This document shows, piece by piece, positions 1 through 64,000 of a DNA stretch of 64,000 bases. The translations under genes and the position numbers were made by a program. Under the pieces are notes generated by a model, which saw only the letters and a program-made list of their open reading frames with translations, ran no database searches and was not told the DNA's origin. Position 1 is the first letter of the stretch; every line of letters starts with the position of its first letter. The stretch lies in the NCBI RefSeq assembly GCF_003054225.1, contig NZ_QBKQ01000002.1:248001-312000 (forward strand), in the 5' to 3' direction. The stretch comes from Christiangramia gaetbulicola. Its GTDB lineage: Bacteria > Bacteroidota > Bacteroidia > Flavobacteriales > Flavobacteriaceae.

Positions 1-1
1 T

Positions 2-3000
2 CGGTATAAAAATGAGGATCGCGATAACCTGGGTATCCTTATCGAAAAATTGCGTAAGGAACCTACCGGTGATCCACCGCATTTTGAGCTAAATGCAAAA
101 AATGTTCAGATCTTGAATAGTAAATACAGTTATATCGATGAAAATCTTGATGCACAGGATGTTTTGATCGTTGACAGTTTGAACATCTTTGCGAACGAGC
201 TGCAGATAGATGATGAAAATATCGATATAGATATTGCTATGCTTCGCGGGTATGAGCACCGTGGGATCAAAATAAATAATCTTTCCACCCAATTCCACTA
301 CGATCCTACCAAAATGCAATTGGAAGAAATGCAATTGCAAACACCGGGTTCTATCGTAAATGCCGACCTGTATTTTAATTATGAGCTTTCAGATTTCGCA
401 GATTTTGAGAATCTGGTGCAGGTGGAAGCAGAATTCAGGGAAAGCGTTTTGTCCAGTAATGATCTCAAGGCTTTCTATGATGGGTTTGGACAAGATCAGG
501 TTCTTAACTTCCAGACGAAACTAACTGGTACCCTCAATGATTTTAAGCTTGAAAATTTTCAATTACAGGGATTGGACAGGACAGAGATCTATGGAAATTT
601 CCAGGTAAAAGGCTCATTTTCTAAAGATCCCGAAGAATTTAGTATGGATGGTAGTTTTTCAGATTTCAATACCAATTACTACGATATCGTGAATTTTCTG
701 CCCGGCCCGTTATTAGGGAAATTACCTGAAAACCTTAGAGAATTCGGGAATGTGAATTTAAAGGGGCACACTTTCGTTACCAATTCTTCCCTGGACGCCG
801 ATGTTTACTTAAGTAGCCAGCTGGGCTCTGCCGATGCAGATTTTGTTCTGAACGATTTCAATGAATCATCCACGGCTACCTATAAAGGGAAATTGATATT
901 TAAGGATATCAACCTGGGCCGGCTTATTAAGAACGAACAGTTAGGTAAGACAAGTTTCAACCTGGATTTTGATGGTGGTGGTTTTAATCCTGAAGACCTT
1001 AATACCAAGCTTAAAGGAGGAATTTCCAAGATCACTTATAATAATTACACCTATAAGGATATTCGGTTGATCGGGAACCTGCGTAATCCTTTATTCAATG
1101 GTTATTTTGTTTCAGACGATCCTAACCTTCAGATGGAATTTAACGGTTTGATAGATGTTTCCGAGGATATAAACATTTACGATTTTGAAGCTTCTGTGGA
1201 TTATGCTGATCTAAACACGCTTAATTTCGTGAGCCGTGACAGCGTTTCGGTCTTTAAGGGAGATGTGATCATGAATATGAAAGGGACCAATATCGATAAT
1301 GCTTTCGGAGATATCTTATTGTTGAATACCTCTTATAAAAACCAAAACGACCTTTACTATTTCGATGATCTTAATATTACTTCCAGCTTCGAAGGGGAAG
1401 TACGTACGATTACGATAAACTCTCCAGACGTTATAAATGGTGAAGTGACCGGTATTTTCAAGATGAGCGAGGTAGGATCGCTGGTAGAGAATTCTATAGG
1501 TAGTATCTATACCAACTATAAGCCGAAGACGATCACCACGAATCAGTATATGGAATTCGATTTTGATATATATAATCAGATCGTGGAAGTTTTCTTTCCT
1601 GAGATAGAATTGGCGCCAAATACTTTTATTCGAGGAAGGGTTGAGTCTGATGAATCTGAATTCCGGCTCACTTTTAAATCCCCCAGGATCGATGTTTTCG
1701 ATAATATGATCGAGGATATTAACCTGCAGGTAGATAACACAAACCCTATTTATAATACGTTCTTTGAAGCAGATAGTGTTGCTACAGATCTTTATAATTT
1801 CTCAGAATTCAGTTTTATTAATGTTACCCAGAGAGATACCTTGTTTATTCGTTCGGAATTCAAGGGAGGGAAATCCAACAATGATGTTTTTAACCTGAAC
1901 CTTTTCCATACCATCAATGAAAACGGTAAATCTGTAGTGGGTATACAGAGGTCAGATTTTAAATTCAAGGATAATGTCTGGTATCTGAATGAAAACAGCA
2001 ATCGAAATAACAAGATAGTTTTTGATAACAGCTTCAGGGATCTGCAAATAGATTCTCTGGTGATGAGCCATAAGAATGAGGAGATAAGGCTAAGCGGGCA
2101 GTTGCGCGATTCCACCTATAAGAATTTCAAGATGAAATTTGTGAACGTGGATATAGGCAAGATCACTCCAGAAATTGATAGCCTAGACCTTGCGGGTACC
2201 GTAAATGGAGATCTGGATCTGCTTCAGGAAAGCGGGGCATATTTCCCAACGACAGACCTGAAAATAGATTCCCTGAAGGTTAATGATACTTTTATGGGAG
2301 ATCTAAGCCTTGATGTAAGAGGTAATGAAGATCTCACGAATTATTCTGTATATGCCCTTCTGAAAAAACAGGGTATGGAATCGCTTTCGGCAATTGGAGA
2401 TATTAATGTCGCGGGCGAAGAGCCTCTTATCGATCTTGAAGTAAACCTGAATAAACTTAATCTATCCATCTTTACACCTCTGGGAGCAGATGTACTAACA
2501 GATATCCGGGGTCTGGCCACGGGTAGGGCATTTGTGACGGGGAATTATAAGAACCCCGATTTTTCGGGAAGTCTCAGGCTGAATAAAGCCGGACTAAGAA
2601 TTCCTTACTTAAACGTAGATATAGATCTACAGGATGCGGCGAGGGTGAACCTAACCAAGCAGCAATTCGTTTTTGATAATATAGAGATCGTCGATACAAA
2701 ATATAATACCCGTGGTATTCTGGACGGTATTATTTCGCATAAGAACTTTTCACAATGGTTCCTGGACCTTTCTCTTAATTCCAACAGGATGCTAGTTCTG
2801 GATACCAAGGCCGAAGAAGATGCACTTTATTACGGTACTGCTTTTATAGATGGGGAAGCAACCATCAAAGGTCCTACAGATGAGCTGGTAATAGATGTTA
2901 CTGCAGCTACTGAAAGAGGAACCGTTTTCAAGATTCCTTTAAGTGACACCGAATCTGTTGGAGATAATTCATTCATCAGGTTTTTAAGTCCGGAGGAAAA

Positions 3001-4096
3001 AGCAGCGAGACTTGCTGGTGAGGATATAGAGATCCCGGAAGTAAAAGGTATAGAGCTGATCTTTGACCTGGACATTACCAACGATGCCGAAGTAGAAGTG
3101 GTAGTCGATAAGACCAGTGGTAGCACGCTGAGAGGTCGCGGTTCTGGAAACCTGTTATTGGAAATTAACACCAACGGAAAATTTAATATGTGGGGTGACT
3201 TCATCGTTTACGAAGGAGTCTATAACTTTAAATACGCTGGCCTGGTACAAAAAATATTTACGGTGGAATCTGGTGGTAGTATCAACTGGGATGGAGATCC
3301 TACAGATGCCCAGCTGGATGTAAGCGCAGTTTATTCGCTTAATGCGAACCCGGCGGTATTACTGGAAAATCCATCAGTTAACCGAAAGATCCCGGTAGAA
3401 GTGGTTATCAATCTGCAGGGAGATATAGAGCAACCTGAAATTGGTTTTGAAATAGATTTTCCAAGTGCCAGCTCAACCGTGAAATCTGAGCTGCAATACA
3501 GAATAGATGACAGAGCAACAACAGAATTACAAGCTTTATTCCTGGTAACCCAGGGAACTTTCTACAGCGAATTTGGACTCAGAGGCGCGGCTATTTATGG
3601 TACCCTTGCCGAAAGGGCTTCCAGTATTGTAAATGATATTTTCGCAGATGATGATGGTAAGTTCCAGGTTGGAGTAAATTATGTTCAGGGTGATAGAACG
3701 CCAGATCAGCAGACCGTGGATAGATTCGGGCTTACCTTATCTACCCAGATCTCAGACCGGGTTATTATCAATGGTCAGGTTGGAGTACCTATTGGTGGAG
3801 TGACCGAATCTGTTATCATTGGTGACCTGGAGATCCAGTTTCTTTTAAATGAAGAAGGAACCCTTCGAGCTAAGGTCTTTAACCGTGAAAATAACATTCA
3901 GTTCATTGGGGAAGAGATAGGTTTTACCCAGGGAGTTGGACTTTCTTATAATGTAGATTTCGATACTTTTAAAGAGTTGATCAGGAAAATCGCCAATACT
4001 CAGATCGAAGAACCAGAAGAGGACGACGATACAAAACTGGAGGCTGCAAAGTCTTTTGCTCCCGGATATATTAATTTTTCTGAAGAAGAAAACTGA
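2..4096 (+). CDS. tamB: TamB-like translocation/assembly module protein, 5' truncated
   Basis: Very long envelope protein of the TamB/DUF490 family, which spans the periplasm and is linked to outer-membrane protein insertion or lipid transport to the outer membrane. The reading frame is open to the first base of the window, so the true start lies upstream; the TTG at 50 is not a convincing start. The body consists of repeated beta-strand-rich blocks typical of the AsmA/TamB beta-taco. The conserved C-terminal TamB domain covers about 3130-4000, with segments such as WGDFIVYEGVYNFKY and ELQALFLVTQGTFYSE. No tamA-type gene is visible here. Family assignment is confident; the exact transport role in Bacteroidota is inferred. 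Confidence 0.85.
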   Translation, partial: RYKNEDRDNLGILIEKLRKEPTGDPPHFELNAKNVQILNSKYSYIDENLDAQDVLIVDSLNIFANELQIDDENIDIDIAMLRGYEHRGIKINNLSTQFHYDPTKMQLEEMQLQTPGSIVNADLYFNYELSDFADFENLVQVEAEFRESVLSSNDLKAFYDGFGQDQVLNFQTKLTGTLNDFKLENFQLQGLDRTEIYGNFQVKGSFSKDPEEFSMDGSFSDFNTNYYDIVNFLPGPLLGKLPENLREFGNVNLKGHTFVTNSSLDADVYLSSQLGSADADFVLNDFNESSTATYKGKLIFKDINLGRLIKNEQLGKTSFNLDFDGGGFNPEDLNTKLKGGISKITYNNYTYKDIRLIGNLRNPLFNGYFVSDDPNLQMEFNGLIDVSEDINIYDFEASVDYADLNTLNFVSRDSVSVFKGDVIMNMKGTNIDNAFGDILLLNTSYKNQNDLYYFDDLNITSSFEGEVRTITINSPDVINGEVTGIFKMSEVGSLVENSIGSIYTNYKPKTITTNQYMEFDFDIYNQIVEVFFPEIELAPNTFIRGRVESDESEFRLTFKSPRIDVFDNMIEDINLQVDNTNPIYNTFFEADSVATDLYNFSEFSFINVTQRDTLFIRSEFKGGKSNNDVFNLNLFHTINENGKSVVGIQRSDFKFKDNVWYLNENSNRNNKIVFDNSFRDLQIDSLVMSHKNEEIRLSGQLRDSTYKNFKMKFVNVDIGKITPEIDSLDLAGTVNGDLDLLQESGAYFPTTDLKIDSLKVNDTFMGDLSLDVRGNEDLTNYSVYALLKKQGMESLSAIGDINVAGEEPLIDLEVNLNKLNLSIFTPLGADVLTDIRGLATGRAFVTGNYKNPDFSGSLRLNKAGLRIPYLNVDIDLQDAARVNLTKQQFVFDNIEIVDTKYNTRGILDGIISHKNFSQWFLDLSLNSNRMLVLDTKAEEDALYYGTAFIDGEATIKGPTDELVIDVTAATERGTVFKIPLSDTESVGDNSFIRFLSPEEKAARLAGEDIEIPEVKGIELIFDLDITNDAEVEVVVDKTSGSTLRGRGSGNLLLEINTNGKFNMWGDFIVYEGVYNFKYAGLVQKIFTVESGGSINWDGDPTDAQLDVSAVYSLNANPAVLLENPSVNRKIPVEVVINLQGDIEQPEIGFEIDFPSASSTVKSELQYRIDDRATTELQALFLVTQGTFYSEFGLRGAAIYGTLAERASSIVNDIFADDDGKFQVGVNYVQGDRTPDQQTVDRFGLTLSTQISDRVIINGQVGVPIGGVTESVIIGDLEIQFLLNEEGTLRAKVFNRENNIQFIGEEIGFTQGVGLSYNVDFDTFKELIRKIANTQIEEPEEDDDTKLEAAKSFAPGYINFSEEEN

Positions 4097-4139
4097 TAAA
4101 TTTTAATATTTATTTAATCCTGTGTCTTCAGCATACTTT

Positions 4140-4147
4140 TAACTTTG
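4140..4147 (+). promoter_or_regulatory. Candidate -7 box for pfkA-mgsA
   Basis: TAACTTTG matches the Bacteroidota -7 consensus TAnnTTTG, 70 bases before the pfkA ATG in the 121-base gap after the TamB gene. I see no clear TTTG -33 box at the right distance, so this rests on one element. Confidence 0.4.
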
Positions 4148-4217
4148 AAAGAAGTATACCGTTTTGCTTAGATCTTAAAATTTAGTTTGTAGATTTAAGT
4201 TTCAATTTTCATTATTT

Positions 4218-5204
4218 ATGACTAAAAAAGTTAGACGTATAGGAGTGATGACCTCTGGTGGAGATTCTCCTGGTATGAATGCCGCGATCAGGGCAGTTGT
4301 AAGAACCTGTGCTTATTACCATACAGATTGTGTAGGTTATTACCAGGGTTTCCAGGGGATGATCAATGGAGATTCAGTTAATTTGAATGCACGTAGTGTT
4401 CGTAATATCGTGAACCAGGGTGGGACCATTTTGCAGTCTGCCCGTTCCAAGGAGTTTATGACTAAGGAGGGTAGAGCCAAGGCTGCTCAAAACCTTAAAG
4501 AGGCCCAAGTTGACGCCATGATCCTGATTGGTGGTGACGGTACTTTTAGAGGTGGACAGGTATTTAGCCAGGAACACGAAATTCCGGTTATTGGCGTGCC
4601 GGGGACCATAGATAATGATATTTACGGCACCCATTTTACGATAGGCTATGATACCGCTCTTAATACGGTAGTAGAAGCCATAGATAAAATCAGGGACACC
4701 GCCAGTTCCCATAACAGGCTTTTCTTTGTGGAAGTAATGGGCCGTGATGCCGGTTTTATTGCTTTAAATAGCGGAATTGGAGCTGGTGCGGAAGAGATCC
4801 TTATTCCTGAAGAAGATCTTGGATTGGAAAGATTATTGGACTCTCTTGAAAGAAGTAGAAGAGCCGGGAAAACTTCCAGTATCGTAGTGGTTTCTGAAGG
4901 TGATAAAATTGGTAAGAATGTTTTTGAACTGGCAGAATATGTGAAGAAGAATCTTCCTTATTATGATGCTAGGGTAACCGTGCTAGGGCATATTCAAAGA
5001 GGAGGAAGACCAAGCTGTTTTGATCGCGTACTTGCCAGCAGGCTTTCTGTTAAAGCAGTTGAGCTATTACTGGATGGCAATAAAGATCTTATGGTAGGAA
5101 TGATGAATAACGAGATTGAGTCTTGTAGCCTGGATCAGGCATTAAAAGGAAAACATAATATCAATAAAGATCTTTTAAGGATTTCTGAAATATTATCAAC
5201 TTAG
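4218..5204 (+). CDS. pfkA: 6-phosphofructokinase (ATP-dependent)
   Basis: Phosphorylates fructose 6-phosphate to fructose 1,6-bisphosphate, the committed step of glycolysis, in the cytosol. At 328 residues it has the normal size of a bacterial PfkA subunit. The N-terminal nucleotide loop is GVMTSGGDSPGMNAAIR, the GGDGT motif is at residues 105-109 and the catalytic TIDND is at 130-134. Glycine in GGDG, rather than the GGDD of pyrophosphate-dependent enzymes, points to ATP as donor. The stop codon is one base before the mgsA ATG, so the two genes are almost certainly co-transcribed; the pair meters flux into lower glycolysis and into its methylglyoxal bypass. Confidence 0.96.
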   Translation: MTKKVRRIGVMTSGGDSPGMNAAIRAVVRTCAYYHTDCVGYYQGFQGMINGDSVNLNARSVRNIVNQGGTILQSARSKEFMTKEGRAKAAQNLKEAQVDAMILIGGDGTFRGGQVFSQEHEIPVIGVPGTIDNDIYGTHFTIGYDTALNTVVEAIDKIRDTASSHNRLFFVEVMGRDAGFIALNSGIGAGAEEILIPEEDLGLERLLDSLERSRRAGKTSSIVVVSEGDKIGKNVFELAEYVKKNLPYYDARVTVLGHIQRGGRPSCFDRVLASRLSVKAVELLLDGNKDLMVGMMNNEIESCSLDQALKGKHNINKDLLRISEILST

Positions 5205-5205
5205 A

Positions 5206-5574
5206 ATGAAGACAATTGCGATCATTGCTCATGATGGTAAAAAGCCTGAAATGGTGCAGTTTTTAAACGAAAACAGGGATATTCTTCACTCCAAACAATT
5301 AAAGATCATAGCTACCGGCACCACGGGTTCTAAAACCGAGGCTGCCGGTTATGAAGTAGAAAAATTATTGTCGGGGCCTTTAGGCGGGGATGCGCAAATA
5401 GCGGCGAGGATCGCTGAAAAAAAGGTGGACATGGTAATATTCTTCCGTGATCCATTAGACAAACATCCTCACGAACCCGATATTTTTATGTTGATGCGCT
5501 TGTGCGATGTGCACAATGTTCCATTAGCAACGAATCCGGCGACGGCCAGACTTTTAATTCGAGGCCTGGAATAA
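5206..5574 (+). CDS. mgsA: Methylglyoxal synthase
   Basis: Converts dihydroxyacetone phosphate to methylglyoxal and phosphate, a bypass relieving sugar-phosphate stress. Visible family signatures are ATGTTGSK (36-43), GPLGGDAQ with the catalytic Asp at residue 62, FFRDPLDKHPHEPD with His89, and the DVHNVPLATNPATA stretch. With 122 residues it is shorter at the C-terminus than the Bacillus (about 137) and E. coli (152) enzymes, but every active-site element I can identify is present. It follows pfkA by one base. Its stop abuts that of the convergent ridA with no spacer. Confidence 0.93.
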   Translation: MKTIAIIAHDGKKPEMVQFLNENRDILHSKQLKIIATGTTGSKTEAAGYEVEKLLSGPLGGDAQIAARIAEKKVDMVIFFRDPLDKHPHEPDIFMLMRLCDVHNVPLATNPATARLLIRGLE

Positions 5575-5958
5575 TTAGAATTTCACCGCGATCGCGCTGA
5601 TCTCTACATTCACGAATTTAGGTAGATTGGCTACCTCTACCGTCTCTCTTGCTGGAGCATTTTCAGAATCAAAATATCTTGAATAAACTTCATTAATCTT
5701 TCCGAAGTTATTCATGTCACTAATAAAGATCGAAGTCTTTACAATGTGATCCATGCTAAGACCAGCCTCGGTGATTATTGCTTTAAGGTTCTCCAGCACC
5801 TGCACGGTTTCTTTTTCCAGGTCATCTGTAATTAAATCCCCACTTTTAGGATCGAGTGCAATTTGCCCGGAAACATAAAGTGTATTTCCTGCAAAGATCG
5901 CCTGGTTATAAGGGCCGATAGGTGCAGGGGCATTGTTGGTTTGGATTACTTTTTTCAT
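5575..5958 (-). CDS. ridA: RidA family reactive imine/enamine deaminase
   Basis: RidA/YjgF/UK114 family protein of 127 residues, the usual length. The family hydrolyses reactive 2-aminoacrylate and related imines made by PLP enzymes. Hallmarks are the N-terminal APAPIGPYNQA, LYVSGQIALDP, and the C-terminal ARETVEVANLP with the conserved Arg that binds the substrate carboxylate, followed by VEISAIA. It forms a trimer in the cytosol in known members. It sits alone, convergent with mgsA, with about 236 bases of non-coding DNA upstream. The exact symbol is a family-level choice. Confidence 0.93.
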   Translation of the reverse strand: MKKVIQTNNAPAPIGPYNQAIFAGNTLYVSGQIALDPKSGDLITDDLEKETVQVLENLKAIITEAGLSMDHIVKTSIFISDMNNFGKINEVYSRYFDSENAPARETVEVANLPKFVNVEISAIAVKF

Positions 5959-5998
5959 TCTGATGATTTATTTTTTAGTTGAATTCTAAGTGAATTTT

Positions 5999-6012
5999 AC
6001 TTCAAATGAAGT
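5999..6012. repeat. Short perfect palindrome upstream of ridA
   Basis: ACTTCA-AA-TGAAGT is a perfect 6-bp inverted repeat with a 2-base spacer, about 40 bases upstream of the ridA start. It could be a regulator site, but a 14-base AT-rich palindrome can arise by chance. Confidence 0.3.
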
Positions 6013-6037
6013 TGTACTATATAATTTAATCTAACTA

Positions 6038-6075
6038 AAGATTCTTCACTTCGCTGGCGCTTCGTTCTGAATGAA
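6038..6075. repeat. Possible remnant of a dispersed Bacteroidota intergenic repeat
   Basis: The intergenic stretch containing GATTCTTCACTTCGC and CGCTTCGTTCTGAATG is unusually G+C-rich for this gap. It resembles the short 'attcttc...ctgaatga' repeats scattered between genes in many Bacteroidota genomes. CGAAG/CTTCG elements within it can pair imperfectly. Only one copy is present in this window, so repeat status cannot be proved here. Confidence 0.35.
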
Positions 6076-6194
6076 AAAAAACAATTTTTCCGATTGCAGA
6101 ACCTTCCTGAAATGAAGATAAAATTATTTATTTGAACCAGTTCCGAAGAAACAGACTATTTAGATTTTAACCTTCTTAAGACTGATTTCCTAAT

Positions 6195-8888
6195 CTATAA
6201 TCGTCTATCTGGAGCTCTTCTTTGTTCGTATTTGATATCACTTAACACGTTCGCTTTTATCCTGATCAAAAAGTTCCAGGATTTCCTGTCTCCAAAAGGT
6301 ACCCAGCTAAAGCTCATCATCCAGCTATTTAGATCCCTCTGGAATCTAAGCTGGGTAGGGGTAACTCCGTTGTTTACAAGATCGTAACCAGAGCTCACTC
6401 CAACCTGCCATTTCGGGGCAAGTTCCACATTTCCGTTGAACATGATAGAGTGGGCAGAAATATCACTTTGCCTGGCGTTATTTGAGTAATTCATGGAATA
6501 GGCGAGCCTTACATCCCACGGCACCTTGTAGTTGTACCAGCCATTTTCGTTTTCTGTTTCTTTACCTTCAAAAGGATCGTCATCGAATAATTCACCGTCC
6601 GGACCCATGCCTTTTCCGAAGAGGTCATCTGGTCTACCACCATTTCTATAAGTTTCATTATCCAGATCGTCTGTATCATCTTCGTCTTTACCATCAAAAT
6701 CCTTACTGGAAAAAGCATAACCAAAGTTTACCGTTCCATTGGTGAGCCTGAAGAGGCTTCCTCCATTTTCGATATTCAGCTTATCAATTCTCCGGTTATT
6801 GTTATTCAGGGCATAAATGTCCAGGTTTCCTCCAAAGTTTATGTCCAGCTTATTCTTAACGATAGGAATAGAACCACGTATGATAATTGGAGACAATCTC
6901 AACGAATCCCCAGCCAGGTTATAGCTTGTGCTAATGCTTAAGTTATTTAAAAGGGTGATCCTTTTAGGTTCTATAGCCGTACTGTCCTTGTCTCTTACCT
7001 TGGCTTCAAAAGTGTTGCTTAAATTAAAACCGATAGAGCTGGAGAAATTCTTACCTGGAGCACCATAAAGGGTTCCGTCGAACCTTGAATAATCAACCAG
7101 TTCAACAATATCTTCGGTATTAGGATCATCCCGCTCATAGGTATCGTAGAACCTGTCGAAGGCAGGATTGAGGTTATAACTTACCGAAGGTCTCATAACA
7201 TGCCTTATGGCCTGTATCTTTTTATCCTTTCCAAAATTCTTAAGACCATAGACGGTTGTACCAATACTAGCGTTGAAATTATAGGTTCTATAGGAATCAA
7301 ATCCGCTAATGGTGTCCACCACCACATCGTCGATAATGGGATCGTATGACCTTTCAAATGTTTTTGAAACCCAGGTTTCCTCGTAACTGGTTCCCGTACT
7401 TACACTCAGAAATTTGAAAATCTTGAAGTTGGTAGACAGAGGAATGGAATGTTGCGCTCCTAATCTGGCATCCTTGAACATTTCAGACTTAAAGAACAGG
7501 GAGTCTACCGTGTTCATTTGATTCTCTGCTCTCAGGTTATATTGCAGGTTTATATTCTGAAAAAAACCTTTTTTCGCTCCACCCTTGGGTGCAAAAGGAA
7601 AAATTCTGGACATGCTTAATTGAAGGGTAGGCAGGCTAAGATTTATCTCCTGGGTTCTCGTATTTTGAGAGTGCCTTGCCGCTAAACTAAGGTTCACCTG
7701 TGGTTCTCCCGGGAATGTTTTGCTATAAGAGACCGATGAACTTAAGGTGTTATTCAGGTAGTTCCCCTGGTTTGCCTGGTTAATAGATTCCGCGTAATAT
7801 TCACTACTACCAAGGTTTACAGATGCCGAAAATCTCGAGCTGGGATTAGCCTTAGGATCCTGGTTGTGGCTCCATTGCAGGTTATAGGAGGATCGCTCAC
7901 TAAAATCGGGAAATCCACGCTCACTATTGAACAATTTCTCATACCTGATCCGGGCATTACCACGGTAACGATAACGGTTGGCATAATTTGAAGAAAATTC
8001 GAGCGTATAAGATCCATTGGTGAAATAACTACCTATGGTCAAAAGATCCACATAGTCACTAATAGCGAAATAATATCCTCCGTTCTGTAAGTTATAACCA
8101 TACTGGCTATCACCAAAGGATGGTATTATAAAACCGGAAGTTTCTTCATCTGTTAATGGGAAATATCCAAAGGGGAGACCTAACGGCGTTGGTACATCTG
8201 CGATATACATATTCACCAGCCCGGTTACGATCTTTTTTTCTGGGACGAATTTTATCTTTCTCGCGTAGAAATAATATTCAGGGTTGTCTACATCTTCAGA
8301 AGTTGTGAATCGCACATTCTTCATGAAGTATACCGAGTCATTTTCCCTTTTGGTCACCATTCCTTTTACATTGAATTCGGCTTCCTGTGTTCTGGAATTA
8401 TAGACCAGTGCTCGTTGCGAATCAAAATTGAACCTGATGGAGTCTGGTTCCACCTTCCTTTGGGCCTGGGTGAAAATTGGCTTTTGAGTATATTCACCAA
8501 TTGAATCTGTGATCCCATAAGCATATACTTCGTTCCTTTCATTGTCTATAATTATAAGCCCGGCTTCAATGGTCATGTCCCCATAATCGATCTTAGCTTC
8601 ATTGTATAGATACATCTTATTGTCCTTTGGACTAAGGCGCATATAATCTTTAGCAGTATAATTAACCACATCGGTTAAAAATCGTGGTTTTCTTACGCTA
8701 TCTGTCTTAACGGTATCCTGCTGCTGAAGCTGCTTAGAGATCTCGTCTGAATCTATGGCAGGTGCTATGGAATCCTTTTCAGATCTTACAGGAATAGAAT
8801 TGGTTTCAACCTCCTGTGCATGAAGAACAACTGAAAAGAACAGCGTAAAAACGAAGCAAAAAAGAGTATTGGGGATATTTGTTTGCAA
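6195..8888 (-). CDS. lptD: LPS-assembly outer-membrane protein LptD
   Basis: Bacteroidota-type LptD, the outer-membrane barrel that inserts lipopolysaccharide into the outer leaflet. Its 897 residues begin with a signal peptide ending near VVLHAQ. The N-terminal third (about 60-230) is the OstA/LptA-like periplasmic domain, for example AKIDYGDMTIEAG. The remainder is a long run of alternating beta-strands with an IPSFGDSQYGY-type segment, ending in strand-like YEQRRAPDRRL. An acidic linker near residues 715-750 is rich in Asp/Glu. It is divergent from the amidase gene with a 136-base intergenic region. Together with the LpxH-like gene at 24.2 kb it shows an LPS-bearing outer membrane. Confidence 0.9.
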   Translation of the reverse strand: MQTNIPNTLFCFVFTLFFSVVLHAQEVETNSIPVRSEKDSIAPAIDSDEISKQLQQQDTVKTDSVRKPRFLTDVVNYTAKDYMRLSPKDNKMYLYNEAKIDYGDMTIEAGLIIIDNERNEVYAYGITDSIGEYTQKPIFTQAQRKVEPDSIRFNFDSQRALVYNSRTQEAEFNVKGMVTKRENDSVYFMKNVRFTTSEDVDNPEYYFYARKIKFVPEKKIVTGLVNMYIADVPTPLGLPFGYFPLTDEETSGFIIPSFGDSQYGYNLQNGGYYFAISDYVDLLTIGSYFTNGSYTLEFSSNYANRYRYRGNARIRYEKLFNSERGFPDFSERSSYNLQWSHNQDPKANPSSRFSASVNLGSSEYYAESINQANQGNYLNNTLSSSVSYSKTFPGEPQVNLSLAARHSQNTRTQEINLSLPTLQLSMSRIFPFAPKGGAKKGFFQNINLQYNLRAENQMNTVDSLFFKSEMFKDARLGAQHSIPLSTNFKIFKFLSVSTGTSYEETWVSKTFERSYDPIIDDVVVDTISGFDSYRTYNFNASIGTTVYGLKNFGKDKKIQAIRHVMRPSVSYNLNPAFDRFYDTYERDDPNTEDIVELVDYSRFDGTLYGAPGKNFSSSIGFNLSNTFEAKVRDKDSTAIEPKRITLLNNLSISTSYNLAGDSLRLSPIIIRGSIPIVKNKLDINFGGNLDIYALNNNNRRIDKLNIENGGSLFRLTNGTVNFGYAFSSKDFDGKDEDDTDDLDNETYRNGGRPDDLFGKGMGPDGELFDDDPFEGKETENENGWYNYKVPWDVRLAYSMNYSNNARQSDISAHSIMFNGNVELAPKWQVGVSSGYDLVNNGVTPTQLRFQRDLNSWMMSFSWVPFGDRKSWNFLIRIKANVLSDIKYEQRRAPDRRL

Positions 8889-9024
8889 TGCTTTAAGTGC
8901 TATTTTTGTACGGATTGGCTTGCTTTTTGCAAATTCAAAATTACATATATTTTTTCAGCTGACTTTTGGGTGTGCAGGAAAAATAGTAATTAAAATATTC
9001 AACCTACTTAAGCGTTAGCTTTTT

Positions 9025-10149
9025 ATGAGAACGAACTTACTTAAACTTTTCGTATTCACAATTTTTATATTAGGTCTTTCTTTTCAAGCAATTTCAGCCG
9101 AAATGCCATCTGAAAAAGAAGAATTTGTAGTGGTGCTTGATGCCGGTCATGGTGGGAAAGACCCTGGGAACATGGGTAATGGATTCAAAGAAAAGGATAT
9201 TGCCCTAAGCATTATTCTTAAGATTGGGCAGGCCCTGGAGAAGTATGATAATATAAAGGTAGTTTATACCAGGAAGACCGATGTTTTCGTTGAGTTATTC
9301 GAAAGAGGCCGAATTGCCAACGAGGCAAATGCCGATCTTTTCGTTTCAGTACACTGTAATTCTCATAGCTCCCAGGCTTCGGGAACAGAAACTTTTGTTT
9401 TAGGGCTTAACCGTAATGAAACGAATTTTGAAGTTGCGAAAAAGGAGAACTCGGTGATCTACCTTGAGGAAAATTATGAGGTTACTTATGAAGGTTATGA
9501 TCCTAACTCGCCGGAATCTTTTATTGGATTAACCATTATGCAGGAGGAATACCTCGACCAGAGTATCCTTTTGGCAGATCTTGTTCAGAAGGAATTCACC
9601 AATGATCTTAAAAGAAAGAATAGAGGAGTGAAACAAATGGGATTGATCGTTCTTCACCAAACCTATATGCCAAGTGTGCTGGTAGAAACCGGATTCCTTA
9701 CCAATAACCAGGAAGGACCTTATCTTAATAGTAAGCGTGGGCAGGATGATATGGCCAGGGCAATTACCAATGCCATCATTGAATATAGCGGCACCATAAA
9801 CCTTGATCTACTAGAAAGCATAGCCAAGGATCACCCTAAAGATCTTGAGCAAGCGCCGGTAACCCCATCTTCGCAGATCTATGAAGATGTAACTTTCAGG
9901 ATACAACTGGCGGCAGGGTCAAAAAAGATAGACACCAAGCCCTATAATTTTAAAGGGCTTACCAATATAGAAAGAACCAAGGAAGGCAAGCTATATAAGT
10001 ATTACTATGGTGAAACCTCAGATTATTTAAAAATTCAGCAATTACATCAGGAAGCGGTAAAGAAGGGATACCCAACCAGTTATATCGTTGCGTTTAAAAA
10101 CGACAATAAGATAACGGTTAATGACGCGTTAAAATCTAAGCTTAAATAG
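9025..10149 (+). CDS. N-acetylmuramoyl-L-alanine amidase (Amidase_3)
   Basis: Zinc-dependent periplasmic amidase that cleaves the amide bond between MurNAc and the stem peptide, normally in daughter-cell separation. There is an N-terminal signal peptide (residues 1-25). The Amidase_3 domain runs about 32-255, with DAGHGGKDPG carrying the first zinc His, SVHCNSH carrying another, and SVLVETGFLTN carrying the catalytic Glu. The C-terminal 90 residues (about 285-374) look like a SPOR-type domain, with FRIQLAAGS at the start, though SPOR assignment is by pattern only. It is followed by the MCE gene with its own candidate promoter. Confidence 0.93.
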   Translation: MRTNLLKLFVFTIFILGLSFQAISAEMPSEKEEFVVVLDAGHGGKDPGNMGNGFKEKDIALSIILKIGQALEKYDNIKVVYTRKTDVFVELFERGRIANEANADLFVSVHCNSHSSQASGTETFVLGLNRNETNFEVAKKENSVIYLEENYEVTYEGYDPNSPESFIGLTIMQEEYLDQSILLADLVQKEFTNDLKRKNRGVKQMGLIVLHQTYMPSVLVETGFLTNNQEGPYLNSKRGQDDMARAITNAIIEYSGTINLDLLESIAKDHPKDLEQAPVTPSSQIYEDVTFRIQLAAGSKKIDTKPYNFKGLTNIERTKEGKLYKYYYGETSDYLKIQQLHQEAVKKGYPTSYIVAFKNDNKITVNDALKSKLK

Positions 10150-10172
10150 AACGGCTTTTATATATTTATTTC

Positions 10173-10180
10173 TAAATTTG
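10173..10180 (+). promoter_or_regulatory. Candidate -7 box for the MCE gene
   Basis: TAAATTTG is an exact match to TAnnTTTG, 19 bases before the ATG at 10200. A clear -33 TTTG is not seen, so confidence is moderate. Confidence 0.45.
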
Positions 10181-10199
10181 TGCGTATCCATTAAAATAC

Positions 10200-11159
10200 A
10201 TGCTTTTGAAATATTCCAGAGAGGTTAAAACTGCCCTGCTAGCTATTATCGCAATAGTGATTTTAATTTTCGGTTATAGTTTTCTAAAAGGGGAAAATCT
10301 ACTGGACAACAGTCGAACCTTTTATGCAGTTTATGATGATGTTGAAGGTTTGTCTCCATCTTCAGAAGTGACCATTAATGGTCTAAAGGTAGGAACCATT
10401 ACCGGTATCGATTTTTTAAACGAATCTGGAGACCTTCTGGTAACCTTCACCGTAAAGAACGATTTTCCATTTTCCAAGAGTAGTGAAGCTTTGATCTATG
10501 GTGGTAGCATAATAGGCGGAAAGTCTTTAGCTATCGTACCCAAGTATGATTCCAAGATGGGTGTGGCTAAGTCTGGTGATACGCTACAGGGGGATAAGGA
10601 AGAAGGTATCATGGAACTTGTGAATGACAGGTTAACCCCGCTTCAGAAAAAACTAGAGAATACTATAGTAAGCGCAGACTCCATGCTTACAGCTATTACA
10701 GAGATCCTTGATGATTCTACCAGGAACAATATTAGAGGAACCTTCAGGAATCTTGATGCCACGGTTTCTTCTTTCCAGATAACTGCGAATGAACTTCAGG
10801 GAATCGTTCAGGGGAATTCAGAAAAATTAGACAGAACATTTACCAATCTCGATGAGATGTCTGGGAACTTCAATAAGTTTTCAGATACGCTTACTAATAT
10901 GAATATTAGCAAGATCACCAATGATCTGGAAAAAGTGATCGCAGATTTTGAAGGCATTTCAAATAAATTAAATAGTAAGGAGGGGACCGCCGGAAAACTT
11001 TTAAACGACGATGCAGTTTATAACAATCTGGACAGAGCTACCAGGCAACTGGAAGAATTGCTACAGGATGTCAAGTTAAATCCTAAGCGTTACGTACATT
11101 TTTCAGTATTCGGTAAAAACCCAGGTCCATACGACGCTCCAAAAGATTCTTTAAAATAA
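10200..11159 (+). CDS. MlaD/MCE family lipid-transport protein
   Basis: Inner-membrane-anchored periplasmic MCE protein; the family builds channels that shuttle phospholipids between inner and outer membranes. A single N-terminal membrane helix (about 10-27, ALLAIIAIVILIFGYSFL) precedes the MCE domain (about 38-115), containing VEGLSPSSEVTINGLKVG. The C-terminal half is a long predicted helical coiled region with repeated TNLDEM/LDRTF-like segments, as in the tube-forming part of MCE proteins. No ATPase or permease of an Mla system is adjacent, so its transporter partners must be encoded elsewhere. 319 residues is normal for Bacteroidota members. Confidence 0.9.
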   Translation: MLLKYSREVKTALLAIIAIVILIFGYSFLKGENLLDNSRTFYAVYDDVEGLSPSSEVTINGLKVGTITGIDFLNESGDLLVTFTVKNDFPFSKSSEALIYGGSIIGGKSLAIVPKYDSKMGVAKSGDTLQGDKEEGIMELVNDRLTPLQKKLENTIVSADSMLTAITEILDDSTRNNIRGTFRNLDATVSSFQITANELQGIVQGNSEKLDRTFTNLDEMSGNFNKFSDTLTNMNISKITNDLEKVIADFEGISNKLNSKEGTAGKLLNDDAVYNNLDRATRQLEELLQDVKLNPKRYVHFSVFGKNPGPYDAPKDSLK

Positions 11160-11168
11160 CCAACCACC

Positions 11169-12509
11169 ATGCAAATTGTTGCCCAGATCCTTTTTATAAT
11201 TGCCTTAGTGGCAGGAATTGGCTTTTTTGCCAGAAACATTAAACGCGTAATCCGAAACCTGAAACTAGGTAAGGAGGTAGATCGATCAGATAATCCTGGC
11301 GAGAGATTCGCAAAAATGGCCAGGGTGGCTATGGGCCAGAGTAAAATGGTGAAAAGACCTATCGCAGGTTTACTTCATATCGTGGTATATGTAGGATTTA
11401 TCATTATTAATATTGAAGTTCTGGAGATCGTGATCGATGGTGTTTTTGGAACCCATAGAATTTTCGCTTTCCTGGGAGGTTTTTATGATGTATTGATCTT
11501 TAGCTTTGAGATCCTGGCGTTTTTAGTATTCGTAGGGGTTATCGTTTTCTGGATAAGGCGAAATGCGATGCATATAAAGAGATTTTTAAGTAAAGAGCTT
11601 AAAGGCTGGCCTAAGAATGATGCGAACTACATCCTGTATTTCGAAATGGTGCTGATGATCCTTTTCCTTACCATGAATGCTGCCGACTATCAATTACAAT
11701 TAAATGGAGCAGATCATTATGCTTCTGAAGCCGGTATTATGGGTAGTTTTCCTATAAGCCAGTATTTATTGCCGCTTTTAGATGGATTAAGCAATGCTAC
11801 TTTAATTATTATTGAAAGAGCAGCCTGGTGGTTACATATCCTGGGAATTCTATTTTTCCTTAACTACCTGTACTATTCAAAGCATTTACATATCATCCTT
11901 GCTTTCCCGAACGTATATCTTTCTAAATTGACTCCTCAGGGTGAATTTGATAACCTGGAAGCGGTGAAGAAAGAGGTGGAATTAATGATGGATCCAAATG
12001 CCGATCCTTTTGCTGCTCCAGCTGAAGGAGAAGATGAAGGTGAACCGGAAAAATTTGGAGCTTCAGATATTTTCGATCTTAACCAGGTGCAGCTTTTAAA
12101 TTCCTATACCTGTACAGAGTGTGGGCGTTGTACTTCAGAATGTCCTGCGAATCAAACCGGGAAGAAACTTTCTCCTAGAAAGATCATGATGGATACTCGT
12201 GACAGGGTAGAAGAAATTGGTGAGATCATCAATAAGAACGGGAAATTTGAAGATGACGGCAAGCAATTACTGGACGATTATATCACCAGAGAAGAACTTT
12301 GGGCCTGTACAACCTGTAACGCCTGTGTTGAGGCCTGCCCTATAGGAATAGATCCACTTTCCATTATTCTTGATATGAGAAGATATCTGGTAATGGAACA
12401 AAGTGCTGCTCCAAACGAACTGGCCATTGCGATGACCAACATCGAAAATAACGGAGCTCCTTGGCCTTATAACCAGATGGATCGTTTAAACTGGGCGAAA
12501 GAAAAATAA
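11169..12509 (+). CDS. Membrane-bound Fe-S oxidoreductase (HdrE/NarI-like plus 4Fe-4S)
   Basis: Probable electron-transfer subunit of 446 residues. The N-terminal half has about five membrane helices of the NarI/HdrE type, likely binding heme or quinone. A cytosolic domain follows with two 4Fe-4S motifs: CTECGRCTSECP and CTTCNACVEACP. This matches an HdrE-HdrD N-terminal fusion. The partner with the cysteine-rich CCG domain is the next gene, 35 bases downstream. The electron donor and acceptor cannot be deduced from sequence; a quinone-linked oxidoreductase in respiration or fatty-acid oxidation is the usual guess for this pair. Confidence 0.85.
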   Translation: MQIVAQILFIIALVAGIGFFARNIKRVIRNLKLGKEVDRSDNPGERFAKMARVAMGQSKMVKRPIAGLLHIVVYVGFIIINIEVLEIVIDGVFGTHRIFAFLGGFYDVLIFSFEILAFLVFVGVIVFWIRRNAMHIKRFLSKELKGWPKNDANYILYFEMVLMILFLTMNAADYQLQLNGADHYASEAGIMGSFPISQYLLPLLDGLSNATLIIIERAAWWLHILGILFFLNYLYYSKHLHIILAFPNVYLSKLTPQGEFDNLEAVKKEVELMMDPNADPFAAPAEGEDEGEPEKFGASDIFDLNQVQLLNSYTCTECGRCTSECPANQTGKKLSPRKIMMDTRDRVEEIGEIINKNGKFEDDGKQLLDDYITREELWACTTCNACVEACPIGIDPLSIILDMRRYLVMEQSAAPNELAIAMTNIENNGAPWPYNQMDRLNWAKEK

Positions 12510-12544
12510 ATTACGAATTAAAGAATAAGATAAAGATCAACGAT

Positions 12545-13336
12545 ATGGCAGATGCACTAAAGGTTCCAACAATGGCCGAATATATGGCGGAAGGCAAAAA
12601 ACCCGAGGTTTTGTTCTGGGTTGGATGTGCCGGAAGTTTTGATGACCGTGCAAAAAAGATCACTAAAGCTTTCGTAAAGTTATTACACCAGGCTGGAGTG
12701 GATTTTGCAGTTTTGGGAACCGAAGAAAGCTGTACTGGAGATCCTGCAAAAAGAGCGGGGAATGAGTTTCTTTTCCAGATGCAGGCAGCGACTAATATCG
12801 AAGTATTAAATGGCTACGAAATAAAGAAAGTAGTAACCGCCTGTCCTCACTGCTTTAATACTCTTAAAAATGAATATCCTGCTTTAGGTGGGAATTATGA
12901 TGTGATGCATCATACCCAATTTCTGAAAGCTCTCCTTAACGAAGGAAGGCTTAAGGTTGAAGGTGGGAAATTCAAGGGTAAGAAGATCACTTTCCATGAT
13001 CCTTGTTATTTAGGTCGTGCAAACAACGAATACGAGGCTCCAAGAGATCTTCTTAGAAAACTGGAAGTCGAGCTTGTAGAAATGCGTAAATGCAAAAAGA
13101 ACGGTCTTTGTTGTGGTGCTGGTGGCGGACAAATGTTCAAGGAGCCGGAACCGGGTAATAAAGATGTGAATATCGAAAGAACCGAGCAGGCTCTTGAAGT
13201 AGAGCCAGAGATCATCGCTGCAGGTTGTCCATTCTGTAATACCATGATGACAGATGGTGTTAAGAACAAGGAAAAAGAAGATAGCATAGAAGTGATGGAC
13301 GTTGCCGAGCTTATCGCTAACGCGGAAGACCTATAG
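12545..13336 (+). CDS. CCG-domain (Fe-S)-binding protein, HdrB/D-C-terminal-like
   Basis: Cysteine-rich domain protein (263 residues) completing the heterodisulfide-reductase-like unit started by the preceding gene. The second CCG motif is intact (KNGLCCGAGGGQMF), preceded by HDPCYLGR. The first is altered to EESCTGDPAKRAG, with a single Cys where the classical motif has CC. Other cysteines occur in WVGCAGS, TACPHCFN and AGCPFCNT. Such pairs pass electrons between Fe-S centres and membrane carriers. Transcription probably ends at the strong hairpin at 13418. Confidence 0.87.
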   Translation: MADALKVPTMAEYMAEGKKPEVLFWVGCAGSFDDRAKKITKAFVKLLHQAGVDFAVLGTEESCTGDPAKRAGNEFLFQMQAATNIEVLNGYEIKKVVTACPHCFNTLKNEYPALGGNYDVMHHTQFLKALLNEGRLKVEGGKFKGKKITFHDPCYLGRANNEYEAPRDLLRKLEVELVEMRKCKKNGLCCGAGGGQMFKEPEPGNKDVNIERTEQALEVEPEIIAAGCPFCNTMMTDGVKNKEKEDSIEVMDVAELIANAEDL

Positions 13337-13417
13337 GAAAATAGATTTTTAAAATTTGAATTATTAAAGTCAACCGGACTTTTTCGGGGCTTTGGAATAA
13401 CATAGATTTTTAATATA

Positions 13418-13456
13418 AAAGTTCTGTTGAAGCAATTTCAACAGAACTTTTTTTTT
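13418..13456 (+). terminator. Rho-independent terminator after the Fe-S gene pair
   Basis: Perfect 14-bp stem (13418-13431 with 13437-13450) around a 5-base loop, with the T-run extending to 13456. It separates the Fe-S unit from the next transcription unit, whose promoter lies about 60 bases further on. Confidence 0.92.
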
Positions 13457-13512
13457 GACTATTATCTTTCAGCATTGACCGGAAATATTAAAAGTTAAAT
13501 CACGGTACTATA

Positions 13513-13543
13513 TTTGAGCTATGGGCTAAATAAATTAGATTTG
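13513..13543 (+). promoter_or_regulatory. Canonical Bacteroidota promoter
   Basis: TTTG at 13513-13516, a 19-base spacer and TAGATTTG at 13536-13543: both consensus elements at the expected spacing, 22 bases before the ATG at 13566. This probably drives the 161-residue protein gene, the GH3 fusion gene and bshA. Confidence 0.72.
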
Positions 13544-13565
13544 TACAAAATCAATATTAGCCTTT

Positions 13566-14051
13566 ATGTTAGTACCTTTTGATAGCCTGGCCGATAGCTC
13601 CAGAGTATGGATTTATCAGGCCAACAGGTCTTTTACCGAAGAAGAAATTCAGGAAATTTCCAAGAAACTGGATCTCTTTATAGAGAAATGGACCGCTCAT
13701 GGTGCAGATCTCAAAGCTTCTTACGAAATTAAATACAATCGTTTTATCACTATAGCACTGGATCAGCAATTAAATGCTGCTTCAGGATGTTCTATAGATG
13801 CTTCTGTACAGTTCATTCAGCAACTGGAAAAGGAATACAATGTAGACCTTCTGGATAAAATGAATGTATCCTATAAACAAGGGGAATTCATCGCTTATAA
13901 AAGTCTGGCCGATTTCAGAAAAATGGCCAAGCAGCGTGCGGTTTCTCCTAATACCATTGTCTTTAATAACCTTGTAAATAATAAGGCCGAATACCTTTCA
14001 GACTGGGAAGTTCCGGCATCTGAAAGCTGGCATAAACGTTTTATGAATTAA
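13566..14051 (+). CDS. Conserved Bacteroidota protein of unknown function
   Basis: A 161-residue soluble protein. As I recall, close relatives are often labelled 'ABC transporter ATPase', but I see no Walker A, Walker B or signature motif, so that name is unsupported. It is an alpha/beta protein with several conserved Trp (WIYQANR, KWTAHG, SDWEVP) and one Cys in AASGCSID. The stop overlaps the ATG of the following GH3-hydrolase gene by one base (TAATG), which implies translational coupling. The function is unknown; the coupling hints at cell wall recycling, as an inference only. Confidence 0.85.
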   Translation: MLVPFDSLADSSRVWIYQANRSFTEEEIQEISKKLDLFIEKWTAHGADLKASYEIKYNRFITIALDQQLNAASGCSIDASVQFIQQLEKEYNVDLLDKMNVSYKQGEFIAYKSLADFRKMAKQRAVSPNTIVFNNLVNNKAEYLSDWEVPASESWHKRFMN

Positions 14052-16978
14052 TGAAGTTGAAGCAGCCCCTGCCGTCTTACATTTTACTTATATTTTTATT
14101 TATCTCTTTTACGGGTTCTTCCCAAATTGAAGATCCTTTATTAGCAGAAGATCCTTTGGCTCAAAAGGCCTGGGTAGATAGTATCTACGATTCCATGACC
14201 CTGAAACAAAAGGTGGGTCAGTTGTTCATGGCCAGTATCTGGTCTAAGAATGAAAATGAAGCCGATAGTATTCGTAAGCAGATCAAAGAAAATTACATTG
14301 GCGGGCTTATTTTTTCTAAAGGCGGACCGGTAAAACAGGCGCAACTTACCAACGAATTCCAGGAAATGTCTGACGTGCCTTTGCTTATAGGTATGGATGC
14401 AGAATGGGGGCTGGCTATGCGTTTGGATAGTACTTATGCTTTGCCCTGGAACATGACCCTGGGAGCGATTCAGAATAATAAACTAATAGAAGAAGCGGGA
14501 GCTGCCATTTCCCGTCATACCAGGAGGTTGGGTGTCCATTTCAATTTCGCCCCGGTAGTGGATATTAATACGAATCCAGATAATCCAATCATTGGGAATC
14601 GTTCGTTTGGTGAAGATAAATTCAATGTTACTGAAAAGGCAGTCGCTTTTATGAGCGGAATGCACCGGGAGGGTGTTCTAAGTAGCGCCAAGCACTTTCC
14701 AGGTCATGGAGATACAGATTCAGATTCACACAAAACATTACCTACCATAAACTTTTCTTCGGAAAGGATAGACAAGGTGGAGCTTTATCCATACAAGGAA
14801 TTGATCCCGAACGGACTTAGCAGTATCATGGTGGCGCATCTCAATGTTCCTGAACTGGAATCTGAGAATGGAACTCCGGCATCCTTATCTCAATCTATCA
14901 TTACCGATATTCTGAAGGAAAACATGAGCTTTAATGGTCTCATTTTTACTGATGCCCTGGATATGAAAGGAGTATCACGCAATAAAAAGCCAGGAGAAGT
15001 AGACCTGGATGCATTTCTTGCCGGGAATGATGTGCTTCTAATGAGCGAGGATATCACAAAAGCCTCTGCAAGTATTGTAGAAGCTGTTAATTCCGGACAG
15101 ATTTCAGAAGAAAGGCTGGAGCTTTCTGTTAAAAAAATATTGAAAGCGAAATATAAAGCCGGGTTAAATAATTTTCAGCCTATAGAGACCAAAAACTTAA
15201 TTGAAGATCTGTATACTCCACAGGACAAGGCTCTGCTGGAGGAACTGTTCGAAAATGCTGTGACCCTGGTAAAAAACAATAAAGCTTTAGTTCCGGTAAA
15301 AAAGCTTGATAAAAAGAAGATCGCTTATGTGAATTTCGGGAATGCTGATGGCAGACCGTTCCTGGAGCAAATGAAAAAATATGCCAAAGTAGACTGGGTA
15401 AAGGCTGAAAGTCTTTCAGGTTTGCTGGAAAAACTTGAAGCATATAACTACGTGGTAGTAGGGTTTCATAAACCAGATACCAGTCCATGGGCATCTTATA
15501 AATTTTCCGACAAAGAACTGGTTTGGTTGCATGAGATCGCCAGGAAGAATAAAACGGTGTTGTCACTTTTTGCCAGGCCTTACGCGATGCTGGATATAAA
15601 AAGTTTTGCGAATCTTGAAGGCATTATTGTAGGTTATCAAAATAGCCCGGTAGCACAAAGAAAGGTGGTACAGGTTCTTTTTGGTGCTGTAGATGCTAAG
15701 GGGAAGCTACCTGTGAGCATTAAAGACGAATTTCCTGTGGGAACTGGCTTCAATACCAGTAACATTAATAGGCTTTCTTATGGTTCTCCCGAGACGGTAG
15801 GTATGAATTCTTCCAATTTAAAAAAGATAGACAGCATAATTAACTATGCTATAGATAAGAAGATGACCCCCGGAGCGCAGATCCTGATTGCGAGAAAAGG
15901 AAAGGTGATTTACAATAAGAATTTTGGCTACCAGACCTATGAAAAAGAATTTCCGGTTACAGATACCACTATTTACGATCTTGCTTCTTTAACCAAGATC
16001 CTGGCAACCTTGCCACTGGTTATGGAGCTTGATGAAGAGGAGGTTTTGAATTTTGATACTAAACTCGGGGAGTTGCTTCCCCAAATGAAGGGTTCTAACA
16101 AGGAGAACATCAGGCTTCAGGATATGTTGATGCATTATGGTCGGTTACAGGCCTGGATCCCTTTCTATATTTCAACTTTAGATCCTAAAACAAAAAAGCT
16201 TTCTTCAGAATATTATAGTGAAACGCCATCAGACGAATTCAATACTAAGGTGGCAAATAATATGTACATAAGAAGAGATACCGGGGATACCATTATCAAC
16301 ATTATTAAAGAAAGCGACCTGGAAAAAAGACTGCAGTATAAATACAGCGATTTGCCTTATTATTTGCTGAAGTATTACCTGGAATCCTATTACCAGTCTT
16401 CCTTGCAGAATATCACCCAGGAACATCTCTATAAGCCTATGGGAGCTAATTATACTGGTTACCTACCTCATACCAGGTTCGACTCTACTCAAATTGCTCC
16501 TACAGAGAATGATCTTTTATGGAGGCACCAGGTGGTGCGAGGTTATGTACATGACCAGGGCGCGGCTATGCAAGGTGGAATTGGAGGTCATGCCGGTCTT
16601 TTTAGTACGGCTAATGATGTTGCCAAGATCATGCAGACTTATATGAATGGCGGGAATTACGGGGACGAGCAGTTTCTGGAGAAAGAAACTATAGACAAAT
16701 ACAACACCTGCTATTACTGCGAAGACAATGTGAGACGTGGGGTAGGATTTGATAAGCCACAACTTGGTGAAGCCGGACCTACCTGTAATTGTGTTTCTAT
16801 GATGAGTTTTGGCCATAGTGGTTTCACAGGTACATTTGCCTGGGCAGACCCTGAAGAAGAGATTGTTTACGTATTTTTATCTAACAGGACTTATCCCGAC
16901 TCAAATAACCGAAAACTGATAAGGGAAGACATAAGGTCCCAGATACAAAAAGTGATTTACGAATCTATAGATTATTAA
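14051..16978 (+). CDS. GH3 beta-N-acetylglucosaminidase / serine hydrolase fusion
   Basis: A two-enzyme protein of 975 residues with a signal peptide (about 1-24). The GH3 domain (about 30-390) has the NagZ-type loop KHFPGHGDTDSDSH carrying the Asp-His dyad, and FTDALDMKG with the expected nucleophile Asp; a GH3 C-terminal domain follows (about 400-570). The C-terminal part (about 590-975) is a beta-lactamase/DD-peptidase-like serine hydrolase with S646-LTK as the SxxK motif, YSD as the second motif and GHSGFTG near the end. It probably removes GlcNAc from muropeptides or glycans and hydrolyses an ester or amide in the same substrate. bshA follows after only three bases. Confidence 0.88.
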   Translation: MKLKQPLPSYILLIFLFISFTGSSQIEDPLLAEDPLAQKAWVDSIYDSMTLKQKVGQLFMASIWSKNENEADSIRKQIKENYIGGLIFSKGGPVKQAQLTNEFQEMSDVPLLIGMDAEWGLAMRLDSTYALPWNMTLGAIQNNKLIEEAGAAISRHTRRLGVHFNFAPVVDINTNPDNPIIGNRSFGEDKFNVTEKAVAFMSGMHREGVLSSAKHFPGHGDTDSDSHKTLPTINFSSERIDKVELYPYKELIPNGLSSIMVAHLNVPELESENGTPASLSQSIITDILKENMSFNGLIFTDALDMKGVSRNKKPGEVDLDAFLAGNDVLLMSEDITKASASIVEAVNSGQISEERLELSVKKILKAKYKAGLNNFQPIETKNLIEDLYTPQDKALLEELFENAVTLVKNNKALVPVKKLDKKKIAYVNFGNADGRPFLEQMKKYAKVDWVKAESLSGLLEKLEAYNYVVVGFHKPDTSPWASYKFSDKELVWLHEIARKNKTVLSLFARPYAMLDIKSFANLEGIIVGYQNSPVAQRKVVQVLFGAVDAKGKLPVSIKDEFPVGTGFNTSNINRLSYGSPETVGMNSSNLKKIDSIINYAIDKKMTPGAQILIARKGKVIYNKNFGYQTYEKEFPVTDTTIYDLASLTKILATLPLVMELDEEEVLNFDTKLGELLPQMKGSNKENIRLQDMLMHYGRLQAWIPFYISTLDPKTKKLSSEYYSETPSDEFNTKVANNMYIRRDTGDTIINIIKESDLEKRLQYKYSDLPYYLLKYYLESYYQSSLQNITQEHLYKPMGANYTGYLPHTRFDSTQIAPTENDLLWRHQVVRGYVHDQGAAMQGGIGGHAGLFSTANDVAKIMQTYMNGGNYGDEQFLEKETIDKYNTCYYCEDNVRRGVGFDKPQLGEAGPTCNCVSMMSFGHSGFTGTFAWADPEEEIVYVFLSNRTYPDSNNRKLIREDIRSQIQKVIYESIDY

Positions 16979-16981
16979 TCG

Positions 16982-18112
16982 ATGAAAATTGCCATTGTTT
17001 GTTATCCTACCTTTGGAGGAAGTGGTGTTGTAGCTACAGAGTTAGGCCTTGCGCTTTCCAGGAGAGGTCATGAAATACATTTTGTGACCTACAAACAACC
17101 GGTACGGCTGGAAACCATTTCCAGTAATATCAGGTTTCATGAAGTAAATGTTCCTGAATATCCCCTTTTTCATTATCAGCCTTATGAGCTTGCTTTGAGC
17201 AGCAAACTGGTGAATGTGGTGAAGAACTATGGGATAGAGCTACTTCATGTGCATTATGCCATTCCTCACGCCTATGCAGGTTATATGGCAAAGAAGATGC
17301 TGGAAGAGGAAGGGATAAGTATTCCAATGGTAACCACTCTGCATGGTACAGATATCACCCTGGTTGGGAATCATCCATTTTATAAGCCCGCGGTAACCTT
17401 CAGTATTAACAACAGCGATTTTGTGACTTCCGTATCAGAAAGTCTGAAAGAAGACACTTTGAAATTCTTCGATATTAAAAAGGAGATCGAGGTCATTCCG
17501 AATTTCATAGATGTTTCAAAATTCAAACAACAGATCTTTACCGATTGTCAGCGGGAATTAATGGCCCATGATGACGAGAAGATCATCACTCATGTTAGTA
17601 ACTTCAGAAAAGTGAAGCGAGTGGAGGATGTGGTCAAGATATTTTATGAAGTTCAGAAAAATATGAAGGCTCGTTTGATGATGGTAGGAGAAGGACCGGA
17701 AAGGGAAACAGCGGAGCAATTAGTTAGGGAACTAGGTATTCGTGAACGCGTTCTTTTTCTTGGACAAAGTAACGAGATCGATAAGATTCTATGTTTCTCT
17801 GATCTGTTCTTGTTGCCTTCTGAAACTGAAAGTTTTGGATTAGCTGCACTTGAAGCAATGGTTCACTCGGTTCCTGTAATTTCCTCTAATACAGGAGGTT
17901 TACCAGAAGTTAATATAGGTGGTTTTTCGGGCTACCTTCATGATGTAGGTGACGTGAAAGGTATGGCCGAGAGTGCTATTTCCATCCTCAGCGATAATGA
18001 TACCTTAAGGAGATTTAAGAAGCAGGCCGGAGAAGCAGCTGAAAAATTTGACATCAATAATATCGTCCCCAGGTATGAGGAGCTCTATAAAAAGGCTCTC
18101 ATAAAAGCATAA
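16982..18112 (+). CDS. bshA: N-acetyl-alpha-D-glucosaminyl L-malate synthase
   Basis: First enzyme of bacillithiol synthesis: a GT4 glycosyltransferase that joins UDP-GlcNAc to L-malate. Length (376 residues) is standard. The N-terminal YPTFGGSGVVATELG loop and HVHYAIPHA are typical of BshA, and the C-terminal ETESFGLAALEAM carries the retaining GT4 E-x7-E motif. Bacillithiol is the usual low-molecular-weight thiol in Flavobacteriaceae. The bshB and bshC genes are not in this window. The gene lies three bases after the GH3 fusion, so it is probably in the same transcript, which ends at the hairpin just downstream. Confidence 0.94.
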   Translation: MKIAIVCYPTFGGSGVVATELGLALSRRGHEIHFVTYKQPVRLETISSNIRFHEVNVPEYPLFHYQPYELALSSKLVNVVKNYGIELLHVHYAIPHAYAGYMAKKMLEEEGISIPMVTTLHGTDITLVGNHPFYKPAVTFSINNSDFVTSVSESLKEDTLKFFDIKKEIEVIPNFIDVSKFKQQIFTDCQRELMAHDDEKIITHVSNFRKVKRVEDVVKIFYEVQKNMKARLMMVGEGPERETAEQLVRELGIRERVLFLGQSNEIDKILCFSDLFLLPSETESFGLAALEAMVHSVPVISSNTGGLPEVNIGGFSGYLHDVGDVKGMAESAISILSDNDTLRRFKKQAGEAAEKFDINNIVPRYEELYKKALIKA

Positions 18113-18142
18113 AAAAAGTGGAGAATCATTTCTCCACTTTTT
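18113..18142. terminator. Bidirectional terminator between bshA and the barrel gene
   Basis: A 12-bp stem (18114-18125 with 18130-18141) with a TCAT loop, flanked by an A-run on one side and a T-run on the other. It can serve bshA (+) and the convergent barrel gene (-). Confidence 0.9.
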
Positions 18143-18172
18143 CATTTCTTAAACCTATCTATTTAAGAAAAT

Positions 18173-18673
18173 CTAAAACTGATATCTTATTCCTAAAGCA
18201 ATGTCTGGAGAGAAATCATCGTGGTCTCTGTAATCTGAGAATCCAATTTCTGGTCTGAAATCCAGCGATAGTAATAACGGGAAATCAAAATTATATTCGA
18301 TCCCGATATCTCCTGCGATCAATGCAAAAAGACCATCGTTGTAGTCTATATCATTACGACGGTTATCGTCATAACTACCTAAACCGGCACCAGCACCAAC
18401 GTACCAGTTGAATCCTCCTTCAATATTCCAGACCCACTGGTAAAGCCCCACCAATTTGATGGCATCATAGTTACTGTCATTTCTCCAGCCAAGATCTAAT
18501 TCCAGACGGTTATTATCGCCTCCTATAGCTCTTTGGTAAGAAACTTCAGCGCCATAACTGTTACCGCCACCAATTCTTAAACCGATTGCGTTTTCAGAAA
18601 TAGTTTGCGCGTTAGTCTGACTAAAAAAAACAGCTCCAAATGTAAAAGCTGCCAATAGAACTAATTTTTTCAT
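18173..18673 (-). CDS. Small outer-membrane beta-barrel protein
   Basis: Predicted 166-residue outer-membrane barrel. I chose the ATG at 18673, not the longer frame to 18727, because it opens with a good signal peptide (MKKLVLLAAFTFGAVFFSQTN to AQ) and because the promoter at 18701-18729 would lie inside the longer version. The mature part alternates Gly/aromatic strands and ends with IALGIRYQF, a C-terminal Phe typical of outer-membrane barrels. Size suggests an eight-stranded OmpW/OmpX-like fold. Ligand and function are unknown. It is transcribed alone, convergent with bshA. Confidence 0.85.
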   Translation of the reverse strand: MKKLVLLAAFTFGAVFFSQTNAQTISENAIGLRIGGGNSYGAEVSYQRAIGGDNNRLELDLGWRNDSNYDAIKLVGLYQWVWNIEGGFNWYVGAGAGLGSYDDNRRNDIDYNDGLFALIAGDIGIEYNFDFPLLLSLDFRPEIGFSDYRDHDDFSPDIALGIRYQF

Positions 18674-18700
18674 GTTTGATTGTTGTTTTATTAGATGGAA

Positions 18701-18729
18701 CAAATTTACCTTGATTAGCATTACCACAA
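18701..18729 (-). promoter_or_regulatory. Promoter of the barrel gene
   Basis: On the minus strand, TTG (18727-18729), an 18-base spacer and TAAATTTG (18701-18708) match the TTG-N17-23-TAnnTTTG pattern, 27 bases before the ATG at 18673. It also decides the choice of start for that gene. Confidence 0.65.
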
Positions 18730-18797
18730 CGCCGCTGCTAGCAAATGTATTGTTAATATTAATTAAAAAACTGTTAAGCAGAGAAACAGAAAACTTC

Positions 18798-18805
18798 TAA
18801 ATTTG
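18798..18805 (+). promoter_or_regulatory. Candidate -7 box very close to a start codon
   Basis: TAAATTTG is an exact -7 consensus, but it lies only 3 bases before the ATG at 18809 and 9 before that at 18815. If real, the message would be almost leaderless and the ATG at 18815 could be the start. No -33 partner is seen, so chance is possible. Confidence 0.35.
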
Positions 18806-18808
18806 AGT

Positions 18809-21736
18809 ATGGAAATGAAGGCAGCCCTAAATCAACTATCTAAAGAGCTCAAGGGAGAGTTAAAGCATGACGAGCTTTGGAAAAGCATATATGCTACCGA
18901 TGCTTCGGTTTATCGTGAAGTCCCTTTGGCAGTAAGCTTTCCGGTGAATGATGATGACCTGGTAAGACTTATTAATTTTGCGAAAGCGCATAAAACTTCC
19001 CTGATTCCAAGGACCGCCGGAACTTCCCTGGCTGGCCAGTGTACCGGAGATGGTATTGTGGTAGATGTGTCAAAACATTTTACTGATATCATAAAGGTCG
19101 ACAAGAATCGTAAAACCGTTACCGTACAGCCCGGAGTGATCAGGGATGATCTTAATAGAAGACTTCAAAAACATAATTTATTTTTCGGTCCAAACACCTC
19201 TACCTCGAATAGATGTATGATAGGAGGTATGGTAGGGAACAATTCCAGCGGGACCACATCGATAAAATATGGAACAACCAGAGATAAGATCATTTCCCTA
19301 AAGGTTATTTTAAGCGATGGTTCTAAAGCTGAATTCAAAGATCTTACGCCAGAGCAGTATCAGGCCAAGTTAAAGCTGGAAAACCTGGAAGGTGAGATCT
19401 ATCGGATTATCAATAAAAAATTAAGCAATAAGGAAAACCAGGAGGAAATACTAAAAAATTTCCCCCCGGCAGAATTACATAGAAGAAATACCGGTTATGC
19501 TATTGATGAATTATTAGCTACAGAAGTTTTTAATACTGGCAGCAATAAATTCAACTTTTCAAAATTGATCGCGGGTAGTGAAGGTACTCTAGCCTTTATT
19601 ACCGAGATCACTCTGCAGCTGGACGAATTACCGCCAAAATATACCGCTATGGTTGCGGCGCATTATCCAAGTATAGATTCCTGTATGCAGGCGGTAGTGC
19701 CGGCAATGCAACATTCATTGTTTACTTGTGAGATGATGGATAAGGTCATCCTGGATTGCACCAAGGAAAGCTTGATGTATAGGGAGAATCGATTTTTTAT
19801 CGAAGGAGATCCACAAGGAATTCTGATGCTGGAACTTAGAAGTGATTCTGAAACAGATCTTCAGAACCAGGTCGATGCCTTATTAGAAACCCTGGAAAGT
19901 TCTGGATTAGGTTATGCTTTCCCTGTATTATATAACGAGCAAATAGATCTTGCCCTGGAATTAAGAAAAGCAGGTCTGGGTCTTCTGGGGAATATGAAAG
20001 GAGACCGGAAGGCGGTAGCATGTATCGAAGATACCGCTGTGGCTTTACCGGTGCTGGCCGATTATATTTCAGATTTCAGTAAGATCATGAAATCTTATGA
20101 TCAGCAAGCGGTTTATTACGCTCATGCAGGTGCCGGGGAAATTCATTTAAGGCCCATCCTTAATTTGAAAAAATCTGATGATGTAAAACTTTTCAGAAGC
20201 ATTACCAAAGATGTAGCCGAACTGGTTAAGCGATATAACGGTTCTTTAAGCGGAGAACACGGGGACGGAAGGGTAAGAGCTGAATTCATAGAATTAATGT
20301 TCGGTAAAAACGTCTATGAATTACTGAAGGAGGTGAAATATGTTTTTGATCCTCAGAATATATTCAATCCAGGTAAGATTGTGGATGCTCCCGCAATGGA
20401 CACCTCTTTGAGGTATGTACCAGACAGAATTGAACCTGAGATCGATACCATCATGGATTTCTCTGATGCCGACGGAGTTCTACGTCTTGCCGAGAAATGT
20501 AATGGAAGTGGGGATTGTCGTAAATCTGTAGAAGCAGGGGGAACAATGTGTCCTAGTTACCGCGCAACCAAGGATGAAAAAGATACCACCCGGGCCAGGG
20601 CTAATGCCCTTCGGGAGTTTTTAACCAATTCAGATAAACCAAATCGTTTTGATCATCCTGAATTGAAGGAGGTGCTGGATCTATGCATTAGTTGTAAGGG
20701 GTGTAAAAGCGAATGCCCTTCTAACGTAGACATGGCGGCTTTAAAAGCAGAGTTTCAGCATCAATACCATAAAAATAATAAACCGAGTTTCAGGGATAAG
20801 GCTTTTGCTAATATTACCCAGCAGAATGAAAGAGCCTCTAAATTTCCTGGAATATCGAGATTCTTCCTTACTAATGAATTTACTTCTGGAATAGCAAAAA
20901 AGGTGCTGGGAGTTGCTCCAGAACGGGAATTACCTGCGGTAGCAAAACAAACTCTGAAGGCCTATTATTTAAAGAACCAGGAGAAATTCAATATCAAAGA
21001 CCCGGTTAAAACGGTCTATCTTTTTAATGATGAATTTACCAATTACCTGGATGTGGAAGTAGGGAAGGATGCCTTGAACCTCCTGGCAAAACTTCGCTAT
21101 AAGGTTTTGATCATAGACCACCCGGAAAGTGGAAGAAGCCAGATCTCGAAAGGATTTCTTACCAAAGCTAAGGAGTTGGCGAACAAGAATGTTAGTATTT
21201 TCAAGGATCTTGTTACCACCGAGACTCCGTTAATTGGAGTGGAACCTTCGGCTATTTTGAGTTTCAGGGATGAATATTTGAGACTGGCAGACGATAAAAC
21301 CGCTGCAAATGCTCTGGCAAAAAACAGCTTTATAATTGAAGAATTCCTGAAACAGGAAATTTCAGAAGGAAATATTAAGGCAGAGCAATTCACCCAAAAG
21401 CAGGCAACCATAAAAGTTCATGCGCATTGCCATCAAAAAGCACTTTCAAATGCTTCAAGGACTTTCGATATTTTGAACCTTCCTACAAATTATAAGGTTA
21501 CTATCATTCCTTCCGGTTGTTGCGGAATGGCAGGTTCTTTCGGCTATGAAAAAGAACACTACGAGATAAGCATGCGAATAGGGGAGAATTCATTGTTCCC
21601 TGCAGTTCGAAAAAGTGAGAAATCGGTCATTATTTCAGCTAATGGCACTAGTTGCAGGCATCAGATAAAAGACGGAACAGGAAGGCAGGCTTTGCACCCG
21701 GTAACCATACTCAGAAATGCCCTGAACAAAAGCTAA
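18809..21736 (+). CDS. FAD/Fe-S D-2-hydroxyacid dehydrogenase (YdiJ-like)
   Basis: A large three-part flavoprotein of about 975 residues. Order: FAD-binding PCMH domain (about 25-225, with PRTAGTSLAGQCTGDG and NNSSGTTSIKYGTT), FAD-oxidase C-terminal domain (about 240-530, ending in GEHGDGRVRAEF), a 4Fe-4S domain (CNGSGDCRKS and CISCKGCKSECP), and a cysteine-rich CCG domain (PSGCCGMAGSFGYE). This is the layout of YdiJ-type D-2-hydroxyglutarate dehydrogenases and of D-lactate dehydrogenases fused to GlpC-like subunits; which 2-hydroxyacid is used cannot be read off. A TTG at 18803 extends the frame, but ATG 18809 (or 18815) is likelier. It appears to be monocistronic. Confidence 0.88.
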   Translation: MEMKAALNQLSKELKGELKHDELWKSIYATDASVYREVPLAVSFPVNDDDLVRLINFAKAHKTSLIPRTAGTSLAGQCTGDGIVVDVSKHFTDIIKVDKNRKTVTVQPGVIRDDLNRRLQKHNLFFGPNTSTSNRCMIGGMVGNNSSGTTSIKYGTTRDKIISLKVILSDGSKAEFKDLTPEQYQAKLKLENLEGEIYRIINKKLSNKENQEEILKNFPPAELHRRNTGYAIDELLATEVFNTGSNKFNFSKLIAGSEGTLAFITEITLQLDELPPKYTAMVAAHYPSIDSCMQAVVPAMQHSLFTCEMMDKVILDCTKESLMYRENRFFIEGDPQGILMLELRSDSETDLQNQVDALLETLESSGLGYAFPVLYNEQIDLALELRKAGLGLLGNMKGDRKAVACIEDTAVALPVLADYISDFSKIMKSYDQQAVYYAHAGAGEIHLRPILNLKKSDDVKLFRSITKDVAELVKRYNGSLSGEHGDGRVRAEFIELMFGKNVYELLKEVKYVFDPQNIFNPGKIVDAPAMDTSLRYVPDRIEPEIDTIMDFSDADGVLRLAEKCNGSGDCRKSVEAGGTMCPSYRATKDEKDTTRARANALREFLTNSDKPNRFDHPELKEVLDLCISCKGCKSECPSNVDMAALKAEFQHQYHKNNKPSFRDKAFANITQQNERASKFPGISRFFLTNEFTSGIAKKVLGVAPERELPAVAKQTLKAYYLKNQEKFNIKDPVKTVYLFNDEFTNYLDVEVGKDALNLLAKLRYKVLIIDHPESGRSQISKGFLTKAKELANKNVSIFKDLVTTETPLIGVEPSAILSFRDEYLRLADDKTAANALAKNSFIIEEFLKQEISEGNIKAEQFTQKQATIKVHAHCHQKALSNASRTFDILNLPTNYKVTIIPSGCCGMAGSFGYEKEHYEISMRIGENSLFPAVRKSEKSVIISANGTSCRHQIKDGTGRQALHPVTILRNALNKS

Positions 21737-21825
21737 AATTCTGTCAATGTTAATACTTTTTTAAAATTATATGCAGGCACACTTAAAACTGTAATTTTAA
21801 CCTTTCGCACCAGAATTAATCATTG

Positions 21826-23793
21826 ATGACAGAGGACAATCTTAAGGTCACAGAGTTAGAAAAAAAGCTTAAAAAGCGCGACGATGAGCTTGAAAAGCTC
21901 CGAAATGAAAATGATTCTCTTAAAAGATCTAACCTTGATTTAATCGAGGAAATTTTTCAATTCAAAGGCCTAGTATATTCTTCTACCTCTCTCATCACTT
22001 TTCTTAAAGGACCAGATTATATTATAGAATTTGCCAACGAACCTATTAAAGAGGTTTGGGGCAAGGGATATGATGTGGAAGGTAAACCACTTCTGGAAGT
22101 ATTGCCAGAAATACGCGAACAGGGAATTAAAGAATATCTGGACCAGGTTTATTATCAGGGAGAACCTTTTCATGCTAAAAGCCTTCCTATAGATCATGAT
22201 AAGAATGGAGAAATGGTAAGGTATTACTTTGATTTCTCTTACATGCCTCAGTATAATTCTGAGAATGAAATAATTGGAATTGGTGTTATAGCCCAGGATA
22301 TTACCGATCGTGTAAAGGCAGAATTGGAATTAAAAGAAAGTGAGCACAGGTATAGAGAAATGATCCATTCTTCTAATTCGTTAATCGCTATTTTACGAGG
22401 GCCCGATATGGTAATCGAAATTGCGAACGATGCTATAAAAGAAGTTTGGGGTAAAGGCGATGATGTAGAAGGAAAATCTTTGTTCGATGTTCTTCCAGAA
22501 ATAATAGATCAGGGAATGCCTGAAATTTTCAGGAATGTCTATGAGACCGGGGAAGCATTTGTAGCTCAGGAAAGCCCTATTATGCACCTGAAAGACGGTG
22601 AAATGAACCTTGGTTATTTTGATTTTATATACCAGGCTCTAAGAGATTCGAATGGTGAAATTGAAGGGATATCCATAATTGCGAATGAAGTTACCAATCA
22701 GGCTTTATTGAACAGGCAGATCAAAAAAAGCGAGAGAGAATTCCGTGAACTGGTGAATTTCATGCCCCATAAGATAAGTCTTGCCAATGCAGAGGGAACG
22801 CCAATTTATACCAATCATAGCTGGCTGGATTTTACCGGCAAGAGTTTTGAAGATTTTCTTTCAGATTCATATTTGGATATGGTACATCCAGATGAGAGAG
22901 AGGCTGTAGAAAACGAGGTGGAAAGATGTCTTTCCACAGGTGATAATCTGGATATTGAAGTTCGTATTAAGGATAAAAACGATAATTACATCTGGCATCT
23001 TTCCAAGGCTACACCTATTAGAGATGAGGAAGGAAATATTACTTCCTGGATAAGTTCAAGTACCGAGATCCAGAAACTAAAGGAAGATGAGAAGCGTCAG
23101 GAAGATTTTCTCAAACTGGTTAGTCACGAATTAAAGACTCCTGTAACCTCTATTAAAGGTTATGTTCAGCTGTTACTGGCATTACTTCCTGAAGATATTG
23201 GAGACACGGAAAAACGCCTTCCAATTAAACCTTACCTGAACCGGATCGAAACCCAGGTAGAAAGATTGATCAGGCTATTATCTGAAATGCTTGATCTCTC
23301 CAGGATCGAGCAAAGCGAGCTGGAACTCAAAATTGAAAAATTCAATTTGAATTCACATGTAAACGAAATTCTGGAAGACCTTGAATATTCAAATAAGGAT
23401 GTTGAACTGGAACTTCAACAGGATTTCAAAACCGATGTATATGCCGATAAGGACAGAATAGGGCAGGTGATCATTAATTTTGTAACCAATGCCTTGAAAT
23501 ATTCCCCAGATAGTAATAAGGTCCAGCTAAGGATCTATGAACCGGAAAAGGACTATGTCGCGGTTAGTGTAAAGGATTTCGGAATTGGTATTAACGAAAA
23601 GGAACAAAGCCAGATCTTTAAAAGATTTTACAGGATCTCAGGTAATAACGACGACACCTACGAAGGTTTCGGAATAGGTCTTTATCTCTCGAATGAGATC
23701 ATTGAAAGGCATAACGGAAAAATATTTGTAAAAAGCGAGATAGGAAAAGGCTCGGATTTTACTTTTACCATACCTCTAAATCACCAAAAATAA
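21826..23793 (+). CDS. PAS-domain sensor histidine kinase
   Basis: A soluble sensor kinase of 655 residues with no membrane helix, so it should sense a cytosolic signal. An N-terminal coiled coil (about 1-45) leads into three PAS domains (about 50-165, 175-295 and 300-420). PAS1 and PAS2 are recent duplicates, sharing the IKEVWGKG-DVEGK stretch. The HisKA domain has SHELKTPV with the phosphoacceptor His at residue 434. The catalytic domain shows the N box NFVTNALKYSP, G1 DFGIGI and G2 GFGIGLYLS. Translation starts at ATG 21826, as the TTG one codon earlier is less likely. The response regulator gene follows after one base. Confidence 0.92.
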   Translation: MTEDNLKVTELEKKLKKRDDELEKLRNENDSLKRSNLDLIEEIFQFKGLVYSSTSLITFLKGPDYIIEFANEPIKEVWGKGYDVEGKPLLEVLPEIREQGIKEYLDQVYYQGEPFHAKSLPIDHDKNGEMVRYYFDFSYMPQYNSENEIIGIGVIAQDITDRVKAELELKESEHRYREMIHSSNSLIAILRGPDMVIEIANDAIKEVWGKGDDVEGKSLFDVLPEIIDQGMPEIFRNVYETGEAFVAQESPIMHLKDGEMNLGYFDFIYQALRDSNGEIEGISIIANEVTNQALLNRQIKKSEREFRELVNFMPHKISLANAEGTPIYTNHSWLDFTGKSFEDFLSDSYLDMVHPDEREAVENEVERCLSTGDNLDIEVRIKDKNDNYIWHLSKATPIRDEEGNITSWISSSTEIQKLKEDEKRQEDFLKLVSHELKTPVTSIKGYVQLLLALLPEDIGDTEKRLPIKPYLNRIETQVERLIRLLSEMLDLSRIEQSELELKIEKFNLNSHVNEILEDLEYSNKDVELELQQDFKTDVYADKDRIGQVIINFVTNALKYSPDSNKVQLRIYEPEKDYVAVSVKDFGIGINEKEQSQIFKRFYRISGNNDDTYEGFGIGLYLSNEIIERHNGKIFVKSEIGKGSDFTFTIPLNHQK

Positions 23794-23794
23794 A

Positions 23795-24169
23795 ATGGCT
23801 AAAATTTTAATTGTTGACGATGATCAGACCATTGGTTTAATGCTTAAGGATATACTTGAGTTTAGCGGGCATCATGTTACCGTTTCACAACAACCAAAGA
23901 AGACCAAGGAAAATATCAAGGAAAATGATATTGAACTGGTTCTTCTGGATAAACTCATCTCTGGAGTTGATGGAACCGATGTTTGTAGAAAGCTGAAACA
24001 AGATGAAGAGGTTGCACATATTCCAGTCCTCATGATGTCTGCCCTGCATAACGTTGATGAAATATGCAAATCTGCAGGTGCGGTAGATTTTCTTTCTAAG
24101 CCATTTGATATGGAAACCTTAATTGAGAAGATCGATCAGATTCTGGAAAATGAAGATAACGCATCCTAA
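23795..24169 (+). CDS. Single-domain response regulator
   Basis: CheY-like receiver of 124 residues with no output domain. The acidic pair is D8/D9, the phosphoacceptor Asp is residue 52 in LLDKLISG, the conserved Ser is 82 and Lys 102 is in SKPF. It is one base downstream of the histidine kinase gene and is the obvious phosphotransfer partner. With no DNA-binding domain it must act through protein contacts or a phosphorelay. The Pro usually found after the phosphoacceptor loop is Ser here. It is convergent with the LpxH-like gene. Confidence 0.92.
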   Translation: MAKILIVDDDQTIGLMLKDILEFSGHHVTVSQQPKKTKENIKENDIELVLLDKLISGVDGTDVCRKLKQDEEVAHIPVLMMSALHNVDEICKSAGAVDFLSKPFDMETLIEKIDQILENEDNAS

Positions 24170-24178
24170 CAAAAAGCT

Positions 24179-24994
24179 TTAAAGAATGGTAGTAGCCGCT
24201 ATATAAGGCGGCTGCGCACTGCCTAACTCTAATTCTGAATGATGCACCAAGCTCCACTTTTTATTTTTGTATTCTAATGCCGTTAAATTCTCGGTCCAGT
24301 CTCCGGAATTTAGGTAAAGACAGGTGCTGTTTCTAACCACCTTTCTAACCATTCTGGGTTGATGAATATGACCGCATATTACATATTTATATCCTTGTTC
24401 TATAGCGAGTTCTGCGGCCGTTCTCTCAAAATCTGAAATGAATTTTACGGCGGTTTTCACGCTGTTCTTTATCTTTTTTGAAAGGGAATATTTCTTTTTT
24501 CCGGTCTTTAAAAGAAACCAGTTAAGCATTTTGTTTAATACAATAAGCAGGTCGTAGCCCCAGCCACCAAGTTTAGCGATCCATTTGGCTTTAGATACCG
24601 AAACATCGAATATATCACCGTGGAAGAACCAGGCCTTCTTGCCATCGAGATCAAGAACCAGTTTATCTACTATGCTGAATTTCCCCAGGCTTATATCACT
24701 AAATTTCCTGAGCATTTCATCGTGATTCCCCGTAATATAGATCACCTCGGTTCCTTTGGAGTTAAGATCAAGGATCTTTTTGATCACATCAAGATGTGAT
24801 TTTGGAAAGTAACTTTTTCTGAACTGCCAGATATCTATGATATCGCCATTAAGAATTAGCTTCTTAGGCTTGATGGAATTTAAATATTCAAGTAGTTCCT
24901 TGGCGTGACACCCAAAAGTTCCCAGGTGCACATCTGAAATTACCACTATTTCTGGCTTTCTTTTTTTCAACAGCTCATTTAGATTTACGGGCAA
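24179..24994 (-). CDS. UDP-2,3-diacylglucosamine diphosphatase (LpxH-like)
   Basis: Calcineurin-like metallophosphoesterase of 271 residues. The metal-binding motifs are all visible in order: SDVHLG, NGDIIDIWQ, GNHD, FFHGDIFD and CGHIHQP. The arrangement matches LpxH-type enzymes, which release lipid X and UMP from UDP-diacylglucosamine in lipid A synthesis; Bacteroidota members are slightly longer than E. coli LpxH. A basic, hydrophobic insert near residues 140-180 probably docks on the membrane. It sits alone, nine bases from the end of the convergent response regulator gene. Confidence 0.85.
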   Translation of the reverse strand: MPVNLNELLKKRKPEIVVISDVHLGTFGCHAKELLEYLNSIKPKKLILNGDIIDIWQFRKSYFPKSHLDVIKKILDLNSKGTEVIYITGNHDEMLRKFSDISLGKFSIVDKLVLDLDGKKAWFFHGDIFDVSVSKAKWIAKLGGWGYDLLIVLNKMLNWFLLKTGKKKYSLSKKIKNSVKTAVKFISDFERTAAELAIEQGYKYVICGHIHQPRMVRKVVRNSTCLYLNSGDWTENLTALEYKNKKWSLVHHSELELGSAQPPYIAATTIL

Positions 24995-25123
24995 AGGTTA
25001 TTTATTGGCTTAACTTAGAGCTTAGTACATATTTAATATTTGATTGCTAAATCGTTAAAATGAAAGCGGATTGTTACCATAACATTAAATCGCATTCCAT
25101 TTTTAAATATGTCCTTAAAAAAT

Positions 25124-25131
25124 TACATTTG
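25124..25131 (+). promoter_or_regulatory. Candidate -7 box for aroC
   Basis: TACATTTG matches TAnnTTTG, 15 bases before the chosen aroC ATG at 25147. It lies within the longer open frame and so argues against the upstream start at 25060. The leader would be short. Confidence 0.45.
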
Positions 25132-25146
25132 TTCAAAATCCTTCTG

Positions 25147-26211
25147 ATGCCCGGAAATTCCTTTGGTAAAATGTTTAAACTAACCACTTTTGGCGAATCA
25201 CATGGTGTGGCCATAGGGGGTGTGATCGATGGTTGTCCCGCCGGACTCGAGATCGATATAGAAAGTGTGCAAAATGATCTTAATAGAAGACGTCCCGGAC
25301 AGTCTGCTATAGTCACACAAAGAAAAGAGCCAGATACTGTAGAATTTCTCTCCGGGATCTTTGAAGGTAAGTCTACCGGGACTCCTATTGGATTTACTAT
25401 CAGGAATGCCAACCAGAAATCTAAAGATTATTCCCATATAAAAGATACTTACCGTCCTTCTCATGCAGATTATACTTACGATGAAAAGTATGGTGTGCGC
25501 GATTATCGCGGAGGGGGAAGATCTTCTGCCCGGGAAACTGCCTGCAGGGTAGTGGCCGGGAGCATCGCTAAACAAATGCTTAAGAACGTTGAATTCAATG
25601 CTTTTGTTTCTTCCGTAGGAAAAATGGAATTACAGAAAGATTATTCTGAACTTGACTTTTCAGAAATTGAAAAAAATCCGGTGCGTTGTCCAGATCCTGA
25701 GTTGGCTTCAAAAATGGAAGCTTATATTAAAGAGGTAAGAGCTGAAGGAGACACGATTGGAGGCACCGTGCAATGTGTCATCAAAAATGTTCCAAAAGGC
25801 TTAGGAGAGCCGGTATTCGATAAATTACATGCAGAATTAGGGAAGGCCATGCTTTCTATTAATGCCGTAAAAGGATTTGAGTATGGTAGTGGTTTTGAAG
25901 GAACAAAGATGCGAGGAAGTGAGCATAATGATCACTTCAATACCGATGGAACGACCAAGACTAATTTAAGCGGTGGTATACAGGGAGGAATTTCCAACGG
26001 AATGGATATCTATTTCAAGGTCGCTTTTAAACCTGTAGCGACGCTCATTCAAAAACAGAATACGATTAACTCTAAAGGAGAAGAAGTTGAAATGCAGGGC
26101 AAAGGTCGTCATGATCCTTGTGTGGTACCAAGAGCGGTTCCTATCGTAGAATCTATGGCTGCTTTGGTAATTGCCGACTTTTTTCTTCAGAATAAATCTT
26201 CAAAAATTTAA
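25147..26211 (+). CDS. aroC: Chorismate synthase
   Basis: Last step of the shikimate pathway: converts EPSP to chorismate using reduced FMN. From ATG 25147 the product has 354 residues, the standard length; the open frame begins at 25060 but the extra 29 residues have no family counterpart. Signatures are the N-terminal [31 protein letters not shown] with its FMN/phosphate-binding residues, and [18 protein letters not shown]. The dicarboxylate symporter gene follows after 16 bases, so the two may share a transcript, though their functions are unrelated. Confidence 0.95.
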
Positions 26212-26227
26212 TTTTTAAAAACATATA

Positions 26228-27562
26228 ATGAAAAAACTTGCACTGCATTGGCAGATATTATTAGGAATGGTAGCAGGGGTCTTATTCGCCCTTGTATTGA
26301 CTAATTTTAGCTGGGGAGCTGATTTTGTGAGCGATTGGATAAAACCTTTCGGAAACATCTTCATCAATGCCCTTAAGTTGATCGCAGTGCCATTGATCCT
26401 GGCTTCTCTTATCAAGGGAATCTCAGACCTTAAAGACATTTCGAAATTGTCTAAAATGGGAACCAGAACCATTGCGACCTATATTATTACCACGGTAATC
26501 GCGGTTTCTATAGGACTGGTGATGGTGAATGTGATCGGGCCGGGTAAAACCATTTCAGAAGAGACTCGTAGTGACCTTATCGCGAGTTACGAGGGTGATG
26601 CCTCTGTTCGTATCTCAGATGCCCAGAAACAAAAGGATGCCGGGCCGTTACAGGCGCTGGAAGATCTTGTTCCCAGCAACATCATTGGAGCAGCGGGAGA
26701 TAATGGGAATATGTTACAGGTGATCTTTTTCGCTATTTTCTTCGGAATTGGCCTTATCCTGATCCCTGAAAAAACCGCCAAACCGGTGAAGGACTTCTTC
26801 GATGGCTTTAACGAGGTCATCTTGAAAATGATAGATCTTATCATGCTAACGGCTCCGTATGGTGTTTTTGCACTGCTGGCAGCCCTTGTAGTAGAATCAC
26901 CAAGTACCGACCTTTTCGCAGCCCTGGCCATGTATGCCGTAACCGTGTTATTAGGTCTTGCACTTATGATAGGAGTCTATATCTTACTAGTATGGGTATT
27001 TACCAAAAACACTCCGTCTTTCTTTATAAACGGAATATCTCCTGCACAGTTACTTGCTTTTTCTACCAGTTCCAGTGCGGCTACCCTGCCTGTAACTATG
27101 GAAAGAGTTGAAGAGCATATGGGAGTTCATAAAGAAGTGACCAGTTTTGTCCTACCTATTGGTGCGACCATCAATATGGATGGAACCAGTCTTTATCAGG
27201 CGGTGGCCGCGATCTTTATCGCCCAGGCCTTTGGAATGGATCTTACGCTGGGAACTCAACTTGGAATTATCGCAACGGCTACTTTAGCCTCGATAGGTTC
27301 TGCAGCCGTTCCGGGAGCTGGAATGGTAATGCTGGTAATTGTACTTGCCCAGGCAGGAATTCCTGAAGCAGGTCTTGCTCTTATCTTCGCCGTAGACAGG
27401 CCTTTGGATATGTGTAGAACCGTGGTAAACGTTACTGGTGATGCAGCCGTATCTCTAATGGTAGCAAAATCTGTAGATATGATGGGTCCACCAAACGTAA
27501 AGGAATGGGATGATGATTATCACCCGGAAACAGAAAATATCTCTGAAACAGAAAAGGTTTAA
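26228..27562 (+). CDS. Dicarboxylate/amino acid:cation symporter (DAACS)
   Basis: Inner-membrane glutamate/aspartate or C4-dicarboxylate symporter, GltP/DctA family, 444 residues. Eight membrane helices plus two re-entrant hairpins fit the sequence. Diagnostic motifs are the serine-rich FSTSSSAATLPVT hairpin, NMDGTSLYQAVAAIFIAQ, and the C-terminal DRPLDMCRTVVNVTGD that binds substrate and cation. A non-conserved loop at about 95-145 carries charged residues. Whether it prefers acidic amino acids or C4 acids cannot be told. Its 3' end overlaps the convergent DCC gene by four bases. Confidence 0.9.
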   Translation: MKKLALHWQILLGMVAGVLFALVLTNFSWGADFVSDWIKPFGNIFINALKLIAVPLILASLIKGISDLKDISKLSKMGTRTIATYIITTVIAVSIGLVMVNVIGPGKTISEETRSDLIASYEGDASVRISDAQKQKDAGPLQALEDLVPSNIIGAAGDNGNMLQVIFFAIFFGIGLILIPEKTAKPVKDFFDGFNEVILKMIDLIMLTAPYGVFALLAALVVESPSTDLFAALAMYAVTVLLGLALMIGVYILLVWVFTKNTPSFFINGISPAQLLAFSTSSSAATLPVTMERVEEHMGVHKEVTSFVLPIGATINMDGTSLYQAVAAIFIAQAFGMDLTLGTQLGIIATATLASIGSAAVPGAGMVMLVIVLAQAGIPEAGLALIFAVDRPLDMCRTVVNVTGDAAVSLMVAKSVDMMGPPNVKEWDDDYHPETENISETEKV

Positions 27563-27975
27563 TCCAGAAATTTAGCTTTTAGTTCGGGAGTAGGGATCAT
27601 ACATTGATCTTTTCTCCCGAACCATTTATAACGGTTACTGGCAATAAGATCATAAATACCATCCCTGAAAACTTCAGGAATAAACAGGAAGTTCTTAAGT
27701 AAAGAATAACCTCCGGAAAGATCTCTGGAGATCTCCAGGGCGGCAGTAGATTTTCGGTAATATGCTACTCCCGGCTCTATAAGGATAATAGAATCTATTT
27801 CTTCGGGATCCAATCCTCTTTCTTCTACAAGCTTTTTCCCTAGTTCACTTTGCAGGGAAGCGAATCTAAAAACATCTTTTTTATCATGCTTTATGATGCG
27901 CTGCACCGCTTCATTACAGAGGTTACAGACTCCGTCGAAGAGAACGATCTTTTTATTTTCAGGAATATCACTCAT
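27559..27975 (-). CDS. DCC family thiol-disulfide oxidoreductase-like protein
   Basis: A 138-residue DUF393/DCC protein named for its N-terminal DGVCNLC motif, with the CxxC pair at Cys17 and Cys20. The family has a thioredoxin-like outline and is predicted to be redox active, but physiological substrates are not established. Other conserved parts are FRFASLQSELG and YDLIASNRYKWFGR. Its start is 3 bases from the MutS2 stop on the same strand, so it is probably co-transcribed with mutS2. Confidence 0.9.
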   Translation of the reverse strand: MSDIPENKKIVLFDGVCNLCNEAVQRIIKHDKKDVFRFASLQSELGKKLVEERGLDPEEIDSIILIEPGVAYYRKSTAALEISRDLSGGYSLLKNFLFIPEVFRDGIYDLIASNRYKWFGRKDQCMIPTPELKAKFLD

Positions 27976-27978
27976 AAT

Positions 27979-30162
27979 TTATTTTTTAGCAGATTGTACT
28001 AATTCCAGTTGTTCCAATCCTACCGAGGTAGTAAACATACCATAATTTACAATAGCTTTTCCTTTTTCTATAGTGTCTATAGAACCTACAGCTTTTCCAT
28101 CTTCCAGGCGCACACGATCTCCAACCTTTAGTTTTGCCTTTGGCTTGTTGGCCTCCTGCTTTTTGATCTGTTCTTCCTTCTTTTTCTCCTCTTTTTTCTT
28201 TTCCCGGATAGGTTGAATTTTCTTCTGAACCTCTTGTTTAAGCTGCCTTTCCTTGGCCTTTTTCGCTTTCTGCTTCTTTATGTCCTCTTTCTTCCTTTTG
28301 GAATTCTCGATTTCGACCATTTTCAGAAATTCACCTATCAACTCTTTCTTCTTTTTATTGCTGAAGTATTTTTCGCTGAGATCATTCACTTTTTGACCCA
28401 GGTAAATAAGCCGTTGGTTGGAGTCATAAAGCTCCTGGTAATTCTCAAGTTTCTGCTGGATCCTGGTATTAATTTCTTCCAGTTTTTCCTTTTGCGCGGC
28501 GGCCTTTTCTTCCTTTTCCTTTAATGAGTCGGTGGTTTTTCTTAAAACTGAACGTTCTTTCTGAAGATTGGCGATACTTCTATCAAATCGTATCTTACCT
28601 TTCTCTACCTTCTTTTTAGAGCGGTTAATGAGACTATAAGGAATACCGTTCTTCTGAGCTACCTCGAACGTAAACGAGCTACCAGCTTCACCTACCTGCA
28701 ATTTGTAGACAGGCTCTAAAGTCTTATTATCGAACATCATATTGGCATTGCTCATTTCGGGCAATTCGTTAGCCAGTTTCTTGAGGTTCGCGTAATGCGT
28801 GGTAAGGATACCATAAGAACCTTTCTCATAAAAAACTTCCAGGAAGGTTTCAGCTAAAGCACCACCAAGCTCGGGATCACTACCTGTTCCAAATTCATCA
28901 ATAAGGAAGAGCGTCTTATCATCACATTTCCGAAGAAAATAATTCATGTTCTTCAACCTGTAGCTATAGGTACTCAAATGATTTTCAATAGACTGGTTAT
29001 CTCCAATATCTGTGAGTATCTTTTTGAAAAGACACATCCTGCTGTATTCATGAACCGGGATAAGCAAGCCACTTTGCAGCATGACTTGCAGTAATCCCAC
29101 GGTTTTAAGGGTAATACTTTTACCACCGGCATTTGGTCCAGAAATTACCATTATGCGGTTATCTGGCATTAATTCTATACTCTGCGGAAAGGTTTTCTCA
29201 CCTTTCTTTTTATTATTCAGGTAAAGCAGCGGGTGATAGGCATCCTTTAAATGCAACTCCCTGTTTTTAGTGACTTTCGGCAGTATCCCGTTAATCTTTT
29301 CAGCATATTTGGATTTTGCAGCGATCACATCCATATCGCTCAGAAGGTCCTGGTATTCAATTAGAATCTCCCGGTATGGGCGGGTAAATTCTGTAAGTTC
29401 CTTAAGAATTCTCTTTACTTCTTCTTTCTCTTCATACTCCAGGTTATTTAATTCCCTGGTATATCTGAAAGTAGTTTCCGGCTGAATATAAACGATACTC
29501 CCGGTCTTGGAATTACCCATGATACCACCCTTGACTTTTCGTCGGTACATGGCTTTAACCGCAAGTACCCGAACATTCTCTACCACGCTTTCCTTGATCT
29601 CATCAAGATAACCGTAAGACTGGTAAGTGCTCAGAGCAGAATTAAAACTGGTATTGATCTTTCCTCTAACCGAGTTTATGGAGCGTCGCAGATCCTGCAA
29701 GAGGGGAGAAGCGTTATCTTTCATTTCCCCGAAACGGTCTATCACCGCATCGATCTTATCTGTTAAACTATGATCGAAATCAATATGAGCTACAGTTTCT
29801 GAAAGGGCCGGATATGCCTCCTGGTATTTTTTAAAATATTTCAGGTGCGTATTCACCGTTTCTGTGATCGCGGAGATCTTTCTGAATCCACCGATCTCAA
29901 GTACAGATCCTTCAATCCCTAATAATTTAATTTCGGGCTGAATAGAATCGAACCCATGATTCGGGATCGGTTGATCCTGGGTTTTAGAATTGAAATACTC
30001 ATTGGTTTGGTTGAGACCAAAAACCGTTCTATTATAATTTGGATAAGGTTGAATACTTAGGGCCTTTTCTTTTCCCTGCCCGGTAATGCATAACTCGCTA
30101 ACCTGTTCGCATACCACCGGAAACTCAAGATCATCAAGACTCCTGGAACTAATTTTAATCAT
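27979..30162 (-). CDS. MutS2-type ATPase lacking a Smr domain
   Basis: MutS2 family DNA-binding/ribosome-associated ATPase, 727 residues. The lever/clamp helical part is N-terminal. The ATPase domain carries Walker A GPNAGGKS and Walker B FLIDEFGTGSDPELGG followed by TTHYANLK. A long charged coiled coil (about 515-660, very rich in Lys/Glu) follows, then a KOW-like module (LKVGDRVRLEDGKAVG). Typical MutS2 proteins (about 780 residues) end in a Smr nuclease domain; that is absent here, and the protein stops just after the KOW-like part. It therefore probably lacks the endonuclease activity. I leave the symbol empty for that reason. Confidence 0.9.
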   Translation of the reverse strand: MIKISSRSLDDLEFPVVCEQVSELCITGQGKEKALSIQPYPNYNRTVFGLNQTNEYFNSKTQDQPIPNHGFDSIQPEIKLLGIEGSVLEIGGFRKISAITETVNTHLKYFKKYQEAYPALSETVAHIDFDHSLTDKIDAVIDRFGEMKDNASPLLQDLRRSINSVRGKINTSFNSALSTYQSYGYLDEIKESVVENVRVLAVKAMYRRKVKGGIMGNSKTGSIVYIQPETTFRYTRELNNLEYEEKEEVKRILKELTEFTRPYREILIEYQDLLSDMDVIAAKSKYAEKINGILPKVTKNRELHLKDAYHPLLYLNNKKKGEKTFPQSIELMPDNRIMVISGPNAGGKSITLKTVGLLQVMLQSGLLIPVHEYSRMCLFKKILTDIGDNQSIENHLSTYSYRLKNMNYFLRKCDDKTLFLIDEFGTGSDPELGGALAETFLEVFYEKGSYGILTTHYANLKKLANELPEMSNANMMFDNKTLEPVYKLQVGEAGSSFTFEVAQKNGIPYSLINRSKKKVEKGKIRFDRSIANLQKERSVLRKTTDSLKEKEEKAAAQKEKLEEINTRIQQKLENYQELYDSNQRLIYLGQKVNDLSEKYFSNKKKKELIGEFLKMVEIENSKRKKEDIKKQKAKKAKERQLKQEVQKKIQPIREKKKEEKKKEEQIKKQEANKPKAKLKVGDRVRLEDGKAVGSIDTIEKGKAIVNYGMFTTSVGLEQLELVQSAKK

Positions 30163-30175
30163 ATCAATTTTTCCC

Positions 30176-30183
30176 TACTTTTG
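30176..30183 (+). promoter_or_regulatory. Candidate -7 box for ung
   Basis: TACTTTTG matches TAnnTTTG, 25 bases before the ung ATG at 30209, inside the 46-base gap shared with the divergent mutS2-like gene. Confidence 0.5.
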
Positions 30184-30191
30184 AGGCCATA

Positions 30192-30199
30192 CAAAGTTA
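30192..30199 (-). promoter_or_regulatory. Candidate -7 box for the mutS2-like gene
   Basis: The minus strand reads TAACTTTG here, 29 bases before the gene's ATG at 30162. It faces and overlaps the ung promoter region, so transcription complexes on the two would collide. Confidence 0.5.
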
Positions 30200-30208
30200 C
30201 TCAATCTC

Positions 30209-30874
30209 ATGAACCTAAGTATACACCAAAGCTGGAAAAAGGAACTTGAACCTGAATTTGAAAAGGAATATTTTAAAGATCTTTTAAACTTTGTTAAGCA
30301 GGAATATTCAGAAAACATCTGTTATCCACCTGCAGAAGATATTTTTTCAGCTTTTGATCATTCCAGATTTGAAGATACCAAAGTAGTGATATTGGGTCAG
30401 GATCCTTACCATGGCGAAGGTCAGGCTAACGGATTGTGTTTTTCGGTGAAAGATGGAATTACTTTTCCACCTTCATTGAAAAACATATTTAAAGAAATTG
30501 AAGATGACCTCAATAAAACAATTCCTAGTACCGGTAATCTTGAAAGATGGGCAGACCAGGGAGTTTTGTTGCTGAATGCAACCCTTAGCGTTAGAGCTCA
30601 TGAAGCCGGCTCACATCAGAAAAAAGGTTGGGAAAAATTTACCGATAAGGTGATCAAAATCATTTCTGATGAAAAAGAAAATGTAGTATTCCTTTTATGG
30701 GGTGGTTACGCCCAAAAGAAAGTAAAGCTTATTGATGATTCTAAACATTTGATATTGACCAGTGGTCATCCATCGCCTTTAAGCGCGAACCGAGGTTTCT
30801 GGTTTGGGAATAAGCATTTTAGTAAAGCCAATGAATATTTAAAGGAAAATGGAAAAGAAGAGATTAATTGGTGA
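30209..30874 (+). CDS. ung: Uracil-DNA glycosylase, family 1
   Basis: Removes uracil from DNA and so starts base-excision repair. It has 221 residues, the standard size. The water-activating loop GQDPYHG has Asp65; LLLNATLSVR carries the uracil-recognition segment; and the DNA-intercalation loop HPSPLS has His187. FWFGNKHFSKAN closes the conserved region. It is divergent from the mutS2-like gene, sharing a 46-base promoter region, and is followed by a hairpin terminator. Confidence 0.96.
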   Translation: MNLSIHQSWKKELEPEFEKEYFKDLLNFVKQEYSENICYPPAEDIFSAFDHSRFEDTKVVILGQDPYHGEGQANGLCFSVKDGITFPPSLKNIFKEIEDDLNKTIPSTGNLERWADQGVLLLNATLSVRAHEAGSHQKKGWEKFTDKVIKIISDEKENVVFLLWGGYAQKKVKLIDDSKHLILTSGHPSPLSANRGFWFGNKHFSKANEYLKENGKEEINW

Positions 30875-30877
30875 TAT

Positions 30878-30906
30878 TAAAAGACCGGCATTTAAGCCGG
30901 CCTTTT
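30878..30906 (+). terminator. Terminator after ung
   Basis: A hairpin with the core stem CCGGC/GCCGG (30884-30888 with 30895-30899), extended by AAAAG/CTTTT with one mismatch and a six-base loop. It lies just after the ung stop and may also serve the convergent lipoprotein gene. Confidence 0.75.
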
Positions 30907-30928
30907 AAAGTATTGTCTCAAAATAATT

Positions 30929-32104
30929 TTACATTTCAAGCATTCTAACTTCAGCGCTTCCTCCTATGAAAAGTTTATTTTCAAGGACCCAAAGATTACC
31001 TTTTTTATCGAAGGTAATAGCTCCGGGATATACCAGGCCAGAAGCTACTTTCATGACTAATTCACCAGTGTCTGGATCGTAAGCAGATATATTGCCTCCT
31101 CCTGCAGGTACGGTAGGAGCAACCGAAGAGATCCAGCTGTTTTCGTCAAATTCCACAACATATAGAAGACCATCAGGGCCTATCTCAACATCGATAACCG
31201 AAGTTAATCCATCTATGAGGACATAACATTCATTTGAGCCTTCGATTTCTGAACAAACGAGATTATTAGCATCTGCGGGGAATTTCCAAACTCTGGATAA
31301 TCCTATGGGCAGACCGCCAGCGATCTCACCGGTTAATTCACCAACATATACATAACCGTCTTCAGAAATAGCAACTGAGGTTGGTACAGGTTGCACATAG
31401 CAGTCTAAATCATCCTGATTAAATAATACCATGTATTCCCCGTCTACTACCGGAGGGGTAAGTATTGCTTTCCAGTCGATTTCACCTTCAGTGGTGGCCT
31501 GCAATACAGTGTTTCCCGCAGCATCTGCCACCAGTACAGTTTCACCATCAAAAGCACTTAGCTTGTATGGATTATTCTGTGGGCCGGCGCTAAATCCGCC
31601 GTAATTTTCACAATTTTGATTTTTCCATTGAATACCTTCAAAGGCATCGGGATCATTTTCGCGTTCGAATCTGGCCAGGTCGGCTACCATGCGCACTTTT
31701 CCTTTGGAAGCACGATACAATTCACCATTCTGGGCCAGATCTGTCCCCCCGGTGGTAAAAAAAGCATTCCCCGCACCTATGGACTCAACTCCCTGGATAT
31801 CGGTTTCTGTATTAAGCCCGATCATAGTGGAAATTTCTCCATTCTTAATAAGCTTAATACTTCTGTTTCCTGAAAATTCATTCACTCCCACCATAATACT
31901 TCCGTCGGGAGTAGTAGAAATATCAAAAACAATACTGCCAGGAAATTCAAAAGGTCCTGTTGATTCCATTTTTTTAGCTGAAAGATCGCTGGATTGCTGG
32001 ATCAGACTTTCAGATTCTTTTTCGCAACCAATTAGAATTGCAAGAGAAAGGCAAAGCAGCGCTAGCCATCTTAATTTGAGTGGTTTAAATTTTAAAATCT
32101 TCAT
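30929..32104 (-). CDS. ScyD/ScyE-like lipoprotein (beta-propeller)
   Basis: A 391-residue lipoprotein with a signal peptide and lipobox at LAILIGC (Cys near residue 27). The mature part consists of repeated short strand blocks such as FDISTTPDGSIMVG, VAISEDGYVYVGELTGE, VEIGPDGLLYVVE and ITFDKKGNLWVLE, in keeping with a beta-propeller of the ScyD/ScyE family. The family is named from the scytonemin cluster of cyanobacteria, but homologues are widespread and mostly of unknown role; no scytonemin genes are here. The gene is monocistronic and has a long upstream region. Confidence 0.82.
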   Translation of the reverse strand: MKILKFKPLKLRWLALLCLSLAILIGCEKESESLIQQSSDLSAKKMESTGPFEFPGSIVFDISTTPDGSIMVGVNEFSGNRSIKLIKNGEISTMIGLNTETDIQGVESIGAGNAFFTTGGTDLAQNGELYRASKGKVRMVADLARFERENDPDAFEGIQWKNQNCENYGGFSAGPQNNPYKLSAFDGETVLVADAAGNTVLQATTEGEIDWKAILTPPVVDGEYMVLFNQDDLDCYVQPVPTSVAISEDGYVYVGELTGEIAGGLPIGLSRVWKFPADANNLVCSEIEGSNECYVLIDGLTSVIDVEIGPDGLLYVVEFDENSWISSVAPTVPAGGGNISAYDPDTGELVMKVASGLVYPGAITFDKKGNLWVLENKLFIGGSAEVRMLEM

Positions 32105-32469
32105 AATGATAATTTTTGGTTAATTATTTTACAATTACCCAGCATGAAGGTTTTGAGCGTAGTTTTGGGTTATAGAAATGAATTGTCAGCGATAGTTGAT
32201 CGCATTGACAGAAGTTATTTTAGTCTATTAATAGTTTCAGGGGCCTGAACTAAACTTTGGTTAGCTTAAATTTTAACTCGTAAAAAATAGGGGGGGAGGC
32301 TTTAGACTTTACCTTATTCTATAGCCTGTTTTAATGAATTAATCTTAAATCAGGTCAAGCAGGCTGAAGTCCTTTTACAGCTAATTGAATATAAGGATAT
32401 ATGTGAAAAAATACAAATATTTGCCCGTGGAACCTTTATTTCGGTGTAGTATAATATTCCGGAATGATT
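32105..32469. other. 365-base non-coding stretch with G7 run and imperfect palindrome
   Basis: No credible gene. It contains a run of seven G at 32290-32296, odd in such AT-rich DNA, and a split inverted repeat TGTCA (32184-32188) / TGACA (32206-32210) flanking GCGATAGTTGATCGC-like sequence, about 80-105 bases upstream of the ScyD-like gene. It could be an operator; nothing else stands out. Confidence 0.4.
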
Positions 32470-34095
32470 TCAATTCTTGGATTTTAATTGCCCCATAAAA
32501 CTCATATTCTGATAATCCCCCGTGTTAATTGAAGTTTGCACCTGGTTCAAAGCCTGGGCAGTTAAAAGGACATTATTTTTAGAATTTTTCTTGTCGGTAT
32601 AATGCAACTCGGTCACCAATCCTTCTGAAAATCTTTTGATCAGGCGTGGATCTATATTTGGAAGATCCTTACCCATAGATCCTGATGAATTAAAGAGATT
32701 GCTCATTTCAATAGGAGCTTCCGAGGTATGGTAAACCTGAGCGATATATTCGTCATTTTCAAGTTCTACCCCTTTACTCTTATAACCGATAATGGTTTTA
32801 TCTGGCAGCTCCCTAATCTTTAAATCGGGTATCTCGCCTGGATTTTGCTGATCTTGCATAGAATGGATCTGAAGAATCTTATTATTTCCTGCTTTCATAA
32901 AAATTACCAGGGCATGAATATTTGAATCGAAGACCATGGTCGCTTCTTCAGATTTTTGCATCTTCATTTTAATCCCCTGGTAATTCGAGTTCTTTTTAAG
33001 AAGGAATATCAGATCGAGATCATCCTGTTTTTGGTTTGGCATTTCCATTTTCAGATGATATTCCCATTCGAAACTGTAGGTTGCAGGTAAATCTCCCATT
33101 CCCACGTTACTTTTTCCGGGATTTGAAGGCATCGATTTGTTATACGTAGATTCATTACCGCTATTATTTCCCTGCACTCTGTTACCCTGTCCTGGTGGTG
33201 TAGCATCGGCTCCTGCCATAAACAGATCCTGGAATGGCTGTTTTACTTCCACCGCTGCGGGAACACTAATGCTCACCGGAGCATATTCAAATTTATAGGA
33301 TCCATCACCCTGGGCCTGCTGCGTATTTACATTAGCATATATTTCAGATAAACGCCCCTGGCTGTCGAATAAAACCCATGAACCTTTATAATCTGGATCT
33401 TTATAGATGAATTTAGGGCAATTTCCTCCACCCGGGCAGGGAGCGGTGGTTTCCTCGTAATCTCCGTTGCGGAAATGTTCCGGCTTATAAATAAAAGCCC
33501 ATTCCACGATCTGGAAAGTGTTCATATTCAGCCCCTGTTCCTTTAGTTTTTGCGAAGCATCTAAACTTGGTCCTGCCGGCAGTTTTAATATGCCCATAGA
33601 CATGGCCGGCATCATAAAGGCCATAGCATCAGATCTCATTAATCCCGTCTTTTCCCATCTGCCTTCATGTTCATTATACCCGTATTGATAGCCTTCACTG
33701 TCTATGTACATCTCCTTACCGTTTGGAGCAAGTCCACGGGCAGCAAGCTCCTCACTATCAAAATAATATTCGCTTCCTTTTCCTTTACTATCAGATGTTT
33801 TTACAATCACATCATTGGTATAGAAAGATCTTTTAGCTTCGGTATTGATCAGTTTTGCCTCGTTTGCTTTGGCAGTTTCACCAGGAGGGATATTGTTTTT
33901 TTGATTGGAATTAGGATTTACAACACTGTCTATCGTGTTTCCCACGACCTGTTCGGTCTTTTCATCGGTTTTCTTTAATAAGACCTTTTCTGTGGTATTC
34001 TCTATTTGCTTTTTGAGTTTTTTCAGGATCTGCGCTTCCGCTGAAAAACTAACAAATAATAAACTTATCGCGAATATGATATATCTCCTTGCCAT
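32470..34095 (-). CDS. Secreted protein, DUF4412-like, unknown function
   Basis: A 541-residue exported protein with a signal peptide ending at SAEAQ. An N-terminal Lys/Glu-rich amphipathic region (about 22-70) is followed by a central part with one Cys pair (APCPGGGNCPKF) and a low-complexity Asn/Gly/Ser linker (about 300-335). The C-terminal part (about 340-530) resembles the DUF4412 type, which includes EWEYHLKMEM and EEATMVFDSN. I do not recognise a function. It has its own upstream region and no close partner. Confidence 0.75.
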   Translation of the reverse strand: MARRYIIFAISLLFVSFSAEAQILKKLKKQIENTTEKVLLKKTDEKTEQVVGNTIDSVVNPNSNQKNNIPPGETAKANEAKLINTEAKRSFYTNDVIVKTSDSKGKGSEYYFDSEELAARGLAPNGKEMYIDSEGYQYGYNEHEGRWEKTGLMRSDAMAFMMPAMSMGILKLPAGPSLDASQKLKEQGLNMNTFQIVEWAFIYKPEHFRNGDYEETTAPCPGGGNCPKFIYKDPDYKGSWVLFDSQGRLSEIYANVNTQQAQGDGSYKFEYAPVSISVPAAVEVKQPFQDLFMAGADATPPGQGNRVQGNNSGNESTYNKSMPSNPGKSNVGMGDLPATYSFEWEYHLKMEMPNQKQDDLDLIFLLKKNSNYQGIKMKMQKSEEATMVFDSNIHALVIFMKAGNNKILQIHSMQDQQNPGEIPDLKIRELPDKTIIGYKSKGVELENDEYIAQVYHTSEAPIEMSNLFNSSGSMGKDLPNIDPRLIKRFSEGLVTELHYTDKKNSKNNVLLTAQALNQVQTSINTGDYQNMSFMGQLKSKN

Positions 34096-34226
34096 GACCT
34101 CTGTTTTTTAGTTACAGGTGATATTCTTAGGAATACCGTCGATCCTAATTTTGGATGACCAGCAGGGGGTGAGCAGAAAAGTAGTTTAAGTCTGGATAAG
34201 TTTAGGGCTTAATTATCAGGTAATTG

Positions 34227-34234
34227 CAAAGATA
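34227..34234 (-). promoter_or_regulatory. Candidate -7 box for the secreted DUF4412-like gene
   Basis: The minus strand reads TATCTTTG, an exact TAnnTTTG, about 130 bases before the start at 34095. No -33 partner was found. Confidence 0.35.
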
Positions 34235-34354
34235 CAAACTATCGTAATTAGATAATTTTTTAAAATACTAAAAATAAGAGTTTTAGTCAGTTTAAGGGAA
34301 CTAATCCAAATTATCGCCCATGTAAACCACGGAAATAAACAAGGGGAGTATTGA

Positions 34355-35206
34355 TTAAAGCTTATGTATTAATTTATTGTGACTTACTTCCCTTTCTATC
34401 AAATTAAGCCTTAGCAGGTTTTTCTGAACCTTTTCCAGGTCCTCTTTGCTAATCTGTTGCTGACTCCATTGAGTTAGATCAAGCCATTTTCTAATATCTT
34501 CAAGTTTTTGCTGATATCTTTCAGAAAGGCTAATATCGATATTCTCTTGATCTTTGAAATCCTTAGTTTCTTCATTCAGGACTTTCAGCATTTTTTTAAG
34601 AGCTTCAGAATCGTTTTTAATAGAATCATCTGTGGCTGCAATAACGAAACATGGCCATGGAGTAGGGCAGTCTGCAACCAGCCTGAAAGTATGATTGTCC
34701 ACCAATGGTTTGGTGGTGAAATGTTCCCACATGAAATACTGGGCCTCGTCATTTTTTAAGGCTTCTATCGCGCCTTCCAGGTTATTGATGATCTCAAACT
34801 GAAGATTATCTATATCCCAATTCTTATGCTCGGCGTTTACATAGGCCATTAAATGCGATCCGCTGCCTTCCCGGCTAATGGCGGCTTTGGTACCTTCAAG
34901 ATCCTCAACATTTTTATAAGGCGATCGCGCATCCACATGTATCCCCCAGATTAGTGGACTGGCTATGTAGGTCTGGATGATCTTGGCAGGATTGCCATTA
35001 ATAATGTCTCTTATAATTCCCTCGGTAAGAATGACCGCAACATCGATCTCTCCGGCTCTTAGAGCCTTACACATGGCTCCGGTTCCTTCAGGGAAGTCTT
35101 TCCAGGTGACTTTAATCCCTTCATTTTCAAACTTATTCTGCTCTATGCACTGATGCCATGGAAGGTTAAAATGTTCGGGGACTCCGCCAACTTTGATCGT
35201 TTTCAT
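34355..35206 (-). CDS. Cytosolic substrate-binding-like protein (SsuA/THI5 fold)
   Basis: A 283-residue protein with the type II periplasmic-binding fold of SsuA/THI5-like proteins: VGGVPEHFNLPWHQCIE, GTGAMCKALRAGEIDVAV, EGSGSHLMAYV. It has no signal peptide or lipobox, and no ABC permease or ATPase is nearby, so it is unlikely to be a transporter component. A conserved-looking CPTPWPC motif (Cys180, Cys186) lies where the ligand cleft should be. Its ATG overlaps the ppk1 stop by four bases (ATGA type), implying translational coupling. It may be a cytosolic ligand sensor or an enzyme; the ligand is unknown. Confidence 0.78.
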   Translation of the reverse strand: MKTIKVGGVPEHFNLPWHQCIEQNKFENEGIKVTWKDFPEGTGAMCKALRAGEIDVAVILTEGIIRDIINGNPAKIIQTYIASPLIWGIHVDARSPYKNVEDLEGTKAAISREGSGSHLMAYVNAEHKNWDIDNLQFEIINNLEGAIEALKNDEAQYFMWEHFTTKPLVDNHTFRLVADCPTPWPCFVIAATDDSIKNDSEALKKMLKVLNEETKDFKDQENIDISLSERYQQKLEDIRKWLDLTQWSQQQISKEDLEKVQKNLLRLNLIEREVSHNKLIHKL

Positions 35207-37257
35207 GAGGTATGTTTTTCTTTGAGATAATTATAGATCTCGTATTGTGAGCGTATCTTCTTTTCTCCTTTTTTTCTTTCTACGTAACGATTTGATTCTT
35301 CAGGATCCTGAACTCTGGCTTTCACATTGTCTTTTAACTGAATTTCAAGAATATCCCGGAACTCTTTTTTTACGTCTTTATCAAGAACCGGTGAAATGAC
35401 CTCGATCCTTCGGTCAAGATTTCGGTTCATCCAGTCTGCACTACCATAGAACATTAATTCGTCACCGCCATTTTCAAATAAATAAATACGGCCATGTTCC
35501 AGAAACCTGTCAACAACACTGGTAATATAAATATTCTCACTTAAACCTTTAACACCTGGGATAAGACAGCTAAATCCTCGAATCAGCATCCTGATCTCGA
35601 CACCGGCCTCACTGGCCTTATAGAGAAGGTCTATCATTTCACCATCCTCCAGGCTGTTCATTTTGGCTGTGATCTTCGCCTTCTTGCCAGCCCGGGCATT
35701 TTCAATTTCGTTATAAATAAGTTTAATAAATTCCTGTCTTGTAGAGAAAGGAGAGATCAATAAGCTTTTTTCACGCGGAATGATGAGTTCGCCTTCCAGA
35801 ACCTTGAAAAGCCTGCTTAATTCCTTGGTAATATTCTTATCTGCCGTGAAAATAGCGTGATCGCAATAGATCTCTGAAGTTTCGCTATTAAAATTTCCGG
35901 TTCCAATATAGGCATAACGCATGTTAACATCGACTTCCTGGCGACAGATCAACATGATCTTGGAATGTACCTTTACTTTAGGGTAACTATAAATAACATT
36001 AGCGCCTTTTTCTTCAAATTTCCTTCCCCAGCTAATATTGTTCTTTTCGTCGAAACGAGCCTTGGCTTCTACAAAAACGGTAACACGTTTTCCATTTTCC
36101 AGGGCTTTCATAAGTGAATTGGTCAAAACAGATTCATCTGCCACGCGGTATAACGAGATCTTGATATCGGTTACGTTTTCATCTTCTGCTGCCATAGCTA
36201 CGAATTTTTCCACGTAAGAAAAAGACATGTACGGGAAATGCAGGGATTGATCCTTTTTAGCGATCTCTTTAAAATAATTATCGCTATTTTCCAGAACTCT
36301 ATGCGGTAAAGCGGGCAGTTCTTTATAATGAAGATCCTTGTTGTTGGTAGGGTCTGGAAAAGAAAAGAAATCCTTGAAATTATGATATTGGCCTCCCGGC
36401 ATCATATCTATCTTTCCTAATTTCAGAAGTTTTCTGATCTTCTTTTGAATATCCTTCGGCATACTGGCATCATAAAGCAGCCTTGTAGGCTGTCCATCTG
36501 TACGCTGTTTTAAGGAAGTATAGATCTTTTCAGCCAGCACACCTTCATAAATGTCATCTATATAAAGTTCGGCGTCACGAGATAATTTTATTTCGTAGAT
36601 ACCGGTGATATCATCTTCCGGAAAGATCTTATATGCTTCATGCCTGATGATCTCATCCAGATAAGTGATCTCATGCTTTTTATTTTCATCTTTCAAATGA
36701 ACAAATCTTCCGCATTCCTCTACCGGAATATTTACAACCGCAAGCTTCTCCTCATTTTTAAAGGTGATTAGAAAATACAGTACCGAATTTTTCAGGAATA
36801 GTTCGTTCTCTTTTTTAAGATCTAAACGAATTGGTTTAAGATGTTTTTCAACCTTATCATTGAAAAATTTACTTATAAACTCTGAATGTTCTGCCTGGAA
36901 ATGTTCTGCGTCCAGGATATGGATGCCATTTGCAGCAAGTTCAGGAATGATTTCTTCGTGATAAATTTCCCCGAATCTATCCTGTTGATCTTTAACCTCT
37001 GCAATGATCTGTTTGGTGATCTTTGAAGGTCTTAGAGCCAGTTTTTTACGAATACTTTTCTTTACCCGTTTCATCTGCCTAAGCTGGGAAACGCGTACCC
37101 TGAAATATTCATCTAGATTGGAAGAAAATATGGCCAGAAATCTGATCCTTTCATATAAAGGATTGATCTTATCTGTGGCCTCCTGAAGAACCCTTTCATT
37201 AAAACTCAACCAATTTAGATCTCTATGTCTAAACCGGTCTTCATTAGGTTGCTGCAT
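35203..37257 (-). CDS. ppk1: Polyphosphate kinase 1
   Basis: Reversibly transfers the gamma-phosphate of ATP to polyphosphate. With 684 residues it has the usual length. The N-terminal domain begins RDLNWLSFNERVLQEA, followed by the head domain, FSFPDP, and the two phospholipase-D-like catalytic domains. The phosphoacceptor His is residue 431 in KVKVHSK and the second catalytic His is 588 in LEHGRIYLF. The gene is followed, with a four-base overlap, by the substrate-binding-like protein gene. Confidence 0.95.
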   Translation of the reverse strand: MQQPNEDRFRHRDLNWLSFNERVLQEATDKINPLYERIRFLAIFSSNLDEYFRVRVSQLRQMKRVKKSIRKKLALRPSKITKQIIAEVKDQQDRFGEIYHEEIIPELAANGIHILDAEHFQAEHSEFISKFFNDKVEKHLKPIRLDLKKENELFLKNSVLYFLITFKNEEKLAVVNIPVEECGRFVHLKDENKKHEITYLDEIIRHEAYKIFPEDDITGIYEIKLSRDAELYIDDIYEGVLAEKIYTSLKQRTDGQPTRLLYDASMPKDIQKKIRKLLKLGKIDMMPGGQYHNFKDFFSFPDPTNNKDLHYKELPALPHRVLENSDNYFKEIAKKDQSLHFPYMSFSYVEKFVAMAAEDENVTDIKISLYRVADESVLTNSLMKALENGKRVTVFVEAKARFDEKNNISWGRKFEEKGANVIYSYPKVKVHSKIMLICRQEVDVNMRYAYIGTGNFNSETSEIYCDHAIFTADKNITKELSRLFKVLEGELIIPREKSLLISPFSTRQEFIKLIYNEIENARAGKKAKITAKMNSLEDGEMIDLLYKASEAGVEIRMLIRGFSCLIPGVKGLSENIYITSVVDRFLEHGRIYLFENGGDELMFYGSADWMNRNLDRRIEVISPVLDKDVKKEFRDILEIQLKDNVKARVQDPEESNRYVERKKGEKKIRSQYEIYNYLKEKHTS

Positions 37258-37276
37258 GGGTTAAGATTTGTTTCAC

Positions 37277-37284
37277 CAAAAATA
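37277..37284 (-). promoter_or_regulatory. Candidate -7 box for ppk1
   Basis: The minus strand reads TATTTTTG, which fits TAnnTTTG, 19 bases before the ppk1 ATG. No matching -33 element is seen. Confidence 0.4.
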
Positions 37285-37330
37285 CAAACTACGCCATGCT
37301 TAGTTTTTAATATATTGTTAAATAAGAATG

Positions 37331-38200
37331 CTAAGCAACGATCCTGTCCAGGCAATATAGAATGAGCTTATCCATCATAACCTTGGCATTCTCGGCGAAT
37401 TCTCCGGTTGCCCTGTTAGCTAATACCAGGTTCATGGATACGGCATGATGACCAAGGATTTTGGACATTCCGTAGATGCCCGACGTCTCCATTTCTAAAT
37501 TGGTGATCTTAAGACCCTTATAGCTAAAATTAGCGATCTTATCATTCATTTCATGATCTGGTACATCTGCTCTTAAGATCCTAGCCTGCGGACCATAAAA
37601 ACCAACATTGGTTCCGGTAAAACCTTTTATAGTCGTGTCTGAACTTAACTTTTCGATCAGCTTTTTGCTTCCTTCAACTACATATGGATAAGCTTTTTTA
37701 TCTGACCAGTTTGTTTGTTCCACAAACGCTGCCGCTATTTCCTTTTTTAGGAATGAATCATCTTTATAGTAATGCATTAATCCGTCAAAACCTAGAGCCC
37801 ATTCACTAACTATAAAAGAATCTACCGGGATTTCTTTTCTAACTGAACCAGTAGTACCTATCCTGATTATATCAAGACTTGTAAGTTTATCATTTATCTT
37901 TTTAGCTTTCAGATCGATATTCACCAGGGCATCTAATTCGGTTAAGGCAATATCGATATTATCTGTTCCCATACCAGTAGACATCACGGTGATCCTTTTG
38001 CCTTTGTAAGAGCCCGTATGAGTATTGAACTCTCTTTTTTGCTTTTTTAACTCAATAGAATCAAAATGTTTACTAATTGAATCTACTCTTGCGGGATCTC
38101 CAACGGTTATTACGGTATGGGCTAGTTCCTCGGGTAAAAGTCCTAGGTGATAGATTGAACCATCTTTATTCAGGATAAGTTCAGATGCTTTTAAACTCAT
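37331..38200 (-). CDS. Nucleoside phosphorylase (uridine phosphorylase-like)
   Basis: A 289-residue PNP/UDP superfamily enzyme that splits a nucleoside with phosphate. The phosphate loop VGDPARVDSIS, STGMGTDNIDIAL, RIGTTGS and the base/ribose site LEMETSGIYGM are present; the Glu-Met-Glu triplet contacts the ribose in the family. FYGPQAR resembles the uridine phosphorylase type, so pyrimidine nucleosides are the likelier substrates, but purines are not excluded. It starts one base after the DUF1835 gene's stop and so is probably its operon partner. Confidence 0.86.
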   Translation of the reverse strand: MSLKASELILNKDGSIYHLGLLPEELAHTVITVGDPARVDSISKHFDSIELKKQKREFNTHTGSYKGKRITVMSTGMGTDNIDIALTELDALVNIDLKAKKINDKLTSLDIIRIGTTGSVRKEIPVDSFIVSEWALGFDGLMHYYKDDSFLKKEIAAAFVEQTNWSDKKAYPYVVEGSKKLIEKLSSDTTIKGFTGTNVGFYGPQARILRADVPDHEMNDKIANFSYKGLKITNLEMETSGIYGMSKILGHHAVSMNLVLANRATGEFAENAKVMMDKLILYCLDRIVA

Positions 38201-38201
38201 T

Positions 38202-39131
38202 TTATAATTTTAATAATCTATGAGATTCAGACTCATATAAGAAATCATACATTCTGGCTCCACCAAAATATTCTTCATTCTTAAGATTTCTATAGAAATT
38301 CTTTTTGCCTTCGAGAGCAAGTTTACCTTCTTCGGTCAAAACTATACCTTCATCTTCCTGTTTGTAGAAGATGGAGAGCTTCTTCAATAATCGTCGCATT
38401 TGAGAATCACTATAACCGTAGTATCCCTGATATTGAAGTGCGTAACCCAGAAGATGATTTTCATTCTTAATATCCTGGTTTTCGATAAGTTTCAGGACAT
38501 TTCTTTCCAGGGTGTTAATCCCGGTAATGCTATTCGGGAATCTTTCGATATGCGCACGTATGCAGCTAGATAAATATTCGAAATTGGTTTTTACCTTGAT
38601 CTGTGGTTTCAACTTCATGGGATTATTACCACAGTAAAGTTCCCAGATCAGTAGGGCCACTTCGATATCCTCTGAATTCAATTCTATACGATTCTCGTAA
38701 TGATTGTTCAGCTCCTTAATATTTAATTGTGAAAGGGGCTGAAATTCTTTTTCTCCCTTCAGTTTTTTGCTACAAACCAGGGATATTGGAGCCTGGTGTT
38801 CCTTTTCAGAAAGGCAACTGATCGCTGCCAGCATATTGATATGGCAGAAAAGGTCGAACTCGAACCAGAGTACTACATTATCGTAATTCTTTAATGATTT
38901 TAGTTTTTTCACTTCTGAAATAAACCTCTCATCATAATTTTCAGCGGAAATATCGTAGGTTTTCTTCAAGTACTTCTTTCTGATCTTAAAGAACTCCTGA
39001 TCGACTTCCTTCTGGGTAGGACCTTCGCAAAGTAATTCTCTCCATATGACTAGTTCTCCAGGCAGATTTAATTCCTGCATCTGCTCGGCCAGACTATCGC
39101 CATTTACTATGTGTAAGGTCTTATTTTCCAT
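38202..39131 (-). CDS. DUF1835 domain protein
   Basis: A 309-residue cytosolic protein. The N-terminal DUF1835 signature is plain: LHIVNGDSLAEQM, LVIWRELLCEGPT, and later NVVLWFEFDLFCHINML. The C-terminal half (about 185-309) has helical segments ending in KLSIFYKQEDEGIVLTEEG, resembling a winged-helix unit. Function is unknown. It precedes the nucleoside phosphorylase gene by one base, hinting at a role in nucleotide or RNA metabolism. An upstream terminator separates it from the SUI1 gene. Confidence 0.82.
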   Translation of the reverse strand: MENKTLHIVNGDSLAEQMQELNLPGELVIWRELLCEGPTQKEVDQEFFKIRKKYLKKTYDISAENYDERFISEVKKLKSLKNYDNVVLWFEFDLFCHINMLAAISCLSEKEHQAPISLVCSKKLKGEKEFQPLSQLNIKELNNHYENRIELNSEDIEVALLIWELYCGNNPMKLKPQIKVKTNFEYLSSCIRAHIERFPNSITGINTLERNVLKLIENQDIKNENHLLGYALQYQGYYGYSDSQMRRLLKKLSIFYKQEDEGIVLTEEGKLALEGKKNFYRNLKNEEYFGGARMYDFLYESESHRLLKL

Positions 39132-39142
39132 TATTTTGAATT

Positions 39143-39177
39143 AAAAAAGCGTGTTAGATTAACCTCCAACACGCTTT
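39143..39177 (-). terminator. Terminator overlapping the end of the SUI1 gene
   Basis: A 10-bp stem, AAGCGTGTT/AACACGCTT plus one pair (39146-39155 with 39168-39177), with a 12-base loop and a T-run on the minus strand. One arm lies in the last codons of the SUI1 gene, whose stop codon is in the loop. Confidence 0.8.
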
Positions 39178-39515
39178 ACATTATAACCTTCTTTTTTTAG
39201 GATCTGCATTATTTTTTCACGGTCATCACCCTGAATAATAATTTCACCATCCTTAGTGGATCCACCAACACCACATTTCTTTTTAAGCATTTTTCCCAGG
39301 GAAATGAGTTCTTCATCTGGCCCCTGGAAACCTTTTATAATGGTCACGGTTTTTCCACCGCGGCCTTTATTGCTAAAATGTGCTTCGAGTCGCTGTTCTC
39401 CCGGGGAAAGTTCTTCCTGAGATTCACCATCTCTGTATTCAGATTCGTCAAAATCGTCATTCGTAGAAAAAACAAAACCTCCAAGATCTTCCAGTCCTAA
39501 TTTCTTCTTTGCCAT
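39159..39515 (-). CDS. SUI1/eIF1-like translation factor (YciH type)
   Basis: A 118-residue protein with a C-terminal SUI1 domain (about 50-118): KTVTIIKGFQG, LKKKCGVGGSTKDGEIIIQGD and the closing GYNVKRVGG. The N-terminal 45 residues are acidic and less conserved. Bacterial YciH proteins resemble eIF1 and can influence start-codon fidelity in vitro; the in vivo role is unclear. It begins two bases after the stop of the 2OG/Fe(II) oxygenase gene, so the two are co-transcribed, and the transcript ends at an overlapping hairpin. Confidence 0.9.
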   Translation of the reverse strand: MAKKKLGLEDLGGFVFSTNDDFDESEYRDGESQEELSPGEQRLEAHFSNKGRGGKTVTIIKGFQGPDEELISLGKMLKKKCGVGGSTKDGEIIIQGDDREKIMQILKKEGYNVKRVGG

Positions 39516-39517
39516 AA

Positions 39518-40474
39518 CTATTTTTTAGCCAGTCCTATTTCAATAAGGCGCTGATTCAAAAATTCACCGGCAGTGATATCTTCATATTGTTTTGGATGAT
39601 CTTCATCGATACATTCTTCAAGACAATCCAGCCTCATCTCACTACGTGGATGCATAAAAAATGGAATAGAATATCTAGGCTTATCCCATTCTTCTTTTGG
39701 CGGATTAATAACACGGTGAATTGTAGATCTCAATTTATTATTGGTATGCCTTTCCAGCATATCACCAACATTGATCACTAATTCATCTTCCTGAGGAATA
39801 GCATCGATCCATTCTCCGTCTTTTCTCAATACCTGAAGACCTCCAGTAGAAGCCCCCATTAATAGAGTAATAAGATTTATGTCTCCATGAGCGCCAGCTC
39901 TAACGGCACCTTTAGGTTCTTCTTTAATAGGAGGGTAGTGAATAGGTCTTAAAATGCTATTCCCGTTACTAGCCCAATGATCAAAATAAAATTCATTCAG
40001 ACCAATATACAATGCCAGTGCTCTTAAAACGTATATTCCGGTTTTTTCAAGCATTCTGTATGCTTCCATTCCAGTATGGTTGAAATCCTTTAATTCCTCA
40101 ACCTGAACATTTTCTGGATATTCTTCGGTTAGATCGGCATCTTCAGAGGGCTCCTGACCAAAATGCCAGAATTCTTTAAGATCACCTTCTTTCTTTCCTT
40201 TGGCATGTTCTTTTCCAAAAGATATATAACCTCTTTGTCCGGCTAAACCTTCGATCTCATATTTCTGTTTGGTCTCCAGGGGTAGGTCAAAAAATGACTT
40301 TACTTCTTTATAGAGATCATCAACCAGTTGATCGCTTAAAAAGTGATTCTTTAATGCCACGAAACCTATTTCTTCATAGGCCTTACCAATCTCATTTACA
40401 AATTTCTCTTTGCGCTTTGGGTCATCTGATAAAAAATCAGCAAGATCCACGCTTGGGATATTATTCATTGCCAT
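39518..40474 (-). CDS. Isopenicillin N synthase-like 2OG/Fe(II) oxygenase
   Basis: A 318-residue non-heme iron oxygenase of the isopenicillin N synthase / 2-oxoglutarate dioxygenase family. The iron ligands are visible as HGDINLITLL (His, Asp) and STIHRV (His); RYSIPFF provides the Arg-x-Ser that binds the co-substrate carboxylate. The N-terminal DIOX_N part includes DLADFL, IGFVALKNH and QRGYISFGKE. There is no beta-lactam gene nearby, so the name reflects family only; the substrate is unknown. It leads an operon with the SUI1 factor. Confidence 0.88.
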   Translation of the reverse strand: MAMNNIPSVDLADFLSDDPKRKEKFVNEIGKAYEEIGFVALKNHFLSDQLVDDLYKEVKSFFDLPLETKQKYEIEGLAGQRGYISFGKEHAKGKKEGDLKEFWHFGQEPSEDADLTEEYPENVQVEELKDFNHTGMEAYRMLEKTGIYVLRALALYIGLNEFYFDHWASNGNSILRPIHYPPIKEEPKGAVRAGAHGDINLITLLMGASTGGLQVLRKDGEWIDAIPQEDELVINVGDMLERHTNNKLRSTIHRVINPPKEEWDKPRYSIPFFMHPRSEMRLDCLEECIDEDHPKQYEDITAGEFLNQRLIEIGLAKK

Positions 40475-40505
40475 TATTAGCAGTATTTTATATTAAGGTA
40501 ACAGG

Positions 40506-40513
40506 CAAAGTTA
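40506..40513 (-). promoter_or_regulatory. Candidate -7 box for the 2OG/Fe(II) oxygenase gene
   Basis: The minus strand reads TAACTTTG, an exact TAnnTTTG, 31 bases before the ATG at 40474. Confidence 0.42.
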
Positions 40514-40571
40514 AGTAAAATAAAGGGATATGCTTATGCTTTATATTTTTCTTAGCAAATAGAAAAATAGT

Positions 40572-40579
40572 TACATTTG
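40572..40579 (+). promoter_or_regulatory. Candidate -7 box for the fused E1 gene
   Basis: TACATTTG matches TAnnTTTG, 11 bases before ATG 40591 and 17 before ATG 40597. It repeats the TTACATTTG seen ahead of aroC and makes 40597 a plausible alternative start. Confidence 0.45.
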
Positions 40580-40590
40580 AGATATAATCT

Positions 40591-42603
40591 ATGTACATGC
40601 TTTCAAGTAAACCCCAATTACCCCTAATACAATTTCAATCGGAAAGATTGACCAGGGCAGAATTAATAGATCTTTACTCTGCCATGCTGAAGCCCAGAAT
40701 GATAGAAGAAAAAATGCTAATTCTATTAAGGCAGGGTAAGATATCTAAGTGGTTTAGCGGGATCGGTCAGGAGGCGATTTCTGTTGGAGTAACTAAAGCA
40801 ATGCAGGAGGATGAATATATTCTACCTATGCATAGAAACCTTGGGGTTTTCACAAGTAGAAATATTCCATTAAATAGATTATTCGCTCAATGGCAGGGTA
40901 AAGCTTCAGGTTTTACCAAAGGCCGGGATCGTAGTTTTCATTTTGGCACCCAGGAATTCAAGATAATTGGGATGATCTCTCATTTGGGTCCACAAATGGG
41001 GGTTGCAGATGGAATTGCCCTGGCTCATAAACTCCAAGATGAGAAAAAAGTCACCGCTGTTTTCACTGGTGAAGGTGGAACAAGTGAGGGGGATTTTCAC
41101 GAGGCTTTGAATATAGCCTCCGTTTGGGACCTCCCGGTAATGTTTTGTATAGAAAATAATGGCTATGGCCTTTCAACACCTACTTCTGAACAATATCGCT
41201 GTAAGGATCTTGCAGACCGTGGTGCGGGTTACGGAATGGAATCACATATCATAGACGGTAATAATGTTACCGAAGTCTATTCTAAAGTATCTGAGATCGC
41301 TGAAAGTATTAGGACGAACCCAAGGCCGGTTTTGATAGAATTCAAGACTTTCAGAATGCGTGGTCATGAAGAAGCCAGTGGCACCAAATATGTTCCGCAG
41401 GAATTAATGGACGAATGGGAGGAGAAAGATCCCATCATTAATTTCGAGAATTACCTGTTAGAGAACGAAATTCTTGATACAGATAAAATACAGGATCTAA
41501 GAAATGATTTTCAAAAAGAGATCGACGAGAATTTACAGATCGCCTTTGCTGAAGATCCTGTTAGTTCAAGTTACAGTAAAGAATTAGAAGATGTATTTCA
41601 AGAGTTTAAATATGAGGAATTTACACATTTCAATGAAGTAGAAAACATACGTTTTGTAGATGCGATATCTCAGTCTCTAAAAGAATCTACTGCACGTCAT
41701 GAGAACCTCGTGCTCATGGGGCAGGATATTGCCGATTATGGTGGAGTTTTTAAGATCACCGAAGGTTTTACAGATAAATTCGGGAAGGATAGACTTCGAA
41801 ATACGCCAATTTGTGAATCTGCAGTTGTGGGAACGGCCATGGGACTTTCTATTAAGGGAATGAAGGCCATGGTGGAAATGCAATTCAGTGACTTTGTAAG
41901 TTCCGGGTTCAATCCAATAGTGAATTACCTCGCTAAAGTAAAATACAGATGGGATCAGAATGCCGATGTGGTAATTAGAATGCCCTGTGGTGGTGGAGTA
42001 GGTGCAGGCCCGTTCCATAGCCAGACTAATGAGGCATGGTTTACGAAAGTACCGGGCTTAAAAGTTATTTACCCGGCTTTTCCATATGATGCAAAAGGTT
42101 TACTAAATACGGCCTTCAACGATCCTAATCCGATTCTTTTCTTTGAACACAAAGCGTTATATAGAAGTGTGCGGCAGGATGTGCCTGTAGATTATTATAC
42201 TTTACCATTTGGTAAGGCTTCGAAAATAAAAGAAGGTACACAAGTTAGCATCATCACTTATGGCGCGGGAGTACACTGGGCTCTCGAGGTTCTTGAGGAA
42301 ATGGAATTAAGTGATGCCGAACTTCTTGACCTCAGAAGTCTTCAGCCTCTGGATATAGATAGTATTTGTGAGTCTGTCACAAAAACAGGAAAAGCGATTG
42401 TGCTAACCGAGGACTCCCTAACCGGTAGTTTTGCTTCGGAAATTGCCGCGATCATTTCTGAAAAATGCTTTGAAAGTCTGGATGCACCTGTAATGCGTGT
42501 TGGAAGTATGGAAACACCAATTCCATTCGCCAGAGAACTTGAAAAAGAGTACTTACCTAAAGATAGATTCAGGGAAAAACTTCAGGAATTAATAGAATAT
42601 TAA
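40591..42603 (+). CDS. 2-oxoacid dehydrogenase E1, fused alpha and beta subunits
   Basis: A thiamine-diphosphate E1 in which alpha (about 20-325) and beta (about 345-670) chains form one 670-residue polypeptide. The ThDP/Mg motif is in the alpha part: GEGGTSEGDFHEALN to ENNGYGLS. The beta part includes MGQDIADYGGVFKIT, ESAVVGTAMGLS and MPCGGGVGAGPFHSQ. Similarity is closest to branched-chain 2-oxoisovalerate E1, but pyruvate is possible. It decarboxylates the 2-oxoacid and passes the acyl group to an E2 lipoyl enzyme; no E2 or E3 gene is adjacent. ATG 40597 is an alternative start. Confidence 0.9.
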   Translation: MYMLSSKPQLPLIQFQSERLTRAELIDLYSAMLKPRMIEEKMLILLRQGKISKWFSGIGQEAISVGVTKAMQEDEYILPMHRNLGVFTSRNIPLNRLFAQWQGKASGFTKGRDRSFHFGTQEFKIIGMISHLGPQMGVADGIALAHKLQDEKKVTAVFTGEGGTSEGDFHEALNIASVWDLPVMFCIENNGYGLSTPTSEQYRCKDLADRGAGYGMESHIIDGNNVTEVYSKVSEIAESIRTNPRPVLIEFKTFRMRGHEEASGTKYVPQELMDEWEEKDPIINFENYLLENEILDTDKIQDLRNDFQKEIDENLQIAFAEDPVSSSYSKELEDVFQEFKYEEFTHFNEVENIRFVDAISQSLKESTARHENLVLMGQDIADYGGVFKITEGFTDKFGKDRLRNTPICESAVVGTAMGLSIKGMKAMVEMQFSDFVSSGFNPIVNYLAKVKYRWDQNADVVIRMPCGGGVGAGPFHSQTNEAWFTKVPGLKVIYPAFPYDAKGLLNTAFNDPNPILFFEHKALYRSVRQDVPVDYYTLPFGKASKIKEGTQVSIITYGAGVHWALEVLEEMELSDAELLDLRSLQPLDIDSICESVTKTGKAIVLTEDSLTGSFASEIAAIISEKCFESLDAPVMRVGSMETPIPFARELEKEYLPKDRFREKLQELIEY

Positions 42604-42673
42604 TAAGCTTATATAATAAAGCATATTTATTTAAGAATACTTAACAAAAGCACTGTTAAATTATTAATAATCT

Positions 42674-42705
42674 TTTGCTGAAGGTAAGCTGCTGCTGTAA
42701 TTTAG
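42674..42705 (+). promoter_or_regulatory. Candidate promoter for the DUF1328 gene
   Basis: TTTG (42674-42677), a 20-base spacer and TAATTTAG (42698-42705), one mismatch from TAnnTTTG, 29 bases before the ATG at 42735. Confidence 0.45.
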
Positions 42706-42734
42706 ACCTAACTAATCAATTAAATCTTTAAATT

Positions 42735-42896
42735 ATGGTACGTCTAATCGTTATTTTTCTGATCATCGCGATCATTGCGGCAATTTTTGGTTTCGGTGGA
42801 ATTGCAGAAGGTGCTGCAGATATTGCAAAGATTATATTCTATATCTTCCTTGTGCTATTAGTGATCTCACTTTTAAGCAGACTGTTCAGAAGATAA
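42735..42896 (+). CDS. DUF1328 small membrane protein
   Basis: A 53-residue protein: ATG 42735, TAA 42894-42896. Nearly all of it is hydrophobic, with two predicted membrane helices (about 3-20 and 33-48) separated by [14 protein letters not shown], the conserved core of the DUF1328/YtjA family, and a basic tail SRLFRR. Such proteins are small inner-membrane proteins, often stress-induced, of unknown function. It has its own candidate promoter and a terminator-like hairpin downstream, so it is probably a stand-alone unit. Confidence 0.88.
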
Positions 42897-42914
42897 TATA
42901 AAATTCAAATCGCT

Positions 42915-42963
42915 AAATCCAATGTGTTGCTATGATCCTCATAATACGCATTGGATTTTTATT
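42915..42963 (+). terminator. Terminator-like hairpin after the DUF1328 gene
   Basis: A 10-bp stem, AAATCCAATG/CATTGGATTT (42915-42924 with 42949-42958), followed by a T-rich tail. The 24-base loop contains a second small hairpin, TATGA-TCC-TCATA. Confidence 0.75.
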
Positions 42964-42979
42964 TTAAATCAAATCTACA

Positions 42980-43459
42980 ATGAAGAAGTATTTAGTTTTA
43001 TTAACCGTAGCAGTTATGTTAGCTGCCTGCGGCGGAGCCAGTAAGGTAGCCAAAGAAGCCCGAAAGACCTTTGACGGGAACTGGACCCTAACCAGTATCA
43101 CCTATCCTAATAATCCAGGAAATTTTAATGTTACTCTTTTTAATGAGGCTTCAGCTTCATGTTTTGAAAATAGTACATGGGATTTTGTCTCGAATAACAA
43201 TCGTGGCACGTATACTGTAAGTGGTGTAGGGTGCGATGGTGATACTAATTATTTTATCTGGTCTATAGACGAAGAGAATACTCCGGCTGGGGTTTATGAT
43301 TTTCTGCTTAAACCTACGAATGATAGTTACAAATCTACCACAGGTAATCAGGGATTCAGATTGAATCTTAAAAGTTTAACTGATACCAACATGGTTTGGG
43401 AGCAAACGGTAAGTTTAGACGGTTCTCCTTTTACCATTAGAATGAATTTTTCAAAATAA
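42980..43459 (+). CDS. Lipocalin-like lipoprotein
   Basis: A 159-residue lipoprotein with signal peptide and lipobox LAAC (Cys17). The mature part opens FDGNWTLTSITYP, the G-x-W pattern of lipocalin-like proteins, and alternates short strands (STWDFVSNNNRGTY, YFIWSIDEE, MVWEQTVSLDG) as expected of a small beta-barrel. The ligand is unknown. The OmpA-family gene follows after 18 bases, so the two are probably co-transcribed cell-envelope lipoproteins. Confidence 0.84.
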   Translation: MKKYLVLLTVAVMLAACGGASKVAKEARKTFDGNWTLTSITYPNNPGNFNVTLFNEASASCFENSTWDFVSNNNRGTYTVSGVGCDGDTNYFIWSIDEENTPAGVYDFLLKPTNDSYKSTTGNQGFRLNLKSLTDTNMVWEQTVSLDGSPFTIRMNFSK

Positions 43460-43477
43460 TAAACAAACAGACAAGCT

Positions 43478-44185
43478 ATGAAGACAGTATTTAGAAACAT
43501 GTTCGCCTTATTGGTAGTATCAAGCCTTTTATTTGGTTGTGAGGCTACTAAAAATGCGAATAACAAACAAAAAGGTGCCGTAATAGGCGCTACAGGTGGA
43601 GCCGTTATTGGTGGTGTTATTGGAAATAATTCCGGTGATGGTAATACAGCCCTTGGTTCTATTATAGGTGGTGTAGTTGGTGGAGCTGCCGGTGCGATCA
43701 TAGGAGATCGTATGGATAAGCAAGCCAAACAGATCGAGGAGGAAATCCCTGGAGCTGAAGTTGAAAGAGTAGGTGAGGGAATCAACGTAACTTTCGATGA
43801 GACCAGTGGGGTATATTTTGATACTGAAAAGTATAATATCAATGCCAAATCCAAAGAAACCCTTAATAAACTTACCGATATTTTTAAGGAATATCCAAAC
43901 TCTAATATTTTAGTAGAGGGTCATACCGATAATACCGGAAGTGATAGTTATAACCTTACGCTTTCTAAGAACAGAGCGCAGGCTGTAACAGGTTACCTTG
44001 TAGATAATGGAATAGATAGAGGTAGATTTACTACTAAATGGTATGGGGAGTCTCAACCAAAATATGATAACTCAACTGCAGAAGGTCGCTCTAAAAACCG
44101 TAGAGTTGAACTTGCGATCGTTGCCAACGAAGAACTTAAAGAACAGGCTAAAAAAGAAGCTGAACAAAAGCAGGGTAATCAATAA
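43478..44185 (+). CDS. OmpA-family lipoprotein with glycine zipper
   Basis: A 235-residue lipoprotein with lipobox LLFGC. A glycine-zipper segment (about 30-80; GAVIGATGGAVIGGVIG) probably inserts in or lies along the membrane. The C-terminal OmpA/MotB domain (about 105-220) has VYFDTEKYNIN, VEGHTDNTGSDSYN, LSKNRAQAVTGYL and GRSKNRRVELAI, the peptidoglycan-binding core with its Asp and Arg. It should tether the outer membrane to the cell wall. A strong terminator follows. Confidence 0.92.
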   Translation: MKTVFRNMFALLVVSSLLFGCEATKNANNKQKGAVIGATGGAVIGGVIGNNSGDGNTALGSIIGGVVGGAAGAIIGDRMDKQAKQIEEEIPGAEVERVGEGINVTFDETSGVYFDTEKYNINAKSKETLNKLTDIFKEYPNSNILVEGHTDNTGSDSYNLTLSKNRAQAVTGYLVDNGIDRGRFTTKWYGESQPKYDNSTAEGRSKNRRVELAIVANEELKEQAKKEAEQKQGNQ

Positions 44186-44211
44186 GCCTCGCTTTACATA
44201 TCTTTAAATAT

Positions 44212-44240
44212 AAATCCCGGATTATTTCCGGGATTTTTTT
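44212..44240 (+). terminator. Terminator after the OmpA-family gene
   Basis: A perfect 9-bp stem, AAATCCCGG/CCGGGATTT (44212-44220 with 44228-44236), a 7-base loop and a T-run. It isolates the polyketide operon that begins 23 bases later. Confidence 0.92.
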
Positions 44241-44263
44241 ATTCTTTTAAGTAAATTGAAAGG

Positions 44264-45388
44264 GTGAAAAAGCCCCGGGTAATTATTATTGGTGGAGGAC
44301 TGGCAGGTTTAACTGCAGCTATAGACCTGTGTAAAAGAGGCATAGAAGTCATACTTTTCGAGAAAGATGAATATCCACATCACAAAGTATGTGGAGAATA
44401 TTTATCTGCTGAAATCCTGCCATATTATGATTCACTTGGAATTGACCTTGGGGAATTAAATGCTCCAGAAATCCACAAACTGGAGTATTCCTCGAATTCG
44501 GGTAAAACCATTACCTGTGATCTTCAAATGGGAGGTTTAGGTATAAGCCGTTATAATCTCGATCATTTTCTTTATAGATCGGCTCTAAATCTAGGTTGCA
44601 CGGTTATTACGGTAACGGTTACAGAAGTTAGCTTTAATAGAGAAAAATTCACGGTGCTAGCCAATGATGAAGAGTATATGTCAGATTTTGTGCTAGGTGC
44701 CTTCGGGAAACGATCTAACCTGGATAAAAAATTAGATCGTGATTTCTTCAAAAATCAGTCTGGCTGGCTAGCGGTCAAGGCTCATTATAAAGATTCAGAA
44801 CATCCAGAGGATCTGGTTTCACTGCATAACTTTAATGGAGGTTACTGCGGCTTGTCCCGCACCGAGATAAATACAGTCAATGTTTGCTACCTCGCCAGCT
44901 ACAGTAGTTTTAAAAAGCATAAAAATACCGAGACATTTAAAAATTCGGTGTTAATGAAAAACCCCAGGTTGAATGAGTTTTTTCAAAGATCTGAGCCTGT
45001 TTTTCAGAAAGATCTCAGCATAGCTCAGGTAAACTTTGACAGGAAATCTTTAATAGAGGATCATATAATGATGATCGGCGATGCCGCTGGGCTAATTCAT
45101 CCTCTCTGTGGAAATGGAATGGCCATGGCTATACATAGTGCTAAATTGGCCGTAGAATGCCTGGTAGATTTTTACAGCAGTAAGGAAACTGGCAGACAGA
45201 GCGTGGAAAAATTATACAGGAATAAATGGCAAAATAATTTCAATAACAGAATTAGATCTGGCAGAATTCTGCAGAAGGTTTTACTTAATGATACTTTATC
45301 TGAACTTTCTCAAAATATAATAGCTAAATTCCCCGGTATCATGCCTCAAATCATAAGGAGTACTCACGGAAAACCTATCTATGTCTAA
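44264..45388 (+). CDS. FAD-dependent oxidoreductase of the type III PKS cluster
   Basis: A 374-residue flavoprotein of the geranylgeranyl-reductase/aromatic-hydroxylase superfamily. It starts at GTG 44264, directly giving the Rossmann motif IIIGGGLAGLTAA (GxGxxG at 10-15). The family motif HHKVCGEYLS follows at about 39-48, and MIGDAAGLIHPLCGNGMAMA near residue 268 binds the FAD ribityl and phosphates. As the first gene of the operon it probably oxidises (hydroxylates or dehydrogenates) or reduces the polyketide product; in the Streptomyces srs pathway a flavoprotein hydroxylase plays the comparable part. It overlaps the methyltransferase gene by eight bases. Confidence 0.88.
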   Translation: MKKPRVIIIGGGLAGLTAAIDLCKRGIEVILFEKDEYPHHKVCGEYLSAEILPYYDSLGIDLGELNAPEIHKLEYSSNSGKTITCDLQMGGLGISRYNLDHFLYRSALNLGCTVITVTVTEVSFNREKFTVLANDEEYMSDFVLGAFGKRSNLDKKLDRDFFKNQSGWLAVKAHYKDSEHPEDLVSLHNFNGGYCGLSRTEINTVNVCYLASYSSFKKHKNTETFKNSVLMKNPRLNEFFQRSEPVFQKDLSIAQVNFDRKSLIEDHIMMIGDAAGLIHPLCGNGMAMAIHSAKLAVECLVDFYSSKETGRQSVEKLYRNKWQNNFNNRIRSGRILQKVLLNDTLSELSQNIIAKFPGIMPQIIRSTHGKPIYV

Positions 45389-46109
45389 GATTGATACTTC
45401 AAAACGTACAGATGAAAGCGAGATTATGGACGATTTCGATCTACAGGGTGAGGAATTGGGAAAAACGCTCAATGATCTTGACAATATAAATGCATGGTTA
45501 GGAGGAAATCAAATCACGATAAATGGAATAAAAAAATTACTTGAAGGAACTACTGAACAAAGCACTATAAAGATTGCAGATATTGGCTGTGGTAATGGGG
45601 CTATGCTCAGAAAACTTGCAAAATGGGGCAAAAGGAATAAATATAATCTCGAATTAACCGGGATAGATGCGAATACCCACGCCATTAAATTAGGCGAGGA
45701 TCTTTCCAGTGACTACTCCGAAATAGGTTTTAAAGTTCTTAATATCTTCAGTGATGACTTTAAAGCAATGGAATTCGATATCATACTATGCACGCTTACA
45801 TTGCATCATTTCAAAGACGAGCAGATCATTGATCTTCTTCGCCAGCTTTACGATCAATCTAATTTAGGAATTGTGATCAATGATCTTCATCGTAGTTCTG
45901 CGGCCTATATTTTATTTAAAGCATTTTGCGCGGTTTTCGTGAATAATGAGATTGCCAGGAAGGACGGATTAGTTTCGATCCTTAGAGGTTTTAAAAAAGA
46001 AGATATTATAAAATATAAGGACCAACTTCCCGGAGAAAAACATTTTATCAACTGGAAATGGGCTTTCAGGTATCAATGGATTATAGAAAAAGAAAAGGAT
46101 AACTTATGA
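45381..46109 (+). CDS. SAM-dependent methyltransferase of the type III PKS cluster
   Basis: A class I methyltransferase of 242 residues. The SAM-binding motif I is IADIGCGNGAML (about 62-73), followed by LTGIDANTHAIKLG and a motif IV-like FDIILCTLTLHHF, so the Rossmann core is intact. The N-terminal INAWLGGNQ resembles a stretch seen in related Bacteroidota enzymes. It probably methylates a phenolic oxygen or ring carbon of the product. Its start overlaps the oxidoreductase gene and its stop overlaps the PKS start by four bases, indicating translational coupling. Confidence 0.88.
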   Translation: MSKIDTSKRTDESEIMDDFDLQGEELGKTLNDLDNINAWLGGNQITINGIKKLLEGTTEQSTIKIADIGCGNGAMLRKLAKWGKRNKYNLELTGIDANTHAIKLGEDLSSDYSEIGFKVLNIFSDDFKAMEFDIILCTLTLHHFKDEQIIDLLRQLYDQSNLGIVINDLHRSSAAYILFKAFCAVFVNNEIARKDGLVSILRGFKKEDIIKYKDQLPGEKHFINWKWAFRYQWIIEKEKDNL

Positions 46110-47158
46110 GTGTAAAAATTGTCAGGGCCGAAAAAGAATTACCGCAATATTCTAGGGAAACCAAAGATATTTTACCCTTTGTAGAGGAGTGGCTTTCGGG
46201 ACAGGAGGAACGTTTCCGCAGAAAAATCCTCAAGATCTTTGAAAGTGCCGGTGTAGACAAAAGATATTCTATAATGTCGCCCGAAGAAGTTTTTACCGCG
46301 ACTTCCTTTGAGGATAAAAATGATATCTATGTTCGGGAAATTAAAAAACTTGGCAGCAATGTATTAAGAAAAGCCCTTGAAAATTCAGATTGGAATCCTG
46401 AATCACTTGATTATATCATAACCGTTAGTTGCACCGGAATTATGATCCCGTCTCTGGATGCTTATCTAATCAATGATTTGCAGCTTAAAAAAGATATTAC
46501 CCGGCTACCTGTAACCGAGATGGGCTGTGCAGCCGGAATTTCAGGGATGATCTATGCCTATAATTTTTTAAAGGCTAATCCTGGAAAAAGAGCGGCAGTG
46601 ATCGCCGTGGAAAGTCCTTCAGCCACTTTTCAATTAGAAGATTATAGTATGGCAAATATGGTGAGCGCAGCTATTTTTGGTGATGGTGCGGCCTGTGTTT
46701 TACTTTCTTCCGAAGAGAACATTAGCGGACCGAAGATCCTGGGGGAAGAAATGTATCATTTCTATAACGCCACACATTTAATGGGGTTTGATCTTAAGAA
46801 CAGTGGATTGCAAATGATTCTGGATCCTGAAGTTCCCGCTACCATTTCAGATCATTTTCCAGAGATCATCCATCCTTTTCTTAAAAGGCATAACAGTTCC
46901 ATTGAAAAAGTAGATCATCTGGTATTTCATCCCGGTGGAAGAAAAATTGTGCAGACGGTTTCTGATCTTTTTGGTAACTTAGGAAAGAATATTGACGATA
47001 CCCGGGAAGTTTTACGCCTGTATGGCAATATGAGCAGCGCGACAGTTCTATATGTTCTGGAGCGATTCCTAGAGAAGGATATTCCTGAAGGAGAACAGGG
47101 AATAATGCTCAGTTTTGGGCCTGGCTTTTCAGCACAACGAATTTTAATAGAATGGTAG
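46106..47158 (+). CDS. Type III polyketide synthase (chalcone/stilbene synthase family)
   Basis: A homodimeric iterative condensing enzyme that extends an acyl starter with malonyl units and cyclises the chain. It has 350 residues. The complete catalytic triad is readable: Cys141 in TEMGCAAGISG, His275 in FHPGGRK and Asn308 in YGNMSSATVLYVLE. CTGIMIPSLD and GDGAACVLL are further family marks. It is not possible to tell from sequence alone whether it makes resorcinols, pyrones or phloroglucinols. Its place in an operon with a carrier protein and fatty-acid-type enzymes favours a long-chain starter. It overlaps both neighbours. Confidence 0.94.
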   Translation: MSVKIVRAEKELPQYSRETKDILPFVEEWLSGQEERFRRKILKIFESAGVDKRYSIMSPEEVFTATSFEDKNDIYVREIKKLGSNVLRKALENSDWNPESLDYIITVSCTGIMIPSLDAYLINDLQLKKDITRLPVTEMGCAAGISGMIYAYNFLKANPGKRAAVIAVESPSATFQLEDYSMANMVSAAIFGDGAACVLLSSEENISGPKILGEEMYHFYNATHLMGFDLKNSGLQMILDPEVPATISDHFPEIIHPFLKRHNSSIEKVDHLVFHPGGRKIVQTVSDLFGNLGKNIDDTREVLRLYGNMSSATVLYVLERFLEKDIPEGEQGIMLSFGPGFSAQRILIEW

Positions 47159-47946
47159 CAGAATTTAAAGATCAGAATTACTGGGCGCTTATTCTTGGCG
47201 GAAGCAGCGGCCTGGGTTATGCCAGTGCTAAAAAACTGGCTAAGCATGGTATGAATATCATTATCATTCACCGGGATAGGAGAAGTGAGATTCCTGATAT
47301 TGAAGAAGCCTTTGATGAAATTCGGCAGGCTGGAGTTCAATTCGAAAGCTTTAATGCCGATGCCGTGAAAAAAGAAAGCAGAGAAGAACTTGTTGAAAAA
47401 ATCAAAGAGGTCCTTGGCGAAAAAGGCAGGATTAGGACCTTATTACATAGTATCGCCAAAGGAAATCTCAAGCCTATGATAGGCGAGGACAACCTTCTTG
47501 AAAATATCGACTTTCAATTGACCATAGATGCCATGGCTCTTAGTTTATACGACTGGACCCAGGCCATATATAAAAACGGATTATTTACTAAAGATGCACG
47601 GGTGATTTCTTTCACCAGCGATGGCAATAAAAAGGCCTGGAAAAATTACGCTGCTGTTTCAGCCGCGAAGGTAGTGTTGGAATCACTTACCAGGAGCATG
47701 GCTTTGGAATTCGCCCGCTTTGGTATAAGAGCCAACTGTATACAGGCAGGAATTACGGTAACCAGGTCATTTCAAATGATCCCGGGAAATGAAACCTTGC
47801 GGGTACATGCTTTAAAACACAATCCTTTTAAAAGACTAACGGTTCCAGATGATGTTGCAAACGCAGTTTACTTGTTAAGTAAGGATGAAGCGAGCTGGAT
47901 CACGGGGACAATCATTCCTGTTAATGGTGGAGAACATTTAATGTAA
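47152..47946 (+). CDS. FabL-like enoyl reductase (SDR)
   Basis: A 264-residue short-chain dehydrogenase. The nucleotide motif is GGSSGLG (16-22). The catalytic pair is Tyr166 and Lys173 (YAAVSAAK), spaced Y-x6-K as in enoyl-ACP reductases, not the Y-x3-K of ketoreductases; LLHSIA also matches FabI/FabL. The GxxxGxG glycine pattern points to FabL rather than FabI. I infer that it reduces enoyl intermediates on the cluster's carrier protein. It starts inside the PKS gene (seven-base overlap) and abuts the dehydratase gene. Confidence 0.85.
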   Translation: MVAEFKDQNYWALILGGSSGLGYASAKKLAKHGMNIIIIHRDRRSEIPDIEEAFDEIRQAGVQFESFNADAVKKESREELVEKIKEVLGEKGRIRTLLHSIAKGNLKPMIGEDNLLENIDFQLTIDAMALSLYDWTQAIYKNGLFTKDARVISFTSDGNKKAWKNYAAVSAAKVVLESLTRSMALEFARFGIRANCIQAGITVTRSFQMIPGNETLRVHALKHNPFKRLTVPDDVANAVYLLSKDEASWITGTIIPVNGGEHLM

Positions 47947-48387
47947 ATGCAGGAAATACTCGCACAATTACCGTATTCCAGTCCTTTTCTTTTTGTAGAC
48001 GAAATCCTGAATGTGGATTCCGATTCAATTGAAGGAAAGTTTACCTTTTCTCCAGATCTTGACTTCTATAAAGGACATTTTAAAGATAATCCGGTGACGC
48101 CGGGAGTTATTTTAACCGAATGTATGGCCCAGATAGGCGTGGTTGGTCTGGGAATATATCTGCTGAATCAGGAAAAAAAGGATGACCTAAAGGCTAAGAT
48201 CGCCATGACTTCTTCTGAAGTGGAATATCTTAAACCGGTATATCCTGGCGAAACTGTTACTGTGCATTCTGAAAAGCAGTATTACAGATTTGAAAAATTA
48301 AAGTGCCGCGTGAAAATGTTCGATTCTGAAAATAACCTGGTATGCAGAGGGGTTATCGCTGGAATGATATTAAAGGATAGATCTTAA
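47947..48387 (+). CDS. FabZ-like 3-hydroxyacyl-ACP dehydratase
   Basis: A 146-residue hot-dog protein. The N-terminal LPYSSPFLFVDEI matches FabZ, and the catalytic His44 (YKGHFKDNPVTPGV) and Glu58 (LTECMAQIG) are both in place. It should dehydrate 3-hydroxyacyl thioesters on the cluster's carrier protein. It begins directly after the reductase stop codon and ends directly before the ketosynthase ATG with no spacer, so all three are translated from one message. Confidence 0.9.
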   Translation: MQEILAQLPYSSPFLFVDEILNVDSDSIEGKFTFSPDLDFYKGHFKDNPVTPGVILTECMAQIGVVGLGIYLLNQEKKDDLKAKIAMTSSEVEYLKPVYPGETVTVHSEKQYYRFEKLKCRVKMFDSENNLVCRGVIAGMILKDRS

Positions 48388-49662
48388 ATGAAAAAAAGGG
48401 TTGTAGTTACCGGGATGGGAGTTGCCGCACCTAATGCGGTAGGACTCGATAATTTCAATTCTGCAATTCAGGAAATGAAAAGCGGAATCAGGTTCTTTCC
48501 CGAGCTTAGAGATCTTAAATTCAGTTGCCAGATAGGAGGGAAGCCTGAAATTTCTGAAGAATTACTACAGCAATACTTTACTCCACTACAACTCCGAGGC
48601 CTAAAAAGCAGTGGAATTGTTTACGGGGTGATCTCGGGAACAGATGCCTGGAAGGATGCCGGACTTGAAATTACAGAGAACGGTTCCCCAGACTGGGATT
48701 CCGGGATCATATTTGGAACAGGGATTTTAGGTGTTGATAAATTCAGGGAGGCAATTCAATTGATTGATGCTGGCAAGACCAGAAGATTGGGCAGCACCAG
48801 CGTGGTACAGACCATGGCCAGTGGGATAAGCGCATATCTTGGTGGAATACTGGGATGTGGAAACCAGGTAACCACTAATTCTTCGGCCTGCACTACAGGA
48901 ACCGAAGCCTTATTGATGGGATTTGAACGTATACAAAACGGAAAAGCAAAACGTATGCTGGTGGGAAGCTGCAGCGATCATGGGCCTTACGTCTGGGGAG
49001 GTTTTGATGCCATGCGAATTTTACCGAGTAAATATAATGAGGAACCCACCAAAGCCTCACGACCATTAAGCAACCAGGCTTCAGGGTTTGTTCCGGGTAG
49101 TGGAGCAGGAGCTCTTATACTTGAGGATCTTGATTCGGCTATTGCCAGAGGAGCTAGGATTTATTGCGAGGTTTTAGGAGGAGAAGTAAATAGCGGAGGC
49201 CAAAGAGGAGAAGGCAGTATGACCGCGGCGAATAATGAAGCGGTAACCAGGTGCATCACGGCGGCATTAAAGAACTCTAATGTTGAGACCTCAGAGATCG
49301 ATGCTATAAATGGTCATTTAACAGCCACCTCCCGAGATTCTGTTGAGATCGAGAACTGGACTAGGGCATTAAATAGAAAAGCTGAGGATTTTCCTTATAT
49401 CAATTCTCTAAAAGGAATGACCGGGCATTGCTTAAGCGCTTCGGGTTCTATTGAGTGTGTAGCTTCTGTGCTGCAGATCTATAATGAGTATATTTTCGGG
49501 AATCTGAATTGTGAAGAAATTCATCCTGAAATTAAAGAGCTTATCCATCAAGATAGAATACCAACGGAAAAAATCACGAAAAAAATTAATATTTTGGCTA
49601 AGGCCAGTTTTGGTTTCGGCGATATAAATGCCGTTATCATTCTTAAAAAATATCCTGCTTAA
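48388..49662 (+). CDS. FabF-like beta-ketoacyl-ACP synthase
   Basis: A 424-residue condensing enzyme of the KAS I/II type. The Cys-His-His triad is present: Cys168 in TNSSACTTGTEA, His310 in NGHLTATSRDSVE and His347 in KGMTGHCLSASG, with Lys342. The second motif reads NGHLTAT where housekeeping enzymes have NAHGTST, so it is a divergent paralogue, as expected of a pathway-specific enzyme. It should elongate acyl chains on the next gene's carrier protein by decarboxylating malonyl-ACP. No chain-length-factor partner is present. Confidence 0.92.
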   Translation: MKKRVVVTGMGVAAPNAVGLDNFNSAIQEMKSGIRFFPELRDLKFSCQIGGKPEISEELLQQYFTPLQLRGLKSSGIVYGVISGTDAWKDAGLEITENGSPDWDSGIIFGTGILGVDKFREAIQLIDAGKTRRLGSTSVVQTMASGISAYLGGILGCGNQVTTNSSACTTGTEALLMGFERIQNGKAKRMLVGSCSDHGPYVWGGFDAMRILPSKYNEEPTKASRPLSNQASGFVPGSGAGALILEDLDSAIARGARIYCEVLGGEVNSGGQRGEGSMTAANNEAVTRCITAALKNSNVETSEIDAINGHLTATSRDSVEIENWTRALNRKAEDFPYINSLKGMTGHCLSASGSIECVASVLQIYNEYIFGNLNCEEIHPEIKELIHQDRIPTEKITKKINILAKASFGFGDINAVIILKKYPA

Positions 49663-49671
49663 AAGAAAACT

Positions 49672-49923
49672 ATGAGTGAAAAAGAAATTTTAACCCGTCT
49701 TAAAACGATCGTGAAACCTTACGTACAAAGGATGGAAGGATTAAATGACTTTCAGGAGAATACAGATTTCCTGAATGATCTCGAGATAAATTCTGCCAAT
49801 CTGGTAGATGTGGTTCTTGATGTTGAAGATGAGTTCAATATAGAGATCGATAATGACTCTATGGAAGGCATGCTTACCGTGGGTGACGCAAAATCCATTA
49901 TTCAGCGAAAACTTAGCAATTAG
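49672..49923 (+). CDS. Acyl carrier protein of the polyketide cluster
   Basis: An 83-residue acidic helical protein. The attachment Ser is residue 41 in NDLEINSANLVDVV; the classic DSL is replaced by NSA, with the Leu three positions on. VEDEFNIEIDND forms the usual acidic recognition helix. It carries the growing acyl chain for the KS, DH and ER of this operon and may present it to the type III PKS. Its stop overlaps the GTG start of the phosphopantetheinyl transferase gene, which is its likely activator. Confidence 0.9.
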   Translation: MSEKEILTRLKTIVKPYVQRMEGLNDFQENTDFLNDLEINSANLVDVVLDVEDEFNIEIDNDSMEGMLTVGDAKSIIQRKLSN

Positions 49924-50483
49924 TGATAGGTAATGATATCATAGATCTTGAAATTGCCAGAGCCGAAAGGAAATCTGAAAATATAAGATATATGAGCAAG
50001 GTATTCTCTGAAGAGGAGATGAACCAAATTATCAATTCCAATGATCCTGAGCTCTGTCTCTGGAAGCTCTGGGCAATGAAGGAAACCGCTTATAAAGCTC
50101 ACCAGAGAAGTTTTGATCTTCCCCGAAAATTGAACCCAAAAGCTTTTAGCTGTGTTCTTGATATTTCAAATTCCGGAGGAAAGGTTAGCATAGATGATTC
50201 GGTCTATGATATCGAATTGAACATCACCTCAGGTTATCTGCACGCTACCAGTTCTTCTGAAAAAGTTTCAAAAAATGTTTTTCAGATAAATAAAGATTCA
50301 GCTTTCGACCTTATAACGGTTATCACTGATAATTACCATTTTACGACGGAAGATTTTAGTATCAAAAAAAATGCTCACGGAATACCTTCGATAGTGGCTG
50401 AAGACCATTCCATAGAAATTCCTTTTTCCTTGAGCCATCATGGAAAATTCACCGCCTTCGCCATTCCGTTAATTAACTCCTAA
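49923..50483 (+). CDS. 4'-phosphopantetheinyl transferase
   Basis: Attaches the phosphopantetheine arm of CoA to a carrier protein Ser. It has 186 residues and starts at GTG 49923, which overlaps the ACP stop by one base; no ATG gives the N-terminal motif. GNDIIDLE (3-10) holds the first metal-binding Asp residues, and WAMKETAYKAH (50-60) is the WxxKEAxxK motif. Last gene of the eight-gene run. Its presence suggests the cluster's unusual carrier protein needs its own activating enzyme. Confidence 0.9.
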   Translation: MIGNDIIDLEIARAERKSENIRYMSKVFSEEEMNQIINSNDPELCLWKLWAMKETAYKAHQRSFDLPRKLNPKAFSCVLDISNSGGKVSIDDSVYDIELNITSGYLHATSSSEKVSKNVFQINKDSAFDLITVITDNYHFTTEDFSIKKNAHGIPSIVAEDHSIEIPFSLSHHGKFTAFAIPLINS

Positions 50484-50566
50484 AAGCAGTTAAACAATTA
50501 AAAATTGGTTTGACCTCTCCGGGCTTGTTTTGTATCTTCAATTCATCAATTAAAAATCAACTATAT

Positions 50567-51283
50567 ATGAAGACAGTAGATAAAATGGAGGTGATTCACA
50601 GCCAGACGGCTGAGTTTATTGAGCAAGGAGAAACTGGTAAGTTTTTAAAACTTATTCCAGATACCTTTATAATTAAAGGAGAAAAGGAAAACGGTGTTTT
50701 CAATCAGGGATATGCAATTAGGCATCTCAATAGAAGGGACATGATCCTTATAGATGTTGTTGAAGAATCTTCTAAACCCGCAGTGAAGAAGCTGGTAGAA
50801 GAAGGTTATCAGATCAAGGGGATTTTGATCACTTGTGATAGTGTTCTAAAGTCTGCTTATGGAGATTTAAAAACTTTGTCTGAAGATGCCGGAGGTGCAC
50901 CAGTTTATGCCCACCCAAGAAATAACTTTAAAGATGATTTCAAAACCAAAGATATTACTGCCAAAGACAAAGTATTAGATAGTTTTGATATCAATATTTT
51001 TGACCTACCTGGAAATGAAGGTGCATCGGTTGTAGTTTATACAGAGATCAACGACGGAATGTTGTTCCCTGGCGAAGATGCTGTAGGATCTGATTATGAT
51101 TCAGAGTTGAATACTTTCATCAGGCCAGAAAAGAAGAACGCTAATAACGATTTTGGACTTGCTGAGAGCTGGGCCGCGTTTGACACTCCATTTAGCTTCT
51201 TATTTCCTAGAAAAGGAAAACCAGGATTTAACCTGGAAGAAGGAGAGCAAATTGATATTTTAAATAAGCTTGGTAAAAGCTAA
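50567..51283 (+). CDS. Metallo-beta-lactamase-fold protein without the zinc motif
   Basis: A 238-residue protein that I read as a degenerate MBL-fold member. ATG 50567 is preferred over the longer frame (50510), as the extra N-terminal residues have no signal character. The order of segments follows the MBL fold: NQGYAIRHLNRRDMILIDV, then GILITCDSVLKSAYGDL where active enzymes have the HxHxDH motif, then PVYAHPRNN, DLPGNEGASVVVY in place of the PGHTPGS strand, and GMLFPGEDAVGSDYD where GD normally binds metal. The metal ligands are mostly gone, so hydrolase activity is doubtful. It stands between the polyketide operon and a membrane protein gene. Confidence 0.72.
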   Translation: MKTVDKMEVIHSQTAEFIEQGETGKFLKLIPDTFIIKGEKENGVFNQGYAIRHLNRRDMILIDVVEESSKPAVKKLVEEGYQIKGILITCDSVLKSAYGDLKTLSEDAGGAPVYAHPRNNFKDDFKTKDITAKDKVLDSFDINIFDLPGNEGASVVVYTEINDGMLFPGEDAVGSDYDSELNTFIRPEKKNANNDFGLAESWAAFDTPFSFLFPRKGKPGFNLEEGEQIDILNKLGKS

Positions 51284-51405
51284 TTTTTGAAAAATAAATT
51301 TTTCCGAAAGGGCTGTTTCGAAAGAATAAGTTTGACCATGATTGCCTTGAATTCAGTAGATCCGTCGATGCTTTTTTCTATCAAAACGCCCTTTTCCTAT
51401 TTTAT

Positions 51406-51969
51406 TTAATCAGATTCAGCTTTATTTTTTTTCTCCTGTTCCTTTGCTTCTTCAGCACCTTCACTCGATATTAAAGGATGATCTTTAATATTAAGACCTA
51501 CAATTAGAATTACATTGGTAATGGTTCCATACAACATCATTACTACAGCTATAAATCCCCCTCCCAGTAAAGCTGCCATTCCTAAACTTATATAATAAAT
51601 GCTCTGATACCAGGATCTAACCACTTCTTCAGATTCCCTAATGGGAAGATTGAGCATTAAGAATGTTATCACCGCTGCCACAATAAGAATGGTATCTGCC
51701 TTGGCGATCATTAAAACATCTTTATAATGCCTGTCTGTTAGGCGTGATTCAGATGACCTGCTCAAGCCCAGCAAAGTAAGCATCAAAGCTAAAATTGTGG
51801 TAGAACCAAGAATAACAGTATTACAAAGCATATTTATTCCAGACATTGAGTTTCGCAGTAATTCGAGGGCTTTATATCCAGAGATCTGGCCAAGGATAAA
51901 AGTTCCTGAACCCATGACGATGGTAGATACAATTCCACCTACAATTGCTCTTTTTACGATCGTATTCAT
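51406..51969 (-). CDS. Four-helix integral membrane protein, unknown function
   Basis: A 187-residue protein (ATG 51969; the upstream GTG at 51975 is less likely) with four predicted membrane helices at about 9-28, 46-70, 90-108 and 125-160. It ends in a charged tail of repeated Glu/Lys (EEAKEQEKKNK). I do not recognise a family. It is transcribed toward the degenerate MBL gene, with no partner on its strand. Confidence 0.7.
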   Translation of the reverse strand: MNTIVKRAIVGGIVSTIVMGSGTFILGQISGYKALELLRNSMSGINMLCNTVILGSTTILALMLTLLGLSRSSESRLTDRHYKDVLMIAKADTILIVAAVITFLMLNLPIRESEEVVRSWYQSIYYISLGMAALLGGGFIAVVMMLYGTITNVILIVGLNIKDHPLISSEGAEEAKEQEKKNKAESD

Positions 51970-52125
51970 TATCACATAGATTTAATCTTAAATATAATTT
52001 TTTCCTGCCGTTTAAAACCGAATGTTTTAAAAGCGCTAAAATTTCTAGCTATTAGGCTAAGGTTCTGTTAAAGGGAATAAAACTTCCTACAAAAGATAGT
52101 ATTTTAAAGTTTAAAATTACCAACT

Positions 52126-54111
52126 ATGTCAAAACTTAATGTCACCCAAAAGCTTATAAAAGAACATCTCTTAAAAGGAGAAATGGAACCCGGCAAAGAA
52201 ATCGGGATCAAAATAGATCAGGCTCTTTTGCAGGATGCCACCGGTACTTTGGTACAGCTTGAGCTGGAAGCAATGGGATTGAAAAAAGCACAAACAGAAG
52301 TGGCTGTGCAATACGTAGATCATAATCTGCTTCAAACAGATTTTAAGAATGCAGATGACCATCTGTTCCTTCATTCCGCAGCACAACGCTTTGGATTATG
52401 GTACAGTAGACCAGGAAATGGGGTTAGTCACCCTGTACATATGCAACGCTTCGGTAAACCAGGAAAAACGATGGTAGGATCTGATAGCCATACACCTGCG
52501 GCAGGATCTTTAGGAATGCTGGCCATAGGAACAGGAGGACTGGATGTGGCTGCGGCCATCGCCGGTCAGCCGTATTTTGTCAAAATGCCTAAGGTCATGG
52601 GAGTAAAACTTACCGGAAAACTGCCAGACTGGGTAAGTGCGAAAGATGTGATCCTTGAAATGCTCAGGAGATATGATGTAAAGGGCGGAGTTGGTAAAGT
52701 GATAGAATATTATGGTGAAGGCCTTAAGAATTTGAGCGCCATGGATCGTCATGTAATTGCAAATATGGGAGCTGAATTAGGAGCTACCACAACAGTTTTT
52801 CCAAGTGATGAGGAAACCAAACGATTTTTAAAATCTCAGGGTAGAGAGGACGACTGGGTAGAATTAAAAGCAGACGAAGGTTGCGAATATGATTCTCATG
52901 ATGAAATTATACTGGACGAGTTAGTTCCATTGATAGCGTTACCAACGAGTCCAGGGAACGTTGTGCCGGTTAGAGAAGTAGAGGGGAAAGAAATAAGTCA
53001 GGTGGTGATTGGATCTTCGGCTAATCCTGGGTTAAGGGATTTCTGGATCGCAGGGGCAATCGTTGAGGATAAATCTGTGAACAATGATGTTTCTTTTGAC
53101 ATCAATCCAACTTCCAGGCAAATGATCCAGAATATGATAGATAATAGAGCTTTTGCAAATCTTATCAAAGCAGGAGCAAGGTTCCACCAATCTGGATGTA
53201 TGGGATGTATAGGGATGGGACAGGCGCCGGCCTCTGGTACAATTAGTTTAAGGACTATGCCTCGTAACTTCCCTGATAGGTCTGGAACCAAAGATGACCA
53301 GGTACACCTATGTAGTCCAGAAACTGCGGCGGCATCTGCATTAACTGGTAAGATCACAGATCCTAGAGATCTGGAGAAATTATACGATATGAAGTATCCG
53401 AAATTTCAGCATCCTGAGATCGAAATTATAAATACTGAAATGCTTGTAGCTCCTCCAGAAGATGGGACAGGCATAGAGTTAAAGAAAGGCCCCAACATTA
53501 AATCCCTGCCTTACATTGAACCAATGCAAGAGAAATATTGTGTTCCTGTTCTACTAAAGATGGGTGATAATATTTCTACCGATGAGATACTGAAAGCAGG
53601 GGCAGAGGTACTACCATTTAGAAGTAATCTGCCAGAAATTAGTAAATATTCTTATACGGTTATTGATGAAACCTTCTACGATCGAGCCATGGAAGCTAAA
53701 ACCACTCATGGTGGACATATCGTAGTCGCTAAAGATAATTATGCTCAGGGTTCGAGTAGGGAACATGCTGCCATCACTCCAAAATATTTGGGTCAGGTAG
53801 CGGTTATCGCTAATTCATACGCTCGTATCGCCTGGCAAAACCTGGTTAATTTTGGAATTTTACCTCTGGAATTCATCAATATTGAAGACTATGAAAAGAT
53901 AGAGCAGGGGGATAACGTTTATTTCAGGAACCTGAGAGAAGATGTGAGAAACCGTAACAATATTAAAGTGATCGTAAAAAATGATAATGGTAAGAAAGAA
54001 GAATTTGAGACCAAACATTCTATGAGCGATCGCCAGATAGATGTGCTATTAAAAGGAGGAATTATAAACGAATTTAAAGACAGGCTGGAAGAAGAAGATC
54101 TTAAAGCTTAA
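52126..54111 (+). CDS. Aconitate hydratase (Aquifex-type)
   Basis: Isomerises citrate to isocitrate in the TCA cycle. With 661 residues it fits the short Aquifex-type family rather than the 750-900-residue enzymes. Typical parts are VGSDSHTPAAGSLGMLAIG, SGCMGCIGMG with two cluster cysteines (358, 361), TDEILKAG and the swivelling-domain loop YAQGSSREHAA. The segment that usually supplies the first cluster Cys (GSCTN) reads GSSANPG here, with Ser298 in place of Cys. This may be normal for the subfamily, but it bears on how the 4Fe-4S cluster is held. A strong terminator follows. Confidence 0.88.
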   Translation: MSKLNVTQKLIKEHLLKGEMEPGKEIGIKIDQALLQDATGTLVQLELEAMGLKKAQTEVAVQYVDHNLLQTDFKNADDHLFLHSAAQRFGLWYSRPGNGVSHPVHMQRFGKPGKTMVGSDSHTPAAGSLGMLAIGTGGLDVAAAIAGQPYFVKMPKVMGVKLTGKLPDWVSAKDVILEMLRRYDVKGGVGKVIEYYGEGLKNLSAMDRHVIANMGAELGATTTVFPSDEETKRFLKSQGREDDWVELKADEGCEYDSHDEIILDELVPLIALPTSPGNVVPVREVEGKEISQVVIGSSANPGLRDFWIAGAIVEDKSVNNDVSFDINPTSRQMIQNMIDNRAFANLIKAGARFHQSGCMGCIGMGQAPASGTISLRTMPRNFPDRSGTKDDQVHLCSPETAAASALTGKITDPRDLEKLYDMKYPKFQHPEIEIINTEMLVAPPEDGTGIELKKGPNIKSLPYIEPMQEKYCVPVLLKMGDNISTDEILKAGAEVLPFRSNLPEISKYSYTVIDETFYDRAMEAKTTHGGHIVVAKDNYAQGSSREHAAITPKYLGQVAVIANSYARIAWQNLVNFGILPLEFINIEDYEKIEQGDNVYFRNLREDVRNRNNIKVIVKNDNGKKEEFETKHSMSDRQIDVLLKGGIINEFKDRLEEEDLKA

Positions 54112-54132
54112 TATTTCTCTATTTCAAGACAC

Positions 54133-54164
54133 AAAAAAGCCTTTCTGTCAAGAAAGGCTTTTTT
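54133..54164. terminator. Terminator between aconitase and hibernation factor genes
   Basis: A perfect 14-bp stem (54133-54146 with 54151-54164) around GTCA, with A- and T-runs on both sides, so it can act for both convergent genes. Confidence 0.92.
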
Positions 54165-54188
54165 ATTATTATTTAGTGATTTGGAATA

Positions 54189-54488
54189 TTAGTGCGTACT
54201 CATTTTAGCTTTGCGTTTGCTCAGCTGTCTTTCTATATCACTAGTAGTTTGTGCAATTGAGGCCTCAAATGAATTCTCATTAGATTGAGCAAAAATTTCA
54301 GGACCCGGGGCACTTAATCTTATCTCTGTGATATATCCATTAGGTTTTTGATTTTCATCTCTTTTAAAATAGACATTTGCGCGAACTACCCAGTCATATT
54401 TGTTTTCGATTTTATCTAATTTCTTCTGAGTAAAAGCTTCAAGGTTATCACTTTTGTCTATGTTTACGAATTCAAAAATAGCTTCCAT
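54189..54488 (-). CDS. Ribosome hibernation promoting factor (HPF/RaiA family)
   Basis: A 99-residue short HPF/YfiA protein that binds the 30S decoding site of idle ribosomes. The family outline is visible: the N-terminal strand FEFVNIDKSDNLEAFTQKKL, the middle WVVRANVYFKRDE, and the long helix SFEASIAQTTSDIERQLSKRK. It lacks the C-terminal dimerisation domain of long HPF. It is monocistronic, with the shared hairpin downstream. Confidence 0.9.
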   Translation of the reverse strand: MEAIFEFVNIDKSDNLEAFTQKKLDKIENKYDWVVRANVYFKRDENQKPNGYITEIRLSAPGPEIFAQSNENSFEASIAQTTSDIERQLSKRKAKMSTH

Positions 54489-54678
54489 ATATTCTTCTTT
54501 TAGTTTAGATAAATAAACATATTTCTTAGTGGCTTCCCAAAGCCCTTAGGGTAGAATTGGCAAACTTTTAGGAGTATTTTTAGACTTTCACCGGGATACC
54601 TTAAATTCTGTTTAATCTGACCGTAAATACTGTGAAAAATGAGGTAAGGCATATATAATTCCTTACTTTTAAGTTACT

Positions 54679-55155
54679 ATGGAAACAAAGGATTTACAAA
54701 AGAAGATGATGAGCAGGGCCTTGAATCTGGCCCGTGAAGGAAGGGATATGGATAATGGAGGTCCTTTTGGTGCAGTGATAACTAAAGGAGACGAAATTAT
54801 TGCGGAATCCCGTAACGAAGTTTTATGTTCTGGGGACTGCACCCAACATGCAGAATTGCGAGCTATACAGCGTGCCTGTAAAAAATTACAAACTCAGAAC
54901 CTGCAGGGCTGCGTGCTGTATACCAGTTGTGAGCCCTGCATGATGTGCCTGGGAGCCGCACATTGGGCAGATTTTGATTATATCTATTATGGCGCTTCTG
55001 CTGAAGACGCCAAAGAATATGGTTTTAAATACAGTGACATGTATTTTGCTTCAGATAAGGATAAAAGACATACTGAATTCAAAATGATCCAGCTATGCCG
55101 TGATGAAGCCCTCGAAATTTGGGATAAGGTTACCAAAGAAGAATTGCATTCCTAA
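54679..55155 (+). CDS. Nucleoside deaminase (guanine deaminase-like)
   Basis: A 158-residue zinc-dependent cytidine-deaminase-fold enzyme. Catalytic HAE is at 57-59 (QHAELRAI) and the zinc cysteines are in SCEPCMMC (Cys87 and Cys90). GGPFGAVI and the C-terminal YIYYGASAEDAKEYGF resemble the guanine deaminase (GuaD) branch and not TadA, which is shorter and acts on tRNA. It likely deaminates guanine or a related base for nitrogen salvage. A hairpin terminator follows its stop. Confidence 0.88.
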   Translation: METKDLQKKMMSRALNLAREGRDMDNGGPFGAVITKGDEIIAESRNEVLCSGDCTQHAELRAIQRACKKLQTQNLQGCVLYTSCEPCMMCLGAAHWADFDYIYYGASAEDAKEYGFKYSDMYFASDKDKRHTEFKMIQLCRDEALEIWDKVTKEELHS

Positions 55156-55160
55156 ATATT

Positions 55161-55219
55161 AATAAAGAATTAAAATATGAGGTCCGGAGGATTTAACGTC
55201 TCCGGATTCTTTATTTTTA
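55161..55219 (+). terminator. Terminator after the deaminase gene
   Basis: Core stem TCCGGAG/CTCCGGA (55183-55189 with 55200-55206), extended by a distal helix AATAAAGAA/TTCTTTATT across an internal loop, then a T-rich tail. Confidence 0.75.
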
Positions 55220-55244
55220 TGCGGGTTGTATTAATCAAAAAAGA

Positions 55245-56111
55245 ATGGATTCAGAAAAAGAAAAAAAGAAATCAGAAGAACAGAAAAAAGTAAACGAAGA
55301 AATTGAAAATTCTGGATCTAACGACTCAACAAAATCAAAGACGCATGGAGAGATCCTGAAACAACAGATCATTGAAGGCTGCGAAACCTATGATCGAAGT
55401 TCCAGAAGTATTCTCCTTAGTTCCTTTACCGCGGGACTTGAAATTGGATTTAGTTACTTAATGCTCTGTACCGTTTATAGTTTTTTCCAGGGAACGGTCC
55501 AGGAAGCGACCCTTTTTAAACTGATGGCCTTTGTATATCCAATCGGCTTTATCCTTGTGGTTCTGGGGCAATCCATATTATTTACAGAACAAACCTCACT
55601 GCTTACCCTTCCGGTTTTGAGCGGTAGCAGGAGTGTGATGAGTTTATTTAAAATATGGGGAATAGTTATCCTGGGTAACCTGGTAGGTGGAATGCTCATA
55701 GCTCTTACTCTATCCTGGATAGGACCAAACCTAGGTTTATTTACTTCAGATACTATTGCGTCTATAGGAGAACATTATGCCGATTATGATTTTGGAACTA
55801 TCCTGGTAAGCGCCATTCTAGCCGGGTGGTTAATGGGATTACTTAGCTGGCTAGCTACATCGTCCAAAGAAACCACGGCAGAGATCATCATTATATATGT
55901 AATTACTGCGGTAATGGGATTTACAGGATTGCACCATAGTATCATTGGGAATATCGAAATTTTTGCAGGTATGCTCGTATCTCCAAAAATTGACCTGGCA
56001 GTATATTTAACCACATTAGGAACGGCACTTTTAGGAAATGCGCTGGGAGGTGCAATTTTCGTAGCTCTGTTAAAATACCGGGCTTTTATCTTCAATGTGA
56101 AAATGCCCTAA
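55245..56111 (+). CDS. Formate/nitrite transporter family protein
   Basis: A pentameric channel-type membrane protein of the FNT family, 288 residues. The N-terminal 60 residues are strongly charged and cytosolic, then come six membrane helices from about 65 to 285. Family features include LEIGFSYLML, GQSILFTEQTSLL, a duplicated half (AILAGWLMGLLSWLA) and FTGLHHSIIGNIE. Substrate may be formate, nitrite or another small anion; no metabolic partner is adjacent to decide. Confidence 0.88.
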   Translation: MDSEKEKKKSEEQKKVNEEIENSGSNDSTKSKTHGEILKQQIIEGCETYDRSSRSILLSSFTAGLEIGFSYLMLCTVYSFFQGTVQEATLFKLMAFVYPIGFILVVLGQSILFTEQTSLLTLPVLSGSRSVMSLFKIWGIVILGNLVGGMLIALTLSWIGPNLGLFTSDTIASIGEHYADYDFGTILVSAILAGWLMGLLSWLATSSKETTAEIIIIYVITAVMGFTGLHHSIIGNIEIFAGMLVSPKIDLAVYLTTLGTALLGNALGGAIFVALLKYRAFIFNVKMP

Positions 56112-56183
56112 TTCGTTGTTAAATCATCTTTAAACCCGATGGTTTCAGTATATCAAATCATTAAATTAGAAAAAACAATTATT

Positions 56184-56390
56184 ATGTCTGAAGATAAAAC
56201 AAATGAGCAAGCCGACTGGCAGAAGAATTCGGGAAGACCTTCTAATTTTCATGAAAAGGATGATAAACTGAAGAAAGATGGTGATGGCAATCTCAAGATA
56301 AAAAAAGATAGATCTGGAGTTACTAGTGATGAAGATGAGAGCATACAGGAAACTCTGGATTCTATAAGTGGCAAAGATGAAGAGGAGTGA
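56184..56390 (+). CDS. Small hydrophilic protein, unknown function
   Basis: A 68-residue, very charged protein (ATG 56184; the in-frame ATG at 56139 adds a stretch with no signal character). It is rich in Lys, Asp, Glu and Gly and looks unstructured, ending in DSISGKDEEE. No family is recognised. It lies 72 bases after the FNT channel gene and is followed by a hairpin, so co-transcription with the channel is possible. Confidence 0.65.
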   Translation: MSEDKTNEQADWQKNSGRPSNFHEKDDKLKKDGDGNLKIKKDRSGVTSDEDESIQETLDSISGKDEEE

Positions 56391-56419
56391 TCAATAAGCA
56401 ATTTCCTTGTAATATTATA

Positions 56420-56452
56420 AATCCGGTAATTATAGAATTACCGGATTATTTT
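56420..56452 (+). terminator. Terminator after the small hydrophilic protein gene
   Basis: A perfect 12-bp stem, AATCCGGTAATT with its complement (56420-56431 with 56436-56447), a 4-base loop and a short T-rich tail. Confidence 0.8.
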
Positions 56453-56562
56453 ATGCCTTACCAGTAAGTAGAGGAGGAGTGGTATTTTTATTTTTAATCA
56501 TTTCACTTTTCTTTGAAATTGAGTAATTTAGAATTGTTTAGATTTAAAATTGAATCAAGATT

Positions 56563-57087
56563 ATGTTTATCAATAATATCAGAAATCTAAGACTCATAAA
56601 AGGAGGTTTACTTGCTATAGTTCTTTTTATTTTAATTTCCTGCGGTGGCTCTAATATTACCGAAGACAGCAAAGACTACAGAGAATTACAGGAACTGGTT
56701 TCTACGAGGCAATTTGAAATCGATAATAACTGGGCATATCCAAATGTAGGTGGTAATATTAACCTGATTGGTAATCCTAATTATCTTAAGATCAAGAATG
56801 ATAGCGTGGATATTTTCCTGCCATATTTTGGAGTAAGACATGCCGGTGGTAGTTACGGGAGTGATAAAGGAGGGTTTGAGTATGCAGGTACCGTTCAAAA
56901 CCTGAATTTCAAAGATAACCCTGCAAAAAATAATATAGAGATCACTTTTGAAACTGTTGCTAATGGAGAGAACCTGGACTTCAGGATAACTTTATATCCA
57001 AATAATACAGCGAGAACCTTTGTAAGATCTAATCAAAGAGCGACTATATCTTATGAAGGAAAATTAAGTAAAATAGAACAAGATTAA
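56563..57087 (+). CDS. DUF4251 lipoprotein
   Basis: A 174-residue lipoprotein with signal peptide and lipobox ILISC (Cys near residue 27). The mature protein matches DUF4251: ELQELVSTRQFEIDNNWAYP, NYLKIKNDSVDIFLPYFG and GGFEYAGTVQNL. It is a beta-rich periplasmic or outer-membrane-anchored protein of unknown function, common in Bacteroidota. Its stop overlaps that of the convergent gene by four bases. Confidence 0.88.
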   Translation: MFINNIRNLRLIKGGLLAIVLFILISCGGSNITEDSKDYRELQELVSTRQFEIDNNWAYPNVGGNINLIGNPNYLKIKNDSVDIFLPYFGVRHAGGSYGSDKGGFEYAGTVQNLNFKDNPAKNNIEITFETVANGENLDFRITLYPNNTARTFVRSNQRATISYEGKLSKIEQD

Positions 57088-57506
57088 GCAGGAAGATTGC
57101 CAGTATATTCAAGAGCCTGTTTGAGATCTTTGAAATGCATGATCTTGCCATCTTTATAGAATAAGCGCTCAATGGCAATATTGGTGGTTCCAATTTCATT
57201 ATGGGTGACGATACAAAAACTTCTAAGCCGTCTATTTTGCTCAAAGAATTTGATCCAATCCTGAGCTAATACCGAATAATCATAAATACGATTAGACATA
57301 TAATTCACATAAAAATCCTTTCCGAAGTAATCTTCAGCCAGGGCGATCACCTGAGAACCTTTTTCCCAGCCATAGGTAATTCCTTCATTTAATTCGGTCA
57401 CAATGGTTTTATCCAGAAAAATAATATCTCCAAAATCCAGATGATGAATTTGCTTTATGGATTTACCGGGTAAAAAATTTATAACAGAATTTGGATGATG
57501 CGCCAT
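57084..57506 (-). CDS. SpoIIAA/STAS-SEC14-like protein, unknown function
   Basis: A 140-residue cytosolic protein. The pattern of a short N-terminal strand (IIFLDKTIVTELNEGITYGWEK), a YISNR-like YMSNRIYDYS, DWIKFFEQN and a closing DLKQALEYT is, to my reading, like the SpoIIAA/STAS-SEC14-type proteins frequent in flavobacteria, but I am not sure of this. No phospho-accepting Ser can be assigned. It is transcribed alone from a likely promoter at 57530. Confidence 0.65.
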   Translation of the reverse strand: MAHHPNSVINFLPGKSIKQIHHLDFGDIIFLDKTIVTELNEGITYGWEKGSQVIALAEDYFGKDFYVNYMSNRIYDYSVLAQDWIKFFEQNRRLRSFCIVTHNEIGTTNIAIERLFYKDGKIMHFKDLKQALEYTGNLPA

Positions 57507-57529
57507 AGTTGATCAATCAAAATGATTTA

Positions 57530-57557
57530 CAAAAATAGTGTGTAAATCTTTAAACAA
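57530..57557 (-). promoter_or_regulatory. Candidate promoter for the STAS-like gene
   Basis: On the minus strand, TTG (57555-57557), a 17-base spacer and TATTTTTG (57530-57537) fit TTG-N17-23-TAnnTTTG, 24 bases before the start at 57506. Confidence 0.5.
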
Positions 57558-57697
57558 CAGTTACCTGTAAATAAAATAATGCTTGTTTACGCAGAGATAT
57601 TATCGTAAGAAAATGAAATTTGAAAATACTTCTGAGTATTTCTTGAGGAATAAAGAGGTAGAGGCTTCAGAATCCTAGGATACTAAATATACTGAAG

Positions 57698-57730
<33 letters not shown>

Positions 57731-57827
57731 TTCATATATGTATTTTAGAAGATATAGTAGATTACTGTTTGCAACTAGTCTCAAGGATTATCAGGCATCA
57801 AAGAATTAAAGGCTATAATCCTATTTT

Positions 57828-57885
57828 ACAAGTACGCGGTAATTCCTTTATTGGATACAAGTACGCGGTAATTCCTTTATTGGAT
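57828..57885. repeat. Perfect 29-base tandem duplication
   Basis: Two identical adjacent copies (57828-57856 and 57857-57885) beginning ACAAGTACGCGGTAATTCC and ending TTATTGGAT. They lie 15 bases from the acyl-CoA dehydrogenase stop, in its 3' flank. Confidence 0.95.
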
Positions 57886-57900
57886 ATAGGACTAGAATTA

Positions 57901-59106
57901 TTAATCCTGTTCAATTTTTCGCTTGGCCTTCATTTGACTAAATAATTCTTTGAATAACCCACGAGCGATTAATAATTTCATTATTTCATTGGTGCCGGCA
58001 TAGATTCTGGCAACTCTATTATCTGCATACATTCTTGCAATTGGATAATCCCACATATAACCATAACCTCCAAATAACTGCAGGCATTCATCAACAACTT
58101 TATTGTGCATATCTGTTGCTGAATATTTCGCCATGGAAGCACTTTCAGCGCTTAGTTCATGTTTTGATAATAACAAGGTACAACGATCCAGAAAAGCCTG
58201 ATGAATTTGAAGCTGTGTCGCGCATTCCGCGAGTTTGAATTGAGTATTCTGAAATGCCGCAATAGGTTGTTTAAAAGCGGTTCTTGTAGATGTATATTCA
58301 ATGGTATTTTCTATGGCACCTTTAGCACCGCCAATAGCGTTTAAGGCAACTATTAGACGCTCTCTGGCCAATTCGGTCATCATGATCTTAAAACCTGAAC
58401 CTTCTTCGCCTAATAAATTCTCTTTAGGAACCTTTACATTATCGAAAAATAATTCACAGGTATCTTGTGCTTTCATACCTATTTTTTTGAGAGGCTTTCC
58501 TTTTTCAAAACCATCTGAATCACTTTCTATAAGTAACAAAGAAACGCCTTCATTCCCGGTTCCTTTATTTGTTTTGACCGCAACTAAAGACATATCACTA
58601 AGATACCCGTTGGTAATGAAGGTTTTCTGACCGTTCACCAGGTAATGATCTCCCTTATCCTCAGCGGTTGTGGTAATAGCCTGGAGATCACTACCACAGT
58701 TTGGCTCGGTCATACCAAGGGAGGTGATCATTTTTCCTTTAGCCATGGCAGGCAGATACTTTTGCTTTTGCTCTTCTGTGCCATACTTCAAAAGATATGG
58801 AGCAACCACATCTGAATGCAAGGCAAAACCAGGCCCAGTAACTCCTTTTATAGCCAGTTCTTCAATAAATAAGGCGCTAAAACTAAAATCGAATCCACTA
58901 CCCCCGTAAGCTTCAGGCATATCGATGCATAACAAACCTAATTCCCCGGCTCGTTCCCAGATCTTCCTGCTCACCATACCATTCTTTTCCCATTCTTCTG
59001 TTTGATCCAGCATTTCATGGTTAATGAAGTCCTGTATCATCTTTTGCATCATTTTATGTTCTTCTGATGCGTAAATTTCCCGTTCTAATAATACGTTTTG
59101 TAACAT
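57901..59106 (-). CDS. Acyl-CoA dehydrogenase
   Basis: An FAD enzyme of 401 residues that introduces a 2,3 double bond into acyl-CoA, the first step of beta-oxidation. The middle domain has SLGMTEPNCGSDLQAI and FITNG, and the C-terminal domain has ERLIVALNAIGGAKGAIE, LQLFGGYGYMWDYPIARMYAD and RIYAGTNEIMK. The MCAD catalytic Glu position (YEGT) is Ala here, so the base is probably the Glu in ERLIVA, as in long-chain and isovaleryl enzymes. Substrate length is uncertain. It is a single gene with no adjacent beta-oxidation partner. Confidence 0.92.
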   Translation of the reverse strand: MLQNVLLEREIYASEEHKMMQKMIQDFINHEMLDQTEEWEKNGMVSRKIWERAGELGLLCIDMPEAYGGSGFDFSFSALFIEELAIKGVTGPGFALHSDVVAPYLLKYGTEEQKQKYLPAMAKGKMITSLGMTEPNCGSDLQAITTTAEDKGDHYLVNGQKTFITNGYLSDMSLVAVKTNKGTGNEGVSLLLIESDSDGFEKGKPLKKIGMKAQDTCELFFDNVKVPKENLLGEEGSGFKIMMTELARERLIVALNAIGGAKGAIENTIEYTSTRTAFKQPIAAFQNTQFKLAECATQLQIHQAFLDRCTLLLSKHELSAESASMAKYSATDMHNKVVDECLQLFGGYGYMWDYPIARMYADNRVARIYAGTNEIMKLLIARGLFKELFSQMKAKRKIEQD

Positions 59107-59320
59107 ATGGCCTGAGCATTTGAATTAGTGACTTCTAAAAAATATTGTACTGGACTACTAAAGATAACTATAAATCAGGTTCTTACACATACAGGTTAGG
59201 TTCCTAACCTATATTTATTTCAATTGACTGAATTAAACAATCTATACTAATAGACGTATTTGCGAAGACTATGATCAAAAAATGTAATTGCTGCTAAAAT
59301 CAGTTACTTTTACCTGAAAA

Positions 59321-59671
59321 ATGACTTTCTTAACCTACCTGGTGATCTTTTCTACCATCTCATTTTTATTTTTTGGCGTTAGCTGCTTTTTTACCGAGCA
59401 TATGCGAAATGAATTTATTCGATATGGACTTAGTAAACAGCTGTACCTGGTTGGGTCATTACAAATTGCCGGTGCCTTGGGACTCGGTTTCGGTTATAAA
59501 TTTTTTCCTTCGATAGCTATTTTTTCGGCAATAGGATTATCTGTTTTGATGTTGCTTGGATTTGGTGTGCGTTTAAAGATTAGGGATTCTTTTATTCAAT
59601 CCTCACCATCGATCATTTATGCTGTGATTAACACCTATATTTCTATAAGCTTATTTCATTCGATCTATTAG
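59321..59671 (+). CDS. DoxX-like small membrane protein
   Basis: A 116-residue inner-membrane protein with four predicted helices (about 5-22, 42-60, 64-82 and 95-113). The loop FGVSCFFTEHMRNEFIRYGLSK and the helix LVGSLQIAGALGLGFG match the DoxX/DoxD-like family. Members are associated with redox or thiol stress in some bacteria, but a function cannot be assigned here. It is a stand-alone gene. Confidence 0.8.
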   Translation: MTFLTYLVIFSTISFLFFGVSCFFTEHMRNEFIRYGLSKQLYLVGSLQIAGALGLGFGYKFFPSIAIFSAIGLSVLMLLGFGVRLKIRDSFIQSSPSIIYAVINTYISISLFHSIY

Positions 59672-59727
59672 AAAACAGATACAAGCAACAGGCATAAGAC
59701 CAAAAACAAGAAAGCGGGAAATAATTT

Positions 59728-60216
59728 TTATTTAAGAAGATCAAGATGATCTTTTTCGAGAATTTTCAATTTAGGATCTATGTATAACTTACAAAATGGT
59801 TTCCCCGGATCTGTCTTATAATAGTTTCTAATTTCTGGCCGGGATGCTTTGAAATTCCCAAAATCGTAGGTTCTGGTAATGATCTTTTTATCATAATCTT
59901 CCTGAAGTTCATTTAGAATCTTATCAGATAATATTTTCTGATCATTATTAAATACATATATCCCAGAGAGATACTTTGAGCGCATGCTATGGTTTGAGGT
60001 ACTGTGATGGGTTATTAAATGGATCTCAATGAGTTTTTCCAGGCTTATCAAATTTGGGTGATAATGTACGATCACCCCTTCGTAAAAGACTTCCGGTTCT
60101 GTAGCGGTTGAAATATAGCCCTGCTCTACCTCCCCTACTCCTTTTAAGGATTGGAACACAGCTTCTGTACACCAGTGGCAACCTCCTCCAAAACCAATTA
60201 TTTCCAGTTTCTTCAA
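59728..60216 (-). CDS. MsrA-like methionine sulfoxide reductase, divergent
   Basis: A 162-residue member of the MsrA family, which reduces the S-form of methionine sulfoxide. The catalytic motif is GGCHWCTEAVF (Cys13 and Cys16), where standard enzymes have GCFWC; the His change touches a substrate-packing residue. The downstream core is diverged: THHSTSNHSMRSKYLSGIY replaces the usual HDPT...QYRS block. Two further features, FYEGVIVHYHP and a Cys in FCKLYIDP that could act as resolving Cys, remain. Activity is likely but not certain. It is 28 bases downstream of the PepSY-like gene, so they may share a transcript. Confidence 0.78.
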   Translation of the reverse strand: MKKLEIIGFGGGCHWCTEAVFQSLKGVGEVEQGYISTATEPEVFYEGVIVHYHPNLISLEKLIEIHLITHHSTSNHSMRSKYLSGIYVFNNDQKILSDKILNELQEDYDKKIITRTYDFGNFKASRPEIRNYYKTDPGKPFCKLYIDPKLKILEKDHLDLLK

Positions 60217-60244
60217 ATCTTAGTTTTTATAAGCCCTGTATAAT

Positions 60245-60685
60245 TTACTCAATAATGCTGCCGTCTTTACGGAACATTATATCCATATTCTTTCCTTTTC
60301 TTTTGAATTCAACATCATAGAACTCCCCTTTTTCTGCATTTAAAACATGTTCTACCTCGGTGATCTTTTCATCTGGATATTTTTCCTTTATCACCTTTTT
60401 AATCGCTTCAGGTAAATTCTTCTTTTTAATATCATTTTCGGTCTCTACCCAGGTACCGTCGGCCTTGAAGTCTGCCCTATATTTTTCCCCATCCTGTTTA
60501 AAATGGGATTCCCAGTAGCCATGATCATCAAGTTTCCAGTCTGGATCATCTTCACCAGGATATTTCTTCTGGAAACTTAGCCATACTGCCTGTGGGACTT
60601 CATTATTTTTCTCTTCCTTTTTTTCCTGGCAACTCAAAATACCAAAACACAATAATCCTAGTATTAAAACTGAAACGTTTTTCAT
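60245..60685 (-). CDS. PepSY-like lipoprotein
   Basis: A 146-residue lipoprotein with signal peptide and lipobox FGILSC (Cys19). The mature part holds two PepSY-like (DUF2874) units, for example VPQAVWLSFQKKYPGEDDPDWKL-type helix-strand patterns and the second IKKVIKEKYPDEKITEVEHV. Such proteins are periplasmic and of unknown function, and have been proposed to bind or inhibit proteases. It precedes the MsrA-like gene on the same strand. Confidence 0.84.
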   Translation of the reverse strand: MKNVSVLILGLLCFGILSCQEKKEEKNNEVPQAVWLSFQKKYPGEDDPDWKLDDHGYWESHFKQDGEKYRADFKADGTWVETENDIKKKNLPEAIKKVIKEKYPDEKITEVEHVLNAEKGEFYDVEFKRKGKNMDIMFRKDGSIIE

Positions 60686-60819
60686 GATCTTAATTTTTTA
60701 TAAAACTAAAAACAAGAGGAAACCTAGGCCGCCAACAAAATCATAAAGTTTAATTTTCTACATAACAGGTTTTATAATTAGGAAACTATCTGCTAAATTC
60801 ACTTATAAATATTTTTAAA

Positions 60820-61275
60820 ATGATCAGGATAATTCGAACCGATTCAAGTGATACAGATTTTATTGAACTAGTTAAGGAGCTTGACAAATACCTGGCTGTA
60901 AAAGACGGTGATGAGCATGAATTCTATGATCAATTCAATAAACTGGATAGTATAAAACATGTAGTGATCCTTTATAAAGAGAAAGAACCGGTAGCTTGTG
61001 GTGCGATCAAGGAATATAACGAAGATGCCGTTGAGATCAAGAGGATGTTTGTAAAACCTGAAGAGCGTAATAAGGGTTATGCCAGTAAAGTGTTACGAAT
61101 ACTAGAGCTTTGGGCAAAAGAACTAGGCTATGAAAAATGTATTCTGGAAACGGGAGCCAGACAAATTGAAGCTATTGGATTGTATAAGAGAAATAATTAT
61201 AAGGAGATCCATAAATATCCTCCATATGAAAAAATGGAAAATAGCCACTGTTTCGAAAAGGTACTTGCAAATTAA
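60820..61275 (+). CDS. GNAT family N-acetyltransferase
   Basis: A 151-residue acetyl-CoA-dependent transferase. The acetyl-CoA loop is EERNKGYASKVL (motif A), following EIKRMFVKPE; the C-terminal motif B reads AIGLYKRNNYKEI. The middle, VACGAIKEYNEDAVEI, is the usual strand-turn-strand. Substrate is unknown; the shape resembles small-molecule acetyltransferases. It is a single gene convergent with the cyclase gene. Confidence 0.9.
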   Translation: MIRIIRTDSSDTDFIELVKELDKYLAVKDGDEHEFYDQFNKLDSIKHVVILYKEKEPVACGAIKEYNEDAVEIKRMFVKPEERNKGYASKVLRILELWAKELGYEKCILETGARQIEAIGLYKRNNYKEIHKYPPYEKMENSHCFEKVLAN

Positions 61276-61306
61276 AATATTCTGTCATTAATCCAATTGA
61301 TCAACA

Positions 61307-63193
61307 TCAGGAGCTTTCCTCCAATTCAGTTTCTTTCTCATGTTTTGAAGCTATTTTATTTGAAAATGAACTTAGAAAATCTTCCTTCGCCTTTTTCACG
61401 AAATACATTTTCATAAGGCCTTTATTTTTAACTTCGAATTCTCCGCGATAGTCACATTCAAAGTCATCACTGATCAGTTTACAGGTATTCTCTGATACAT
61501 TGATCTTTCCTGGTTCTGAGTGAGATTCCATCCTTGAAGCAATATTTACAGTATCCCCCCAGATATCATAGGCGAATTTTTTGGTTCCTACTACCCCTGC
61601 CACTACCGGGCCGGAATTAATACCTATTTTAAGATCGAAATTAAGTTCTTTATATTCAATTTCAGATCTTGCTTTGGAAGACCTAACGAATTCGGTCATC
61701 TCAAAGGCAGCCATTAATATTCTCTGGGCATGGTCTTTAGCAGGAAATGGTAAACCACCGGCGCACATATAACAATCTCCCAGGGTCTTTATTTTTTCAA
61801 GTCCATATTTCTCTACTATTTCATCGAATTTAGAGAAATAAAAATCGACTGAATCTACTACTTCCTCGGGACTTAATCTTTCAGAATAACTTGTGAAGCC
61901 AACAAAGTCACCAAAAAGTACACTTACTGAGTCAAATCGCTTTGCTACCACCTTACCGGAATCTCTAAGTTCGATGGCGGTATCTTTAGGTAGGATATTC
62001 AGCAGTAATTTTTCAGATCGATTTTTTTCTTTTTCAATGATAGCCTTCGTTCTGGAAATGAATTTATTCCTTCTGAAAAGTCCGATGGCAAGAATTCCAA
62101 TTAACAACAAGACAATGGCGATACCGGTAAGAACGGCCTGTTGGGTTTTTCTTTGTTGCTCCAAAAGGTCTAATTGTACCTGCTTTTGTGATATTTCATA
62201 ATCTGTTCTTAGCCTGGCCATCTCCTGAACCGTTTCCAGATTATTGATACTATCTCTGAAGAGAACATAATTTTCATAATTCTCATAGGCATTCTTATAA
62301 TCTCCTTTAATCTTACTTAGTTCAGATAATTGAAGATGTGCTTCACTGATTTCCTTTTTCAGGTTATATCTCTCGGCGAGATCGAGACTTTGTTCTGCGT
62401 AAGCGAAAGCCTTTTCAAGATTATTTTTCCGGAAGTATATATCAGACATGTAATTGAGGTAAACTGAAATTGGAGCGTAGTCTTCCAGTTCCTGCAGGAT
62501 CTCTATAGCCTCAGATATTTTTTTCTCTGCCAGTTCATCTTTACCCTGTTCAGCGTACACCATTCCTGAATTTCCGTAATTGTAGGCAAGACCAATAGGA
62601 ACATTCAGTTTAGCAAAAATAATCCCCGATTCTTCAAAATAAACCAGGGCACTATCGTATTGTTTTGTTTTAAGATATTCGTCACCGGCATTTAGAAGCG
62701 TGGTTGCTAACACCATAGAATCATTGATCGCCCTTACTTCCTTTAAACCGCGCTTATAGTAAGATTTAGCGTTCTTGGAACTTCCCATTTCTGAATAGGT
62801 GTCGGCTATGGAAATTAAAACTGCGGCTTCTCCTAAAGCATCTTTTGCCAGGCCCGCCTGTTCCTTACTTTTAAAAAAAGCCTGGAGAGCCTCGGTATAA
62901 TTGCCTAACGACTGTAAATGATATCCTTTCTGAAGATATCCTGAATGGGCATAGGAATAATTAGACTGTTCTGATGCCTTTTCGATCAGAAGTTCAGAAT
63001 ATTTCAGGGCTTTTTGAGGATCTGCTTCATTTTCTGAGATGAGTTTTAAGACTTCAAGTTCATTTTCAAGATTCCCTTTTTCAAATATTGAAATAAGACT
63101 GTCAGCCTGTTTTTGATCCTGGGCATAAATTGAAAAGCTCAGAATACAAAACAAGCCTATTGTAAGGGAATAGGCTTTAAAATTACAAGACAT
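61307..63193 (-). CDS. TPR-domain class III adenylate cyclase
   Basis: A 628-residue signal-transduction enzyme. ATG 63193 is chosen over the TTG at 63199. It has a signal peptide (about 1-24), a periplasmic array of about six TPR helices (about 45-320), one membrane helix (VLTGIAIVLLLIGILAIGLF, about 347-367) and a cytosolic class III cyclase domain (about 415-600). The metal Asp residues are in FGDFVGFT and LGDCYM; the transition-state Asn and Arg are in WGDTVNIASRME. The substrate-specifying residues look like Lys (KIKTLGD) and Asp (YDIWGD), as in adenylate cyclases. It follows a small unknown gene by six bases. Confidence 0.88.
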   Translation of the reverse strand: MSCNFKAYSLTIGLFCILSFSIYAQDQKQADSLISIFEKGNLENELEVLKLISENEADPQKALKYSELLIEKASEQSNYSYAHSGYLQKGYHLQSLGNYTEALQAFFKSKEQAGLAKDALGEAAVLISIADTYSEMGSSKNAKSYYKRGLKEVRAINDSMVLATTLLNAGDEYLKTKQYDSALVYFEESGIIFAKLNVPIGLAYNYGNSGMVYAEQGKDELAEKKISEAIEILQELEDYAPISVYLNYMSDIYFRKNNLEKAFAYAEQSLDLAERYNLKKEISEAHLQLSELSKIKGDYKNAYENYENYVLFRDSINNLETVQEMARLRTDYEISQKQVQLDLLEQQRKTQQAVLTGIAIVLLLIGILAIGLFRRNKFISRTKAIIEKEKNRSEKLLLNILPKDTAIELRDSGKVVAKRFDSVSVLFGDFVGFTSYSERLSPEEVVDSVDFYFSKFDEIVEKYGLEKIKTLGDCYMCAGGLPFPAKDHAQRILMAAFEMTEFVRSSKARSEIEYKELNFDLKIGINSGPVVAGVVGTKKFAYDIWGDTVNIASRMESHSEPGKINVSENTCKLISDDFECDYRGEFEVKNKGLMKMYFVKKAKEDFLSSFSNKIASKHEKETELEESS

Positions 63194-63199
63194 TTGCAA

Positions 63200-63580
63200 C
63201 TAGTTTTTTATAGAAAGTTTAGGATCATCTTTATAAAGTGTGTCATCACCATCTATTTTGAAATTTATCACATATTCTTCACTATCAATGGTTTTACCAT
63301 CTTTTTTCGATTTGGTGGTTACAATAGTACCTTCATAATCCCCATTGCCTGTGGCATGAGGCGCAGAAGAAAAAATACTGGTCTGGCCATTCTTTTCTAC
63401 AATCTCAATGCTTTGAATACCACTGGCTAGATCTGGCACCCAGGTTACATTGGCTCCAAGATCCACATTTGTATTCATTTCGTTGTCTCCAGAATCTCCA
63501 ACGGAGTCTTTAAGTTTGAGCTTTGGTGGATTGCTATTTGAATTTTTTAACCCTATTGTAATGATCACGGCAGAACTCAT
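63200..63580 (-). CDS. Small protein upstream of the adenylate cyclase gene, unknown function
   Basis: A 126-residue protein without a signal peptide (ATG 63580). It is polar and beta-rich: a Ser/Asn/Lys-rich start, SIEIVEKNGQTSIF, EGTIVTTKSKKDGK, and EYVINFKIDGDDTLYKD. No family is recognised. Its stop is six bases from the cyclase ATG on the same strand, so they form an operon; the product may be the cyclase's partner or a sensor input. Confidence 0.7.
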   Translation of the reverse strand: MSSAVIITIGLKNSNSNPPKLKLKDSVGDSGDNEMNTNVDLGANVTWVPDLASGIQSIEIVEKNGQTSIFSSAPHATGNGDYEGTIVTTKSKKDGKTIDSEEYVINFKIDGDDTLYKDDPKLSIKN

Positions 63581-63760
63581 AATTTTAAATTTGATTGGTT
63601 AATAATTGGATTAATAGAATACCACCCTGAATCAAAATTATAATTAAGGAGTTAATAGCTAATAATCAGTTACTTATAAAATTAGAGTAAATTTTATTTA
63701 AATCTGGCAGAATGGCGTATAAATTATTAATTATCAGAAATATACAAGAGTACAACTGGG

Positions 63761-64000
63761 CTAATGCTCTACTTCAAGATTCACAAGTTCATTTTGAATA
63801 TTTGCAGGAACTGGTTGATATCCCGAAAAACTCGCTTTAAAAGTTGCGCGCCCCTGGGTTAAAGATCTAAGATCTGTTGAATAACCAAAGAGTTCCGCTT
63901 CCGGGGCGATACATTTTAGTACCTGGTAATTATGATCGCTTTCTATCCCCTGGATGATCGCTCTCCTGGACTGCAGGTCTGTCATTACATTTCCCACCGT
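63761..64000 (-). CDS. Elongation factor G-like protein, C-terminal fragment
   Basis: Only the last 79 codons lie in this window; the gene continues past the right edge and the frame is open to base 64000. The domain V sequence is clear: GNVMTDLQSRRAIIQG, then LKCIAPEAELFGYSTDLRSLTQGRATF, as in EF-G. It ends with VPANIQNELVNLEVEH. Differences from housekeeping EF-G (GNVMTDLQSRR, APEAELFG) suggest a second EF-G paralogue, though only the tail is seen. Confidence 0.88.
   Translation of the reverse strand, partial: TVGNVMTDLQSRRAIIQGIESDHNYQVLKCIAPEAELFGYSTDLRSLTQGRATFKASFSGYQPVPANIQNELVNLEVEH

Follow-up and report, generated by a model that had tools for sequence, protein, structure and literature searches.

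On balance, we favor the reading that an operon of eight genes in a flavobacterial genome builds its own acyl chain, which a type III polyketide synthase (PKS), a methyltransferase (MT) and an FAD-dependent oxidoreductase turn into a phenolic or pyrone lipid. The operon lies in a window (the whole stretch of DNA analyzed here, 64,000 nucleotides) that comparison with relatives assigns to a Christiangramia-like member of Flavobacteriaceae.

Organization of the operon

A check of open reading frames for place and strand located all eight genes on the plus strand, packed at 44264-50483:

44212..44236, plus strand, terminator-like hairpin, upstream operon boundary (pattern scan only)
44264..45388, plus strand, FAD-dependent oxidoreductase (FAD) of the geranylgeranyl reductase / phenol hydroxylase / halogenase superfamily, GTG start
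45381..46109, plus strand, class I SAM methyltransferase (MT), PRK06202-like (NF004851, 2.3e-38, under its cut-off; Pfam Methyltransf_25)
46106..47158, plus strand, type III polyketide synthase (PKS), chalcone/stilbene synthase N and C domains
47152..47946, plus strand, FabL-like enoyl-ACP reductase (ER), SDR fold, Tyr-x6-Lys (NF005975 FabL, 8.6e-43, under cut-off)
47947..48387, plus strand, FabZ-like 3-hydroxyacyl-ACP dehydratase (DH), His44 and Glu58 each in 164/164 rows
48388..49662, plus strand, FabF-like ketosynthase (KS) (TIGR03150, 1.5e-76, under its cut-off)
49672..49923, plus strand, dedicated acyl carrier protein (ACP), Ser41 attachment site (PF00550, 7.1e-5)
49923..50483, plus strand, 4'-phosphopantetheinyl transferase (PPT), GTG start (PF01648, 5.1e-10)

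Adjacent genes overlap by 8 (FAD/MT), 4 (MT/PKS), 7 (PKS/ER) and 1 (ACP/PPT) bases or are separated by 0 (ER/DH and DH/KS) and 9 (KS/ACP) bases, in agreement with the overlaps of 1-8 and gaps of 0-9 bases given in the first-pass annotation. Its family assignments also hold for all eight proteins, which match, in order, the FAD_binding_3 / GG-reductase superfamily, class I SAM methyltransferases, chalcone/stilbene synthase N and C domains, FabL-like SDR, FabA/FabZ hotdog, FabF-like ketosynthase, PP-binding ACP and ACPS-superfamily PPTase. The hairpin lies between an upstream OmpA-like gene and the operon and is a pattern match only, from a scanned region with 11 terminator-like sites versus 5.5 expected.

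Among the eight operon proteins, family and domain searches found no ketoreductase, malonyl transferase/acyltransferase or priming KSIII, and domain searches found no acyl-activating enzyme or ligase, type I PKS or DarB-like condensing gene. Because none is encoded in the operon, ketoreductase, malonyl transfer and KSIII must come from outside it.

Conservation of gene order and pairing of the ketosynthase with the PKS

For the comparison, 80 of 119 relatives were retained. From a starting set of 199 loci, 185 encode a PKS of at least 55% identity, and removal of 8 with identical PKS DNA left 177; the window is not counted among these, so that alignments of 178 rows comprise the 177 loci plus the window. 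Gene-order counts leave out 30 short loci (L001-L030). The first-pass annotation named a gene order not conserved in relatives as grounds for refuting it; the comparison does not bear this out. FAD-MT-PKS is present in 177/177 distinct loci, and the KS follows downstream of the PKS in 164 of the 170 loci with at least 3 kb of sequence past the PKS. When the genes were counted again with profiles derived from these loci, a count preferred over BLAST clustering, DH was present in 167, KS in 166, ACP in 163, ER in 135 and PPT in 83 (earlier clustering: KS 164, DH 163, ACP 150, ER 137, PPT 82). The order FAD-MT-PKS-(ER)-DH-KS-ACP-(PPT) is conserved; the core and the order of the proposed layout stand, with the ER being optional. 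The layout reflects more than chance: its core keeps this order in 177 other loci, and the remainder mostly does so too. PPT is missing from 94/177 loci, 87 of which have at least 4 kb past the PKS.

Distance matrices of seven of the proteins agree at r 0.41 to 0.81, with a shuffle maximum of at most 0.26 (200 shuffles per pair), a result that fits joint inheritance but leaves function and shared ancestry undistinguished. The two modules also occur together genome-wide: the PKS family is found in 104 of the 299 family genomes sampled (about a third) and the KS in 101, every one of which has the PKS.

By profile, a full KS is missing in 11 loci. Four of these are cut at most 1.6 kb past the PKS, in one (L199) the 2.6 kb past the PKS contain neither DH nor KS, and the remaining six, which include G190, G144, G138 and three Leeuwenhoekiella loci, have at least 7.9 kb past the PKS and carry FAD-MT-PKS-ER without an adjoining DH-KS-ACP. 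Such loci, together with the PKS-MT-FAD core found alone in L062, L064, Mesorhizobium and Paracoccus, would suit a scheme in which the PKS uses ordinary long-chain acyl-CoA or acyl-ACP, and the acyl group made by DH-KS-ACP is a second one, attached afterwards to the ring as an ester or a further side chain. We regard this scheme as unlikely: the eight proteins include neither an acyltransferase nor a KSIII/DarB-like condensing enzyme, and DH-KS-ACP, when outside the operon, stays together elsewhere in three of the four genomes checked (G190, G144 and G276). In G138, a genome-wide search at E 1e-115 detected no KS. Eight of the nine plasmid records matching the FAD protein were examined. Novosphingobium plasmids carry a separate ACP-KS beside PKS-FAD.

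The type III PKS

The Cys141-His275-Asn308 triad of the PKS is present in 178/178 rows. Phe228 is likewise found in all 178 and, with Met237, would sit in the cyclization pocket; Phe228 was matched to the pocket by spacing, and ArsB and ArsC are not among the matches listed. Assignment of the ring type from Phe228 alone was dropped, Pks11 (a pyrone enzyme) and THNS being likewise aromatic at that position.

Similarity searches with the PKS bear on an alternative in which a malonyl-primed or small-CoA starter yields a naphthol or other small aromatic, converted by MT and FAD into a quinone pigment, with the acyl line serving something else. THNS is the top profile match (282 bits versus 274 for Pks11), and the SCTG motif with Cys109, present in 177/178 PKS rows with one gap, is common to THNS in the alignments. 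In structural comparison of the PKS model, however, Pks11 is the closest and CylI the second, with THNS behind both, and a single-sequence search also ranks Pks11 first. The products of Pks11 and CylI are fatty-acyl pyrones and resorcinols. These rankings and the joint occurrence of KS and PKS give the quinone pigment a low probability.

The acyl line and the predicted tailoring enzymes

Alignments of the acyl-line proteins contain KS Cys168, His310, Lys342 and His347 in 165/165 rows and ACP Ser41 in 151/151. Of the other KSs in the genome, the best match is 34% identical to that of the operon, and the operon ACP and PPTase are one of three PF00550 and one of two PF01648 matches in the genome, respectively. 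The ER scores 146 in NCBIfam FabL against a cut-off of 328, and its best solved chain is 3oic, an enoyl-ACP reductase. Tyr-x6-Lys, the catalytic pair of FabL/FabI-type enoyl-ACP reductases, is retained in the 138-row ER alignment, with Y166 in 136 rows and K173 in all.

The ER is missing from 42/177 loci: by profile it occurs in 0/19 named Flavobacterium loci (one of them ending 74 bases past the PKS), and by clustering it is absent from 4/4 Pedobacter, 3/3 Polaribacter and 3/3 Arenibacter. These absences would fit a line that makes a polyunsaturated chain (compare flexirubin and aryl polyenes) capped by the PKS with an aromatic ring, ER-containing operons yielding the saturated version, but this scenario appears very unlikely given that the operon lacks a ketoreductase and that ER could be supplied in trans.

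In the core, MT residues D67 and G69 are kept in 178/178 rows, window included. Halogenase folds rank first in structural comparison of the FAD protein, and WxWxI(P), the flavin-dependent halogenase motif, is found in 0/178 aligned FAD rows; the product of 44264..45388 is probably a ring oxidase. Judging by these alignments, the catalytic residues are essentially invariant across the operon proteins.

Proposed pathway

Under the favored reading, the PPTase would activate the dedicated ACP, on which the FabF-like KS and FabZ-like DH, with the FabL-like ER where present, would assemble or lengthen a particular acyl chain, with ketoreductase, malonyl transfer and primer drawn from primary fatty-acid synthesis. 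The chain might reach the type III PKS straight from the ACP or after transfer; the PKS would then add malonyl-CoA units and cyclize the product to an alkylresorcinol or alkylpyrone, and the MT and FAD enzyme would methylate and oxidize the head group, yielding perhaps a methoxyphenol or a quinone. The first-pass proposal of a discrete type II line serving the PKS finds partial support in gene linkage, in the intact active sites and in the Novosphingobium pairing of ACP-KS with a type III PKS, although linkage does not amount to proof of acyl transfer.

More speculatively, a private Bacteroidota-wide type II line (KS, DH, ACP, often ER and sometimes PPTase) might prime one type III PKS to make a distinct class of methylated, oxidized phenolic lipids (a membrane quinone or an antioxidant, perhaps), chain saturation being set by the presence of the ER. 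On this view, ACP-KS would have become paired with a type III PKS on two or more occasions, in Bacteroidota and in Novosphingobium.

Genomic neighborhood and significance

A BCKDH E1 gene (40591-42603) lies upstream of the operon, as it does in 94/177 loci; it was rejected as a starter supply, given that a lipoprotein gene and the OmpA-like gene intervene and that it is not clustered upstream in the remaining loci. Downstream genes, namely an exporter in 9 loci, which we take to be MMPL-like, and a small gene in 28, presumably encoding a membrane protein, are too rare to count as pathway parts.

No description of the layout or product was found in open-licence PMC full texts; subscription papers could hold one. 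Type III PKS clusters account for 10.74% of biosynthetic clusters in Flavobacteriaceae in a survey of 2,680 genomes (PMC10734526) and for 9% in another (PMC7440613); the available portions of both sources name no products for them. The present analysis offers a PKS family found in so many genomes a defined pathway layout, in which a private acyl line would lead to a type III PKS. If the proposal is correct, many environmental Bacteroidota would make this lipid class.

Comparison with known systems

Streptomyces srsABC brings together a type III PKS, a methyltransferase and a flavoprotein hydroxylase, the same gene kinds as here, and is not known to have a dedicated acyl line.

Compared by gene kind, hierridin hidABC and the planctomycete operons have in common with the present operon a core of three genes, for a type III PKS, a methyltransferase and an oxidoreductase (FAD-dependent in the planctomycetes), and the PKS products of both are alkylresorcinols, according to the portions of the reports available (PMC8086630, PMC10896814). 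The PKS triad and the presence of MT and oxidoreductase in the operon agree, whereas the gene order differs, being FAD-MT-PKS here and MT-oxidoreductase-PKS there; an ER-DH-KS-ACP-PPT line follows the core here, and the same portions mention none (PMC8086630, PMC10896814). The planctomycete methyltransferase tested gave a C-methyl group, and the role of the FAD enzyme was left unsettled in those portions (PMC8086630, PMC10896814), so the tailoring chemistry proposed here is a guess.

In Azotobacter ars, as described in the part of the source consulted, the fatty acid synthase ArsA hands acyl chains to ArsB and ArsC; the likeness is that genes for a dedicated fatty-acyl machine accompany those for type III PKSs, but the Azotobacter machine is a type I multidomain synthase in place of discrete type II proteins, and transfer from ACP to PKS, demonstrated there, is presumed here (PMC6274091). 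The eight genes include no type I fatty acid synthase adjoining the PKS. The cylindrocyclophane pathway, in the excerpt available, combines a free-standing ACP, CylB, with CylI, a resorcinol-forming type III PKS able to use ACP-bound chains, a likeness extended by the fold of CylI, but it relies on an acyl-activating enzyme together with two type I PKSs, neither of which is in this operon (PMC8086630). Germicidin synthase GCS is likewise a type III PKS able to accept an acyl chain from an ACP; it takes short to medium starters, and the excerpt mentions no dedicated line (PMC6274091). Published operons for hierridin and from planctomycetes resemble the FAD-MT-PKS core, which leaves the acyl line, a dedicated type II one, as the sole unfamiliar and unusual feature of the operon.

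Gene content and active sites

44264-50483, forward strand: eight genes, in the order FAD oxidoreductase (FAD), methyltransferase (MT), type III PKS, enoyl reductase (ER), dehydratase (DH), ketosynthase (KS), ACP and phosphopantetheinyl transferase (PPT)

All eight open reading frames of this layout, proposed in the first-pass annotation, were confirmed on one strand at the positions claimed, and family scans agreed with the assignments: FAD oxidoreductase, SAM methyltransferase, type III PKS, FabL-like SDR (ER), FabZ-like dehydratase, FabF-like ketosynthase, ACP and PPTase. By sequence, the proteins are diverged family members, because the best NCBIfam match falls under the curated cut-off for all eight (for example, 258 bits against 494 for KS and 146 against 328 for ER).

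In alignments of the window with up to 177 distinct related loci, the PKS catalytic triad is kept in 178 of 178 rows, the KS C-H-K-H residues in 165/165, the DH His/Glu in 164/164 and the ACP Ser in 151/151; ER retains Tyr in 136 and Lys in all of 138 rows. AlphaFold predicted the FAD protein and the PKS with high confidence (pLDDT 90.0 and 91.6, respectively). Fold comparison of the PKS model placed Pks11 and CylI nearest, followed by THNS and PKS18; Pks11 also came first in a single-sequence search, and THNS, by a narrow margin, in a profile search. Structure comparison likened the FAD protein to flavin halogenases, phenol hydroxylases and one GG reductase, and the halogenase motif was found in none of its 178 rows.

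Spread and conserved gene order

The PKS is present in 104 of 299 Flavobacteriaceae genomes, with at least 59% identity in 103 of these matches and only 34% in genome G072. A draw across the phylum yielded matches in 112 of 247 genomes, 23 at 68% identity or more and the remaining 89 at 36% or less. Among the named genera with a PKS of the close type are Christiangramia, Salegentibacter, Arenibacter, Aquimarina, Flavobacterium, Kaistella, Polaribacter, Chitinophaga, Pedobacter and Leeuwenhoekiella.

Gene order, which the first-pass annotation had singled out for checking, is conserved: FAD, MT and PKS occur together in all 177 distinct loci, and where the sequence runs on for 3 kb or more beyond PKS (170 loci), profiles detected KS in 164. 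Overall, DH was found in 167 loci, KS in 166, ACP in 163, ER in 135 and PPT in 83. Median gaps between neighbours along the full order range from -4 to 5 bases, and the median PKS-DH gap in loci lacking ER is 83 bases. The profile found no KS after PKS in six loci with at least 7.9 kb there, three of them from Leeuwenhoekiella. As for PPT, 94 loci lack it, and in 87 of these the sequence continues for at least 4 kb after PKS; an in-operon PPTase is therefore no rule.

KS matches at E 1e-115 or better occur in 101 of the 299 family genomes, all 101 of which carry the PKS. At this threshold, KS was not found in two PKS-bearing genomes, G293 (76% complete) and G138; the absence from G138 may be real, given that this genome is 99% complete. 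In G190 and G144, KS is distant from PKS, with DH and ACP still beside KS; in G276, DH-KS-ACP-PPT sits within a different contig; in G066, the operon is merely interrupted by contig ends. Separately, KS copies in G102, G076 and G205 contain one or two in-frame stops, and the PKS match in G150 is in two pieces, which may reflect either gene decay or errors in sequencing.

Profiles found no KS, DH or ACP at any of 14 PKS loci from the phylum that are more distant from the close type, two of which have MT and FAD, so that the pairing of the acyl line (DH-KS-ACP) with a type III PKS looks specific to this PKS clade.

Flanking genes and other KS/ACP loci

A gene for a ~750-residue membrane protein, which we take to be RND/MMPL-like from its sequence type, follows the operon in nine loci (L040, L108, L113, L120, L131, L136, L149, L179 and L185) and is possibly a lipid exporter. 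A conserved ~145-residue membrane protein is encoded downstream in 28 loci (for example, L048, L070, L071 and L128), among them loci of Flagellimonas and Euzebyella, where sequence clustering found no PPT. Upstream, window positions 40591-42603 resemble a branched-chain ketoacid dehydrogenase E1 fusion, present in 94 of the 177 loci.

The genome of the window (G000) encodes a second FabF-like KS, 34% identical to the operon KS and adjoining a different ACP, and an additional KS/ACP locus lies ~18-21 kb ahead of the window. Genome-wide, PF00550 has three matches and PF01648 two. The extracted locus L255 (G000 contig C2:220000-239500), ending 8.5 kb before the window, contains two KS, ACP, SDR, DH-like and MMPL-like matches and is probably a flexirubin or aryl-polyene cluster.

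Plasmid-borne relatives

One Novosphingobium plasmid is annotated with ACP-KS-type III PKS-FAD monooxygenase and a methyltransferase gene on the opposite strand, and profiles found this set on all four fetched plasmids of the genus (L259, L262, L264 and L265). Their KS match the Bacteroidota KS profile at 3.5e-27 to 1.3e-33, more weakly than the FabF-like KS of the window's own genome (6.2e-74), which suggests that Novosphingobium recruited ACP and KS to a type III PKS separately from Bacteroidota.

By profiles and annotation, Mesorhizobium and Paracoccus plasmids carry PKS-MT-FAD only. On the Mesorhizobium plasmid L261, this trio is followed by a cyclopropane-fatty-acyl-phospholipid synthase-family gene, a further hint of lipid chemistry. 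The top-ranked plasmid PKS, from Stenotrophomonas, adjoins an isoprenylcysteine-type methyltransferase, with no acyl line found beside it. No PKS was found within 5 kb of the FAD relatives on Bernardetia and Hymenobacter plasmids; that FAD family is thus not universally tied to PKSs.

Proposed pathway and known systems

Beyond gene identity, intactness and linkage, we infer the pathway as a whole. The PPTase would prime the ACP, on which KS, DH and ER, with a borrowed ketoreductase and malonyl-ACP, would build a specific acyl-ACP; the type III PKS would take this chain, extend it with malonyl-CoA and close a resorcinol or pyrone ring, to be tailored by MT and FAD.

The FAD-MT-PKS core is already known in kind. 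Among the papers listed by searches of the open-licence full-text literature, no description of a private type II line with a type III PKS was found, as far as listings and accessible text go. Surveys (including PMC10734526 and PMC7440613) count clusters of the type III PKS class among the frequent ones in Flavobacteriaceae and, in their accessible text, name no product. In the accessible part of one account of MT-oxidoreductase-PKS operons, the PKSs yield alkylresorcinols and the role of the FAD enzyme is left open (PMC10896814). Precedents for the use of acyl-ACP, taken from excerpts of the respective papers, are GCS and ArsB/C (PMC6274091) and CylI (PMC8086630).
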